From Bacteroidales bacterium (GTDB lineage Bacteria > Bacteroidota > Bacteroidia > Bacteroidales > GWA2-32-17): a stretch of DNA of 48,597 nt. A program made the position numbers and the translations under genes. Below the pieces are notes generated by a model. The model was not told where the DNA came from. It saw only the letters and a program-made list of their open reading frames with translations, and searched no databases. Location of the stretch: contig JAOAFV010000002.1 of assembly GCA_026416095.1 (NCBI GenBank), positions 1 to 48,597 of the forward strand, read 5' to 3'. Every line of letters starts with the position of its first letter. Within the stretch, counting starts at the first letter, position 1. Shown here one piece after another: positions 1 to 48,597 of this stretch.

Positions 1-1
1 T

Positions 2-178
2 GAAGAATGGTTAAAAGAGAAAGCAAAAAAACAAGAAGAAAAAATAAGAAAAAGAAATAAAGAGTTAAGCGAATTAGAAAAGAAAAGAATTGAAGCTGAA
101 AAAATAATAAACGAAAAACGACAACAAAAAATACAAGAAAAGTTAAAAACAGAAAAAGAATTTATTTTGTCAAATTAG
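2..178 (+). CDS. C-terminal end of a charged coiled-coil protein (partial)
   Basis: The frame is open from the window edge to a TAG at 176-178 and encodes 58 residues. They are almost all Lys, Glu, Gln, Arg and Ile, with the heptad-like spacing of a continuous alpha-helical coiled coil, and end in FILSN. The N-terminal part lies outside the window, so no family can be named. Such tails occur on many Bacteroidota surface or cytoskeletal proteins. It is not obviously linked to the downstream operon, which begins about 570 bp later. I am fairly sure it is coding, because the amphipathic pattern is strong and the frame is open; the function is unknown. Confidence 0.55.
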   Translation, partial: EEWLKEKAKKQEEKIRKRNKELSELEKKRIEAEKIINEKRQQKIQEKLKTEKEFILSN

Positions 179-366
179 TAAAGAGTTACATTACATTAAC
201 TAAAAAACTTAAAATAAATTATAGGTAATAACTTAATATAACTTTTCAGGCAATATAGATTAGAGATATTAGTTAAAGGGAAAGAAAATTTTTTCTATAA
301 TAATTAATGAATGAACCTTATTATAAAATAATGACAATTTTAAGCCGTTACTCTGTATTTATTAGG

Positions 367-385
367 TAGCTTTGTTAAAAAGCTA
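367..385. other. Short perfect stem-loop
   Basis: A perfect 7-bp stem (TAGCTTT / AAAGCTA) encloses a 5-nt loop (GTTAA). No T-run follows, so an intrinsic terminator is unlikely, and it lies about 190 bp past the nearest stop codon. Function unknown. Confidence 0.3.
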
Positions 386-548
386 AGGCGATAATTTTAA
401 ATAGAAGTTATACATTTATTCCATAAAACAACATATGCAAATGAACTTTTTTATATTCATAAGTTTTACTGTATACAAAGACGAAGCAAATTTTTTGAGA
501 CTGTAAGTAGAATAATAGAATAGTATGAGGGCATTTGACAGATTGAAA

Positions 549-651
549 CCTTTGCAGAACTACCTAAATATAATTTTTCTTAATTAAATATGACTAAAAA
601 TCACTATATATCCAAAATATATTGAGACATTTACAAAAAGTTTTGCAAATA
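549..651 (+). repeat. MITE-like 103-bp inverted-repeat element, copy A
   Basis: The element starts with CCTTTGCAGAAC and ends with GTTTTGCAAATA, an imperfect terminal inverted repeat around a TTTGCA core. It is similar in length and in internal sequence, especially its right half (TTTACAAAA then GTTTTGCAAA), to the reverse complement of 39167-39268. No transposase is encoded. It is best read as a non-autonomous mobile element or a paired remnant of insertion-sequence ends. Confidence 0.45.
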
Positions 652-735
652 ACTCACGATATTTACACTTAGTAGCTTTAGTTTTTTTTATTTAGCTAAT
701 TTTAAAATCCCCTATTATTTTAATTTTAAAATTTA

Positions 736-743
736 TACTTTTG
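736..743 (+). promoter_or_regulatory. Putative -7 element (TACTTTTG) of the 749-6271 operon
   Basis: TACTTTTG matches the Bacteroidota consensus TAnnTTTG exactly. It ends only five bases before the GTG start at 749, so the mRNA would be leaderless or nearly so. No clear -33 TTTG is seen. Confidence 0.4.
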
Positions 744-748
744 TATTT

Positions 749-2389
749 GTGAAGTTTAGGGGGTGTATAGTATTTTGTTTATTTTTAATTTATGCTTATT
801 CTCAAGAGAATAAAGGAGAATTGTCAGGTAATTTTAATCTTGAATCCCAATATTACTTAGAAGATACAGCAATAGGAGCAGCATCGGTAGATGACAAATT
901 AAGAACAAATGCTTATATGAACATTAACTATCGTCATAATAATTTTTTATTTGGCTTTCGTTATGAAGCATATCTTAATACTTTGGTAGGTATAGATAAA
1001 AGATACGATGGACAAGGTATACCTTATAAATATGTTTCTTACAATAAAAATTTATTTTCTATAACTGTTGGTAGCTTTTACGAACAATTTGGATATGGCC
1101 TAACTTTACGAGCATATGAAGAAAAATTACTGGGATACGACAATGCATTTGAAGGTGTAAAAATTAACTATAAAATTATTAATGGCATAAATGTTAAAGG
1201 TCTTATAGCAAAACAGAGAAACTTTTTTAGCATAGGCGATGGCATAGTAAGAGCTTCTGATGTCGAAATAAATATTAATGAATTAAAAGAAAAATGGCTA
1301 CAAAAACCAACAAATTTAACAATAGGAGCAAGCTTTGTTAGTAAATATCAACAGGATAAAGATCCATTGTATAAACTTCCTGAAAATGTTGCTTGTTACG
1401 GAGGTAGAATTCAAATCTCTTCGCCTAAAATAAATGTATATTCAGAATATGCTTATAAAATTAATGATCCTTCGGCCGATAATAATTATATTTATAAAAA
1501 TGGTGAGGCTATTGTTTTTTATTCAAGTTATACTACTAATAACTGGAGTATAATTTTAAATGCAAAAAGAACCGACAATATGAGTTTTAGAAGCGATAGA
1601 AATGCTAAATTACTCCAGCAATATATTAATTACATACCTTCGTTTGTTAAGAGTTATACATATTTTACGTTAAGTGAGTATCCTTATTCATCGGTAGTAT
1701 TGGGCGAAGCTGGTGGTGGAATAGAGTTTCTATATAGTTTTCCAAAAGAAACTTTTTTGGGCGGAAAGTACGGAACAAATATTTCTTTACAATATAACAG
1801 ATACAACGATATTAAAAGAAATCTACCTTCAGATACTAATTTAGTTGGCATTAAAGGTACTTATGGATATTCATCTAGTTTATTTTCCATTTCAGATAGT
1901 ACACTTTTTGAAAATATTGTATTAGAAATAAACAAAAAGCATAATAAAAATTTCAAGTCTAATTTTATTTATCAATACACTACCTATAATTTTGATGCTT
2001 TAACAGGTATTGTTGGGCATGGTTATGTTTATTCGCATATTTTTGTTTATGAGCTAATACAAAAATTAAACGAAGTTTTTTCGTTAAAATATAATTTGGA
2101 ATATTTGTATACTCGCCAAGATGCTGGTAATTGGCTTTATGTTGGTTCTGAATTATCGGTTTCTCCTAAATGGTTTTTTGCAGTAAATTGTGCTGTTAAT
2201 CATAATAATCCAACAATAAGCGACAAGATTAAAATATACTACCTTTTTTCAATTACCCACGTAAAAGACGCTACACGAATATGTTTAAATTATGGTAAAC
2301 AACCATCTGGTATCTTGTGTATTGGGGGTATTTGCCGTTATTTGCCAGCTATTTATGGTTTCGGAATTTCGCTCAGTACAACATTTTAG
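749..2389 (+). CDS. DUF6029 family outer-membrane barrel-like protein
   Basis: The 546-residue protein has a signal peptide (about residues 1-18, ending YS before Gln). A body rich in Tyr, Asn and alternating beta-strands follows, and the protein ends in an aromatic residue (STTF), as outer-membrane beta-barrels do. The segment around residues 85-145 (YDGQGIPYKY, GSFYEQFGYG, RAYEE) resembles the DUF6029 family of Bacteroidota. The start is GTG; no in-frame ATG gives a signal peptide, so GTG is preferred. The next gene begins 3 bp after the stop, so the two are surely co-transcribed; a DUF6029 gene beside an Omp28-like gene is familiar in the phylum. Molecular function is unknown. Confidence 0.75.
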   Translation: MKFRGCIVFCLFLIYAYSQENKGELSGNFNLESQYYLEDTAIGAASVDDKLRTNAYMNINYRHNNFLFGFRYEAYLNTLVGIDKRYDGQGIPYKYVSYNKNLFSITVGSFYEQFGYGLTLRAYEEKLLGYDNAFEGVKINYKIINGINVKGLIAKQRNFFSIGDGIVRASDVEININELKEKWLQKPTNLTIGASFVSKYQQDKDPLYKLPENVACYGGRIQISSPKINVYSEYAYKINDPSADNNYIYKNGEAIVFYSSYTTNNWSIILNAKRTDNMSFRSDRNAKLLQQYINYIPSFVKSYTYFTLSEYPYSSVVLGEAGGGIEFLYSFPKETFLGGKYGTNISLQYNRYNDIKRNLPSDTNLVGIKGTYGYSSSLFSISDSTLFENIVLEINKKHNKNFKSNFIYQYTTYNFDALTGIVGHGYVYSHIFVYELIQKLNEVFSLKYNLEYLYTRQDAGNWLYVGSELSVSPKWFFAVNCAVNHNNPTISDKIKIYYLFSITHVKDATRICLNYGKQPSGILCIGGICRYLPAIYGFGISLSTTF

Positions 2390-2392
2390 ATT

Positions 2393-3232
2393 ATGAAAGC
2401 TAGTGTTTATATTGCTTTTATTGTTATTTTTATTTCATGCGATAAAATAGAGCCTCCATTCAAAGAAACTAATAATAACCAAAACATAGTAGATACAAAC
2501 AGTTTTTACAATTCTCAAAAAATTCTTATCGAAGAATTTACAGGACATAGATGTGGTAATTGTCCACGAGCACATGAAAAAATAGAAGAATTAAAAGGTA
2601 TTTATTCGAATAAAATAATTGCTGTGTCGATTCATGCTGGCTTTTTTGCTGAGCCTTTGCCCCCAAATTATCCAAACGATTTTCGTACTAATGTTGGTAA
2701 TGAATTATATTCTTTTTTTGGTGTTCAATCTACTCCAATTGGCTTAATAAATAGAAAAAAAATTAACGATACGTACCTGATTAATTATGAAAATTGGTCG
2801 GTTGTTATCTCTGATATTATAACACAATCACCTGCATTTCTTATAAATGTAACACCAAGTATTATTAACGATTCAAATACAATTAATGCTAAGGTTATTA
2901 TTAAAGTAAAAACTGATTCAATAAATAACATACGTCTTTCCGTATTTCTTACCGAAGATAGTATAATTTCTTCTCAAACAGATTATTCTCATTCTCCCAC
3001 TTTAATTTCTAATTATGTGCATAATAATGTTTTGCGTGCCTCTTTTAACGGCACCTGGGGAACAGAAATAACTCTCATTAATAAATCGATAAATGACACT
3101 GTAATAAGAAATTTTACATTAAACGTAAATTCACTGTGGAAATTAAAGAATTGTAAAATAGTTGCATTTATTTATGACCCAGATATCTTCTATGTTTATC
3201 AAGTCGAAGAAAAAAAATTATTCGATAAATGA
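2393..3232 (+). CDS. Omp28-related lipoprotein with thioredoxin-like fold
   Basis: A 279-residue lipoprotein. The N-terminus is hydrophobic and ends in a lipobox-like FIS before Cys16, so the mature protein would be anchored in the membrane. After a flexible Asn-rich linker comes a thioredoxin-like domain: FTGHRCGNCPRAHE carries a CxxC (Cys54, Cys57), and a STPIG segment supplies the cis-Pro loop typical of thioredoxin folds. The rest is a beta-rich C-terminal domain as in Omp28/TlpA-like surface proteins of Porphyromonas. It lies 3 bp after the DUF6029 gene and overlaps the next gene by 4 bp (ATGA). A periplasmic or surface disulfide-related role is likely, but the substrate is unknown. Confidence 0.8.
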   Translation: MKASVYIAFIVIFISCDKIEPPFKETNNNQNIVDTNSFYNSQKILIEEFTGHRCGNCPRAHEKIEELKGIYSNKIIAVSIHAGFFAEPLPPNYPNDFRTNVGNELYSFFGVQSTPIGLINRKKINDTYLINYENWSVVISDIITQSPAFLINVTPSIINDSNTINAKVIIKVKTDSINNIRLSVFLTEDSIISSQTDYSHSPTLISNYVHNNVLRASFNGTWGTEITLINKSINDTVIRNFTLNVNSLWKLKNCKIVAFIYDPDIFYVYQVEEKKLFDK

Positions 3233-3483
3233 TAATTATAGAAATATTACTTTTTATTTTTCTCATTGTAATTGTTTTTTTACTAATTATTTTCTTTTTT
3301 GTAAGAAGAATATTACTTGGCTTTAATAAAACCTTTTTTAATATTTTTACAAAAAAAATAAGTAAACATCGTAGAGGAAATTCAGCTTATTATTCTTGTT
3401 ACAAAAAAAGAATATCGATTCGAAATGATGAAGGAGAGTATATTGATTATGAAATAGTAAAAGACAATGAAAATAATTCGTAA
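3229..3483 (+). CDS. DUF4834 family small membrane protein
   Basis: An 84-residue protein with one long N-terminal membrane segment (about residues 3-27, Ile/Leu/Phe-rich), then a basic Lys/Arg-rich stretch and a conserved acidic ending, DEGEYIDYE. That ending is the hallmark I associate with DUF4834, a short Bacteroidota-only family. The arrangement predicts an inner-membrane anchor with a cytoplasmic tail. It overlaps the lipoprotein gene upstream by 4 bp and the FkbM gene downstream by 17 bp, so it is translated as part of the operon. No function is known for the family. Confidence 0.75.
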   Translation: MIIIEILLFIFLIVIVFLLIIFFFVRRILLGFNKTFFNIFTKKISKHRRGNSAYYSCYKKRISIRNDEGEYIDYEIVKDNENNS

Positions 3484-4198
3484 AGTTTTATTTAAAATAC
3501 TTGGAATAAACAATTACTTGTCTTTAATAAGTTTTTTTTATCTTCGCTTAATAGAATTTGGCTTCTTAAAAAAAAGTTATCCTGAAATACACTTTTTAAA
3601 AAAAATAGTAAAGCCAGGTTATTATTGCATAGACATTGGGGCCAATTTAGGTTATTATAGTTATTTTTTAAGTAAATATGTAACTCAAAAAGGAAAGGTA
3701 ATTGCTGTTGAACCAATACCGCTCTTTTGTGAAATATTAAAGAAAAATGTAAAAAATTTTAATAACATAAAAATATTACCAGTTTGTTTAGGAAATGAAG
3801 AAAAAGTAGTATCGTTAGGTATACCAATTTTTAATGGAATTGTTCGCCATGGAATGACACATATATTACAGGGAAATGAAAATAATATTGTTTGCAAGTT
3901 TAATTGTCGTATGGTTATAGGAGATAAAGTATTCTACGATTTAGAAAAGTTAGATTTTGTAAAATGCGATGTTGAGGGTTTTGAGTATGAGGTGCTTATT
4001 GGAATGCTTAATTTAATACAAAAATTTAAACCAATAGTTCAAATCGAAATTAGTCAGAATAATAAGGAAAAATTATTAAAATTGTTTTTTGAACTAAAAT
4101 ATAGGCCTTTTAGGTTAATTAACAATGAGTTAAAACAATTAAACGAGAATGAATTTTTTGAATGTAAAACAGATGTTTACTTTATAGTAGAAAAATGA
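3467..4198 (+). CDS. FkbM family SAM-dependent methyltransferase
   Basis: A 243-residue class I methyltransferase. The SAM-binding motif I is DIGANLGYYS (about residues 56-65), followed by an acidic loop VEP (81-83) and the FkbM-typical segment KCDVEGFEYEVL with downstream IVQIEIS. This pattern fits Methyltransf_21 (FkbM), whose members O-methylate sugars or polyketides. It sits directly before two glycosyltransferases with overlapping ends (ATGA with the GT2 gene), so methylation of a surface glycan sugar is the likely job; that is inferred from context. The start overlaps the upstream gene by 17 bp. Confidence 0.85.
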   Translation: MKIIRKVLFKILGINNYLSLISFFYLRLIEFGFLKKSYPEIHFLKKIVKPGYYCIDIGANLGYYSYFLSKYVTQKGKVIAVEPIPLFCEILKKNVKNFNNIKILPVCLGNEEKVVSLGIPIFNGIVRHGMTHILQGNENNIVCKFNCRMVIGDKVFYDLEKLDFVKCDVEGFEYEVLIGMLNLIQKFKPIVQIEISQNNKEKLLKLFFELKYRPFRLINNELKQLNENEFFECKTDVYFIVEK

Positions 4199-5145
4199 AA
4201 AAATTAATATCCATAGTAATACCAGTATACAATGAGGCCGAAAATATAGAAGCATTATATGATGAAATCCTAAGTATCTTTACTAAAATCAATTATAATT
4301 ATGAAATATTTTTTGTTAATGATGGTAGTAACGATAATTCGTTATCGATTCTAGAAATGATAGCTAATAAAGACAAAAATGTTAAAGTAATTTCATTCAC
4401 AAGAAATTTTGGTCATCAAGCTGCATTGTCGGCCGGATTATATTATGCAAATGGTGATGCAGTACTTACAATGGATTGCGATTTTCAGGATCCTCCGTCG
4501 CTTATTCCTGAGTTTATTGATAAGTGGGAAAAAGGTGCTAAAATTGTTTATGGTAGAAGAATACAAAGAAACGATAGCTTTTTTAAAAAAGTTACAGCTT
4601 CGGTTTATTATTCACTATTATATGTTGCAGGCGATATTAAAATAAAGGGTAATATTGGTGATTTTCGACTAATCGACAAAGTTGTAGTTGAAAAATTAAA
4701 CAATATTAAGGAACGAAATAAATATTTACGAGGAATTATTCCATGGTTTGGATATAAATACGAAATAGTAGATTACATTAGACCAAAAAGAATTAAAGGT
4801 TCAACTAAATTTAGTTGGTTAAAAATGGCTCGCTTCGCAATGATAGGTATTCTTAATTTTTCGCTTTTACCTATCAGATTGGGGTTATTTGTTGGTATAT
4901 TTATTTGTTCAACAGGTTTTTTGTTTTTTTTATATTTAATCTATCGATCTCTTTTTGACAATCAGTTTTATAAATTACTTGAATGGCTTGCTGTTTTTAA
5001 TTATGTACTTATTGGAATACTTTTTATTTTTATATGGATAATTTCGGAATATATAGGAAAAATATACGACGAAGTTCGACAACGCCCTTTATATGTGATA
5101 GATAAAGTATTAAACATTAAGATTAATGAAAATTCTCATGCTTAA
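4195..5145 (+). CDS. GT2 glycosyltransferase, DPM1/GtrB-like (polyprenyl-phosphate sugar transferase)
   Basis: A 316-residue family-2 glycosyltransferase. The N-terminal GT-A domain begins ISIVIPVYNEAENI, has VNDGSNDNS (41-49), and carries the metal-binding DCD with the following FQDPP (94-101). The C-terminus adds two membrane segments (about 218-245 and 262-288), as in GtrB/ArnC-type enzymes that load a sugar onto undecaprenyl phosphate at the inner membrane. The ATG overlaps the methyltransferase stop (ATGA), and the downstream GT4 gene starts inside its 3' end. Sugar and acceptor cannot be read from sequence; undecaprenyl phosphate is the expected acceptor from family knowledge. Confidence 0.9.
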   Translation: MKKLISIVIPVYNEAENIEALYDEILSIFTKINYNYEIFFVNDGSNDNSLSILEMIANKDKNVKVISFTRNFGHQAALSAGLYYANGDAVLTMDCDFQDPPSLIPEFIDKWEKGAKIVYGRRIQRNDSFFKKVTASVYYSLLYVAGDIKIKGNIGDFRLIDKVVVEKLNNIKERNKYLRGIIPWFGYKYEIVDYIRPKRIKGSTKFSWLKMARFAMIGILNFSLLPIRLGLFVGIFICSTGFLFFLYLIYRSLFDNQFYKLLEWLAVFNYVLIGILFIFIWIISEYIGKIYDEVRQRPLYVIDKVLNIKINENSHA

Positions 5146-6271
5146 TTACGAATGTCCACCACTTGGTGGTGGTGCAGGTCGTATATCTTATAACATCGCT
5201 TACAATATTTCTTTAAAAAATAATGAGGTAGTATTTTTAACTACTTGGTTTAAGAACTTAAGAGAAATCGAAATTGTAAATAATAATTTTAAAATAATCC
5301 GGCTAAAGTCGCAACGTAAACATTTATACAAGTCTAACGCTTTCGAAATGTTATGCTGGATTATTAAATGTTTCGATTTTATTCTTAAAAATAAAAGTTT
5401 AATTAAAACTTTTGATTATTGTTTGGCAAACTTTGCTATTCCAGGTGGAATAATAGCTTATTACTTAAAGAAAAAATACAAGATACCATTTTCTGTAATT
5501 TCCCATGGGCACGATATACCATGGTATTACAAAAAACAAATGTTTTTTTATCATTTGCTTTTGTACTGGATTATAAAGTTAATTTGCTTGAGGTGCGATA
5601 AATTATTTGTACAAAGCCAATACATGTACAAAAATGCTGTAAATTTTTTGGGACAAAAAAATAGTATAAAAATTAAAATTATATATAATGGCGTTTCTTA
5701 TCCAATAAACTTTAATTACGAACACAGGAAAACGCAACCTTTTACAATACTATTTGTTGGTAGGTTAGTAAAGCAAAAACGACCCGATGTTTTTATTAAT
5801 GCTTTGGTAGTTCTTCGCTATATGCAAATACAGTATCATGCATACATAATTGGTGATGGCCCCCTATGTAAAAAACTACGAAAAATGCTCACAAAATACA
5901 ATTTAAACCATATTAAAATGGTTGGATGGATTAGTAATAGTGAAATATGGAAATATTACGAAAGAGCTCATGTTTTAGTCTTACCATCAGAATCGGAAGG
6001 TATGTCGATCGCGGTTTTAGAAGCTAAAGTCGCTGGCTTATACATAATTACAACGAATGTTAGTGGCAACCTTGAAATTTTAAATGAATATAAATTTTCG
6101 TCGATTATTAATGAATTAAGTTATAAAAAAATTGCAGATGAATTGCAGGCATATTATTTTAATTATTACTTGAAAAAACTCTTCCCCGACGAAAATTACT
6201 GTAAAACACAAAGCGAAAAATTTTTGTGGGGGCCAATTACAGAAAAATACCTTAATGAAATAATGATATAG
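5126..6271 (+). CDS. GT4 family glycosyltransferase
   Basis: A 381-residue GT-B fold enzyme. The N-terminal domain opens with YECPPLGGGAGRISYNIA, the glycine-rich acceptor-side loop. The C-terminal domain has LFVGRLVKQKRPDVFINAL (nucleotide-sugar domain start), then VGWISNSEIWKYYERA and SESEGMSIAVLEAKVAG, the conserved E-x7-E region of retaining GT4 enzymes. The start overlaps the GT2 gene by 20 bp. As the last gene of the operon it probably extends a glycan built on the lipid carrier loaded by the GT2 enzyme. Specificity is unknown. The stop lies only 14 bp from the convergent phoB-like gene, and I see no strong terminator between them. Confidence 0.88.
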   Translation: MKILMLNYECPPLGGGAGRISYNIAYNISLKNNEVVFLTTWFKNLREIEIVNNNFKIIRLKSQRKHLYKSNAFEMLCWIIKCFDFILKNKSLIKTFDYCLANFAIPGGIIAYYLKKKYKIPFSVISHGHDIPWYYKKQMFFYHLLLYWIIKLICLRCDKLFVQSQYMYKNAVNFLGQKNSIKIKIIYNGVSYPINFNYEHRKTQPFTILFVGRLVKQKRPDVFINALVVLRYMQIQYHAYIIGDGPLCKKLRKMLTKYNLNHIKMVGWISNSEIWKYYERAHVLVLPSESEGMSIAVLEAKVAGLYIITTNVSGNLEILNEYKFSSIINELSYKKIADELQAYYFNYYLKKLFPDENYCKTQSEKFLWGPITEKYLNEIMI

Positions 6272-6285
6272 ATTGTCTCACTTTT

Positions 6286-6972
6286 TTAAATAGAAAACAT
6301 ATAGCCAACACCTTTAATAGTTTCAATATATTTATCACCAATTTTTTGACGTAATTTGCGTATGTGTACATCTATTGTTCTATCGGTAACAATAACATCT
6401 TCACCCCATATTACATCGTACAAATGTTCGCGTGGTATAACTTGATTAGGTTTAGAAGCTAGTAAAAATAGTAATTCAAATTCCTTACGTGGTAATTTTA
6501 TTTCTTTATTATCTATAGTTACTGAATACCTGTTTTTATCGATTATAATATTTTCAAAAAATAGTTTTTCTTCGCTAGTATTAAATTGTTTGCTACGTTT
6601 TAAAAGATTGTTTATTCTAGCAAATAATATTGGTAATGAAATAGGTTTTGTAATAAAATCGTCAGCTCCAAATTCGAAAGCTTTAATATGAGAAAATTCG
6701 TCGTTTTTAGCTGTTAGAAAAATTATAATAGCTTTGTTAAGCTTAAAATCTTCTATAGCTCTTAGTCTTTTACAAACTTCGAATCCATTTAATTTAGGCA
6801 TTATAATGTCGAGCAAGATTACATCGGGTTTTTCTTTTAATGCAATTTTTATTGCTTCTTCTCCATCAAAAGCATTGTAAGTAATAAAACCACTGTTTTT
6901 AAGATTGTAACTAAGTAATTCCACAATATCGGGTTCATCATCAACTATTAATATTTTTGCTTTATTATTCAT
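6286..6972 (-). CDS. phoB: PhoB-like response regulator
   Basis: A 228-residue OmpR/PhoB-family regulator. The receiver domain has the acidic pair Asp11/Asp12, phospho-acceptor Asp55 in LLDIIMPK, and the KP switch in ADDFITKP. The C-terminal winged helix includes LPRKEFELL, the recognition-helix region VTDRTIDVHIRKLRQKIG, and the closing IKGVGYMF. It is the last gene of the pst operon, 3 bp after the sensor kinase gene, which identifies it as the phosphate-starvation regulator. It probably binds the TTAACA direct repeat in front of pstS (12258-12274), making the operon autoregulated; that is inference. Confidence 0.92.
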   Translation of the reverse strand: MNNKAKILIVDDEPDIVELLSYNLKNSGFITYNAFDGEEAIKIALKEKPDVILLDIIMPKLNGFEVCKRLRAIEDFKLNKAIIIFLTAKNDEFSHIKAFEFGADDFITKPISLPILFARINNLLKRSKQFNTSEEKLFFENIIIDKNRYSVTIDNKEIKLPRKEFELLFLLASKPNQVIPREHLYDVIWGEDVIVTDRTIDVHIRKLRQKIGDKYIETIKGVGYMFSI

Positions 6973-6975
6973 AAG

Positions 6976-8013
6976 TTATGCTTTTTTTAAACTAAAACTA
7001 AACGTAGAGCCAACTCCATAAACACTTTTAACAAAAATTTTTTCGTTATGTAGTTCAAGAATGTGTTTTACAATAGAAAGGCCAAGACCGGTACCACCTT
7101 TGTTTTTGCTACGGGTTTTATCTACTCGGTAAAATCTATCAAAAATGAATGGTAAATGGTGACTTTCGATACCTATGCCATTATCGGCAACTTCTATCAT
7201 AAGTTTTTCGCCAATATCAATAATAGTTATAGTAACTTGCCCATTTTCTTTTCCATAAAATATTGAATTTAAAATAAGGTTATACAATACCTCTCCAATT
7301 TTTTTTCTATCGGCATAAACATATGGGTATGAAGAATTATTTATTAAATGCATTTTTATTGAGTGTTCATTTGCTTTATCAATAAGTAAAGTAATAATCT
7401 CGTTTATTAATTCAACCACATTGAATTTACTAAGATTAATTTGCATTTTTCCTTCTTCCATTAAAGAGATTGTTTCTAAATCTTTAATAATATTAATCAT
7501 TCGTTCGGTATTTGTTAATGCTTTATTTAAAAATTCATGTTGCTTATCTTGTGGTAATTTATTATTTACTATGGTATATAAATAGCCTTGAATGTTAAAT
7601 AGAGGGTTCTTTAACTCGTGCGATACATTAGACAGAAATTCACTTCTAAACTTATACATTTGCTTAATCTGATCGTATTCAGACATTTTCTCCGAAATCA
7701 GAGTTGTGAGTTTTTTTGTCAATTCTGTATTTTCGTTTATTTCATCGTTAAAAAGAGCCTTATAAATAGGACTTAATTGCGACTTTATTAAGAAGTTATT
7801 ATAGGCACTTATTATAATAGCGGTTAGTGTAGTTATAAGTGCTAATGAAATGTAAAAAACTAAAGAATTAAAAAAATTATAAATCATAATAATCAACATT
7901 ATGTGAATAAAAAATATCAGAAACAAGCACAAGTCTTTATTATTGAATATTTTATTTAAAAAATTTTTCATTTTTTCTGGAGGTTTTACGCGAAAATAAG
8001 AAAATTTAAGCAT
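6976..8013 (-). CDS. phoR: PhoR-like sensor histidine kinase
   Basis: A 345-residue membrane histidine kinase. Two close membrane segments (about 28-50 and 52-72) leave almost no extracytoplasmic loop, so it cannot bind a ligand outside the cell. This fits PhoR kinases, which sense phosphate through PstB and PhoU. The HisKA motif is SNVSHELKNPL with His132. The HATPase domain shows an N box (LYNLILNSI), G1 (DNGIGI) and G2 (GTGLGLSIV). No PAS domain is evident. The ATG overlaps the phoU stop by 8 bp; a second Met at residue 15 is a possible alternative start. The cognate regulator follows immediately. Confidence 0.92.
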   Translation of the reverse strand: MLKFSYFRVKPPEKMKNFLNKIFNNKDLCLFLIFFIHIMLIIMIYNFFNSLVFYISLALITTLTAIIISAYNNFLIKSQLSPIYKALFNDEINENTELTKKLTTLISEKMSEYDQIKQMYKFRSEFLSNVSHELKNPLFNIQGYLYTIVNNKLPQDKQHEFLNKALTNTERMINIIKDLETISLMEEGKMQINLSKFNVVELINEIITLLIDKANEHSIKMHLINNSSYPYVYADRKKIGEVLYNLILNSIFYGKENGQVTITIIDIGEKLMIEVADNGIGIESHHLPFIFDRFYRVDKTRSKNKGGTGLGLSIVKHILELHNEKIFVKSVYGVGSTFSFSLKKA

Positions 8014-8668
8014 TTTTACTATGCTTTACAACTTTACCGTCAATAATAAATATTATATCTTCGGCTATATTTGTTGCCAAGTCAGCAATCCTTTCAAAAT
8101 TTTTAGATATTCGTTCTATATGAAGCGCCCTTTCTATAGTTCTTGGATCGTTTAACATGAAAGTTATTAACTCTCTAATTATTTGTTCATGTAATTGATC
8201 AACAAAAGTATCTGATTTTATAACTTCATACAACAAACTTGAATCGCAAGCAACAAAACTGTCGATACAGCTTCTAATCATCTTCAGGCATTCATTAGCC
8301 ATTCTAGGAATATCTATGTATGGTTTAAGTTGGGGGTTTTTTATCAAAAACAACGCACTTTCGGCTATGTTAGCAGCCATATCAGACATTCTTTCGAAAT
8401 CGTTATTCATTTTAAAAATCATAAGCACTATTCTTAATTCTTTAGCTTCAGGTTGAAAACGAGCAAGTATATTTGTACATAATTCATCAATTTCGTTTTC
8501 CATCTTATCCATTTCAGGCTCATCTTTATTAATGACCTCTAATAAAAGATCTTCTCTATTACTTAATAGTCCATTTATACATTTACCTATTGATTGTTCA
8601 ACAATCCTTGATTGTTGAATGGCTAGTTCTATAAGTTTTTTTAATTTTTCGTCGAATAATAAATTCAT
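8006..8668 (-). CDS. phoU: Phosphate signalling regulator PhoU
   Basis: A 220-residue all-helical protein with two tandem PhoU three-helix bundles, each carrying the family signature: DFERMSDMAANIAE (about 90-103) and NFERIADLATNIAE (about 192-205). These Glu/Asp-rich motifs bind metal clusters in characterised PhoU proteins. PhoU links the PstSCAB transporter to PhoR and keeps the regulon off when phosphate is plentiful. The gene lies 3 bp after pstB and overlaps the kinase gene, exactly the order expected for this signalling path. Length is normal for the family. Confidence 0.95.
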   Translation of the reverse strand: MNLLFDEKLKKLIELAIQQSRIVEQSIGKCINGLLSNREDLLLEVINKDEPEMDKMENEIDELCTNILARFQPEAKELRIVLMIFKMNNDFERMSDMAANIAESALFLIKNPQLKPYIDIPRMANECLKMIRSCIDSFVACDSSLLYEVIKSDTFVDQLHEQIIRELITFMLNDPRTIERALHIERISKNFERIADLATNIAEDIIFIIDGKVVKHSKNA

Positions 8669-8671
8669 AAA

Positions 8672-9442
8672 TTAACCTATTTTTCCTGTTAAAAATTCTT
8701 CAGTTTTTTTATTTATAGGAGTTGTAAAAACTTTTTCAGTTTCGCCATATTCAAGTAGGTTACCCAGGTACATAAAAGCTACATAATCAGAAATTCTTCC
8801 TGCCTGTCCAACATTATGAGTAACAATAATAATTGAAACAGTATCTTTTAGTGTTATTATTAAATCTTCAATATTTTTTGTGGCAATTGGGTCTAAAGCA
8901 GAAGTTGGTTCATCGAGCAATAGCACTGTTGGTTTTATTGCAAGAGCTCTTGCAAAACACAACCTTTGTTGTTGGCCTCCCGATAAAAATGTTCCTCTTT
9001 TGTTTAACTTTTCTTTTACTTCATCCCATAAACCTACCTTTTTAAGTGTTTCTTCAACAATTTCTTCTGCTTGTTTTTTTGGAAGTTTTATACCATTTAA
9101 TATAAATCCTGATATTACATTTTCAAAAATAGTCATAGTAGGGAAAGGGTTAGGTTTTTGAAATACCATGCCAATTTTGCGCCTTATTTCCGATGGTTCA
9201 TGAGAGTATACATCTATAAATTTGTTTTCACCGTCTTTTAAAAATATGTTTCCTTCGACCCATGCATTTTCGTTTAATTCATGCATACGATTAATACAAC
9301 GAAGTAAAGTAGTTTTGCCACAACCCGACGGACCCATTAAAGCTGTAATCTTTTTTTCATAAAATACAACATTAATATTTTTTAAAACTTTATTTTTATC
9401 GAAATAAGCATTTAAGTTTTCGATTTTTAATAATTCATTCAT
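8672..9442 (-). CDS. pstB: Phosphate ABC transporter ATP-binding protein PstB
   Basis: A 256-residue ABC ATPase. Walker A is GPSGCGKTT (37-45), the Q-loop sits in GMVFQKPNPFP (91-101, with the PNPFP characteristic of PstB), the signature is LSGGQQQR (153-160), Walker B is VLLLDEPTSALDP, and the switch His is in IIIVTHNV. It powers high-affinity phosphate uptake through PstA/PstC in the inner membrane. The start overlaps pstA by 4 bp. Length and motifs are standard and nothing is missing. Confidence 0.97.
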   Translation of the reverse strand: MNELLKIENLNAYFDKNKVLKNINVVFYEKKITALMGPSGCGKTTLLRCINRMHELNENAWVEGNIFLKDGENKFIDVYSHEPSEIRRKIGMVFQKPNPFPTMTIFENVISGFILNGIKLPKKQAEEIVEETLKKVGLWDEVKEKLNKRGTFLSGGQQQRLCFARALAIKPTVLLLDEPTSALDPIATKNIEDLIITLKDTVSIIIVTHNVGQAGRISDYVAFMYLGNLLEYGETEKVFTTPINKKTEEFLTGKIG

Positions 9443-10272
9443 TTTTTTCTAATTTTAAATGTTGCTAATAATTTAAGAATAATAATAAAAGCTAGTAAGA
9501 TAAAAGATGCCCCCCATGCAAAATTATGCCATGTTTGATAAGGACTTACTGAATAAACAAAAATAGCAAGAGGTAATGAATTTATTGGTTTGAATATATC
9601 GAAACTAAGATAAGGGTTTCCAAAAGCAGTAAACAACAAAGGTGCAGTTTCGCCTGCAGCCCTTGCTATTCCAATTAGTATACCAGATAGAATTCCTGGA
9701 AAAGCCACAGGAAGAATAACCTTTATAATTGTTTTATAATATGGTACCCCTAACGATAAAGCAGCTTCTTTTATTTCTAAAGGCACTAATTTCATAAATT
9801 CTTCGGTACTTTTAATAACTACTGGTAACATAATTAAAGCAAGTGCTACGCTTCCAGAAAATGCCGAAAAGTGGTTCATTGGCTTAACTATCCATAAATA
9901 AACAACAATGCCTATAACTATTGAAGGTACTCCTTGCAATAAGTCTATTAAAAATTTTAAAAATTTTGTAAATTTCAATTTTTGATTTTCGGCTAGAAAA
10001 ATGCCTATTGCCATACCTAATGGAATAGCTATTATTGAACCTACTATAACTAATTCTAACGTTCCTATAATACTATTCAGTATGCCTCCACCTTCTTCGC
10101 CTATTGGTTTGGGTAAGCTAAACAAAAAATTAAAGTTTATAACTTTTATACCATTTACAATTATTTCAAAAATAATAAAAAACAAAGGTATCATAAATAA
10201 ACAAGATATTGTTATAAAAATGTACTTATAAACATTTGATTTGAGTATTCTTATTTTTTCTTTATTTTTCAC
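9439..10272 (-). CDS. pstA: Phosphate ABC transporter permease PstA
   Basis: A 277-residue membrane permease with about six helices (first at 17-40, next at 66-94). The EAA loop that docks on PstB is at about 169-193 (KEAALSLGVPYYKTIIKVIL). GEEGGGILNSIIGTL and LLQGVPSIVIG are typical of PstA. It forms the channel together with PstC. The gene directly abuts pstC (one base after its stop) and overlaps pstB by 4 bp. Confidence 0.95.
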   Translation of the reverse strand: MKNKEKIRILKSNVYKYIFITISCLFMIPLFFIIFEIIVNGIKVINFNFLFSLPKPIGEEGGGILNSIIGTLELVIVGSIIAIPLGMAIGIFLAENQKLKFTKFLKFLIDLLQGVPSIVIGIVVYLWIVKPMNHFSAFSGSVALALIMLPVVIKSTEEFMKLVPLEIKEAALSLGVPYYKTIIKVILPVAFPGILSGILIGIARAAGETAPLLFTAFGNPYLSFDIFKPINSLPLAIFVYSVSPYQTWHNFAWGASFILLAFIIILKLLATFKIRKK

Positions 10273-11133
10273 TTATACCTTATATTTTTTTAATATTAAG
10301 TTACCTATTATGTTTGTAACTGTAGTTATAATTAACAAAATTAGTGCTAAATAAATTAAACTTGAAAGGTATAATTCATCGGTAGCTTCAGTAAATTCAT
10401 TTGCTATAACGCTTGCAATAGTATTTGATGGTTCAAATATCGATTTTAAAAGATGATGCGAATTACCTATTACCATTGTAACAGCCATAGTTTCTCCTAG
10501 TGCTCTACCCAATGATAGCATTATACCTGCAAAAATTCCCGACCTAGCATATGGCAACATAACTTTTTTTATTACTTCCCATCTTGTTGCTCCTAACGAA
10601 TAAGCAGCCTCTTTAATATCTTGTGGTACCATCTTTAAAGCATGCTGACCTAATGTTGCAGAATAAGGTACTATCATAAAAGATAATAGTATTGAAGCTG
10701 AAAATACGCTTAAACCACTACTACTTATTCCAAAATATTCTAATGTACTCCTCACTAAAGGAACAATTGTAAACAATCCCCATAAACCTATAATTGTTGA
10801 AGGTATTACTGTTATTAAGTCGACAATATAATTTAAAACTTTTGCCAAAGTGCCTTTAATTAGATATTCTCCAAGTGTTATTATGATTGAAAAAGAGAAA
10901 ATCAGAGAAAACAATAAGGCTAATAATGAAGTTACAATTGTTCCTGTAATATAAGATAAACCTCCATATTTTCCTAACACAGGATCCCAGTCGGTTGTTA
11001 CAAAAAATTTTAATCCAAATTTTTTTAGCGATAAAAACGCTCCATCAATTAAAAAAATAATAAATGAAATTATAGCTAATACAAAAACGCTAACACATAA
11101 GTACAAAAGTGTTTTAAAAATTTTTTCTTTCAT
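10273..11133 (-). CDS. pstC: Phosphate ABC transporter permease PstC
   Basis: A 286-residue permease with about six membrane helices. FFVTTDWDPVLGKYGGLSYI (about 43-62) is the PstC signature found just before the second helix, and the EAA loop is at about 175-200 (KEAAYSLGATRWEVIKKVML). SLGRALGETMAV is the conserved helix end. It partners PstA to import phosphate delivered by PstS. Its first base overlaps the last base of pstS and it abuts pstA. Confidence 0.95.
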   Translation of the reverse strand: MKEKIFKTLLYLCVSVFVLAIISFIIFLIDGAFLSLKKFGLKFFVTTDWDPVLGKYGGLSYITGTIVTSLLALLFSLIFSFSIIITLGEYLIKGTLAKVLNYIVDLITVIPSTIIGLWGLFTIVPLVRSTLEYFGISSSGLSVFSASILLSFMIVPYSATLGQHALKMVPQDIKEAAYSLGATRWEVIKKVMLPYARSGIFAGIMLSLGRALGETMAVTMVIGNSHHLLKSIFEPSNTIASVIANEFTEATDELYLSSLIYLALILLIITTVTNIIGNLILKKYKV

Positions 11134-12209
11134 TATTTTTTATTTGCTTCATCTATACTATTAAAAACACTTTTACCGTTGTATGTTATTCTTTTTATTA
11201 AATTTTCAGCTTTTACTTTTGCTTCGTTTGAAAGCTTAGAGTATAATAAATTTTCATGATATTCTTGACCATCATTCACCATCCACCAAAGCAATCTTAC
11301 AAGTTGTTTTGCTCTTTCTTCTGATCTTTTATTATAATTTTGTTCTCTATATACAATTATCCAAGAGAAACTACTTAACGGATAAGCAACAGGATTTTGC
11401 GAATTGGTAATAGAAATTCTTGTGTCGTCGGGTAAGTGAATATTTGCAGCTGCTGTAACAGCAGTTAAATCGGGAAGAACAAAATTACCAGCACTATTTT
11501 TTACCTTTGCTATAGGTAAATTATTTTGTTTAGCATAAATTACTTCAACATATCCAATACTTCCTTTAATTTGCTTTACTAAACCTGTTACTCCTTCGTT
11601 ACCTTTTGCACCCATACCTACAGGCCAATTAACCGAAGTCCCACATCCAACTTTAGTTTTCCACTCTTCGCTAACTTTAGAAAGGTAATCGGTAAATATA
11701 AAAGTAGTACCACTACCGTCGGCTCTTCTTATAACATTAATTTCAGAATTTGGTAACTTTATTTCTTTATTGACTTCAACAATTTTAGGATCATTCCATT
11801 TTTTAATTTTACCTAAATATATATCTGCAATAATTTCTGGAGTAAGATTTAATGCAGGGTTACCCTCCAAATTATATGTAATTGCCACAGCGCCCAAACA
11901 AATAGGTATATGTAATACTTCGCCATCAAATTCTTTAAGCTGTTCATCAGATAAAAAAGCATCGGTGGCGCCAAAATCAACGGTTTTTTCTTTAAGTTGC
12001 CTTATTCCACCACCAGACCCTATTGATTGATAATTAACCTTTACCCCAGTTTTCTGATTATATTCGTAAAACATTTTAGAATATAGTACATATGGAAAAG
12101 TAGCTCCAGCTCCTAAAAGCTCAACTTCGTTTTGTGTTTCTTGCACTGTCTGAGTGTTTTTGCAACTTATAATAAATAAAACACTCAAAATTCCAATTAT
12201 TTTTTTCAT
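11133..12209 (-). CDS. pstS: Phosphate-binding lipoprotein PstS
   Basis: A 358-residue substrate-binding protein. The signal peptide ends in a lipobox (FIIS before Cys16), so it is membrane-anchored rather than free as in E. coli. Phosphate-contacting motifs are visible: GAGATFPYVLY (33-43), QSIGSGGG and RADGSGTT. It delivers phosphate to PstCA. It is the first gene of the seven-gene pst-pho operon. The promoter region upstream has a -7-like TTATTTTG (12248-12241) and a TTAACA direct repeat, so phosphate-responsive control is likely. Confidence 0.96.
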   Translation of the reverse strand: MKKIIGILSVLFIISCKNTQTVQETQNEVELLGAGATFPYVLYSKMFYEYNQKTGVKVNYQSIGSGGGIRQLKEKTVDFGATDAFLSDEQLKEFDGEVLHIPICLGAVAITYNLEGNPALNLTPEIIADIYLGKIKKWNDPKIVEVNKEIKLPNSEINVIRRADGSGTTFIFTDYLSKVSEEWKTKVGCGTSVNWPVGMGAKGNEGVTGLVKQIKGSIGYVEVIYAKQNNLPIAKVKNSAGNFVLPDLTAVTAAANIHLPDDTRISITNSQNPVAYPLSSFSWIIVYREQNYNKRSEERAKQLVRLLWWMVNDGQEYHENLLYSKLSNEAKVKAENLIKRITYNGKSVFNSIDEANKK

Positions 12210-12240
12210 AAGTTCATGTATTATTAATTTAACTCAGTAG

Positions 12241-12274
12241 CAAAATAATGATTTGTATGTTAAAAAATTGTTAA
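12241..12274 (-). promoter_or_regulatory. Putative Pho box and -7 element of the pst operon
   Basis: On the reverse strand two identical hexamers TTAACA (12274-12269 and 12263-12258) are separated by 5 bp, an 11-bp period. TTATTTTG (12248-12241, one mismatch to TAnnTTTG) follows 9 bp later, and the pstS ATG is about 31 bp further on. Direct repeats with 11-bp spacing just upstream of the core promoter are how PhoB/PhoP-type regulators bind in other bacteria. Binding by the local PhoB is inferred. Confidence 0.55.
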
Positions 12275-12348
12275 CTCTTTATTATAAAAACATTAATTGG
12301 TTTAAAATTTGCTAAAATTTTGTTCGTAAATTATAGTAAAATAAAACA

Positions 12349-12385
12349 TAGTTAAAACTTATAACAATAATTCTAGTTTTAACTA
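12349..12385. repeat. 11-bp perfect inverted repeat in the pstS upstream region
   Basis: TAGTTAAAACT (12349-12359) and AGTTTTAACTA (12375-12385) are perfect inverse copies around a 15-nt loop. It lies upstream of both divergent genes, so it cannot be a terminator for either. It could be an operator or a cruciform; no function is shown. Confidence 0.45.
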
Positions 12386-12501
12386 AATAATATTTTTAAT
12401 AGGTTAAATAAAAAAATAATTAAATAATTAAAGTAAAGTAATTAAAGTTACATGTTATATTTTTCATGTTTTTCATAAGTAAAGATGAAATTAATAGGAG
12501 T

Positions 12502-12533
12502 TTTGTTTTTTTTCATCATTTTATTTAACTTTG
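12502..12533 (+). promoter_or_regulatory. Bacteroidota promoter (TTTG-N20-TAACTTTG) of the T9SS cargo gene
   Basis: TTTG at 12502-12505 is followed after 20 bp by TAACTTTG at 12526-12533, an exact match to the phylum consensus. The ATG is 20 bp further on. Confidence 0.7.
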
Positions 12534-12553
12534 AGCAATAAAAGATTATTGTT

Positions 12554-14938
12554 ATGAAAAAGTTTTTATTTATTTTAAGTTTTTTAAGTATTACTTTGTT
12601 ATTAAACTCACAGGTTGTATTATTTAGCGATGATTTTGAAAGTGGCATTACTGCAAAATGGACAGCCACTGGCTCAAGTGGGTGGGGTACTTCATCTAAT
12701 TACTACCATAGTGCCAATAAATCACTTACCGAAAGCCCTAATGGTAATTATGGTAATAACTGGAATACTTATTGTACCATGAAAAACGGTGTTGATTTAA
12801 CAAATTATCCAAGTGCTTCATTAGTTTTCTGGGCCACATACAAAATTGAACAAGGTTTCGATTACATGTGGGTAGAAGCTTCTTCAAATAATTTTCAAGA
12901 TTATGTAACGCTTGCTACTTTTTCTGGTAACGATAATGTGAATCCTTTACCTCCAATGTCTCAATATGTTATTGATTTGAGTGGTTTTTGCGGACAATCG
13001 AATGTTAAAATTCGTTTTCATTTTAAAAGCGATCAAGGCTTAACTTATGATGGAATGTACATAGACGACGTACAAATAATTGCAAACAATGTTGATAATG
13101 CAGGACCATTAATTGTTCATACACCAAATCCTTTTTATGAAGGTTCGTTATATGAAAATGTTAAGCAAGCAACTGTCGTTGACTTTAGTGGCATACAAAG
13201 CACATATCTTGAATATCAAGTAGATGGAGGACCAGTAAATACGGTGCAAGGAGTCCTCATAAACAATAATGTTTATGAATATACCATACCTGCTCAACCT
13301 GCAGGAAGTTTTATTACTTACAGATTCGTTGCTATCGATAACTCAAATAATCATAATTCCACTACCTCAGAAGATTATCACTTTATTGCTGGTAATCACA
13401 TTATTCAAGATAATGGGCAAGTAGACTATTATACTCAAGTTGGTCCTTCTACTACAGGAGGTATTATAGGACTTGCAGTTAAAATAACTTTAGGCAACAC
13501 TAATTTAGTTGGAATGTTAATAAGAAATTATACCGACATTAATAATCCTAACGACAGTATGCTTGTGCATGTGTGGGCCGATAATAACGGAATACCAGGT
13601 AACGATATAATAACACCTTTTAAAGTTTTTCCAGCAGCTACACTTGAAAATACAACTGCAATGACATGGATCGATCTAAGACCTTATGCAAATCAATTGT
13701 CAAATTTAACAGGAACATATTACATTGGATTTACCGTGCCTTCAGGTAAAGTACAAACAACTATTACCCAGCCAGGATTTTTTGGTAAATCTTATTATTA
13801 CACTAGTGCAGGAGTATGGGCTCCATATTCTGGATCTTATGGGGTTACCGACCTACATTTTAGAGCTATTACCACTGAAAATCAAGATCTTGAAGGCCCT
13901 GCTATTATAAATAATACTATTCCAGTGCTTTGCGAAGCAAGTTTGCAACCTCAAACAGTTAATGTAACAATACTAGATGCTACTGGAGTGGCAAATGCTA
14001 CACTTTATTATAAAGTTGATAACGGCAACGTTCAAACAATTAATGGTATTAATACTAGTGGGAATGAATGGGTTTTTACTATTCCGGCACAACCTGCTGG
14101 TTGTTTCGTTAAGTATTGGATTACTGCAACTGACTTGGTTACTCCTAATCCGAATTCTTCACAAACAGATACCTTTTTATATGTAAGTGGTGTTTATCAT
14201 AAGTTTGATAATAATACCCCAAATGTATATATACCTGTAGGCACACTTGCTAATAATGTGGCTAAAATTGCAATATTTTTAGATTTTACTAATGTTCAAA
14301 CACAATTAACCACGTTACTTATAAGAAATTATTACAGCATTTCGAATCCTTCTAATACCCCAAATAATCCAATGACAATTCACGTTTGGGGAACAAATCA
14401 GCAGGGATTACCAGCTAACGATCTAATTCCTCCATTTATAGTGAATTCAGAAGCTGGGCCTAATAACCCCATGGCATTAACAAAAGTCGACTTACGCCCT
14501 TATGCCAATCAATTGTCTAATCTAACAGGTTCAATTTTTGTAGGATTTAGTGTAGAAAACGGAAGCTGTGCAGTACTTGGCGATTCTAATGCAGTTTATA
14601 ACAGAACAATTGTATACGTTAATAATCAATGGTATGCTTTTGATACCGATGCTCAAATTCGAGCTGTTACTTCCGAATTAATTGGAAATGTACCTACTTT
14701 AGTTAGTAATATTATTGACATTTATCCTAATCCAGCTACAGAGTTAATAAACTTATATATCGATGCATTAAATAATACAATACTTAAGGTTTATTCGTTA
14801 GACGGTAAAGAATTATATACAACTCCTATTAATTCTAACAACACTCTTATAAATGTATCAAACTGGAAAAATGGGGTTTACATATTTAAAATCATAGATA
14901 ATAATGCTACATATAATCTTAAAGTTATGAAATATTAA
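12554..14938 (+). CDS. Secreted T9SS type A sorting-domain protein with duplicated module
   Basis: A 794-residue surface or secreted protein. It has a signal peptide (1-19, ending NS before Gln). Next comes an N-terminal jelly-roll, MAM-like region (about 20-175; DDFESG, YIDDVQI). Two copies of a module of roughly 265 residues follow (about 180-440 and 447-705); each includes a beta-sandwich with TIPAQPAG and a later half with DLRPYANQLSNLTG. The last 75 residues form a T9SS type A sorting domain: IYPNPA, VYSLDGKEL, NGVYIFKI and a basic ending KVMKY. T9SS would export it across the outer membrane and attach it via A-LPS. No catalytic motif is visible, so adhesion or binding is more likely than hydrolysis. 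It has its own consensus promoter. Confidence 0.85.
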   Translation: MKKFLFILSFLSITLLLNSQVVLFSDDFESGITAKWTATGSSGWGTSSNYYHSANKSLTESPNGNYGNNWNTYCTMKNGVDLTNYPSASLVFWATYKIEQGFDYMWVEASSNNFQDYVTLATFSGNDNVNPLPPMSQYVIDLSGFCGQSNVKIRFHFKSDQGLTYDGMYIDDVQIIANNVDNAGPLIVHTPNPFYEGSLYENVKQATVVDFSGIQSTYLEYQVDGGPVNTVQGVLINNNVYEYTIPAQPAGSFITYRFVAIDNSNNHNSTTSEDYHFIAGNHIIQDNGQVDYYTQVGPSTTGGIIGLAVKITLGNTNLVGMLIRNYTDINNPNDSMLVHVWADNNGIPGNDIITPFKVFPAATLENTTAMTWIDLRPYANQLSNLTGTYYIGFTVPSGKVQTTITQPGFFGKSYYYTSAGVWAPYSGSYGVTDLHFRAITTENQDLEGPAIINNTIPVLCEASLQPQTVNVTILDATGVANATLYYKVDNGNVQTINGINTSGNEWVFTIPAQPAGCFVKYWITATDLVTPNPNSSQTDTFLYVSGVYHKFDNNTPNVYIPVGTLANNVAKIAIFLDFTNVQTQLTTLLIRNYYSISNPSNTPNNPMTIHVWGTNQQGLPANDLIPPFIVNSEAGPNNPMALTKVDLRPYANQLSNLTGSIFVGFSVENGSCAVLGDSNAVYNRTIVYVNNQWYAFDTDAQIRAVTSELIGNVPTLVSNIIDIYPNPATELINLYIDALNNTILKVYSLDGKELYTTPINSNNTLINVSNWKNGVYIFKIIDNNATYNLKVMKY

Positions 14939-14958
14939 TGTTTCCTAATTATTAATAA

Positions 14959-15675
14959 ATGCAAAAAGGCACCATTTATCTTTTACCTGTAACACTTGGT
15001 AATGAGCTATCCGATATTTTTTACACTAAAACTTATATAAACTTGTTAGAAAATGTAAATTTTTTTATTGTTGAAAATATAAAAAGAGCTCAAATTTTTA
15101 TTAAGAAAATAATTAAAGATATAGATTATCGAAAAAAAGTTTTTTATGAATATAGTGAACACACACGCGATGCAGAAATTAAGGAATATATAAATATATT
15201 GTTAAAAGGTAACGATGTTGTTTTAATGTCAGAAGCTGGCGCACCTTGTATTGCCGATCCTGGCTATAAGTTAATATTATTGGCGCATAAGCATAATATA
15301 AAAATTGTTCCTTACATTGGTTATTCAAGTATTATTTTATCTTTAATGGCATCGGGTTTGCCTGCACAAAAATTTAGATTTGAAGGTTATTTACCTATAA
15401 AAAAAGATTTGAGAAAAAAAACACTTAAATACCTTGAAAAAATTTCTAAGTTCGAAAACACCACCATAATACTCATGGAAACACCTTATCGTACTTATAA
15501 TTTTTTTATTGACATTATTAATACATTACAGAACGATACTTTATTATGTGTTGCTTCAAATGTTACTCAGTCGGATGAATTAATTAAAACTTGTACAATT
15601 AAGGAATGGAATAGTTTTTCCTCTATGATAAGAAATGTTCCAACAATTTTTATTTTATATGCAGGAAAAATTTAA
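14959..15675 (+). CDS. RsmI-like tetrapyrrole-methylase family SAM methyltransferase
   Basis: A 238-residue protein of the tetrapyrrole methylase fold. It shows TIYLLPVTLGN at the start, MSEAGAPCIADPGYKL (GxPxxxDPG-type SAM loop, about 90-106), the hydrophobic YIGYSSIILSLMASGLP and an RFEGYLP segment. These are the marks of RsmI, the 16S rRNA C1402 2'-O-methyltransferase. It lacks the usual longer C-terminus and matches the second, shorter RsmI-like paralogue common in Bacteroidota, so its target could differ from C1402. It lies 20 bp after the T9SS gene and overlaps the next gene by 17 bp. Confidence 0.85.
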   Translation: MQKGTIYLLPVTLGNELSDIFYTKTYINLLENVNFFIVENIKRAQIFIKKIIKDIDYRKKVFYEYSEHTRDAEIKEYINILLKGNDVVLMSEAGAPCIADPGYKLILLAHKHNIKIVPYIGYSSIILSLMASGLPAQKFRFEGYLPIKKDLRKKTLKYLEKISKFENTTIILMETPYRTYNFFIDIINTLQNDTLLCVASNVTQSDELIKTCTIKEWNSFSSMIRNVPTIFILYAGKI

Positions 15676-17695
15676 ATTATTATTATTTGCTTTTTGTTTT
15701 TTTAATTGTTTTTCGCAAAACGAACAAATTAGTGTGCCCATTAAACACAGTGAACATGTAACAAAAATGACTTACGATCCTGTTAAGCATTATTATGTGT
15801 ATACAGGAAGTAAAGATGGTTCAGTGATAGCATGGACATATAATGGCATCTTTCTTAAAAGGTTTGATTTTCATTCATCGGCAATAACTGATATTATTGC
15901 CGATTTGAATAATTCTTTTTTATATACCGCCGATCAAAACGGGTTTATTTTTAAGATCAATATTAATAATTCTTCTGTAGTTAGTAGTTTTAAAACAGAA
16001 ACACCTGTAACATGTCTATTATATGCAAGAAATAAAACTAAAGAGTATGTAATTGCAGGTTTTCAAAATGGGAATATATCTATTTTTGATACTGCATTAA
16101 ATATTGTAAGAAGCTTTAATTACTATAATAAGTACCCTATTAAAATAGTGCCTTCTAAAAAACAACACCAATACTTTGTTGGCTTTAAGAAAAATGAGAC
16201 TTTTAGCGATAGCGTAAATGAAAGTAAAAGTAATATAGAAATAATTGACTTAGATAATTTTAAATGTTATCCTTTAAGCCCATATTTTGATAATTTAAGT
16301 GATTTATTTTTAAGTAGAGATAGTACAAGGTTAATAAGTGCTTCGTCAGATAATAATACAATTAGGGTGTTCGATGGTTTACGCTTGATTGAATTAAATT
16401 CTTTTAAAGTTAACTTTAAGCCATCGGTAGTATTCATGAGTAATAATAACAAATTAATAGGCATAGGATCGGCTGAAACTGGCGAAGCACAAATAAGGCG
16501 ATATACAGGTGAACCTCTAATGGATTATTCTTTGAAATCTGAAAAAATAATTTTTGGTGAATTTAACGACGACATTACAAGAATACATCTTTGTACTGAA
16601 GATGGTGTTTTTAATCTTTACGATTTCAATGGAAATTATCGCGAAAATAGAGGAGTTTATGTTAACATAGCAAATAAAATTTCACACATTAGCTGTAATG
16701 ATTCTTTAATTTACTTTGCTACTGAAAATGGGAAAATTGCAATATTTAATTACAAAAATAAAACTTTTAATTATTTAAAAGACTCTTTTAACGTAAACAT
16801 ACAAAAAATTGTATCGTATAATAATTTACTAATAATACTACTTTCACCAGAAGTAAAGGTTTCTGATATTTCTTTAGAAAGTACAATAACTTCTAAGCTT
16901 TTTATTTATGACTCTAATCAACTTATTAAAGAATTTAAATATAATGATAAGTATATTACAGATTTTCTAATCATTTACAACTATTTAGTTACTTTTTTTA
17001 ATACTGGCGAAACATTAATACATAACTTAAACAATTTAACTACAATAAATAAATATAATTTCAAGCCAATAGAAATCGTAAGAGCTTTCAAAAATAATAA
17101 TAAAGTTTTACTAGATTATATTGATAATAGTGCAATTGTTTTTGAATTTAATATAACCGATAAACCTTTTTTTAAAGAATTAAAAAAATTCAAATTAAAT
17201 AATAACGAAAAGATTCTTGCTTTCTCAGAAAAATATATTGTAACTAACAAAAGAATTCTTGAATTAAGTAGCGAAATTGAATTTAAACATTTATTCGATT
17301 TAAAATCGGCATTTATTTATAATGACACTTTAATTGCTCTTGATAATTATCACATCTATAAATTTATTATTACTAAACAAAATTTAGCTATTATAGATAA
17401 ATCTAAATCAGAGTCAGGTAATCTTTTTGTATTAAACGATAATACAATTTTTATTAACTCAAAAGTAGGTTATGTTTCAATTTTGAGATTATGCAACTTA
17501 AAAGAGAAATTTGGTTTTTATTTTAATAATAACTTAGACTGGATAATAACTGATGGCGAAAATTACGAAATATCAAATAATTTATATAATTCTGTAATAA
17601 CAGTTAAAGGTCTAATAATTACAAACAATAAAAAAATAATAGAAGAAAGAATTAAAAACGATATTTTGAAAAAAATTTTTTGTAAGAAAATATGA
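15659..17695 (+). CDS. Exported beta-propeller-like (WD40-type) protein, function unknown
   Basis: About 678 residues from the ATG at 15659. An upstream in-frame ATG at 15635 adds eight residues, but only the 15659 start gives a clean signal peptide (MQEKFKLLLFAFCFFNCFS before Gln). The N-terminal half has WD40-like repeats: HSEHVTKMTYDP, YTGSKDGSVIAW, HSSAITDIIAD, YTADQNGFIFKI, SASSDNNTIRVFDG. Repeats become harder to see after residue 330, where the sequence is rich in Asn, Lys and Ile. No sorting domain or lipobox is present, so a periplasmic location is most likely. It overlaps the RsmI-like gene by 17 bp; the M1 peptidase gene starts 30 bp later. A scaffold or binding role is plausible from the fold. 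Confidence 0.65.
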   Translation: MQEKFKLLLFAFCFFNCFSQNEQISVPIKHSEHVTKMTYDPVKHYYVYTGSKDGSVIAWTYNGIFLKRFDFHSSAITDIIADLNNSFLYTADQNGFIFKININNSSVVSSFKTETPVTCLLYARNKTKEYVIAGFQNGNISIFDTALNIVRSFNYYNKYPIKIVPSKKQHQYFVGFKKNETFSDSVNESKSNIEIIDLDNFKCYPLSPYFDNLSDLFLSRDSTRLISASSDNNTIRVFDGLRLIELNSFKVNFKPSVVFMSNNNKLIGIGSAETGEAQIRRYTGEPLMDYSLKSEKIIFGEFNDDITRIHLCTEDGVFNLYDFNGNYRENRGVYVNIANKISHISCNDSLIYFATENGKIAIFNYKNKTFNYLKDSFNVNIQKIVSYNNLLIILLSPEVKVSDISLESTITSKLFIYDSNQLIKEFKYNDKYITDFLIIYNYLVTFFNTGETLIHNLNNLTTINKYNFKPIEIVRAFKNNNKVLLDYIDNSAIVFEFNITDKPFFKELKKFKLNNNEKILAFSEKYIVTNKRILELSSEIEFKHLFDLKSAFIYNDTLIALDNYHIYKFIITKQNLAIIDKSKSESGNLFVLNDNTIFINSKVGYVSILRLCNLKEKFGFYFNNNLDWIITDGENYEISNNLYNSVITVKGLIITNNKKIIEERIKNDILKKIFCKKI

Positions 17696-17725
17696 TAAAT
17701 ATTTGATAATAATAATTTTTACTTT

Positions 17726-19594
17726 ATGAAATCAATTTTTGTTTTTATTATTATAATTATTTACTTTTTAATTTGCACAGGTCAAACAATTGAACATAAA
17801 CACAATGTTAAGAATTATTATCATCCATTATTAGAAAAATACGATGTAATTTTTTACTTTATCGATGTAAAAGCAACTAACACGAGTAAATACATTGAGG
17901 GCAAAACCACAATTAAAGCAAAAGTTTTATCGAATTTTTTCGATACAATGTTACTTCAATTACATTATTCGCTTAACGTCGATTCTGTTAAATTTTATAA
18001 TAATTTATGTTTATTTCAACATACTCCAAATAACGAACTTTTTATTAAATTACCTGAAATTCTTGAATTAAACGATACTTTTTCAGTTTGTGTGTACTAC
18101 AAAGGCACGTCGGAAGGAAATGGTATACGTAACGGACAAGCATTTGGGGAAAAAGTAACCTGGACGCTTACTGAGCCATACGGTGCTCTCGATTGGTTCC
18201 CATGTAAACAAATTGTTACAGATAAAGCCGATTCTGCATACATCTATATTACATGCAAAAATACTTTAAAGGCTGGATCTAATGGTGTACTTAAGAAAAT
18301 CGATACACTCACAAATAATTATGTTAAGTATTGTTGGCAAACAAAATTTCCTATTGCCTACTATTTAATAAGCTTAACAGTAAGCGATTACATGATATAT
18401 AATATTTATGCATTTCCTGAGAATTTATCAAACGATTCAATTCTAATAACAAATTATATATACAATAATTCAAACTTTTTCAATTATTATAAAACTAAAA
18501 TTGACAGTTCTAAACAATGTATGGAACTTTTATGTAAGCTTTATGGGTTATATCCTTTTTATAGTGAAAAATATGGTCATATTACAGCACCTATTGGTGG
18601 AGGTATGGAACATCAAACATTAACAACAATATCTACTTTTTCCCTTGAGCTTATAATTCACGAAATGGCACACCAGTGGTTTGGAGATTATGTAACTTGC
18701 TCTAACTGGCAAGATATATGGATTAATGAAGGTTTTGCTACATATAGTTATTACTTAGGTCTAGAAAATTTTTACTCTTCTGAAGCGTGTAAAAATTGGC
18801 TTTCTGAAACTTTTAATTGGATCATGATAGAACCCGGTGGTAGCGTTTATGTGCCATTTGATGAATTAAATAATGTTACAAGAATATTTGATTATAGGCT
18901 TACCTACTTAAAAGGTGCAGCCTTGGTTCATATGATCCGATATATTATCAATAACGACAGCATATTCTTTTCTTTGTTACGTGGTTTTTTAAATCAATAT
19001 GCTTTCTCTAATGCAAGTGGCGATGATTTTAAAAATTTTTTAAACTACCATACCAATTACAACTTTAATAACTTTTTCGATGAATGGTACTATGGTCAAG
19101 GATATCCTATAATTTCTTTATATTGGAATAAAGTAAACGATACAGTTTACTTTACTTTACTTCAGCAAACATCATTACCCAGTATTACACCTTTTTTTCA
19201 TATTCCCGTAGAAGTTAAATTTAGTGGCTTCGATAAAGACACTATTATAAGAGTCAATCATAATTACAATGGAGAGTTATTTAGTGCCTATGTGCCATTT
19301 GATTTTTATGATGTAGTAATTGACCCTAATAACCACATAGTTAATAAAGTCGGAGAAGTTTCGCAAAGCATAAACTCTCTAGAAAATTTATATAGAATTT
19401 ATCCTAATCCATCTAGCGAATATATATATTTGTCTGCTAATAAAAATAAAATTGATGATGTTAAAATATACGATATTTTTGGAAATTTAGTTTATCAAAG
19501 CAAATATTCAGATTGTATAAATATAAAAAAATTTCCAAATGGAATTTACATAATAGATATAAACAATTTAAAAACAAAATTCATTAAAAATTAA
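17726..19594 (+). CDS. M1 family metallopeptidase with T9SS sorting domain
   Basis: A 622-residue secreted aminopeptidase. It has a signal peptide (1-19). The gluzincin motif is HEMAHQWFGD: His312, Glu313 and His316, with the third zinc ligand Glu335 in NEGFATY, 18 residues on. The exopeptidase loop, normally GAMEN, appears here as GGGMEHQ (291-297), with His in place of Asn. The C-terminus is a T9SS type A domain (IYPNPSSEYI, IYDIFGNLVY, NGIYIIDI, ending TKFIKN). It probably trims peptides outside the cell to feed the organism. The porV gene, a component of the machine that would export it, follows about 107 bp later. Confidence 0.92.
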   Translation: MKSIFVFIIIIIYFLICTGQTIEHKHNVKNYYHPLLEKYDVIFYFIDVKATNTSKYIEGKTTIKAKVLSNFFDTMLLQLHYSLNVDSVKFYNNLCLFQHTPNNELFIKLPEILELNDTFSVCVYYKGTSEGNGIRNGQAFGEKVTWTLTEPYGALDWFPCKQIVTDKADSAYIYITCKNTLKAGSNGVLKKIDTLTNNYVKYCWQTKFPIAYYLISLTVSDYMIYNIYAFPENLSNDSILITNYIYNNSNFFNYYKTKIDSSKQCMELLCKLYGLYPFYSEKYGHITAPIGGGMEHQTLTTISTFSLELIIHEMAHQWFGDYVTCSNWQDIWINEGFATYSYYLGLENFYSSEACKNWLSETFNWIMIEPGGSVYVPFDELNNVTRIFDYRLTYLKGAALVHMIRYIINNDSIFFSLLRGFLNQYAFSNASGDDFKNFLNYHTNYNFNNFFDEWYYGQGYPIISLYWNKVNDTVYFTLLQQTSLPSITPFFHIPVEVKFSGFDKDTIIRVNHNYNGELFSAYVPFDFYDVVIDPNNHIVNKVGEVSQSINSLENLYRIYPNPSSEYIYLSANKNKIDDVKIYDIFGNLVYQSKYSDCINIKKFPNGIYIIDINNLKTKFIKN

Positions 19595-19603
19595 CATTTT
19601 TTG

Positions 19604-19634
19604 TTGTTTAAAAAATTTTTTTATTTTACCTTTG
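19604..19634 (+). promoter_or_regulatory. Promoter of porV (TTG-N20-TACCTTTG)
   Basis: TACCTTTG at 19627-19634 matches TAnnTTTG exactly, with TTG at 19604-19606 placed 20 bp upstream. The porV ATG is 67 bp after the -7 element, so porV has its own promoter with a leader of about 60 nt. Confidence 0.65.
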
Positions 19635-19701
19635 TATTGTAGCAATAATATATGAATATTATCGTTATAGTAACAATTAACGTAAAGTTAAGCTATAAAG
19701 T

Positions 19702-20961
19702 ATGAAAATTTTGTTTTTTTTTGTTGTTTATTTAAGTATACTAAATTATAATTTTTCTCAAATTTCTAACCAGCAGCTAAACGGGAGAGAAGATATAGCA
19801 AACGTTATTACAACAGCTGTTCCTTTTTTAACTATAGCACCCGATTCTAGAGCAGGGGCTTTGGGCGATGCTGGAGTGGGTACAACTCCCGATGTTAATT
19901 CGCAACATCATAATCCTGCAAAATACACTTTTATCAAAAAAAATTATGGTTTTGCAATTTCTTATTCACCATGGCTTAGACAATTAGTAAATGATATTAA
20001 CCTAGCTTATATTACTGGATTCTATAAATTTGCTAATACACAATCTATAAGTGCTTCATTACGTTATTTTTCGCTTGGAGATATTACTTTTACCAATATG
20101 CAAGGCGAAGTTACTGGGCAACATAAGCCAAATGAGTTTGCTATTGATATTGCTTATTCTCGTTTACTATTTCCACATTTTAGTTTAGCAGTTGCCGTCA
20201 GATACATTAACTCAAATCTAACAGGTGGTTATTCAGGGGGCGGCGTACCAACTCATGTAGGACAGGCCGTTGCTTCCGATATAGCTTTTTTTTACACAAG
20301 ATCGTTTGAAATTAAAAAGAAACCATCTGAATTTTGTTTTGGAACTAATTTTTCAAACATAGGTTCCAAAATGTCTTATACCGATAATTCTATAAAAGAC
20401 TTTTTACCTATGATGCTTCGATTAGGTCCGTCAATGAAAATAAATATTGATGATTATAATAGCTTGCTTGGTACTTTTGAATTTAGCAAACTACTTGTAC
20501 CAACTCCTCCTATTTATTACACGCAAGGCGACACTATGCCAAACGGACAAGTAGCTGATGCTTCAGGAAAATATATAAAATATGGTAAAGATCCAAATAT
20601 TTCTGTTCCTGTTGCTATATTCCAATCGTTCTGGGATGCACCTGGTGTTCAAATGGATCCTTTAAACCCCAACGATAGAAGTAGATTTAAAGAAGAATTA
20701 AGAGAAATAAATTACTCAATAGGACTAGAATATACCTATGCCAATCAGTTTACTCTTAGAACTGGTTATTTTTATGAACATCCAACCAAAGGTAATCGTA
20801 AGTTTTTTACAGTAGGTGCCGGATTAAAATTAAAAATATTTTCCATAGATTTTTCGTATTTAATTCCTGTACATCAAAATCACCCTCTTGCCAATACTTT
20901 ACGATTTACTCTTATGTTTAATTTTGAATTCGATAAAGAAAAACAGATTGAAAATAAATGA
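19702..20961 (+). CDS. porV: Type IX secretion outer-membrane protein PorV (LptO)
   Basis: A 419-residue FadL-like beta-barrel of the PorV/PG27 family. It has a signal peptide (1-19, ending FS before Gln) and the highly conserved N-terminal TAVPFLTIAPDSRAGALGDAGVGTTPD (about 38-64, with the family's NPAKY soon after). A later YTYANQFTLRTGYFYEH and the closing FDFSYLIPVHQNHPLANTLRF region also match PorV. PorV shuttles T9SS cargo from the SprA/Sov translocon to the PorU sortase at the outer membrane. Three probable cargo proteins are encoded in this window. The stop overlaps the ispF start (ATGA). Confidence 0.95.
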   Translation: MKILFFFVVYLSILNYNFSQISNQQLNGREDIANVITTAVPFLTIAPDSRAGALGDAGVGTTPDVNSQHHNPAKYTFIKKNYGFAISYSPWLRQLVNDINLAYITGFYKFANTQSISASLRYFSLGDITFTNMQGEVTGQHKPNEFAIDIAYSRLLFPHFSLAVAVRYINSNLTGGYSGGGVPTHVGQAVASDIAFFYTRSFEIKKKPSEFCFGTNFSNIGSKMSYTDNSIKDFLPMMLRLGPSMKINIDDYNSLLGTFEFSKLLVPTPPIYYTQGDTMPNGQVADASGKYIKYGKDPNISVPVAIFQSFWDAPGVQMDPLNPNDRSRFKEELREINYSIGLEYTYANQFTLRTGYFYEHPTKGNRKFFTVGAGLKLKIFSIDFSYLIPVHQNHPLANTLRFTLMFNFEFDKEKQIENK

Positions 20962-21434
20962 ACTTCAGAATTGGGTTTGGTTACGATGTACACAGAATTA
21001 CAAAAGGTAATTATGTTGTACTTGGGGGCGTAAAAATTAAAACAAACTTTAGTGTTGATGCTCACTCCGATGGCGATGTTCTAATTCATGCAATTTGCGA
21101 TTCATTACTGGGTGCCGCTAATTTACGAGATATTGGATATCATTTTCCTAATAATTCTGAGAGATATAAAAATATTTCAAGCTTAGATCTTTTAAAAAAA
21201 GTCAACAATCTTTTGCAAGAAAATAATTATAAAATACAAAATATAGATAGCACTATAATAACAGAAAAACCTAAAATAAGCCCATACATACAAGATATGC
21301 AAAAAATCATTTCTGAAACATTAAACATTCATTTAAACAAAATTTCAATTAAAGCAACTACTAACGAAAAGGTTGGATTTATAGGAAGAGAAGAGGGAAT
21401 AGCTGCTTTTGCTGTTTGCTTAATATATTTCTAA
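20958..21434 (+). CDS. ispF: 2-C-methyl-D-erythritol 2,4-cyclodiphosphate synthase
   Basis: A 158-residue IspF of normal length. Metal-binding residues lie in GYDVHR (Asp10, His12) and in AHSDGDVLIHAICDSLLGA, with His42 of the active site in the latter. DIGYHFP, a TIITEKPKISPYI segment and the closing KATTNEKVGFIGREEGIAAFAV are all conserved. It catalyses the fifth step of the non-mevalonate isoprenoid pathway in the cytoplasm. It starts inside the porV stop codon, so it is translationally coupled to it. Confidence 0.97.
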   Translation: MNFRIGFGYDVHRITKGNYVVLGGVKIKTNFSVDAHSDGDVLIHAICDSLLGAANLRDIGYHFPNNSERYKNISSLDLLKKVNNLLQENNYKIQNIDSTIITEKPKISPYIQDMQKIISETLNIHLNKISIKATTNEKVGFIGREEGIAAFAVCLIYF

Positions 21435-21463
21435 CCGTATTACTTCAAAAAAATTATACTAAC

Positions 21464-22477
21464 ATGAAAGCAATGGTTTTAACAGCTGTAAACAAGCCTC
21501 TTGAATTATTAGATTTACCTAGACCAGAACCATTAGAAGATGAAATTTTAATAAAAATATTGTATTGTGGAGTTTGTCGGACAGAACTCGATCAAATAGA
21601 AGGAAGAATTTATCCTCCAAAATTACCTGTAATTCCTGGCCATCAGCCAGTTGGAATTGTTGAAAAGATAGGTACTAACGTTTCAAAATTTAAAATAGGA
21701 GATATAGTAGGAGCAACATGGCTATATTCGTCATGTGGATATTGTGAATTTTGTAAAAAGGGAAATGAAAATTTATGTAAGCAATTTAAAGGAACGGGTT
21801 GCCATGCAGATGGAGGTTATGCTGAATATATGGTAATTTCTGAAAAATATGCTTTTAAAATACCATCTGCTTACACCGATTTTAGCAAAGTTGCACCATT
21901 GTTATGTGGGGGCGTAATTGGCTATAGGTCATTAAAATTAGCCAATATAACAGATGGAGAACCTGTTGCATTGTGGGGATTTGGTTCTTCTAATCATCAA
22001 TTATTTCAAATTATAAAAATGAAATACAAACATTCGCCTATATTTGTTTTTACTCGTAATGTCAATGAGCAAGAACTTGCAATGAAAATGGGAGCCGAAT
22101 GGGTAGGCTGGATTGATGATAAACCACCTAAAAATGTTAATAAAGCAATATATACAATTCCAGCGTGGTTACCATTTATTAAAGCATTAGAAAATTTAGA
22201 AAGAGGAGGTCGTTTAATTATAAACTTAATAAGAATGAATGATGACGACAAAATAAATTTACTTAATATAAATTATTCTGAACATCTATGGCTTGAAAAA
22301 GAAATTAAAACTGTTGCTAATGTATCATTGGCCGATGCTGAAGAATTTTTATCAATCGCTGCTGAAATTCCTATAATACCTGAAGTGCAAATATTTAACT
22401 TGGAAGAAGCAAATTTAGCATTACTTGAATTAAAATCTGGGAAAATTAAAGGTTCTAAAGTCTTAAAAATTAATTAA
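21464..22477 (+). CDS. Zinc-dependent alcohol dehydrogenase family protein (TIGR02822-like)
   Basis: A 337-residue medium-chain dehydrogenase. The ATG at 21464 is preferred; an upstream TTG at 21416 inside ispF adds an unrelated 16-residue tail. Catalytic zinc site: Cys38 in CGVCRTE and His60 in PGHQ, where the family usually has GHE, so Glu is replaced by Gln61. Structural zinc: Cys91, 94, 97 and 105 in CGYCEFCKKGNENLC. The segment HADGGYAEYM and VAPLLCGGVIGYRSLK, with a weak Rossmann motif (WGFGSSNHQ), resemble the TIGR02822 family rather than classical AdhP. The substrate is unknown. It follows ispF by 29 bp. Confidence 0.85.
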   Translation: MKAMVLTAVNKPLELLDLPRPEPLEDEILIKILYCGVCRTELDQIEGRIYPPKLPVIPGHQPVGIVEKIGTNVSKFKIGDIVGATWLYSSCGYCEFCKKGNENLCKQFKGTGCHADGGYAEYMVISEKYAFKIPSAYTDFSKVAPLLCGGVIGYRSLKLANITDGEPVALWGFGSSNHQLFQIIKMKYKHSPIFVFTRNVNEQELAMKMGAEWVGWIDDKPPKNVNKAIYTIPAWLPFIKALENLERGGRLIINLIRMNDDDKINLLNINYSEHLWLEKEIKTVANVSLADAEEFLSIAAEIPIIPEVQIFNLEEANLALLELKSGKIKGSKVLKIN

Positions 22478-22615
22478 AATGTAAATTTTATATTACTTTA
22501 ACATTCTTTAAACTTATATCTCATATACTGAATTTTCCTAAAGTTAAAATATTTTTGTGAAACAAATTTTTTTATAAAATTACATAAAGTAATTTTTTTT
22601 TTTTGAATAATATAA

Positions 22616-22623
22616 TAATTTTG
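22616..22623 (+). promoter_or_regulatory. -7 element of tRNA-Ser (TAATTTTG)
   Basis: Exact match to TAnnTTTG, ending 5 bp before the mature tRNA 5' end, so the primary transcript would start at or next to the tRNA. A 12-T tract covers the -33 region and no TTTG is correctly spaced. Confidence 0.6.
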
Positions 22624-22628
22624 CATTT

Positions 22629-22717
22629 GGAGAGATGGCAGAGTGGTTGAATGCGGCGGTCTTGAAAACCGTTGAAACCCGTAAGGGTTTCCGGGGGTTC
22701 GAATCCCTCTCTCTCCG
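22629..22717 (+). tRNA. tRNA-Ser (anticodon UGA)
   Basis: An 89-nt class II tRNA. Acceptor GGAGAGA pairs with TCTCTCC (22710-22716), discriminator G22717. The D-arm contains GAGTGGTTGAATGC; the anticodon stem GCGGT/ACCGT encloses CTTGAAA with TGA anticodon. A long variable arm (AAACCC...GGGTTT) and T-loop TTCGAAT follow. The long variable arm and UGA anticodon identify serine. CCA is not encoded. Confidence 0.97.
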
Positions 22718-22896
22718 TTATTAGCGGGTTCTTTATAATTTATAAAAATAAATTTTAACAATAATTCAAAACTTTAAACTGTGAGATGCTTTTAGCAATA
22801 TAATGTACAAAAAATTTAGGGAAATATTTTTCTTAAATACATTATTTTTATTTTACTATTCCTTATATAAATTTCATAATAATTAATAAAAATTCT

Positions 22897-23103
22897 ATGA
22901 TTTTAACAAAAATAATAAGCTTTATTAGAAACGAAATAAGTAAATCCGGGAAAATTGGGAAGAATCTTATTGTTATAGTCATTATTAAATTTTTCATAAT
23001 ATTTATTTTACTTAAACATTTTTTCTTCAAGGATTACTTAGACAAAAATTTTAAAGAAACCAACGAAAAAATTAATTATGTAATAAATAATATAATACAA
23101 TAA
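22897..23103 (+). CDS. DUF4492 family small membrane protein
   Basis: A 68-residue protein with a basic, amphipathic N-terminus, one membrane segment (about 25-45, VIVIIKFFIIFILLKHFFF) and a charged C-terminus. Its length, the KFFIIFxLLKxFFFxDYL core and its place 4 bp before cydA match DUF4492, a short family found next to cytochrome bd genes in Bacteroidota and Campylobacterota. By analogy with CydX it may be a small accessory subunit or assembly factor of the oxidase; that role is inference. A weak -7 (TAAATTTC, 22868-22875) lies upstream. Confidence 0.8.
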   Translation: MILTKIISFIRNEISKSGKIGKNLIVIVIIKFFIIFILLKHFFFKDYLDKNFKETNEKINYVINNIIQ

Positions 23104-23107
23104 AGTT

Positions 23108-24658
23108 ATGAATATTTTGGATACTTCATTAGTTGAATTAGTAAACTGGTCGAGGGCTCAATTTGCGTTGACCGCAATTTATCATTGGTTCTTTGTACCA
23201 TTAACTATAGGGTTATCTTTTATACTTGCAATATGCGAAACAATATACGTAAAAACTGGAAATGAAAATTGGGCAAAAATTACAAGATATTGGATGCAAT
23301 TATTCGCTATAAATTTTGCAATAGGAGTTGCAACAGGCATTGTGCTTGAGTTTGAGTTTGGTACAAATTGGGCAAATTATTCGTGGATTGCAGGCGATAT
23401 TTTTGGAGCACCATTAGCAATAGAGGGTATAATGGCTTTCTTCTTAGAATCAACTTTCATTGGGGTAATGTTGTTTGGTTGGAACAAAATAAGCAAAAAA
23501 ATGCACTTACTTGCAACATGGCTTGTTGCTATAGGTTCAAATTTATCGGCATATTGGATATTGGTTGCTAATGCATGGATGAATAATCCGGTTGGAACTA
23601 AATTTAATCCCGACATGGCAAGAAATGAAATGACAAGTTTTTTTGAAATTGCTTTTTCGCCATTTGCTATTAACAAATTTTTACATACTGTTTCTTCGTG
23701 TTATCTTGTTTCTGCCCTGTTTGTATTAGGGGTAAGTTCATGGTATCTTTTAAAAAATAGAAATGTAGAATTTGCAAAGAAAAGTATTCTTATTGGTTCA
23801 ATATTTGGATTATTTGCTTCTATACTCATTATTATAACTGGGCACAGCTCTGCTCAACTAATAGCCGAAAAGCAGCCAATGAAACTTGCTGCTATGGAAG
23901 GCTTATATAATGGTAAAAAAGGAGCAGATTTAATAGTCTTCGGAGTGCTAAAAGATAGGTCTCAACTCAACAATGATGCTGATAGCGATCCTTTTATATT
24001 TAAAATAAGTATACCAAAATTGTTATCTTTTCTTGCTTTTGAAGACTTTAATAGTTTTGTTCCTGGAATTAATGATATTTTATATGGAAATAAAGAACAT
24101 AATATTAAGCCGATAACAGAAAAAATTGAAAAAGGCAAAATAGCTATAAGTGCTTTGCAACAATATAGAGAAGCGTTAAAAGCCTCCAATAAGCAAAAAA
24201 TGGATGAGATGAGAAAGGTTTTAAATGAAAATTATAAATACATAGGCTATGGATATTTCAAAAATATTGAACATTTAATTCCTAATGTATTTTTGGTTTT
24301 TTATAGTTTTCATATAATGGTTGCTCTTGGTTTTTATTTTGTACTTGTATTTATTGTAGCTTTGTGGCTATTGAAGAAAAATAGTTTACAAAATAAAAAG
24401 CTTTTACTTAGACTTTTTGTTTTTAATATTTTTCTTGGCTTTATAGCCTCACAATTGGGGTGGGTTGTTGCCGAAGTAGGAAGACAACCATGGGTTATTC
24501 AAGATATTTTACCAGTTTTTAAAGCAACATCTCATTTATCTGTAAAAATGGTGCAAACAACATTTTTTATATTTTTAATATTATTTACCATTCTTTTATT
24601 AGCTGAAATAAAAATATTATTACATAAAATAAGAAAAACAACTATTGAGTTAAACTAA
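23108..24658 (+). CDS. cydA: Cytochrome bd ubiquinol oxidase subunit I
   Basis: A 516-residue integral membrane subunit. The N-terminal SRAQFALTAIYHWFFVPLTIGLS carries the haem b595 ligand His. An SNLSAYWILVANAWMNNPVG region and a HSSAQ segment follow. The closing GWVVAEVGRQPWVIQ is the CydA signature near haem b558 and the quinol site. The Q-loop is of the short type. With CydB it oxidises menaquinol and reduces oxygen to water at very low oxygen pressure. It follows the DUF4492 gene by 4 bp and precedes cydB by 12 bp. Confidence 0.97.
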   Translation: MNILDTSLVELVNWSRAQFALTAIYHWFFVPLTIGLSFILAICETIYVKTGNENWAKITRYWMQLFAINFAIGVATGIVLEFEFGTNWANYSWIAGDIFGAPLAIEGIMAFFLESTFIGVMLFGWNKISKKMHLLATWLVAIGSNLSAYWILVANAWMNNPVGTKFNPDMARNEMTSFFEIAFSPFAINKFLHTVSSCYLVSALFVLGVSSWYLLKNRNVEFAKKSILIGSIFGLFASILIIITGHSSAQLIAEKQPMKLAAMEGLYNGKKGADLIVFGVLKDRSQLNNDADSDPFIFKISIPKLLSFLAFEDFNSFVPGINDILYGNKEHNIKPITEKIEKGKIAISALQQYREALKASNKQKMDEMRKVLNENYKYIGYGYFKNIEHLIPNVFLVFYSFHIMVALGFYFVLVFIVALWLLKKNSLQNKKLLLRLFVFNIFLGFIASQLGWVVAEVGRQPWVIQDILPVFKATSHLSVKMVQTTFFIFLILFTILLLAEIKILLHKIRKTTIELN

Positions 24659-24670
24659 AAAAATGTTAAA

Positions 24671-25786
24671 ATGAGCGAAGTAATTTCTTTAACTTTTTTA
24701 CAAAACTATTGGTGGGTTATAATATCAATTTTAGGAAGTTTTCTTATTTTTTTGATGTACATTCAAGGCGGACAAACTTTAATTTACACAATTGGCAAAA
24801 ATGAAGAAGAGTTAAATTTACTAATAAACGCATTAGGCAGAAAATGGGAACTTACTTTTACTACTTTAGTAACCTTTGGCGGTGCATTTTACGCCTCATT
24901 CCCTTTATTTTATGCAACAATCTTGAGTGGAGCATACTGGCTATGGATAATAACTCTAATCGTATTTGTTTTGCAGGCTGTTTCTTATGAATTTAGAAAT
25001 AAAGCAAATAATCTATTAGGGAAAAAAACTTACGAATATTTTTTATTTTTTAATGGTTTAATAGCATCTTTATTTTTAGGAATAATAATAGGTAGCTTCT
25101 TTACAGGTAACGATTTTTATATTAATGAAAATAATTTACCAAAGTGGAACAATCATTTGCATGGGCTCGAAAATATTCTATGTATTGAAAATCTAATTAT
25201 GGGTATTACTCTTTTTTTCCTCTCTCGGACCAACGGAGCTTTGTTTTTTGTTTATTCTATTGACAACACTAATATTGTTAAAAATAGTTTAAAACAAACA
25301 AAAATTAATGGATTAATTTCTTGTATCTCTTTTATATTATTTTTAATATTAATTTTTTTGAGAAAAGGTTATGAATACAATAATGATTATATATATTTAA
25401 GAGAGAACAAATATTTTTTAAACTTCATTGAAATGCCAATTACATTAGTTTTTTTACTTAGTGGTTTATTTCTTCTTATTTATTCCATACTTAAAACATC
25501 TGGTAAAAATGTTGATAAGTTGTTTCTAATAAGTGGGTTAGCTACTATTTTATTAGTGTTTTCATTATTTTTAAACTTAGGTTTTAATAATACATGTTAT
25601 TTCCCATCATATGCCGATGTTAAATCTTCGTTAAATATAAGAAATTCATCTTCAAGCTATTTTACGTTATCTGTATTGAGTATTGCGTCGTTAATTTTGC
25701 CTTTTGTTTTGTGGTATATTATACGTGCATGGAAGTTAATTACAAAAGTTTCGTCAAGCGATACTTTGGAAAATAATGACTATTAA
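24671..25786 (+). CDS. cydB: Cytochrome bd ubiquinol oxidase subunit II
   Basis: A 371-residue membrane protein with about eight or nine helices. The family start is visible (NYWWVIISILGSFLIFLMYIQGG), as are GRKWELTFTTLVTFGGAFYASFPLFYATIL and YEFRNKANN. CydB is the structural partner of CydA and does not carry the catalytic haems in most members. Sequence conservation drops in the middle (about 195-310), as is usual in Bacteroidota CydB. The following 213 bp to the next stop codon contain only a weak imperfect hairpin near 25867-25893 and no gene. Confidence 0.93.
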   Translation: MSEVISLTFLQNYWWVIISILGSFLIFLMYIQGGQTLIYTIGKNEEELNLLINALGRKWELTFTTLVTFGGAFYASFPLFYATILSGAYWLWIITLIVFVLQAVSYEFRNKANNLLGKKTYEYFLFFNGLIASLFLGIIIGSFFTGNDFYINENNLPKWNNHLHGLENILCIENLIMGITLFFLSRTNGALFFVYSIDNTNIVKNSLKQTKINGLISCISFILFLILIFLRKGYEYNNDYIYLRENKYFLNFIEMPITLVFLLSGLFLLIYSILKTSGKNVDKLFLISGLATILLVFSLFLNLGFNNTCYFPSYADVKSSLNIRNSSSSYFTLSVLSIASLILPFVLWYIIRAWKLITKVSSSDTLENNDY

Positions 25787-25999
25787 GGATTAATTGTATA
25801 TATAGATAATAGCTTTTTTAAGTATTATTTTTTATTAATCTTGAGGAAGAATATTCAAAATTTTGTAGGAAATTTTTTTAACATTTTCCTTCTAAATAAT
25901 CCTATTTATAAGCTTTACAGAATTTTATTACTCTTACACTTAAATTGTATTTGAGCAACTTATTGTTATTAGTTTTTTAGTAGTTTATTTTAATTATTT

Positions 26000-27112
26000 T
26001 CACTTCCAAACACCTTCAATTATCATTCCACATTTAGCACATTTACCATCTTTTAGCCCTGTTATTTTTACATTGTATCCATATCTTTCTATTAAAGTAA
26101 AGCCACATTTAGGACACACCGTATTTTCTTTTTGTAAAATGTTACCTTCGTAAACGTACCTTATTCCGGCTTTTTTTGCAATTTCTACAGCTTTTTTAAT
26201 TGTTTCTAATGGTGTTGGATATAGGCTAGTTAACTTGTAAGCAGGAAAAAAACGCGAAAAATGTAATGGGGTTGTGCTAAAGCCGTTGTTAACCAACCAT
26301 TTTGCCATTTCTTCAATCATTTTTAAGTCGTCAGTGTAAGTAGGAACAATGAGATTAGTAATTTCAAGCCATACATTATGTTTCTTAAGTAATTTTAAAG
26401 TATTTAATACAGGATGCAAGGTACCACCGTTTAACGATCTGTATATGCTATCGCTAAAATTCTTTAAATCAATGTTAGCTGCATCTATGTAAGGAATTAA
26501 CTCTAAAAGTGGTTTCTCGTTAATGTATCCATTACTTACGATAACAGTTTTTAAACCTTTTTTCTTAGCAAGTACAGCAATGTCGTACATATATTCATAG
26601 AATATAATGGGTTCATTATATGTAAAGGCTATAGAGGGACAGTTATTTTTAATAGCCAAATCCACTATTTCTTCGGGTGTATAATTGTACGATTTTATTT
26701 CGAGAGGTGAAAACTGCGATATTTGCCAATTCTGACAGTTTAAACAAGAAAAATTACAACCTGCAGTTCCAATAGAAAAAATATTAGTTGTAGGAAAAAA
26801 ATGATATAATGGCTTTTTTTCGATAGGATCAATGTTAATCGATACTGGTTTGTTATAGGTTAAAGCATATAATGTGCCATTTATGTTTTTTCTTGCTTTG
26901 CAAATCCCAATATCTCCATTCTTTAATATACACTCATGCGGACACAATTTACATTTTACAACCCCTTCTCTAACTTTCTCCCAATGTTTGGCTTCCTTAA
27001 ATTTCGATTGCTGTAACTCATTCATATTTGGTTTATCTTTAAGACTTAAAATTAAAAACACTAATACAACAAAAAAAACAATTAAAATTAAAAAAAATAT
27101 TTTTTTAAACAT
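26000..27112 (-). CDS. amrS: AmmeMemoRadiSam system radical SAM protein with N-terminal membrane anchor
   Basis: A 370-residue radical SAM protein. The cluster motif is GCNFSCLNCQNW with Cys119, Cys123 and Cys126. An N-terminal Cys set (Cys54, 57, 61, 71: CKLCPHECILKNGDIGIC) and a C-terminal zinc-ribbon (VCPKC and KCAKC) are typical of this PflA-like family. FTYNEP and LKNFSD segments fit the TIM barrel. Odd feature: residues 1-25 are one strong membrane helix preceded by two Lys and followed by LKDKPN, so the catalytic domain may face the periplasm. It diverges from the amrB-amrA fusion 91 bp away. The system is recognised but its reaction is unknown. Confidence 0.88.
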   Translation of the reverse strand: MFKKIFFLILIVFFVVLVFLILSLKDKPNMNELQQSKFKEAKHWEKVREGVVKCKLCPHECILKNGDIGICKARKNINGTLYALTYNKPVSINIDPIEKKPLYHFFPTTNIFSIGTAGCNFSCLNCQNWQISQFSPLEIKSYNYTPEEIVDLAIKNNCPSIAFTYNEPIIFYEYMYDIAVLAKKKGLKTVIVSNGYINEKPLLELIPYIDAANIDLKNFSDSIYRSLNGGTLHPVLNTLKLLKKHNVWLEITNLIVPTYTDDLKMIEEMAKWLVNNGFSTTPLHFSRFFPAYKLTSLYPTPLETIKKAVEIAKKAGIRYVYEGNILQKENTVCPKCGFTLIERYGYNVKITGLKDGKCAKCGMIIEGVWK

Positions 27113-27132
27113 AATTTTTAAGTTTTTGTTTT

Positions 27133-27140
27133 CAAATTTA
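27133..27140 (-). promoter_or_regulatory. -7 element of amrS (TAAATTTG)
   Basis: Reverse-strand TAAATTTG matches TAnnTTTG exactly and lies 21 bp before the amrS ATG. Confidence 0.5.
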
Positions 27141-27151
27141 CAACTTTTTTA

Positions 27152-27183
27152 TTTGTTAAAGTTAAAATTATTTATTTTCTTTG
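27152..27183 (+). promoter_or_regulatory. Putative promoter of the amrB-amrA fusion
   Basis: TTTG at 27152-27155, a 20-bp spacer, then TTTCTTTG at 27176-27183 (one mismatch to TAnnTTTG). It is arranged back-to-back with the amrS promoter in a 90-bp gap. Confidence 0.4.
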
Positions 27184-27202
27184 TAAAAAACGTAGTTTTT
27201 TA

Positions 27203-28702
27203 ATGCAACTTTTTTATAAAATAATATTGTTAATTATAATAATAAATTCATATATGTGTAGTTCGGCTCAAAAACGTAAGGCTGTTGTTCAGGGAACTTT
27301 TTATTCGGAAAATAAAATTATTCTAAAAAAACAAATTGAAGACTGGTTAAAAAAATATGATCCAGTAAAATATAAAAAAGTAAGAGCAATAATTGTGCCA
27401 CATGCTGGTTATATGTATAGTGGCGAAATTGCAGCAAGTGGCTTTGCTTATATTAATCCAGAAGCTAAGTATAGGAATGTTTTTATAATTGGGCGTAGTC
27501 ATTCTGGTTATTTTGAAGGCGCTTCGCTATATTCAAAAGGTTTTTTTTCTAACACTCTCGGAGATGTTGAAGTTAACTCAGAGATATGCGAAGAGTTAAA
27601 AAAGAATTCTATATTTAACCATTCGGAAGATTATCACCTTAATGAACACTCTATAGAAGTAGAAATACCATTTTTACAAATAAGGCTAAAAAATGATTTC
27701 AAAATAGTGCCTATACTTATTGGCACCGAAAATCAAGTTATTTTAGATAAAATAGCTACTATACTTAAAAAGTATTTTGTACCAGAAAATTTATTTGTTA
27801 TTAGTACCGATTTATCACATTATCCTCCATTTAACGATGCTGTAGAAGCTGACAACAAAACAATTGAGGCTATACTTTCATTAAATGCTTCTAATTTTCT
27901 TAATACTATTAATGATATAGAAAATAGTGGTAAATACAAACGTCTTTCAACTGCTGCATGTGGCGGTGCTGCTGTATACGTTATGCTAAAAATTATGGAA
28001 AATGAAAGTATTCAGTTAGAAAAAATAAAATATGCAAATAGTGGTAATATTTCAGGCGAACAAGATAGGGTGGTAGGTTACGTATCAATCGTCGCTTTTG
28101 AAAAATCACCACAATCTACAACAAAAGAAGATAAATCTGAACAAAGCGAGTTTACGATAACAGAAGATGAAAAAAAGTTACTATTACAATTGGCACGTAA
28201 TAGTATATTGTCGGCTTTTAAAAATACTCCAGTGCCTGAATTACGATTGCCAGCAAATTCTAATTTATCTAAAAATTGTGGTGTTTTTGTTTCCTTATAC
28301 AAAAATGGAGAGTTAAGAGGTTGTATAGGTACCTTTCGCCAAGATATGGCACTATGGAAAAATGTAATAGATATGGCCAAAGCATCAGCTTTTGAAGATC
28401 ATAGATTTTCTCCTGTTCAAGAAGATGAACTTAAAGACATAAAAATTGAAATAAGCGTATTAACACCTTTAAAAAAAGTAACTTCTATTAGTGAAATTGA
28501 ACTCGGACGTCATGGTATTTATATTAAAAAGGGTTATAAAACTGGTACTTTTTTACCACAGGTAGCTAAGAATACTGGCTGGACACTCGAAGAATTTTTA
28601 GGTCGTTGTGCGAGAGATAAAGCAGGAATAGGTTATTACGGATGGAAAGATCCTGACACAGAAATTTATATATACGAAGCTATTGTGTTTGGCGAAAAGT
28701 AA
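27203..28702 (+). CDS. Fused AmmeMemoRadiSam proteins B (MEMO) and A (AMMECR1), with signal peptide
   Basis: A 499-residue two-domain protein. Residues 1-22 form a signal peptide that ends CSSA before Gln, the usual Bacteroidota cleavage pattern. Residues about 24-290 are a MEMO domain: VPHAGYMYSGEIAASGF, GRSHSGYFEGAS, STDLSHYPP and TAACGGAA, supplying the metal-site His residues. After a Ser/Thr/Lys linker (about 292-312), residues 313-499 are an AMMECR1 domain: GVFVSLYKNGELRGCIGTF and EISVLTPL. Fusing B and A, which are separate genes in many genomes, supports joint function. With amrS next to it, all three parts are present. Substrate and reaction are unknown. Confidence 0.9.
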   Translation: MQLFYKIILLIIIINSYMCSSAQKRKAVVQGTFYSENKIILKKQIEDWLKKYDPVKYKKVRAIIVPHAGYMYSGEIAASGFAYINPEAKYRNVFIIGRSHSGYFEGASLYSKGFFSNTLGDVEVNSEICEELKKNSIFNHSEDYHLNEHSIEVEIPFLQIRLKNDFKIVPILIGTENQVILDKIATILKKYFVPENLFVISTDLSHYPPFNDAVEADNKTIEAILSLNASNFLNTINDIENSGKYKRLSTAACGGAAVYVMLKIMENESIQLEKIKYANSGNISGEQDRVVGYVSIVAFEKSPQSTTKEDKSEQSEFTITEDEKKLLLQLARNSILSAFKNTPVPELRLPANSNLSKNCGVFVSLYKNGELRGCIGTFRQDMALWKNVIDMAKASAFEDHRFSPVQEDELKDIKIEISVLTPLKKVTSISEIELGRHGIYIKKGYKTGTFLPQVAKNTGWTLEEFLGRCARDKAGIGYYGWKDPDTEIYIYEAIVFGEK

Positions 28703-29227
28703 TAATATTCGCAGTTTTTTACGTAAAACTAAATAATCGAGAATTTCTTAAGTTATAACAAAAAAGTTATAAAGGGTGTAAATATGGCTAACAATACTTA
28801 GCAAAGAAAATAATAAAATATATCTTTTTGAAACTTTTTATGCATTAGAATGCTTTGAATTATTACCCTGAATGAATTGTAACGAAAAAAGCAACAAAAA
28901 TTGAAGTCATAAGAGCAATTTCGTATGGTTAAAAATTAAATTTAAATTTTGTAGCATGAAGATTTAGCACTTAAAAAAACATTGGTATAATTAACTAAGA
29001 TTCATATCATATCAGATATGTTAGTTTTGTTCGAAAATAAAATGAATTTAAAATTTTTAACTTTCAGAAAGAGCGCTACATCTTTTAAAATATTAAGTTG
29101 ATTTAGGATAATTAAATTTGATAAAAAAACATTATTTATGAAAAAAATAACTTTTTACAACACGATTCTTTAATTTAAGAGTATTAAAGAACTCAAGAGT
29201 AATAAAGTAAAAAACAACAAAGTATAA
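28703..29227. other. 525-bp gap between convergent genes, no gene seen
   Basis: All six frames are broken by stops and I find no RNA gene. The only structure noted is a short palindromic run near 29007-29021 (ATATCATATCAGATATG). The text looks like decayed, AT-rich sequence lying between two converging genes. Confidence 0.4.
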
Positions 29228-30106
29228 TTAATAATCTTTAAATTTATTTAGTAGTTTTGAATAAAAAATAACTTTTTCTTTTACGTTGTTTGTCTTGTAT
29301 GTATTAATTAAATTTTCTGTGTAGTGTCTTAATAATACCCAGTTAGATACGGGCATGTAATACATTTGATTATCTTCAATTTTAAAATGTTTAAGAGCAT
29401 CTTTTATTTTATTTTTGCTGAAAAACTTACCATTGTTATTAATATCAATATAAAACAACACATGATTATGTATTTTACTTAAATCCTTTTCGTTAATGAT
29501 ACTTGAATCTACATAACAAGCAACAGGAAAAACTGGTAAAATAACTCCAAAAATATTCAAATTTAATCTTTGAGCTATAGAGATATAAAGAATTGCCATA
29601 CTGAAAGGATTACCTTCTTTTGTTTCTATAGTATCATTTATAAAGTAGTAGTATGGTAATGTTAAGCCATCGGCGTAAGTATTTGACTTAAATTTAAATT
29701 GATTAAATAATATAAAGTTTAATTTTTCAATTTTTTCGATATCGGAATTATTGTCGGAAAAATTTAACCAAATTTTTTGAACAATATCGTTTAACTTTTT
29801 ATTTAGGTTTTCCCAACTAATGTAAAAATCGTTTAATAAGGAAATTATCCAAGCTCCTTCTGCTAAATCTTTTTGACCTTCTTTAATCCATTTGCCTAAT
29901 CTGGTTTCAGTTTCATTATATTTAATTTTAGTAATTACTTCTTCTAAGTTTTTTATTGCTTTTTTATTTTCTATATTGTATAATTCCTTTTCTAAAATAG
30001 GTAAAATTGAAATACCTTCTTTTATTAGACTGTTTTTAACGTTATTTATAATTTCTTCATTGTCATCGTCTAAAAGTGATAATCTTGCTAAAATATTATT
30101 TTTCAT
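29228..30106 (-). CDS. SirB1-like transglutaminase-fold protein
   Basis: A 292-residue protein. After a helical N-terminus (about 1-100) comes a SirB1/Transglut_core2-type domain: LNFILFNQFKFKSNT, then EGNPFSMAILYISIAQRLNLNIFGVILPVFPVA and a late HNHVLFYIDI. The GNPFSMAILY core is the most conserved part of the family, but no Cys-His-Asp triad can be assigned with confidence; family members are often catalytically silent. The start overlaps the phosphorylase gene by 4 bp (ATGA). Its role is unknown; SirB1-like proteins are widespread but uncharacterised. Confidence 0.75.
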   Translation of the reverse strand: MKNNILARLSLLDDDNEEIINNVKNSLIKEGISILPILEKELYNIENKKAIKNLEEVITKIKYNETETRLGKWIKEGQKDLAEGAWIISLLNDFYISWENLNKKLNDIVQKIWLNFSDNNSDIEKIEKLNFILFNQFKFKSNTYADGLTLPYYYFINDTIETKEGNPFSMAILYISIAQRLNLNIFGVILPVFPVACYVDSSIINEKDLSKIHNHVLFYIDINNNGKFFSKNKIKDALKHFKIEDNQMYYMPVSNWVLLRHYTENLINTYKTNNVKEKVIFYSKLLNKFKDY

Positions 30107-30984
30107 TCGCTTTCAGTTAGTTTATGTAAAGTATATTCAATGAGTTTTTTTACACTTTCTTTATAGTTTGCCGAAAAAGTTTTAGTTATTCTGTTAGCAA
30201 TAATTACACAAATTGTTAGAGCCTTGTGCCCAAGTAACTTTGAAAGTCCATAAAGGGCCGAGCTTTCCATCTCGTAATTTGTTATTTTATAACCATTGTA
30301 TTCAAAATTAGTAATTTTGTTATTTATTTCAGGGTCGATAGGAGAGAGACGTAAGATTCTACCTTGAGGTCCATAGAAACCGGGAGCAGAAATAGTAACT
30401 CCACTTAAATTATTACCTTTTAGCTTATTATATAATTCATTAGAAGCATCGACTACATAAGGCAGCGGAAGCCGATAATACCAATTCAGGTGTTTTACTA
30501 ATGCTTTTTCAAAATCTGAATCAGTAATTTTTACATTGTCGGCATAGAAATTTAAAAGCCCATCAAAACCTATTGCTTTTTCAGTAACTAAAAATGAATC
30601 AACTGTAATATTTTCTTGCAAGCCTCCAGATGTACCCAGTCGTATAAGATTCAAGGAAGTTAAGTTTTCTTTAATTTCTTTTTTATTAAAATCTATATTT
30701 ACAAGTGCATCAAGTTCATTTATTACAATGTCAATATTGTCGGTACCTATACCAGTAGAAAGAGCCGTAATTCTATAGTCATTAAAGTATCCAGTAATAG
30801 TATAAAACTCTCTGTTAAGTATTTTAAATTCGATTTTATTAAAAAATTGAGCAATTAAGTCGACCCTATTAGGATCGCCAACTAAAATTATTGTATCGGA
30901 AATTTGATGAGGTAACAGATGTAAATGATATATACTGTTGTCTGGATTTAGTATAAGTTCTGAACTTTGTAATGTGCGTTTCAT
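30103..30984 (-). CDS. Nucleoside phosphorylase (uridine phosphorylase-like)
   Basis: A 293-residue PNP/UDP-phosphorylase family enzyme. The start LHLLPHQISDTIILVGDPNRV carries the phosphate-binding GDPxR. ALSTGIGTDNIDIVINELDAL, IRLGTSGGLQ and the nucleoside-binding NYEMESSALYGLSKLLGHKA (Met-Glu-Ser of the ribose site) follow. It would split uridine or another nucleoside into base and ribose-1-phosphate for pyrimidine salvage, complementary to the pyrKD genes nearby. Exact base preference is uncertain. A -7 element lies directly upstream, with a palindromic operator beyond it. Confidence 0.88.
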   Translation of the reverse strand: MKRTLQSSELILNPDNSIYHLHLLPHQISDTIILVGDPNRVDLIAQFFNKIEFKILNREFYTITGYFNDYRITALSTGIGTDNIDIVINELDALVNIDFNKKEIKENLTSLNLIRLGTSGGLQENITVDSFLVTEKAIGFDGLLNFYADNVKITDSDFEKALVKHLNWYYRLPLPYVVDASNELYNKLKGNNLSGVTISAPGFYGPQGRILRLSPIDPEINNKITNFEYNGYKITNYEMESSALYGLSKLLGHKALTICVIIANRITKTFSANYKESVKKLIEYTLHKLTESE

Positions 30985-30996
30985 TTAAATTTTTTA

Positions 30997-31004
30997 CAAA
31001 TTTA
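30997..31004 (-). promoter_or_regulatory. -7 element of the nucleoside phosphorylase gene (TAAATTTG)
   Basis: An exact TAnnTTTG on the reverse strand, 13 bp before the ATG, giving a very short leader. Confidence 0.5.
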
Positions 31005-31059
31005 ATCATAAAATAAAATAAAATAAAAAAATTTTTTAATTTATAATTTTGAAATTTAA

Positions 31060-31075
31060 TTTTACATACGTAAAA
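31060..31075. promoter_or_regulatory. Putative operator 1 (TTTTAC-N4-GTAAAA)
   Basis: A 16-bp palindrome with perfect 6-bp arms, located about 56 bp upstream of the nucleoside phosphorylase -7 element. Its arms match operators 2 and 3 near the XRE gene. Confidence 0.45.
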
Positions 31076-31295
31076 TTAAGCCATAATATATTATAGTTTA
31101 ATATATAAATGTTTATAAATAAGTAATTTATATTAATATACTTATAGTTAAGATTTAAGGTATATATTAATTTTTGTTAAAAATATTAAATATCTAATTA
31201 ATATATTTATATAAGATTGATTATCAAAATATAATAATGAGTTAATTAATTTAAAAGTTAAAATTTTATTAAACATGTTCATAATAGTAAATTAC

Positions 31296-31311
31296 TTTTA
31301 CAAATGTAAAA
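31296..31311. promoter_or_regulatory. Putative operator 2 (TTTTACA-AA-TGTAAAA)
   Basis: A 16-bp palindrome with perfect 7-bp arms, about 34 bp upstream of the XRE -7 element. Confidence 0.5.
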
Positions 31312-31321
31312 CATTTTAAAT

Positions 31322-31334
31322 TTTACAGTGTAAA
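31322..31334. promoter_or_regulatory. Putative operator 3 (TTTACA-G-TGTAAA)
   Basis: A 13-bp palindrome with 6-bp arms, in the -33 region of the XRE promoter. It is the same half-site as operator 2 with a one-base spacer. Occupation here would block the promoter. Confidence 0.5.
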
Positions 31335-31344
31335 TAAAATTTTT

Positions 31345-31352
31345 TAACTTTG
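31345..31352 (+). promoter_or_regulatory. -7 element of the XRE regulator gene (TAACTTTG)
   Basis: An exact TAnnTTTG, 12 bp before the ATG at 31365. Operator 3 occupies the -33 position, and no TTTG is seen there. Confidence 0.55.
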
Positions 31353-31364
31353 TAAAAAAATTCT

Positions 31365-31832
31365 ATGAAAGAAAGGATAATAGCAATAATTAAAGAAAAA
31401 AATCTTACTCTTAAAGATTTTGTTGAAAAAGTTGGTATTCAGCGATCTACTCTTTCACATATAATTACTGGCAGAAATAATCCAAGTTTAGAATTGTTAA
31501 TTAAAATACTCAAAACTTTTCCAGATATTAATGTTGAATGGTTGTTATTAGGTGTTGGAAGTATGTTTAAGAATAATGTTAGTACAATTTCTGAGGAAAC
31601 TTTTAATTTACCAATTTTAGAAAAATCAAATGACAATAAAGATAGTGTAGGAACCAATTTAGAGAAAAATAAGTTATTAGGTGAATTAGTAAATAATAAT
31701 GCTATTTATCGAGCCGATAACGAAAGCATAACTAAACTTGAAAACATAAATGATGTAGAAAAAGAAAATATTAGCAAAATTATAATCTTATACAAAGATA
31801 ACACAGCCGAAGTCTACAGAATCAAAAAGTAA
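31365..31832 (+). CDS. Small XRE-family transcriptional regulator
   Basis: A 155-residue protein. The N-terminal helix-turn-helix (about 3-60) reads NLTLKDFVEKVGIQRSTLSHIITGRNNPSLELLIKIL, a canonical XRE fold with recognition helix at QRSTLSHIITG. A low-complexity Asn/Glu/Lys linker (about 70-130) follows, and a short C-terminal strand motif KIIILYKDNTAEVYRI, seen in a common Bacteroidota XRE subfamily. No peptidase or sensor domain is present. Three matching palindromes upstream suggest autoregulation and perhaps control of the divergent phosphorylase gene; that is inference. Confidence 0.82.
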   Translation: MKERIIAIIKEKNLTLKDFVEKVGIQRSTLSHIITGRNNPSLELLIKILKTFPDINVEWLLLGVGSMFKNNVSTISEETFNLPILEKSNDNKDSVGTNLEKNKLLGELVNNNAIYRADNESITKLENINDVEKENISKIIILYKDNTAEVYRIKK

Positions 31833-31915
31833 ACACTAAAATTTTGGAAAATTCTTTAATAATAAAATTCACTTTGAAATCACAAAAATATGGTTATTTT
31901 AAAAATAATCTTTAA

Positions 31916-31948
31916 TTTGCTATTAATTAAGTAAATTTTGTATGTTTG
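31916..31948 (+). promoter_or_regulatory. Promoter of pyrK-pyrD (TTTG-N21-TATGTTTG)
   Basis: TTTG at 31916-31919, a 21-bp spacer, then TATGTTTG at 31941-31948, an exact -7 match. The pyrK ATG is 12 bp later. Confidence 0.65.
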
Positions 31949-31960
31949 CATTATTAAGAT

Positions 31961-32731
31961 ATGAAAAAAGTACAAGCAAAAGCAAAAGTTGTTGAAAAGT
32001 ATAACTTGAATGCACATTATTATGTGATAAAAGTAAAAATATTAAATTTAGAAAAGTTTCCTACTATACAACCAGGTCAGTTTGCACAAATAAGGTTAGA
32101 TTATTCGGTAAATAATTCAATTTTGCCTCGTCCGTTTACAATTATGGATTATAATGAACAAGACCAAACTTTAAGGTTTTTAATAAAAAGAGTTGGAAAA
32201 CTTACAACTTATTTACAGAATGTTAATGTAAACGAAACTATAAATGTATTATTTCCGTTAGGTAATGGATTTACTCTCAGCAATAATTCCCTTGTGTTGG
32301 CCGGTGGTTCAGGTGTTGCTTCAATAATTTTACTATTAAAAAATATTATTTCTAAAAATTTTGATTTTGATGTTTTAGTAGGTTCGAAAGATATTACCCT
32401 TGTAACCTTTTTTAAAAAAGAGTTTCCTGAAATTAATGCTTATTTTTCTACTGAAGACGGAAGCGCTGGAGAAAAAGGAGTCATTACTGAACATTCTTTA
32501 ATAAAATCTATAAATAAATACAGTAAAGTATATGCTTGTGGTCCTGAAGTAATGATGAAAAAAATTGTTAGTTTATGTACCCTACATAATGTAGATTGCG
32601 AGGTATCGCTTGAAAATACAATGGCATGTGGTTTTGGTGTATGCTTATGTTGTGTTGTTAAAACTATTTATGGGAATTTATGCACTTGTACAGAAGGACC
32701 AGTGTTTAATTCAAAACATTTAATATGGTAG
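31961..32731 (+). CDS. pyrK: Dihydroorotate dehydrogenase electron-transfer subunit
   Basis: A 256-residue PyrK. FAD-binding RPFTIMD (RxFT motif, about 58-64), the NAD-domain glycine motif LAGGSGVAS, and the C-terminal [2Fe-2S] ligands in ACGFGVCLCCVV plus the later Cys of NLCTCTEGPVF. It passes electrons from PyrD to NAD+, making the class 1B enzyme of pyrimidine synthesis. pyrD starts 7 bp inside its 3' end, consistent with the heterotetramer PyrD2K2. A consensus promoter precedes the gene. Confidence 0.95.
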   Translation: MKKVQAKAKVVEKYNLNAHYYVIKVKILNLEKFPTIQPGQFAQIRLDYSVNNSILPRPFTIMDYNEQDQTLRFLIKRVGKLTTYLQNVNVNETINVLFPLGNGFTLSNNSLVLAGGSGVASIILLLKNIISKNFDFDVLVGSKDITLVTFFKKEFPEINAYFSTEDGSAGEKGVITEHSLIKSINKYSKVYACGPEVMMKKIVSLCTLHNVDCEVSLENTMACGFGVCLCCVVKTIYGNLCTCTEGPVFNSKHLIW

Positions 32732-33636
32732 ACTTATCGATTAATCTTAATGGTCTGGTTTTAAAAAATCCTGTTTTAACGGCTTCTGGTACTGCCGGAT
32801 ATGGTATTGAAATGTTTGATTTTATAAATTTAAATGATTTAGGTGGTATAATTTTTAAAAGTATTACTCTTCATCCTAAAGAAGGTAATTCTTATCCAAG
32901 AATGGTTGAAACTCCTGCAGGAATGTTGAATTCTGTAGGCCTTCAAAATAAAGGACTCAGTTTTTTTGTTAATGAAATATATCCAGTGGTAAAAGATATT
33001 AATACGGTTAAAATTGTTAATATAGCTGGTTCTACTATCGAAGAATATATTGCAATTGCTGAATGTATAAACGACTTATCTAACATTCAAGCTATTGAAT
33101 TAAATGTAAGTTGTCCGAATGTAAAAGAAGGAGGAATGGTGTTTGGAGTTAATCCTGAGCTTCTTAACAAAGTGGTTTCAGAAGTGCGAAAAAGATATAA
33201 GAAACATTTAATTGTTAAGTTAAGTCCAAATGTAACTGATATTACTCAGATGGCAAAAATTGCTGAAGATGCAGGTGCCGATATTATTTCGTTAATTAAT
33301 ACGATAGTTGGAATGGCAATAAATATTTATGAACGTAAACCTGTGCTTTCTACCATAATAGGAGGCCTATCGGGGCCTGCTATAAAACCAATTGCTTTAC
33401 GTATGGTATGGCAAGTAGTAAATAGTGTTAAAATTCCTGTTATAGGAATAGGAGGTATATGTACTGCCGAAGATGCCCTTGAATTCCTTATAGTTGGTGC
33501 ATCGGCAGTTCAGGTTGGTACTGCTAATTTCATAAATCCTAAAGTTACTATTGAAATAATAGAAGGAATTCGTCGATATTTAGAAAATAATAATTTTGCA
33601 TCTGTAAAAAATATTATTAAATCATTAATCACATAA
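32725..33636 (+). CDS. pyrD: Dihydroorotate dehydrogenase, class 1B catalytic subunit
   Basis: A 303-residue TIM-barrel flavoprotein. It has NPVLTASGTAGYG at the start, IIFKSITLHPKEGN, NSVGLQNKG for substrate contact, and the active-site loop NVSCPNVKEGG with Cys130 as catalytic base, which marks class 1B rather than the membrane class 2 (Ser). The FMN phosphate site is in IGIGGICTAEDALEFLIVGASAVQVGT. It converts dihydroorotate to orotate in the cytoplasm. It overlaps pyrK by 7 bp, and its 3' end overlaps the convergent rluD by 12 bp. Confidence 0.96.
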   Translation: MVDLSINLNGLVLKNPVLTASGTAGYGIEMFDFINLNDLGGIIFKSITLHPKEGNSYPRMVETPAGMLNSVGLQNKGLSFFVNEIYPVVKDINTVKIVNIAGSTIEEYIAIAECINDLSNIQAIELNVSCPNVKEGGMVFGVNPELLNKVVSEVRKRYKKHLIVKLSPNVTDITQMAKIAEDAGADIISLINTIVGMAINIYERKPVLSTIIGGLSGPAIKPIALRMVWQVVNSVKIPVIGIGGICTAEDALEFLIVGASAVQVGTANFINPKVTIEIIEGIRRYLENNNFASVKNIIKSLIT

Positions 33637-34662
33637 TTCAGTGTCGAAAATTTTAATTATTTCTTTAATATCATTGGCCAAGGCTGTTGTAAAAATTACA
33701 AGCTTGTTGGTACGTGGATGAATAAATCCTAATGTTTGAGCATGAAGTGCAGGCCGGTTACAAATTTCAAGACATTTATGAGCTACCCGATTAAACTTAG
33801 CAGATGAAGAACCTTTCAGGATTTTATGCCCTCCATAGCGACTATCTCCAAATAGTGGATGGTTTATATAATCGAAATGAGCCCTTATTTGATTAGTACG
33901 TCCTGTTTCTAAACGACATTCAACTAAACTCACATAATACCAGTGTTTTAGTACTTTATAATGAGTAACAGCATATTTCCCGTGGCTTCCATCAGGGTAA
34001 CATACCATTTTTGTTCTATCATATAATGCTCTTCCGATGTGTCCAACTATTTTTCCTTCTGTTGGTTCAGGTATTCCCCAAACTACGGCTCGATATTTAC
34101 GTTCAATAGAATGTTCCGATAATTGCTTAGCAATAAAAACTTGAGCATATTCGGTTTTACATATAACAAGTAAACCAGTAGTATCTTTATCTAGTCTGTG
34201 CACTAATAGTGGCTTAATATGTTTTTGAGATGTGTTTTCGAAATAATATAAAAGACCATTTAAAAGAGTACCCCTTGGATGCCCCGGGGCAGGGTGGACA
34301 ACAAGATTTTTTTGTTTATTTATAACTATTATGTCTTCGTCTTCATAAACAATATTTAAGGGTATATTTTCTGGCACTAATTCAAAATTTTCGGGAGGGT
34401 AGGGAAGTACTACTTTTATTTCGTCGTATGGTTTAATTTTGTAGTTATTTTTAACTGGTTTCCCATTTACAATAATACATCCAGCATTTGCTGCTTGTTG
34501 TATTTTATTGCGCGATACAAAATTTAACCGTTCGGTTAAAAATTTATCTATTCTTATAGGCGTTTGTCCTTTGTCTACTATTATTTTGTAATGTTCATAT
34601 AAATCGTTATTATCAAATTGTGTAACAATAGTTTGTTGTGATTTTATATACTTTTCACTCAC
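33625..34662 (-). CDS. rluD: 23S rRNA pseudouridine synthase, RluD-like (RluA family)
   Basis: A 345-residue protein. It has an N-terminal S4 RNA-binding domain (about 36-85, IRIDKFLTERL), then the RluA catalytic domain with HRLDKDTTGLLV (catalytic Asp158), YRAVVWG and the conserved closing RTNQIRAHFDYINHPLFGDSRYG. RluD modifies helix 69 of 23S rRNA at positions 1911, 1915 and 1917. Here it ends an operon with a PASTA protein and a T9SS protein; its ATG overlaps the T9SS gene by 8 bp. The C-terminus is slightly longer than usual. Confidence 0.92.
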   Translation of the reverse strand: MSEKYIKSQQTIVTQFDNNDLYEHYKIIVDKGQTPIRIDKFLTERLNFVSRNKIQQAANAGCIIVNGKPVKNNYKIKPYDEIKVVLPYPPENFELVPENIPLNIVYEDEDIIVINKQKNLVVHPAPGHPRGTLLNGLLYYFENTSQKHIKPLLVHRLDKDTTGLLVICKTEYAQVFIAKQLSEHSIERKYRAVVWGIPEPTEGKIVGHIGRALYDRTKMVCYPDGSHGKYAVTHYKVLKHWYYVSLVECRLETGRTNQIRAHFDYINHPLFGDSRYGGHKILKGSSSAKFNRVAHKCLEICNRPALHAQTLGFIHPRTNKLVIFTTALANDIKEIIKIFDTELCD

Positions 34663-36745
34663 TTTTAATAAACATTTTATAAATGTAACAATTTTTTTCT
34701 GATATTATTTTTAATAAATATAATCCATCTTTCAGATTTTTTATATCTAAAATATTACTTTTATTACACTTTATTAATTTTCCATCAAGCGAATATAAAA
34801 AAACTATTGGCCTATCAATATTGTTTATATACAAGCACCCGTCGGAACTATTGAGATAAACACTTATATTGTTAAACATATTTGAATGAACAGAGTTAGG
34901 TTTTTTAGGTCCAAATACTGCTCTTATCATTGGAGTACCAGAATAGGGGTTTTTAAACCATCCATTGCCAATATTGTAGTAAACATTATTAGAATTATTA
35001 GTATTAAGATCAAAGCCAAGATTAAGAAAGTCTTGGGTAGTTTGTATCCATCCTATAAATACGGAATCTTTAACAAAAATTGCTGTATCGAGTGAATAAT
35101 AGACATATTTATCTATACCATTAAATTGTGGCTTTTGTCCAATTAAGCTATATAAAACTTCTCCAGGTTTACCATTGTTTACAGTCCAAATAGTCAGATA
35201 AAAATATTTTTGATTAGAATTGTTATAAGATTTGTTAAAATACATGTATACACCTCTTAGTGTGTCGGGCTTATTTGTAACAAAAAGCATAGCAAACTTA
35301 CCATTTTGTGTACCATTACCAGCTAGACCAATTCCATATTCGGCACTGCCATCGTCGTAAGCATAATAATCGCTAAAATTCTGTTCAAGTAATAAAGTAT
35401 CGTTTGAAAGATATGGTTGAAAAAATGCTGAAGAAGTGTAGTTTATAATATATTTAACATAAAATTTAGCAAAAGTATCGGCATCGGGTATAAAGTATTT
35501 TGGTTTTGTATAAGTAAACTCAAATAATTCGAGAGGCATTATATTTTCGTTTCCTAATGTATCTATACGAATAACGTTACTATGATTATTTTTATAAACT
35601 TTAATAATTCTTTTGACATTGAAAGTATCTTTACCCAGGTTTTTATATTTAAAAGAGATTTTGTTTAATTCGAGAGTGGTATCTGTTTTAAAATGCAACC
35701 AAGGCACCGATATGTATGGTGGTTTAAGTAATGTAAGTACAGGATTGTAAAATGCAACATCGGGGAATAAAGTATCTTTATGCGACCGGTGTGCATTTAT
35801 ATATACATAATCAATATTCCAATAATCTACATTGCTTACTAAACTTGGAAATTCGAGGGCACTTGTTGAACCATAATTAAAAAATCTGAATTGAAAGCCT
35901 TCAAAAATGAACATACTATCTTTTATTGGTATCATAAATAGTTTAAAAGTATCGATATTAGTAAAATTACTTTTAGTAATTGAGAGTACGTTTAACCATT
36001 GATTATTTTTATTTTTAAACTGTAATACAAGCGAATCGTTATTATCGGGCAAGTTACCACCAAAACCTTTGGGTTGAGCAAAAAAACTAAAATATAATGA
36101 ATCGGAAACATTATAATAAGTGTAAATGTATCTTATAATATGTACCCATTGCGAAGTGTTGGTGTCATAATAATATAAGGAATCGCTAACATTTTGTTGT
36201 AGATCTTGACCATAATAAATATTCATAGTAACATTGTATGTTGTGGGGTGATAATAACAGTTAAGAATCATGTTACCATATTTATAATACAAAAATTGTG
36301 GACCAATATATGTTTGAGTAATACTGTTATAATAATGCAATTCAGTAGTTGAAATACTAAAAGACATATTAAATTCTTTTTTAAATTTTAAGTTGATAGG
36401 AACAGAAGTTAAAGTGTCGGCAATGAAAGGTGTTGTGCTTGCATTTTCGTAAATGTTTCCTTTTTCGTTTAAAATATCAAATGTAGCAACTCCAATTGAT
36501 GGAGGATTTTTACCAAAATTTTTATTTATGTATACAAATCTATTTAACCACTTGGTACTATCTGGAAAAGGAGAATTATATGAAAAATCATCGAAAAAAG
36601 GTAATTGCAAAGTATCTGACAATATATAGTTTTTTAATTTATTTTTACTAATTTTAGAATTATAAGTTAGTGGCTTTATAACAATTTGAGCATACGATAA
36701 AAAGGAAAATGCAACTAACAACGAAAAAAAATAAAGTAGTTTCAT
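34655..36745 (-). CDS. T9SS type A sorting-domain protein, function unknown
   Basis: A 696-residue secreted protein. It has a signal peptide (1-19, ending YA before Gln), then a jelly-roll-like start (LPFFDDFSY) and several beta-rich domains with many Asp, Asn, Tyr and Phe. A YAYDDGSAEYGIGL segment near 460 resembles those in other Bacteroidota surface proteins. The C-terminal sorting domain is degenerate: FLYSLDGKLI and DGLYLLKI are clear, but the usual YPNP start is replaced by ISVYLNSSDG. No catalytic motif. It lies between a PASTA gene (3 bp) and rluD (overlap 8 bp), an arrangement I associate with this phylum. Confidence 0.75.
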   Translation of the reverse strand: MKLLYFFSLLVAFSFLSYAQIVIKPLTYNSKISKNKLKNYILSDTLQLPFFDDFSYNSPFPDSTKWLNRFVYINKNFGKNPPSIGVATFDILNEKGNIYENASTTPFIADTLTSVPINLKFKKEFNMSFSISTTELHYYNSITQTYIGPQFLYYKYGNMILNCYYHPTTYNVTMNIYYGQDLQQNVSDSLYYYDTNTSQWVHIIRYIYTYYNVSDSLYFSFFAQPKGFGGNLPDNNDSLVLQFKNKNNQWLNVLSITKSNFTNIDTFKLFMIPIKDSMFIFEGFQFRFFNYGSTSALEFPSLVSNVDYWNIDYVYINAHRSHKDTLFPDVAFYNPVLTLLKPPYISVPWLHFKTDTTLELNKISFKYKNLGKDTFNVKRIIKVYKNNHSNVIRIDTLGNENIMPLELFEFTYTKPKYFIPDADTFAKFYVKYIINYTSSAFFQPYLSNDTLLLEQNFSDYYAYDDGSAEYGIGLAGNGTQNGKFAMLFVTNKPDTLRGVYMYFNKSYNNSNQKYFYLTIWTVNNGKPGEVLYSLIGQKPQFNGIDKYVYYSLDTAIFVKDSVFIGWIQTTQDFLNLGFDLNTNNSNNVYYNIGNGWFKNPYSGTPMIRAVFGPKKPNSVHSNMFNNISVYLNSSDGCLYINNIDRPIVFLYSLDGKLIKCNKSNILDIKNLKDGLYLLKIISEKNCYIYKMFIKSE

Positions 36746-36748
36746 GTT

Positions 36749-37528
36749 TTATTGACTTTTATAAGAATTGTTTAATAAAAGTGAAGTATCTAATGTTATC
36801 CATACATCGACAAATGTACCGGTTAGTATTTGTTCAGAATAGTTACATACAGGTGTTTGTTTCCATATAATAGCATTCATAGAATCTTTTTTCGTTTTAA
36901 TAGTATTATCGCCAATTATTGCCCCAAGATTTAATCCGTTTAGTGTTAATAATTCTTTTGCTTTTTCAATGGTATTACCAATAACACATACGATATTAGT
37001 AAAAGCATTAGTAACCTGACCGACATCAACATCTATGTAAGAGCCACGAGGAATAAGCATATTACCTTTAATTTCTTTGCCCTTATAATATTGTTTTACA
37101 ACAGTATTCGAAATATCTGGTACAAAATTAACTTTACCTATCTTAAGGCCATAAAGTTCACATTCTGCAATTGCCTGCCGTAACGTTAACCCTTCTAAAT
37201 TAGGTACACTAACTTTGGGGGTTGAATAACCATTAATAATTAAGAATATTTTTCTTTCGGGTTTAACTTTTTGTTTTGGCTCAGGAACTTGAGAAATTAC
37301 TATTCCTTTGGGTTTGTCTATCAAAAACATACTATCGGCAATAACTATTTTAAACCCCCGATCTCCTGCTATTTTAACGGCATCTTTTACAGTTAAGTTC
37401 CTTAAATCTGGTACTTCAATGCTTATGTTATGATAAGTGTATGACGATAAATAGGCATAAATAATTCCTATTATCACTATAAATATTACAAATTGTAGTA
37501 AAATATGTATAAGTATTTTTTTAGCCAA
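36749..37528 (-). CDS. Membrane-anchored PASTA-domain protein
   Basis: About 259 residues. There is no usable ATG; of two TTG candidates, 37546 lies inside the -7 element and cannot be on the transcript, so 37528 (start MAKKILIHIL) is preferred. One N-terminal membrane helix (about 8-30) is followed by three PASTA domains, each opening with a VPDLRNLT/VPNLEGLT-type strand and helix (ISIEVPDLRNLTVKDAV, VSVPNLEGLTLRQAI, then IVCVIGNTIEKAKELL). PASTA domains bind muropeptides or beta-lactam-like groups; this stand-alone form lacks the kinase or transpeptidase seen elsewhere. A cell-wall sensing or scaffold role is possible. Confidence 0.85.
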   Translation of the reverse strand: MAKKILIHILLQFVIFIVIIGIIYAYLSSYTYHNISIEVPDLRNLTVKDAVKIAGDRGFKIVIADSMFLIDKPKGIVISQVPEPKQKVKPERKIFLIINGYSTPKVSVPNLEGLTLRQAIAECELYGLKIGKVNFVPDISNTVVKQYYKGKEIKGNMLIPRGSYIDVDVGQVTNAFTNIVCVIGNTIEKAKELLTLNGLNLGAIIGDNTIKTKKDSMNAIIWKQTPVCNYSEQILTGTFVDVWITLDTSLLLNNSYKSQ

Positions 37529-37543
37529 GCAAAAAAATATTTG

Positions 37544-37551
37544 CAAATTTA
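37544..37551 (-). promoter_or_regulatory. -7 element of the PASTA operon (TAAATTTG)
   Basis: An exact TAnnTTTG on the reverse strand. It overlaps a TTG codon at 37546 and so helps decide the real start, TTG 37528. Confidence 0.5.
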
Positions 37552-37755
37552 GTTGTTTTTTTATGTATTATCAAATATCTTTTTAAATACCTAAATAAAT
37601 AAAATGTGTTGTTTTGTTGTGTATAATTCTTACCATATCAAAACATTATAAATAAATATTCAAACATATTTACAATTTTTATGAGTTTTTTACTTATGTT
37701 TGTTTTTTTCTTTTTAATTACATTCGCCAAAGTAAAATAAAAATGAAAAAATGAT

Positions 37756-37771
37756 TAATCGTTTACGATTA
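37756..37771. promoter_or_regulatory. 16-bp palindrome, operator-like (TAATCGT-TT-ACGATTA)
   Basis: Perfect 7-bp arms around a TT centre, about 100 bp upstream of the -7 element of the DUF4097-like gene. Its G/C content stands out from the surrounding A/T tract. Confidence 0.4.
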
Positions 37772-37794
37772 TTCAAGCATTATGAAGGTAAATA

Positions 37795-37881
37795 ATGTAT
37801 TATATGAGGTTAAAAACAATATTTTTTTTAACTATACTTATCATTTTTTGTATTGTAATTTTAAATCATTTAACTTTGTAA
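37795..37881 (+). CDS. Possible 28-residue single-helix membrane peptide
   Basis: ATG at 37795 to TAA at 37881. The peptide has a short basic start (MYYMRLKT) and one hydrophobic helix. A 14-codon frame (37751-37795) ends TAATG directly on this start, a stop-start coupling. Against it: AT-rich DNA often gives hydrophobic frames by chance, and the 3' end overlaps the next promoter. Confidence 0.18.
   Translation: MYYMRLKTIFFLTILIIFCIVILNHLTL
37847..37878 (+). promoter_or_regulatory. Promoter of the DUF4097-like gene (TTTG-N20-TAACTTTG)
   Basis: TTTG at 37847-37850, a 20-bp spacer, and TAACTTTG at 37871-37878: an exact consensus match. ATG follows 29 bp later. Confidence 0.7.
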
Positions 37882-37907
37882 AACAGATTAGTTAAAATGA
37901 AAATAAC

Positions 37908-38969
37908 ATGAGATGGTATTTTTTATTTATTGTCGCTTTCTTATACTTTTTAACAAATCTGCAATCAAAAGATTATTCAATTTTCAGGAAGGAACTAAAA
38001 AATAGTATTGTAATAAAAGTAGGAGACACTTTATTACTTAATGCCGAAAATTGTGAAGTAAACTTTAATGTATGGGCTAAGCACGAATTAAGCATTACTA
38101 TTGCATACGAAGTCTATACAAAAAAGCCAGATAAGGGCGAGGAATACTTGTCTGCATTAAGTAACATTATTGAACAAAAGAACGATAAAGTAATTGTAGA
38201 ACAAAAGGTAGAACGAGAAAAGTTAGATAATTCTTTTAAAACGGGCAAATCTTATTATAAAATTGTGTACAATTTTTACATTCCCGTATACCTTAATTTA
38301 TTCGCTACAATTAAACATGGCAATATAATTTTAGAGGAAATAAGTGGTAAATTATCATTTAATATTTCGAATTCAGAGCTCACTGCAAAAAAGATATTGA
38401 ATAATCAATTCGACGAAATTCAACAATTAAAGTTATCCTATTCGAAGGCTACAATTAATAAATTAGAAAACGCAAAAATAATATTGGATTATTCATCTCT
38501 TAATATAATTGAGGCCATAAATATTGAACTTAACTCATTAAGTTCCGATATTACAATAAATGAAATAAAAAAAATAACTTTAATTTCAAAGTATGATAAA
38601 GTTAACATCACTAATTGTCAGTATCTTAATGTAACATCGAATTATTCTACATTTAACTTAAATAAGATAAAAGGTGGAGGCCAGTTTATAGGCACATATA
38701 GCAATATTAAAATATTTGACATGTTTATAGAAGAATTTAATTTAAATTTGAGTTATTCAGATTGCTATATTATGTTAAATAGTGATGTTTGTTGCGAAGT
38801 TAATAGCATAGCACGTTATAGTAATGTTTCATTTCCTAAAAAGGCAAATATAAATAATTACATTTCAATAAATAAAACTCAAACCGAAGGTACCATAGGT
38901 TGTAAAGAGATAACTAAAAACGTATTAAATATTAATGCCGATTATTCCGGTGTTAAGATAGATTTGTAA
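37908..38969 (+). CDS. Exported beta-helix protein, DUF4097-like
   Basis: A 353-residue protein with a signal peptide (about 1-19). The body has a GDTLLLNAENCEVNFNVW start, then repeated short strands (SKYDKVNITNC, SNYSTFNL, GTYSNIKIF, LSYSDCYIML, ARYSNVSF, ADYSGVKI) spaced about 20-25 residues apart, as in the right-handed beta-helix of DUF4097/DUF2807 (auto-transporter adhesin head GIN) proteins. Such proteins are common in Bacteroidota, often near anti-sigma factors, but none is here. No sorting domain is visible. Function unknown; periplasmic or outer-membrane location likely. Confidence 0.6.
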   Translation: MRWYFLFIVAFLYFLTNLQSKDYSIFRKELKNSIVIKVGDTLLLNAENCEVNFNVWAKHELSITIAYEVYTKKPDKGEEYLSALSNIIEQKNDKVIVEQKVEREKLDNSFKTGKSYYKIVYNFYIPVYLNLFATIKHGNIILEEISGKLSFNISNSELTAKKILNNQFDEIQQLKLSYSKATINKLENAKIILDYSSLNIIEAINIELNSLSSDITINEIKKITLISKYDKVNITNCQYLNVTSNYSTFNLNKIKGGGQFIGTYSNIKIFDMFIEEFNLNLSYSDCYIMLNSDVCCEVNSIARYSNVSFPKKANINNYISINKTQTEGTIGCKEITKNVLNINADYSGVKIDL

Positions 38970-39350
38970 TTAAACTTTGCAAAATTTTCTCTTTTAAAAA
39001 CTCATTTTTATTAAAAAATTTAGATTATGGTTTTAATAGGAATGAAGATAACATTGTCAAAAGGATATTACTTAAGAAAAACAGTTTTATGGTAAAATTA
39101 ATAAATTACTTATTTAACATAATGTAAATTATAGGACATAGTTGAAAATAATTTTTTTAATTAAGGCCTTTGCAAAACCTTTTGTAAAGTTCTTTAGTAT
39201 TTTGAAATATATTGATTTTCAATTATATTTATAATTGTATAAAAACTATTTTATTAGTTTTGCAAAGGTAGCCAAATTGAAATTTAAACATAATCATATG
39301 TTTTTTTAATTCTTATTTAAGTATAAAATATGTATATTCGCAAAAAAAAA
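38970..39350. other. 380-bp intergenic region containing MITE-like copy B
   Basis: No gene. It contains the inverted-repeat element at 39167-39268, an isolated CTTTGCAAAA at 38975-38984 that resembles the element's terminus, and a -7-like TATATTCG at 39333-39340 just before the next start. Confidence 0.45.
39167..39268 (-). repeat. MITE-like 102-bp inverted-repeat element, copy B
   Basis: Perfect 12-bp terminal inverted repeats: CCTTTGCAAAAC (39167-39178) and GTTTTGCAAAGG (39257-39268). The centre forms a further hairpin (GAAATATATTGA with TCAATTATATTT, one bulge). Its reverse complement is similar to 549-651 over its length, most clearly over the last 50 bases. No coding capacity. Confidence 0.55.
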
Positions 39351-39887
39351 ATGTTAATTAACTTAGAAGAAATAAAGAATAGTACAATTAAAGAACTTGC
39401 CAAAATACTTGCTATTTCGGGGATAACTGCACCTAAAGCAAGAGGTCAATCAAATTTAGAAATTTTAATTATTACAGACGATACAATTAAAAAGTTATCG
39501 GAGAAAATGATTGAAATAAAGCAGAGAGACAATAAAGCATTTTTTGAAAGAGATGCAATTAACATTGCAAATTGCGAGGCAATACTACTAATTGGAACTG
39601 AATATAAAAGTCGTGGGTTAGATTGTGGTTTATGTGGATATAATGATTGTAAAGAAAAAGAACGTAATCCTAACTTTCCGTGCGTTTTCGACTTAAATGA
39701 TTTAGGTATTTCAATTGGTTCAATAGTATCGCTTGCTGCTCAGTTTCATTTAGATAACAGAATTATGTACTCTGTTGGAAAAGCCGCTATCGAACTAAAT
39801 TTATTTTCTGAAAAAATTAAATTTGCGCTTGGCGTACCACTTACTGCTCAAATTAAAAATCCTTTTTTCGATAGAAAGCCTATTTAA
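39351..39887 (+). CDS. DUF2148 domain-containing ferredoxin-like protein
   Basis: 178 residues from the ATG at 39351 (an ATG 21 bp earlier overlaps the -7-like TATATTCG and is less likely). The family start is visible (MLINLEEIK...ITAPKARGQSNLEILIIT), as is the Cys-rich segment GLDCGLCGYNDCKEKERNPNFPCVFDLNDLGISIGS. Its four Cys, in CGLCGYNDC and PCVF, could bind an iron-sulfur cluster. The closing ALGVPLTAQIKNPFFDR is conserved. The function of DUF2148 proteins is unknown; they are common in anaerobes. The dehydrogenase gene starts 9 bp later. Confidence 0.88.
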   Translation: MLINLEEIKNSTIKELAKILAISGITAPKARGQSNLEILIITDDTIKKLSEKMIEIKQRDNKAFFERDAINIANCEAILLIGTEYKSRGLDCGLCGYNDCKEKERNPNFPCVFDLNDLGISIGSIVSLAAQFHLDNRIMYSVGKAAIELNLFSEKIKFALGVPLTAQIKNPFFDRKPI

Positions 39888-39896
39888 CATAATATA

Positions 39897-40835
39897 ATGA
39901 GAATTTTAATAACCGATCACGTTCACGAGGTTTTCTGCGAAATACTTGAAAAACACAGTTTTAAAGTCAATATTATAAAAAACATATCGTACGAAGATTT
40001 ACTTTCTTTAATATCAGATTTTGATGGACTAATAATAAGGAGTAATATTCATGTCGATAGAAATGTGATTTTAAAAGCTAAGAAATTAAAATTTATTGGT
40101 CGTCTTGGTTCCGGACTAGATAACATTGATGTTGAATTTGCTAATAAGAATAAAATAATTTGCTTAAATTCGCCCGAAGGTAACAGAAATTCAGTTGCTG
40201 AGCAATGCATTGGTATGTTATTAGCTTTATTGCACAAAATAACAAAATCTAATTTTGAAGTTAAACACAATAAATGGAACCGCTACGAAAATAGTGGTTT
40301 TGAATTAAAAGGGAAAACTGTGGGTATTATTGGCTTTGGTAATACAGGTAGTGCTTTTGCTAAAAAATTATCATCATTCGAAGTTAACATAATTGCTTAC
40401 GATAAATATAAAAGTGGTTTTAATTCTTTTTTTGTTAAAGAAGTAAATTTATCTGATATTCAAAAAGAAGCCGACATAATTTCTTTACATATTCCATTAA
40501 CAGAAGAAACATTTAATTTTTTCAATAAAAATTTTATAAATAATTGTAAAAAAAATTTTTATTTAATTAACACCTCTCGTGGTAAAATTGTAAACACATT
40601 AGATTTATACGATGCATTAAAAACTGGTAAAATACTTGGAGCTGCACTAGATGTTGTTGAGTATGAAAGTTATAACTTTAAAGACTTAGAAAAATATCCT
40701 AATTTTTTTAAGGAGTTAATCAACATGCCTAATGTTATAATTACTCCTCACACTTGTGGTTTAAGTGATAATTCTTTATACAATATGTCGTTAGTTTTGG
40801 CAAATAAAATTGTCAATATTTTTGGAAAAAACTAA
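39897..40835 (+). CDS. D-2-hydroxyacid dehydrogenase (SerA-like)
   Basis: A 312-residue NAD-dependent dehydrogenase. The Rossmann motif is GKTVGIIGFGNTGSAFA with a following Asp in IAYDKY that selects NAD. Substrate contacts are in GLIIRSNIHVD and LGSGLDNIDVEFANKNKI. Catalytic residues fall in LINTSRGKIVNTLDLYDAL (Arg), the Glu region near DVVEYE, and TPHTCG (His). It lacks the ACT domain of full-length SerA, so it could be a short 3-phosphoglycerate dehydrogenase or act on another 2-hydroxyacid. It lies 9 bp after the DUF2148 gene and its 3' end overlaps the next gene. Confidence 0.88.
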   Translation: MRILITDHVHEVFCEILEKHSFKVNIIKNISYEDLLSLISDFDGLIIRSNIHVDRNVILKAKKLKFIGRLGSGLDNIDVEFANKNKIICLNSPEGNRNSVAEQCIGMLLALLHKITKSNFEVKHNKWNRYENSGFELKGKTVGIIGFGNTGSAFAKKLSSFEVNIIAYDKYKSGFNSFFVKEVNLSDIQKEADIISLHIPLTEETFNFFNKNFINNCKKNFYLINTSRGKIVNTLDLYDALKTGKILGAALDVVEYESYNFKDLEKYPNFFKELINMPNVIITPHTCGLSDNSLYNMSLVLANKIVNIFGKN

Positions 40836-41691
40836 TAAAATAGTACATTCATTATGGATTGGAAATGAGCTTACACCATTAGAAATTCTAACTATTAAGT
40901 CTTTTATTTATCATGGTCATGATTTTTGGTTATGGGTTTATAATAATAACATAAACACTCCCCTACTCCCAAATCTTTTTCTTAAAGATGCAAATGAAAT
41001 AATACCTTTTGAAAAAGTATTTAGTTATAAATATTCAAATCAATACGGTCATGGCAAAGGTAGTTATGCTGGTTTTTCCGATATTTTTAGATATGCTTTG
41101 CTCTATAAATATGGTGGCTGGTGGACCGATATGGATGTTACTTTACTTAAACCTCTAGATTTTATTAGTGAATATGTGTTCCGCAAACATCACGTTTTTA
41201 ATGCTGTCGGGAACCTAATGAAATGTCCTCCTAAAAGCATTTTAATGAAATTATGTTACGAAGAAGCTTTAATTCTTGTTAATCAAAATAATAAGGATTG
41301 GAATATGCCCATAATCATACTAAATAAAAATATAAAAAAACTTGGTTTACATTCTAATATTATTGATATAACCCCCCCAGATAAGTGGAATGTAATAAAA
41401 AAATTCATGAAACATAATTATAACCTTCAAGATACTTGGTATGCCATACATTGGATAAATGAAGAATTTAGAAGACATAACATTAATAAAAAAGTATTTT
41501 TACCTAAAAGTCTTATTGCAAATCTTCTTATAAAGTATGATGTAGAATTCAACCAAGCAAAGTTTTTACAAAATGTTAAAATCAGATATAAATTATCATC
41601 ATTTTATTCTCTATATAAATTAGCCTCAAAGCCAAAGGCTTTATCTAAAATATTAATTGGAAACATAAATAAAAACTTAAAATTTTTCTAG
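40810..41691 (+). CDS. GT32-like sugar transferase with DxD motif
   Basis: About 293 residues. There is no ATG: both possible starts are TTG (40810, or 40822 giving MEKTNKIVHSLWIG), and both overlap the dehydrogenase 3' end. IVHSLWIGNELTPLEI at the start, SDIFRYALLYKYGGWWTDMDVTLLKPLDF (DxD in TDMD) and AIHWINEEFR match the Gly_transf_sug (GT32) family, which moves mannose or galactose onto glycans. It may decorate surface polysaccharide, but no other glycan gene is adjacent; the other glycosyltransferases are 35 kb away. Position directly after a 2-hydroxyacid dehydrogenase suggests only co-transcription. Confidence 0.82.
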   Translation: MSIFLEKTNKIVHSLWIGNELTPLEILTIKSFIYHGHDFWLWVYNNNINTPLLPNLFLKDANEIIPFEKVFSYKYSNQYGHGKGSYAGFSDIFRYALLYKYGGWWTDMDVTLLKPLDFISEYVFRKHHVFNAVGNLMKCPPKSILMKLCYEEALILVNQNNKDWNMPIIILNKNIKKLGLHSNIIDITPPDKWNVIKKFMKHNYNLQDTWYAIHWINEEFRRHNINKKVFLPKSLIANLLIKYDVEFNQAKFLQNVKIRYKLSSFYSLYKLASKPKALSKILIGNINKNLKFF

Positions 41692-41739
41692 TGAATTTCA
41701 AACCTGAGAAAAAATAATTTTTTTCATGTAAAAATTAAG

Positions 41740-41747
41740 TATTTTAG
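41740..41747 (+). promoter_or_regulatory. Possible -7 element of pepD (TATTTTAG)
   Basis: One mismatch to TAnnTTTG, 13 bp before the pepD ATG. Confidence 0.3.
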
Positions 41748-41760
41748 CAAAAAACATTTT

Positions 41761-43227
41761 ATGGGAACTTTAAGCAATTTAAAGCCAGAAAACGTATGGC
41801 AAATTTTCGAACAAATTTGTTCAATACCCCATCCATCAAAGAAAGAACATAAAATTATTGAATACGTTAAAGAATTCTGCGAGAATTTAAAATTAAAGAC
41901 AATTATCGACGAAGTAGGAAATGTAATTATCAAAAAAGCCCCTTCGCAAGGTTTCGAAGACAGAAAAGGTGTGATATTGCAGGCACATCTTGATATGGTA
42001 CCTCAAAAAAATTCTGATAAACAACATGACTTCGAAAAAGACCCTATAATTCCGCGGATTGAAAATAATAAAGTAAAAGCTAGTGGGACTACACTCGGTG
42101 CCGATAATGGAATAGGTGTTGCTACTGCTCTTGCAATCTTGGCCGATAACTCAATTGAACATGGCCCCATTGAAGTCTTACTTACAGTTGACGAAGAAAC
42201 AGGAATGACAGGAGCACGTAACCTAAAAGCTGGTATTCTTTCTGGTGAAATACTTATAAACCTTGATTCCGAAGAACATGGCGAAATTTATATAGGTTGT
42301 GCTGGTGGTTTAGATGCTACATTTTTTTTGAATTACACCGAAAATAAGTTATCTGACAATACAAGTTTATACAACTTAAATATTACAGGACTAAAAGGAG
42401 GGCATTCAGGTGTTGATATACATTTAGGTAGAGCAAATTCAAACAAATTACTCGCAAGGTTGTTAAGGCAACTAATATCTAAATACCAAGTTAAAATAGT
42501 GCGAATAGATGGAGGCAACCTGCGAAATGCCATTCCTCGCGAAGCTTTTTCAATAATTGCAATAAAAAATAATGAAATAGAAGAAATTAAAAAAACTGTT
42601 CAATATTATGAAAATATTTTTAAAAATGAGTATCAACATGTTGAACCTGAACTGAAAGTAACTTTTGAAAAGTCTTACGAAAATATATTAACCTATATCG
42701 ACGAAAAAACTTGCCAACAGTTAATTAATATTATTCATGTAATACCTAATGGTGTTATTAGAATGAGCGATGCAATACCTGGTCTTGTTGAAACTTCGAA
42801 TAATTTGGCTAGTATTAAACAAAATCAAGAAAAAAAAGAATTAATTATTTCTTGTTTGTTACGTAGTTCTGTAGACAGTGCAAAAGAATACTTAGCAGAG
42901 GTGCTTGAATGTATAGCCAATCTTGCAGGCATAAAAATAGAGTTTTCTGGTGGTTATCCGGGCTGGAAACCTAATCCAAATTCACAAATACTTCAAATAG
43001 CTAAAAATGTTTTTAAAAAAATGTTTTCATCGGAACCTAAAATAATGGCTATTCATGCTGGACTAGAAACCGGTATAATTGCAGGCTCATATCCTCATCT
43101 AGATATGATTTCAATCGGTCCTACTATAAAATACCCTCATTCTCCAGATGAAGAAGTAGATATTGAGTCGGTAAATAAATTTTATAATTTCTTGTTAGAA
43201 ATTTTGAAAAATATTCCTAAAAAATAA
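41761..43227 (+). CDS. pepD: Aminoacyl-histidine dipeptidase (M20 family)
   Basis: A 488-residue M20C metallopeptidase. Zinc ligands and catalytic residues are visible: His76 and Asp78 in QAHLDMVPQ, Asp115 in LGADNGIGVA, catalytic Glu145 and zinc-binding Glu146 in DEETGMTGA, Asp174 in LDSEEHGE, and a late HAGLETG. The lid domain begins at GLKGGHSGVDIHLGRANS. PepD cleaves dipeptides such as carnosine in the cytoplasm and matches the family in length. The riboflavin synthase gene begins 4 bp after its stop. Confidence 0.95.
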   Translation: MGTLSNLKPENVWQIFEQICSIPHPSKKEHKIIEYVKEFCENLKLKTIIDEVGNVIIKKAPSQGFEDRKGVILQAHLDMVPQKNSDKQHDFEKDPIIPRIENNKVKASGTTLGADNGIGVATALAILADNSIEHGPIEVLLTVDEETGMTGARNLKAGILSGEILINLDSEEHGEIYIGCAGGLDATFFLNYTENKLSDNTSLYNLNITGLKGGHSGVDIHLGRANSNKLLARLLRQLISKYQVKIVRIDGGNLRNAIPREAFSIIAIKNNEIEEIKKTVQYYENIFKNEYQHVEPELKVTFEKSYENILTYIDEKTCQQLINIIHVIPNGVIRMSDAIPGLVETSNNLASIKQNQEKKELIISCLLRSSVDSAKEYLAEVLECIANLAGIKIEFSGGYPGWKPNPNSQILQIAKNVFKKMFSSEPKIMAIHAGLETGIIAGSYPHLDMISIGPTIKYPHSPDEEVDIESVNKFYNFLLEILKNIPKK

Positions 43228-43231
43228 TATT

Positions 43232-43849
43232 ATGTTTTGTGGAATTGTTGAAGAAACAGCAAAAGTAGTAAATTTAATTAGCGAAGGAACAAATTTACAT
43301 ATTTTTCTAACATGTTCGTTTGTCAAAGAGATACATGTTGATCAAAGTATTTCGCACAATGGTGTGTGTTTAACTGTTGTTGAAAAAAATGACAATGTGT
43401 ATAAAGTTACAGCAATAAAAGAAACACTCGATAAAACAAACCTTGGATTACTTAAAATAGGCGATGAAGTTAATGTTGAACGTAGCATGACAATAAATAA
43501 ACTTTTAGATGGACATATTGTTCTTGGTCATGTAGATCAAACAGGAGTATGTATTGATGTTAAAGAGTGTAATGGTAGTTGGTATTACACTTTTGAATAC
43601 GATCCTTCGTCGGGAAATTTTACTGTGGAAAAAGGTTCAATTGCTGTTAATGGAGTTAGTTTAACAGTTGTTAATTCTGAAAAAGGAAAATTTAGTGTAG
43701 CAATCATACCCTATACGTATCAGGTTACCAATTTCCACAATATAAAAGTTGGTACTATAGTTAATCTTGAGTTTGATATTATAGGTAAATACTTGTATAA
43801 AATTATCACTGAACAAATAGAAGGATGGAAAAAATTATTTATAAAGTAA
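43232..43849 (+). CDS. ribE: Riboflavin synthase, alpha chain
   Basis: A 205-residue protein with the two lumazine-binding repeats of riboflavin synthase. Repeat 1 begins MFCGIVEETAKV and has SISHNGVCLTVVE; repeat 2 begins around LLDGHIVLGHVDQTG and has GSIAVNGVSLTVVNS. The C-terminal IIPYTYQVTNFHNIKVGTIVNLEFDIIGKYLYK is conserved and forms the trimer helix. It joins two 6,7-dimethyl-8-ribityllumazine molecules to give riboflavin. No FMN riboswitch is seen; it is transcribed from upstream with pepD. The next gene's proposed ATG (43825) overlaps its 3' end by 25 bp. Confidence 0.96.
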   Translation: MFCGIVEETAKVVNLISEGTNLHIFLTCSFVKEIHVDQSISHNGVCLTVVEKNDNVYKVTAIKETLDKTNLGLLKIGDEVNVERSMTINKLLDGHIVLGHVDQTGVCIDVKECNGSWYYTFEYDPSSGNFTVEKGSIAVNGVSLTVVNSEKGKFSVAIIPYTYQVTNFHNIKVGTIVNLEFDIIGKYLYKIITEQIEGWKKLFIK

Positions 43850-44717
43850 TTTTTTTTTTCTTTTATTAATATCGTGTAATGGTAATAGTTTTTTAAAAAA
43901 TTATAACTGGTTACCTGAAAAAAACATATATTTTCGATTAATAACTTTTGAAGATCAGACTAGAAAAGTTAATATTAACGATTATGTTAGATTTACAATT
44001 TCATATTATACCATCGATGATTCTTTATTTTTTACTGCTGAACGTATAGCAAAAATAGACAAACCCGATTATAATGGATCAATACAAGATTGTTTTTTAA
44101 TGATGTATAAAGGCGATAGCGCTTCTTTCATAATTAATGCAGATAGTTTTTTTATCAAAACTCTAAAAGTTTCTCTTCCCGACTTTATTCCACCTAATAG
44201 TTATTTTAAAGTTAATATTAAAATCTTAGATGTTAAAACATATAAAGAATATGAAGAAGATCAGAAACTCTTACTTGCTTGGTTAAACGACTTTAATGAG
44301 TATGAAAAAACTTTGCTTGCACAATTTTTAACAAATGCAAAAGTTAACTACTTACCATCCGACACTGTTTATTACAAAATTATAAAAAAAGAAGGGAATA
44401 AAAATAATTGTATTGAAGTAGGCGATACTATAATTATAAATTTTGAAGGATATTTTTTAAATGGTAGAATTTTTGATAGCACTATTAGGCGAAAAGAACC
44501 TTTTGTGTTTGTATATGGCACTGAATATCAAGTAATTAAAGGTTTAGAAAAAGCCCTTTCAACTATGTGCGAAGGAGAAAACGCAATTATCATTTTGCCA
44601 TCCTCGCTTGCTTTTGGAAAATATGGTTCATCCTCAGGTATTGTACCTCCTTTTACTCCTGTTATTTACGAAATAAAAGTAGAGAAAGTTATAAAAAGCA
44701 ATTTTTCTATTTATTAG
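43825..44717 (+). CDS. FKBP-type peptidyl-prolyl isomerase lipoprotein, apparent frameshift at poly-T
   Basis: The reading frame ending at 44717 is open from 43845 but has no start codon before 44100, well inside the conserved body. Upstream, ATG 43825 begins MEKIIYKVIFF in another frame; adding one T to the 10-T run (43850-43859) joins it to LLLISCNGNS, giving a complete lipoprotein signal peptide of normal form. The joined protein has a mature N-domain and an FKBP domain: VGDTIIINFEGYFLNGRIFDST, VIKGLEKALSTM, LAFGKYGSSSGIVPPFTPVIYEI. It would fold proteins outside the inner membrane. Sequencing error, phase variation or slippage are all possible. Convergent with the antiporter gene (11 bp overlap). 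Confidence 0.75.
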
Positions 44718-46119
44718 GTTTCTTATTAATTGTATTAATGTTGCTTTTAATGTTGTAAATAGAATTTTCAGAATGTCTGACGTTATTATAAGATGCTATT
44801 TCGCATTTACAATCTTTTACTTTTATTTCCCTGGTATCGGCTATTTGCCAACCTATTGTTAAGTACTGTATAAAAAAACCACCTATATAAGCAACAATTA
44901 TAAGCCAACCATTTGCTACCCATTTTGCAACAGAACGAGCTTCGTTATATAGGTTAGTAATCGCTACTCCCGCCGAAGAACCAAACCATGTCATTGAGCC
45001 TCCAAATCCTACAGCAAAAGCAAGCAACCCCCAATCGTAACAACCCTGATCAAGAGCAAGTTTAGTTAATGGTATGTTATCAAATACCGATGATATTGCT
45101 CCCAGTAAAAACGATGATTGCCATGAGGGTTCAGGTAATTCATTAACCGGCATCATCGAAGCGGTAGTAACAAGACATAAAAGAAAAAAAGTTCCATACA
45201 ATGATTTCTTGACAACTTTCCAATATGTATCTGTAAATAATGTTGAAATTAAAATTGCTACCCAAACACCTAAGGCAGGAAAATCAAACAAAATATTAGA
45301 TATTATTGCTCCAGCGATCACTAATGTCACAGCATATAATTTTTTGTAGTCAATAACTAAGTTTAACGGAGCTTCTTTTTTTACCTTTTGATATTTATTT
45401 TGAAGTATTGATAAGGGTATAGCAAATATCAAAAATGCGGAAAAAGAACCTACAAAAGCATGAAGCACATTTATAGCACTAACACCATCAATCCACATCA
45501 TTGTTGTCGTTGTGTCACCAATAACAGATCCGGCACCACCTGCATTACTTGAAGCTACAATTGCCGCTAAATAACCTATATGAACTCTTTGATTAAACAC
45601 AGAAAGAGCAATAGTACCACCAATAATTGCTGCTGCTATATTGTCCAAAAACGTTGATAAAATATATACACAAAATAATAAAACAAATGGTCCTTTCCAA
45701 TCATCTGGTAATATTTTGGGTAACAATAAAGGTACTTTTGATTCTTCGAAATAATTAGCTAATATTGCAAAACCTATAAGCAATCCTAACAGGTTTAGCA
45801 ATATAGACCACTCTCCTTCTCTATTATGTTTATCGATAATTTGTTGAAAAAAATTATTTTCACCAAAAAAATGATGTGATAAATTAAATGTTGGATCAAA
45901 TATTAGCTTATATGTTGTTACCACTATTAAACCTCCTATAGCAAAGTGTAATGCTTTCTTATGAAATAATGCTATTCCAATTAAAACTAATGCAAAGAAA
46001 ATGAATTCTAATCTTATTCCAAAGATTGTTGGACAATTTAAACAATAACTACGACTTGCAGCTATAACAGTAAAAGGCAACATAAAAAATAATAAATTTA
46101 AAAAGAATCTTGTTTTCAT
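44707..46119 (-). CDS. nhaD: NhaD-type Na+/H+ antiporter
   Basis: About 470 residues from ATG 46119; a TTG at 46146 lies inside the -7 element and is not used. A signal-like segment (1-21) precedes a CLNC motif, then about eleven membrane helices. The conserved NhaD/ArsB segment is IAAAIIGGTIALSVFNQRVHIGYLAAIVASSNAGGAGSVIGDTTTTMMW, and a second is SSVFDNIPLTKLAL. It exports Na+ or Li+ for H+, consistent with a saline habitat. The C-terminus has an unusual hydrophilic tail of about 45 residues with a CKC motif and many Asn/Ser/Lys. Confidence 0.85.
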   Translation of the reverse strand: MKTRFFLNLLFFMLPFTVIAASRSYCLNCPTIFGIRLEFIFFALVLIGIALFHKKALHFAIGGLIVVTTYKLIFDPTFNLSHHFFGENNFFQQIIDKHNREGEWSILLNLLGLLIGFAILANYFEESKVPLLLPKILPDDWKGPFVLLFCVYILSTFLDNIAAAIIGGTIALSVFNQRVHIGYLAAIVASSNAGGAGSVIGDTTTTMMWIDGVSAINVLHAFVGSFSAFLIFAIPLSILQNKYQKVKKEAPLNLVIDYKKLYAVTLVIAGAIISNILFDFPALGVWVAILISTLFTDTYWKVVKKSLYGTFFLLCLVTTASMMPVNELPEPSWQSSFLLGAISSVFDNIPLTKLALDQGCYDWGLLAFAVGFGGSMTWFGSSAGVAITNLYNEARSVAKWVANGWLIIVAYIGGFFIQYLTIGWQIADTREIKVKDCKCEIASYNNVRHSENSIYNIKSNINTINKKPNK

Positions 46120-46143
46120 AACATCAAAAATTATAATAACTTT

Positions 46144-46151
46144 CAAAAATA
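46144..46151 (-). promoter_or_regulatory. -7 element of the antiporter gene (TATTTTTG)
   Basis: An exact TAnnTTTG on the reverse strand, 24 bp before ATG 46119. It excludes the upstream TTG as the start. Confidence 0.5.
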
Positions 46152-46243
46152 GTTTAGCTAATTATAAAAAAAAAAATTATTTGTAAAAATATTTGAGTAT
46201 ATTTAAAAATTTAAATTAACAATTTTGACTTATTAAAATTATT

Positions 46244-48597
46244 ATGAAAGCAATTGTTTATTTTATATTATTAGGTCTTTATTTACACATGTTTTCACAA
46301 GTGGCTATGAAAACGATAAAAGAACTTGATTGCATTTACAAAAAAATATTAATGACAGACAATAATGATACAATTATAAAGTATGGCCTTCTTTTTAATG
46401 AATTATTTGAAAAAAATAAAAGTAAAAAAGAAATTATAAATTTTATAAAAAAATATGGATATGTTAACTTTAAAATAGGAAATGTTTTTTATTATCAAAA
46501 TAAATTAGACAAAGCCTTAATTTATTATCGTAAGTCTTTGGTTATTAGTGGTGTAGATTCAATATTGCCAAAACTATATAATAACATAGGAAATATTTAT
46601 TACTATAGTGGTGAATTAGATAGCGCATTAACATATTACAATAGGTGTACAGATTTTTATCAAAAAGTGCACGATACTTTATCATTATGCCGCATTTATA
46701 ATAATATTGGTCTTGTATATTATGAAAAAAGTCAATACTATAAGGCCTTAGAAATACTAAATTATAATCTAAAGCTTTTAAAAAAAGCAGATTATAAAAG
46801 GGAAAAAGCAAAAACCTTAAATAATTTGGCACATGTTTATAAAGAAATAGGAGATATTATAACTGCAACAAAATATTATTTTGATGCCCTAAAAATTCAA
46901 GAATCTTTCAATAATTATGCAAGTATGGGCCTTATATACAATAATCTTGGAATATTATACTCACAACAGAATGATTATCTTAAATCGCTGAACTATTTTA
47001 ATAAAGCACTCGATTATGTTTATAAATCTAAAAATGAAAATTACTTTTCTATTATTTTTAATAACCTTGCTAATCTTTATTTAAAAATTTACAAAGATAA
47101 CTTAAATACAATAAGCAAAGACTCTCTAACTAACTTGTATAACAATTCTTTTAAGCTTTTTTATAAAAGCTTGGAATATAGTAAAAAAAATAATGATAAC
47201 ATAAGTGTTGCATACACTTTAAGTAATATTGGTGAATTATTTTATATTGGTAAAGATTTTAAAAACGCAAAAAAATACTTTACTGAAGCAATTAATCTAT
47301 ATAATAAAATTAGCGATAGCAGTGGAATAGCAATATGCTATATCAATTTAGGAAATTTGTATTTAGAAATAAAGAATTTTGCTTTATCTGAAAAATATGG
47401 TAGACTTGCTTATACAATTGCAAAAAAAATTGGAAATATTGAAAATATAAAAGATGCCGCTAAACTACTCGATGATGTTTACTACCAAACCGGTAAATAT
47501 AAGCTATCACGTAAATATTTTGAAGAATATGTAACAATGCGTGATAGTATACAAAACGAGAAATCGAGAAGGATTATTCAACAAAAGCATTATCAATATC
47601 AATATGAAAAGAAAGCAGCAGCCGACAGCGTTGCATTTGCAAAAGAAATGAAAATTAAAAACATTGAAATAGCAAAACAAAAATCCGAAGCTCGTAAAAA
47701 CAAAATAATTGCAGCAATAAGTATTGCAGGAATAATTATTACATTAGTTTTTTTAGTGTTTATATATCGTTCATTACAAACTACTCGTCGTCAGAAACGG
47801 ATAATAGAAGAGCAGAAGCGAATAGTAGATTCGAAGAATATGGAGTTAGCAAAACAGAACGATGAGATAAAACGTCAGCGCGACGAAATTGCTACACAGA
47901 AAGATGAGATTCAAAAACAGCGCGATACCATTCAAAAACAGAAAGAAGAAATAGAATATATACACAACGAGTTAAAGTCGAGCATTACTTATGCAAAGCG
48001 CATACAGGAGGCGGTATTACCGAGTCGCGAAGTTGGCAAAAGTATAAAGCGGCCGCATTTTATAATGTTTAAGCCAAAAGATGTAGTATCGGGCGATTTT
48101 TATTGGTTTGCCGAGATTGGCAATGTAGAAGTATATGCTGTTGCCGACTGCACAGGACATGGCGTACCCGGTGGTTTTATGAGCATGCTTGGCATTGCTT
48201 TACTTAACGAAATAGTGCGAAAAAAAGAGATAACACGGGCAAATCAGGTATTAAACGAGCTACGTAAAGAGATAATTTTGGCATTAAAGCAACGAGGAGC
48301 CGAAGGCGAGCAAAAAGATGGTATGGATATATCGTTATTAGTAATAGAGAACGACAAAGGCGTATGCCAATGGGCAGGAGCCAATAACCCGTTGTATATT
48401 GTAACCAACAACATGCAACAAGCAGCGTTACTTGTTGAAACTCAAACTCAAAACTCTTCAAATAAGCCATCTATTGCATATTACACAAAAGAAACAGAAA
48501 CACACACATATACACTTATAGAACTTAACCCCGATAATATGCCTATTGCTATTTACCCAATAATGAGCGAATTCACAAACCATGTATTCCCAATACC
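46244..48597 (+). CDS. TPR sensor with SpoIIE (PP2C-type) phosphatase domain, 3' truncated by the window
   Basis: An open frame of 784 codons from ATG 46244 to the window edge. It has a signal peptide (1-18, ending FS before Gln), then TPR repeats (about 60-430; e.g. YNNIGNIYYYSGELDSALTYY, NNIGLVYYEKSQYYKALE, NNLGILYSQQNDYLKSLNYF). One membrane helix (about 487-509) is followed by a coiled coil of repeated QKDEIQKQRDTIQKQ units, and a SpoIIE domain from about 590 (PKDVVSGDFYWF, ADCTGHGVPGGFMSMLG, DGMDISLLVI). The domain order is that of Bacteroidota signalling phosphatases that read TPR-bound partners in the periplasm. A CAATTTTG (46220-46227) is a weak -7. G/C content rises sharply near 47770. 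Confidence 0.88.
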   Translation, partial: MKAIVYFILLGLYLHMFSQVAMKTIKELDCIYKKILMTDNNDTIIKYGLLFNELFEKNKSKKEIINFIKKYGYVNFKIGNVFYYQNKLDKALIYYRKSLVISGVDSILPKLYNNIGNIYYYSGELDSALTYYNRCTDFYQKVHDTLSLCRIYNNIGLVYYEKSQYYKALEILNYNLKLLKKADYKREKAKTLNNLAHVYKEIGDIITATKYYFDALKIQESFNNYASMGLIYNNLGILYSQQNDYLKSLNYFNKALDYVYKSKNENYFSIIFNNLANLYLKIYKDNLNTISKDSLTNLYNNSFKLFYKSLEYSKKNNDNISVAYTLSNIGELFYIGKDFKNAKKYFTEAINLYNKISDSSGIAICYINLGNLYLEIKNFALSEKYGRLAYTIAKKIGNIENIKDAAKLLDDVYYQTGKYKLSRKYFEEYVTMRDSIQNEKSRRIIQQKHYQYQYEKKAAADSVAFAKEMKIKNIEIAKQKSEARKNKIIAAISIAGIIITLVFLVFIYRSLQTTRRQKRIIEEQKRIVDSKNMELAKQNDEIKRQRDEIATQKDEIQKQRDTIQKQKEEIEYIHNELKSSITYAKRIQEAVLPSREVGKSIKRPHFIMFKPKDVVSGDFYWFAEIGNVEVYAVADCTGHGVPGGFMSMLGIALLNEIVRKKEITRANQVLNELRKEIILALKQRGAEGEQKDGMDISLLVIENDKGVCQWAGANNPLYIVTNNMQQAALLVETQTQNSSNKPSIAYYTKETETHTYTLIELNPDNMPIAIYPIMSEFTNHVFPI

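Follow-up and report, generated by a model that had tools for sequence, protein, structure and literature searches.

The two divergent genes described here encode an AmmeMemoRadiSam system whose proteins both begin with an export or anchoring segment, and on balance we favour an extracytoplasmic system, with the radical SAM enzyme (hereafter S) exported by Tat in genomes that possess this pathway and anchored by Sec in some genomes that lack it. The genes lie in a stretch of DNA of 48,597 nucleotides, the whole of which we call the window. S (370 aa; 26000-27112, minus strand) reaches 368.7 bits against TIGR04337 (cut-off 220), and BA, a fused MEMO-AMMECR1 protein of 499 aa (27203-28702, plus strand), reaches 231.7 bits against TIGR04336 (cut-off 26) and 168.4 bits against TIGR04335 (cut-off 99) in one frame. 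The family assignments of the original prediction are confirmed by these scores, and its coordinates, strands and divergent arrangement are all correct, the system members being encoded together across a 90-bp gap (27113-27202). Adjoining S, and convergent with it, are genes (23108-25786) that by eye resemble subunits I and II of cytochrome bd oxidase.

The BA N-terminus reads MQLFYK, a hydrophobic core and then MCSSAQKRK, which by hydropathy and by comparison with the signals of relatives has the appearance of a Sec-type signal, as predicted (residues 1-23, 27203-27271). Signals throughout this study were called from hydropathy, charges and motifs, and by a simple rule a hydrophobic N-terminal segment is present in 41 of 54 BA rows, that of the window included. 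A recurrent feature at the end of BA signals is a Cys with one or two residues between it and a following Gln (L046, L047, L107, L108, L091, L095 and L114; Cys19 in the window, 27257-27259), often without a standard lipobox ahead of it; Cys19 stands in an SYMC context, with Met before the Cys, and the Cys of relatives follows N, H, S, G or Y. Downstream lie the MEMO domain (residues 28-297, 27284-28093; PF01875, 201.1 bits) and the AMMECR1 domain (residues 328-496, 28184-28690; PF01871, 178.3 bits), with sequence matches to human MEMO1 (3bcz, 7kq8) and AMMECR1-like (1zq7, 1vaj) chains at 3e-26 and 7e-24. Aligned to the human MEMO1 chains, H67, H100 and C253 of BA fall on what we take to be His49, His81 and Cys244 in the numbering of that protein, and the RGCIG motif is kept at position 372.

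S in turn has the features of the radical SAM superfamily. Its radical SAM domain (residues 116-273, 26294-26767) matches PF04055 at 80.6 bits and carries the CxxxCxxC motif (C119, C123 and C126), and a model of S built from 36 sequences (mean pLDDT 94.5) has its best fold match in PFL activating enzyme (E 2.3e-15, TM 0.81 by target length), which is also the closest solved sequence (E 1e-9). The CxxxCxxC belongs to a group of eleven Cys, in three sets, that do not vary across 36 homologues, whether or not these carry a signal. These observations bear on one explanation of an exported S, namely that it is no longer a radical SAM enzyme and that its cysteines have another use, for instance to bind metal or exchange thiols. 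In favour of this, neither SAM nor reduced clusters would be expected beyond the cytoplasm, and the DsbD_2 neighbours of helix-type loci described below could serve thiols, but the invariance of all eleven Cys whether or not a signal is present, and a best fold match that is itself a SAM-binding enzyme, make this explanation highly improbable. BA retains the MEMO metal residues and the RGCIG motif, and no sign of decay was seen in either enzyme.

The S N-terminus is also as originally described: MFKK, an uncharged hydrophobic core at residues 5-24 (27041-27100) and then KDK, with no RR or KR that could form a twin-arginine motif. The best 19-residue Kyte-Doolittle mean of S is 3.53, and the AlphaFold model places a helix at residues 2-25, with block pLDDT values of 86 and 92 (residues 1-20) and 71 (residues 21-30). 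The start site needed testing here, since the first 87 nt of S have a GC content of 13%, matching the 13% of the gap, versus 32% in the rest of the gene. Were S translated from Met30 (codon at 27023-27025), near where signal-free homologues begin, the hydrophobic segment would be an untranslated leader and S an ordinary cytoplasmic enzyme; no such helix is found in the ten S genes of nine family relatives, which would fit a start at this codon.

Chance tests on the 123 nt that run from the stop codon preceding S to its codon 29, in which ATG-started extensions were scored by 19-residue hydropathy, argue against a start at Met30. None of 20,000 dinucleotide shuffles reached a hydropathy of 3.0 (one reached 2.5), nor did any of 61,040 intergenic 123-mers from the same genome (41 reached 2.5), although some selection remains in these figures because the segment was pre-selected in the original prediction. 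Codons 5-23 have T at the second position in 18 of 19 cases, against 10 of 19 at the first position and 11 of 19 at the third (P 0.002 given T content). In addition, a pattern scan places a possible promoter box for S, TAAATTTG (27140-27133, minus strand), 20 nt before Met1; it fits TAnnTTTG, which we take to be the Bacteroidota-type -7 box, and is the sole match of the scanned region, with none between Met1 and Met30, but since 0.09 chance matches are expected in 90 nt this evidence is weak. Both proteins carry N-terminal export or anchoring segments, as claimed at the outset, and these are not well explained by chance, for S on the strength of the shuffles and intergenic stretches. We take the S helix as coding, AT-rich read-through being an unlikely source of it, and give initiation at Met30 little credence.

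To place the pair among its relatives, one genome from each of 84,980 species was scanned; of at least 589 loci the 80 best were named, so the counts of types that follow are no population estimate. A phylum draw covered 395 genomes, of which 84 had matches at E up to 1e-60, and gave 30 places with DNA. The S tree holds 121 of 137 rows; the 16 omitted belong to the L196-L217 block and are all without signal, L202 being cut by a contig end. Among the 121 sampled rows, after hand correction, 51 S proteins have a Tat-type N-terminus, 63 have no signal and 7, the window included, have a plain hydrophobic helix. Rows L009, L109, L161, L194 and L196 were set by hand to signal-free, L135 was corrected to helix and L121 to Tat; the 51 include the doubtful Tat calls L156, L168 and L139, as well as L073, which is the same gene as L100 and stands outside the TatC table.

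The 51 Tat motifs comprise 25 RR and 26 KR, the latter mostly in Bacteroidota, and a strict Tat consensus (e.g., SKREFLK, TRRDFLK) fits 39 of them. These putative signals join the motif to a hydrophobic stretch, and TatC was found in the genome for 31 of the 33 Tat-type rows with data. The titles of their records include Bacteroidales, Desulfobacterales, Omnitrophota, Stahlbacteria, Planctomycetota, KSB1, Latescibacterota and Altiarchaeota; the records are nearly all metagenome bins, so that single taxon assignments may be wrong. The pair had been taken for a lone oddity, a view that we abandon because exported forms occur across many phyla, and the homologue comparison that had been proposed as a check finds export signals widespread in the family, with Tat-type S in 51 of 121 rows and a BA signal at 26 of 26 loci beside Tat- or helix-type S. 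Among the helix-type proteins, those of L122 and L135 have a lipobox-like sequence, LIAC and LTAC respectively, at the end of the helix. At L089 (G022) two S copies stand in tandem (321-1346 and 1356-2507), one signal-free and one Tat-type, which suggests split roles inside and outside.

TatC was sought in 41 genomes (the window's own and 40 relatives) and in those that hold 40 of the named loci. The window genome, whose assembly is 96.9% complete, has no match to TatC or TatA; SecY is present in it, and in 13 of 13 genomes checked. Across the 67 rows with data, TatC is missing for 6 of the 7 helix-type rows, for 2 of the 33 of Tat type and for 4 of the 27 without signal. The comparison of helix-type with all other rows (6/7 vs 6/60) gives P 6e-5, or 3e-4 without the window row, in a sample whose rows share ancestry and whose tree shows about three helix lineages (the window; L122, L135 and L141; L126, L136 and L130). 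If each of four groups, with L126 and L130 counted apart, is represented by a single row, P comes to 0.007 or to 0.0003 according to which Omnitrophota row is used, and an independent-pairs test of helix against Tat loss finds two supported pairs (four on all branches), too few for significance. TatA is likewise absent from the six TatC-less helix-type genomes. At L112, where S is Tat-type and TatC is missing, TatA is present in the genome, and on this ground we read the absence as probably an assembly gap.

Two observations count against a helix in the role of a Tat signal. The genome of L141 encodes a helix-type S and TatC was found in it twice, and conversely G002 and G003, from the window's own genus, have no TatC match and a signal-free S. 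Within that genus TatC is present in G001 and was not found in G000 (the window genome), G002 or G003, a pattern that could reflect recent Tat loss or gaps.

The type of S can also be set beside the state of its partner, for which we scored 38 loci with a typed S and a complete BA whose 5' end is intact. A BA signal occurs at 26 of 26 loci with Tat- or helix-type S (4 of 4 for helix-type loci alone) versus 6 of the 12 whose S lacks a signal (P 3e-4). An exported partner favours a position of the S domain outside as well, yet relatives with exported BA and signal-free S exist. Alternatively, a tether might hold S against the inner face of the membrane (N-out/C-in), where it would act in the cytoplasm with an ordinary supply of clusters and SAM, BA being exported and separate. 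The cytoplasm is where SAM and low-potential electrons are found, and the charges that flank the window helix (+2 before it, +2 in the 15 residues after it) are equal and do not fix its topology. The pairing of an exported BA with a signal-free S, found at 6 of the 12 scored loci that have such an S, also occurs in 6 of 9 relatives of the same family: BA has a signal in G004-G009, none in G001 and G003, and in G002 only from a GTG start, and the ten S genes of these nine genomes comprise nine without signal, one Tat-like (the second copy of G009) and none with a helix of the window type. That this combination is common in the family is the main evidence against a shared compartment. It also half bears out what the original prediction had named as telling against it, homologues without the N-terminal segments: the helix is missing from all ten S genes.

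The Tat signals on 51 of the 121 sampled S rows could not, on the other hand, provide a tether to the inner face. The other six helix-type proteins are more positive on the N side of the helix than on the C side, which favours N-in/C-out, and helix-type S goes with Tat-less genomes and, at every scored helix-type locus, with exported BA. We consider cytoplasmic action of a tethered S unlikely, and prefer an S whose catalytic domain would face outward.

As to ancestry, the window BA groups with the exported BA of L112 (SH-aLRT 96), which favours an extracytoplasmic system, and the window S branches near the signal-free L110 and L113 (86/86), which counts against one. AU tests do not reject joining the window S to the Bacteroidales Tat rows (p 0.21) or to L112 alone (p 0.10). 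With S beside signal-free rows and the AU tests indecisive, it is at most possible that the helix directly replaced a Tat signal in the lineage of the window.

The surroundings of the other helix-type loci are suggestive of redox partners. A DsbD_2 membrane protein adjoins at 6 of 6 of them: at L126, L136 and L130 a protein of 554-562 residues with DsbD_2, FMN_bind and Fer4_5 domains lies directly upstream of S, and at L122, L135 and L141 a DsbD_2 protein of 202-218 residues follows directly after BA. FMN_bind/Fer4_5 proteins are known membrane electron carriers to extracytoplasmic enzymes. Profiles from each trio detect members of the other, that of one trio only in part, and a profile from all six proteins, scanned over 91 loci, finds one further match, at L172, where the domain is in frame with S. 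In this Lentisphaeria bin (6146-8008) S shares a reading frame with an upstream DsbD_2-like membrane domain, and by our rule it was counted as signal-free. The FMN_bind/Fer4_5 profile has further hits at L155 and L167, neither of them helix-type, and in a gene (L235) in another part of the window's own genome.

With the six-protein profile no DsbD_2 gene is found within the 48.6 kb of the window; the window genome has two DsbD_2 matches elsewhere, and each of the 12 genomes searched has at least one. None of the six neighbours was picked up with a DsbD_2 profile built on five other genes, so that DsbD_2 proteins of divergent sequence may go unseen at other loci and absence by such profiles is soft evidence. 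A wider reading is possible, to which we give somewhat less than even credence: an extracytoplasmic AmmeMemoRadiSam branch would exist in many phyla, and in Tat-less genomes a Sec-delivered S would obtain its clusters and electrons outside, in the other helix lineages by way of the adjacent DsbD_2 (and FMN_bind/Fer4_5) proteins.

A further gene, X, is found at many Tat-type loci in the order BA, X, S (e.g., L089-L093, L112, L116, L120, L124, L128, L131, L132 and L148), at L089-L093, L112, L116, L120, L124 and L128 between an exported BA and a Tat-type S. X is a multi-helix membrane protein with a spermine-synthase-like domain (PF01564). Several X proteins have an extra N-terminal multi-helix domain with conserved His and a weak, below-cut-off match to DUF4405, from which the domain may be cytochrome-b-like in look. 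The window genome has no match to X; the same query matched 9 of 15 genomes, two of these matches being weak or partial and perhaps ordinary spermidine synthases. That the window has neither X nor a DsbD_2 gene next to the pair weighs against an extracytoplasmic system.

Taken together, we propose that the system operates as follows. BA would be exported by Sec and sit in the periplasm or on a membrane, and S would be anchored in the inner membrane through the helix at its N-terminus, its radical SAM domain most likely facing outward, next to BA. Where relatives possess Tat, S would cross the membrane already folded and loaded with its iron-sulfur clusters; in the Tat-less window genome the Sec-type helix would serve in place of the Tat signal, with clusters assembled and electrons supplied outside. 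S, acting jointly with BA, would then make a radical on an extracytoplasmic substrate, as do the glycyl-radical activases alike in fold, and the MEMO and AMMECR1 domains of BA may bind or finish that substrate.

Radical SAM enzymes depend on SAM and on electrons of low potential, and to our knowledge none acts outside the cytoplasm; we also know of no precedent for cluster assembly after Sec export. The export signals on both partners and on distant relatives hint at an unstudied radical chemistry at the cell surface. Because Tat-type signals occur across phyla and are matched on the partner, the compartment of the system, and hence the class of its substrate, is directly testable, and the Tat-less helix-type genomes offer a test case for the completion of an iron-sulfur enzyme after Sec export. 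Since these families also include human MEMO1 and AMMECR1, the bacterial reaction may bear on the human proteins as well. Among the papers listed by the literature searches, which did not cover Burroughs et al. 2019 (doi 10.1074/jbc.RA119.007595; cited for Memo-Ammecr1 systems in PMC7159879), none on an exported AmmeMemoRadiSam system or on a periplasmic radical SAM enzyme was found.

Compared with known systems, the pair agrees with AmmeMemoRadiSam as defined by NCBIfam (TIGR04335, TIGR04336 and TIGR04337) in that all three members match over cut-off, two of them fused and the third adjacent; it differs in the export or anchoring segments on both proteins, the NCBIfam names giving no location. 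BA shares its domains with human MEMO1 and AMMECR1-like proteins, but is a single fused protein led by what appears to be a Sec-type signal. S resembles PFL activating enzyme (3c8f, 3cb8, 8fo0) in fold, sequence and the CxxxCxxC motif, whereas that enzyme has 245 residues and no N-terminal helix, and S has the helix and eight further invariant Cys in two flanking sets. Finally, many relatives of S share with Tat-exported iron-sulfur enzymes the SRRxFLK-type signals and a TatC in the genome, whereas the window S is without a twin-arginine motif in a genome without a TatC or TatA match.
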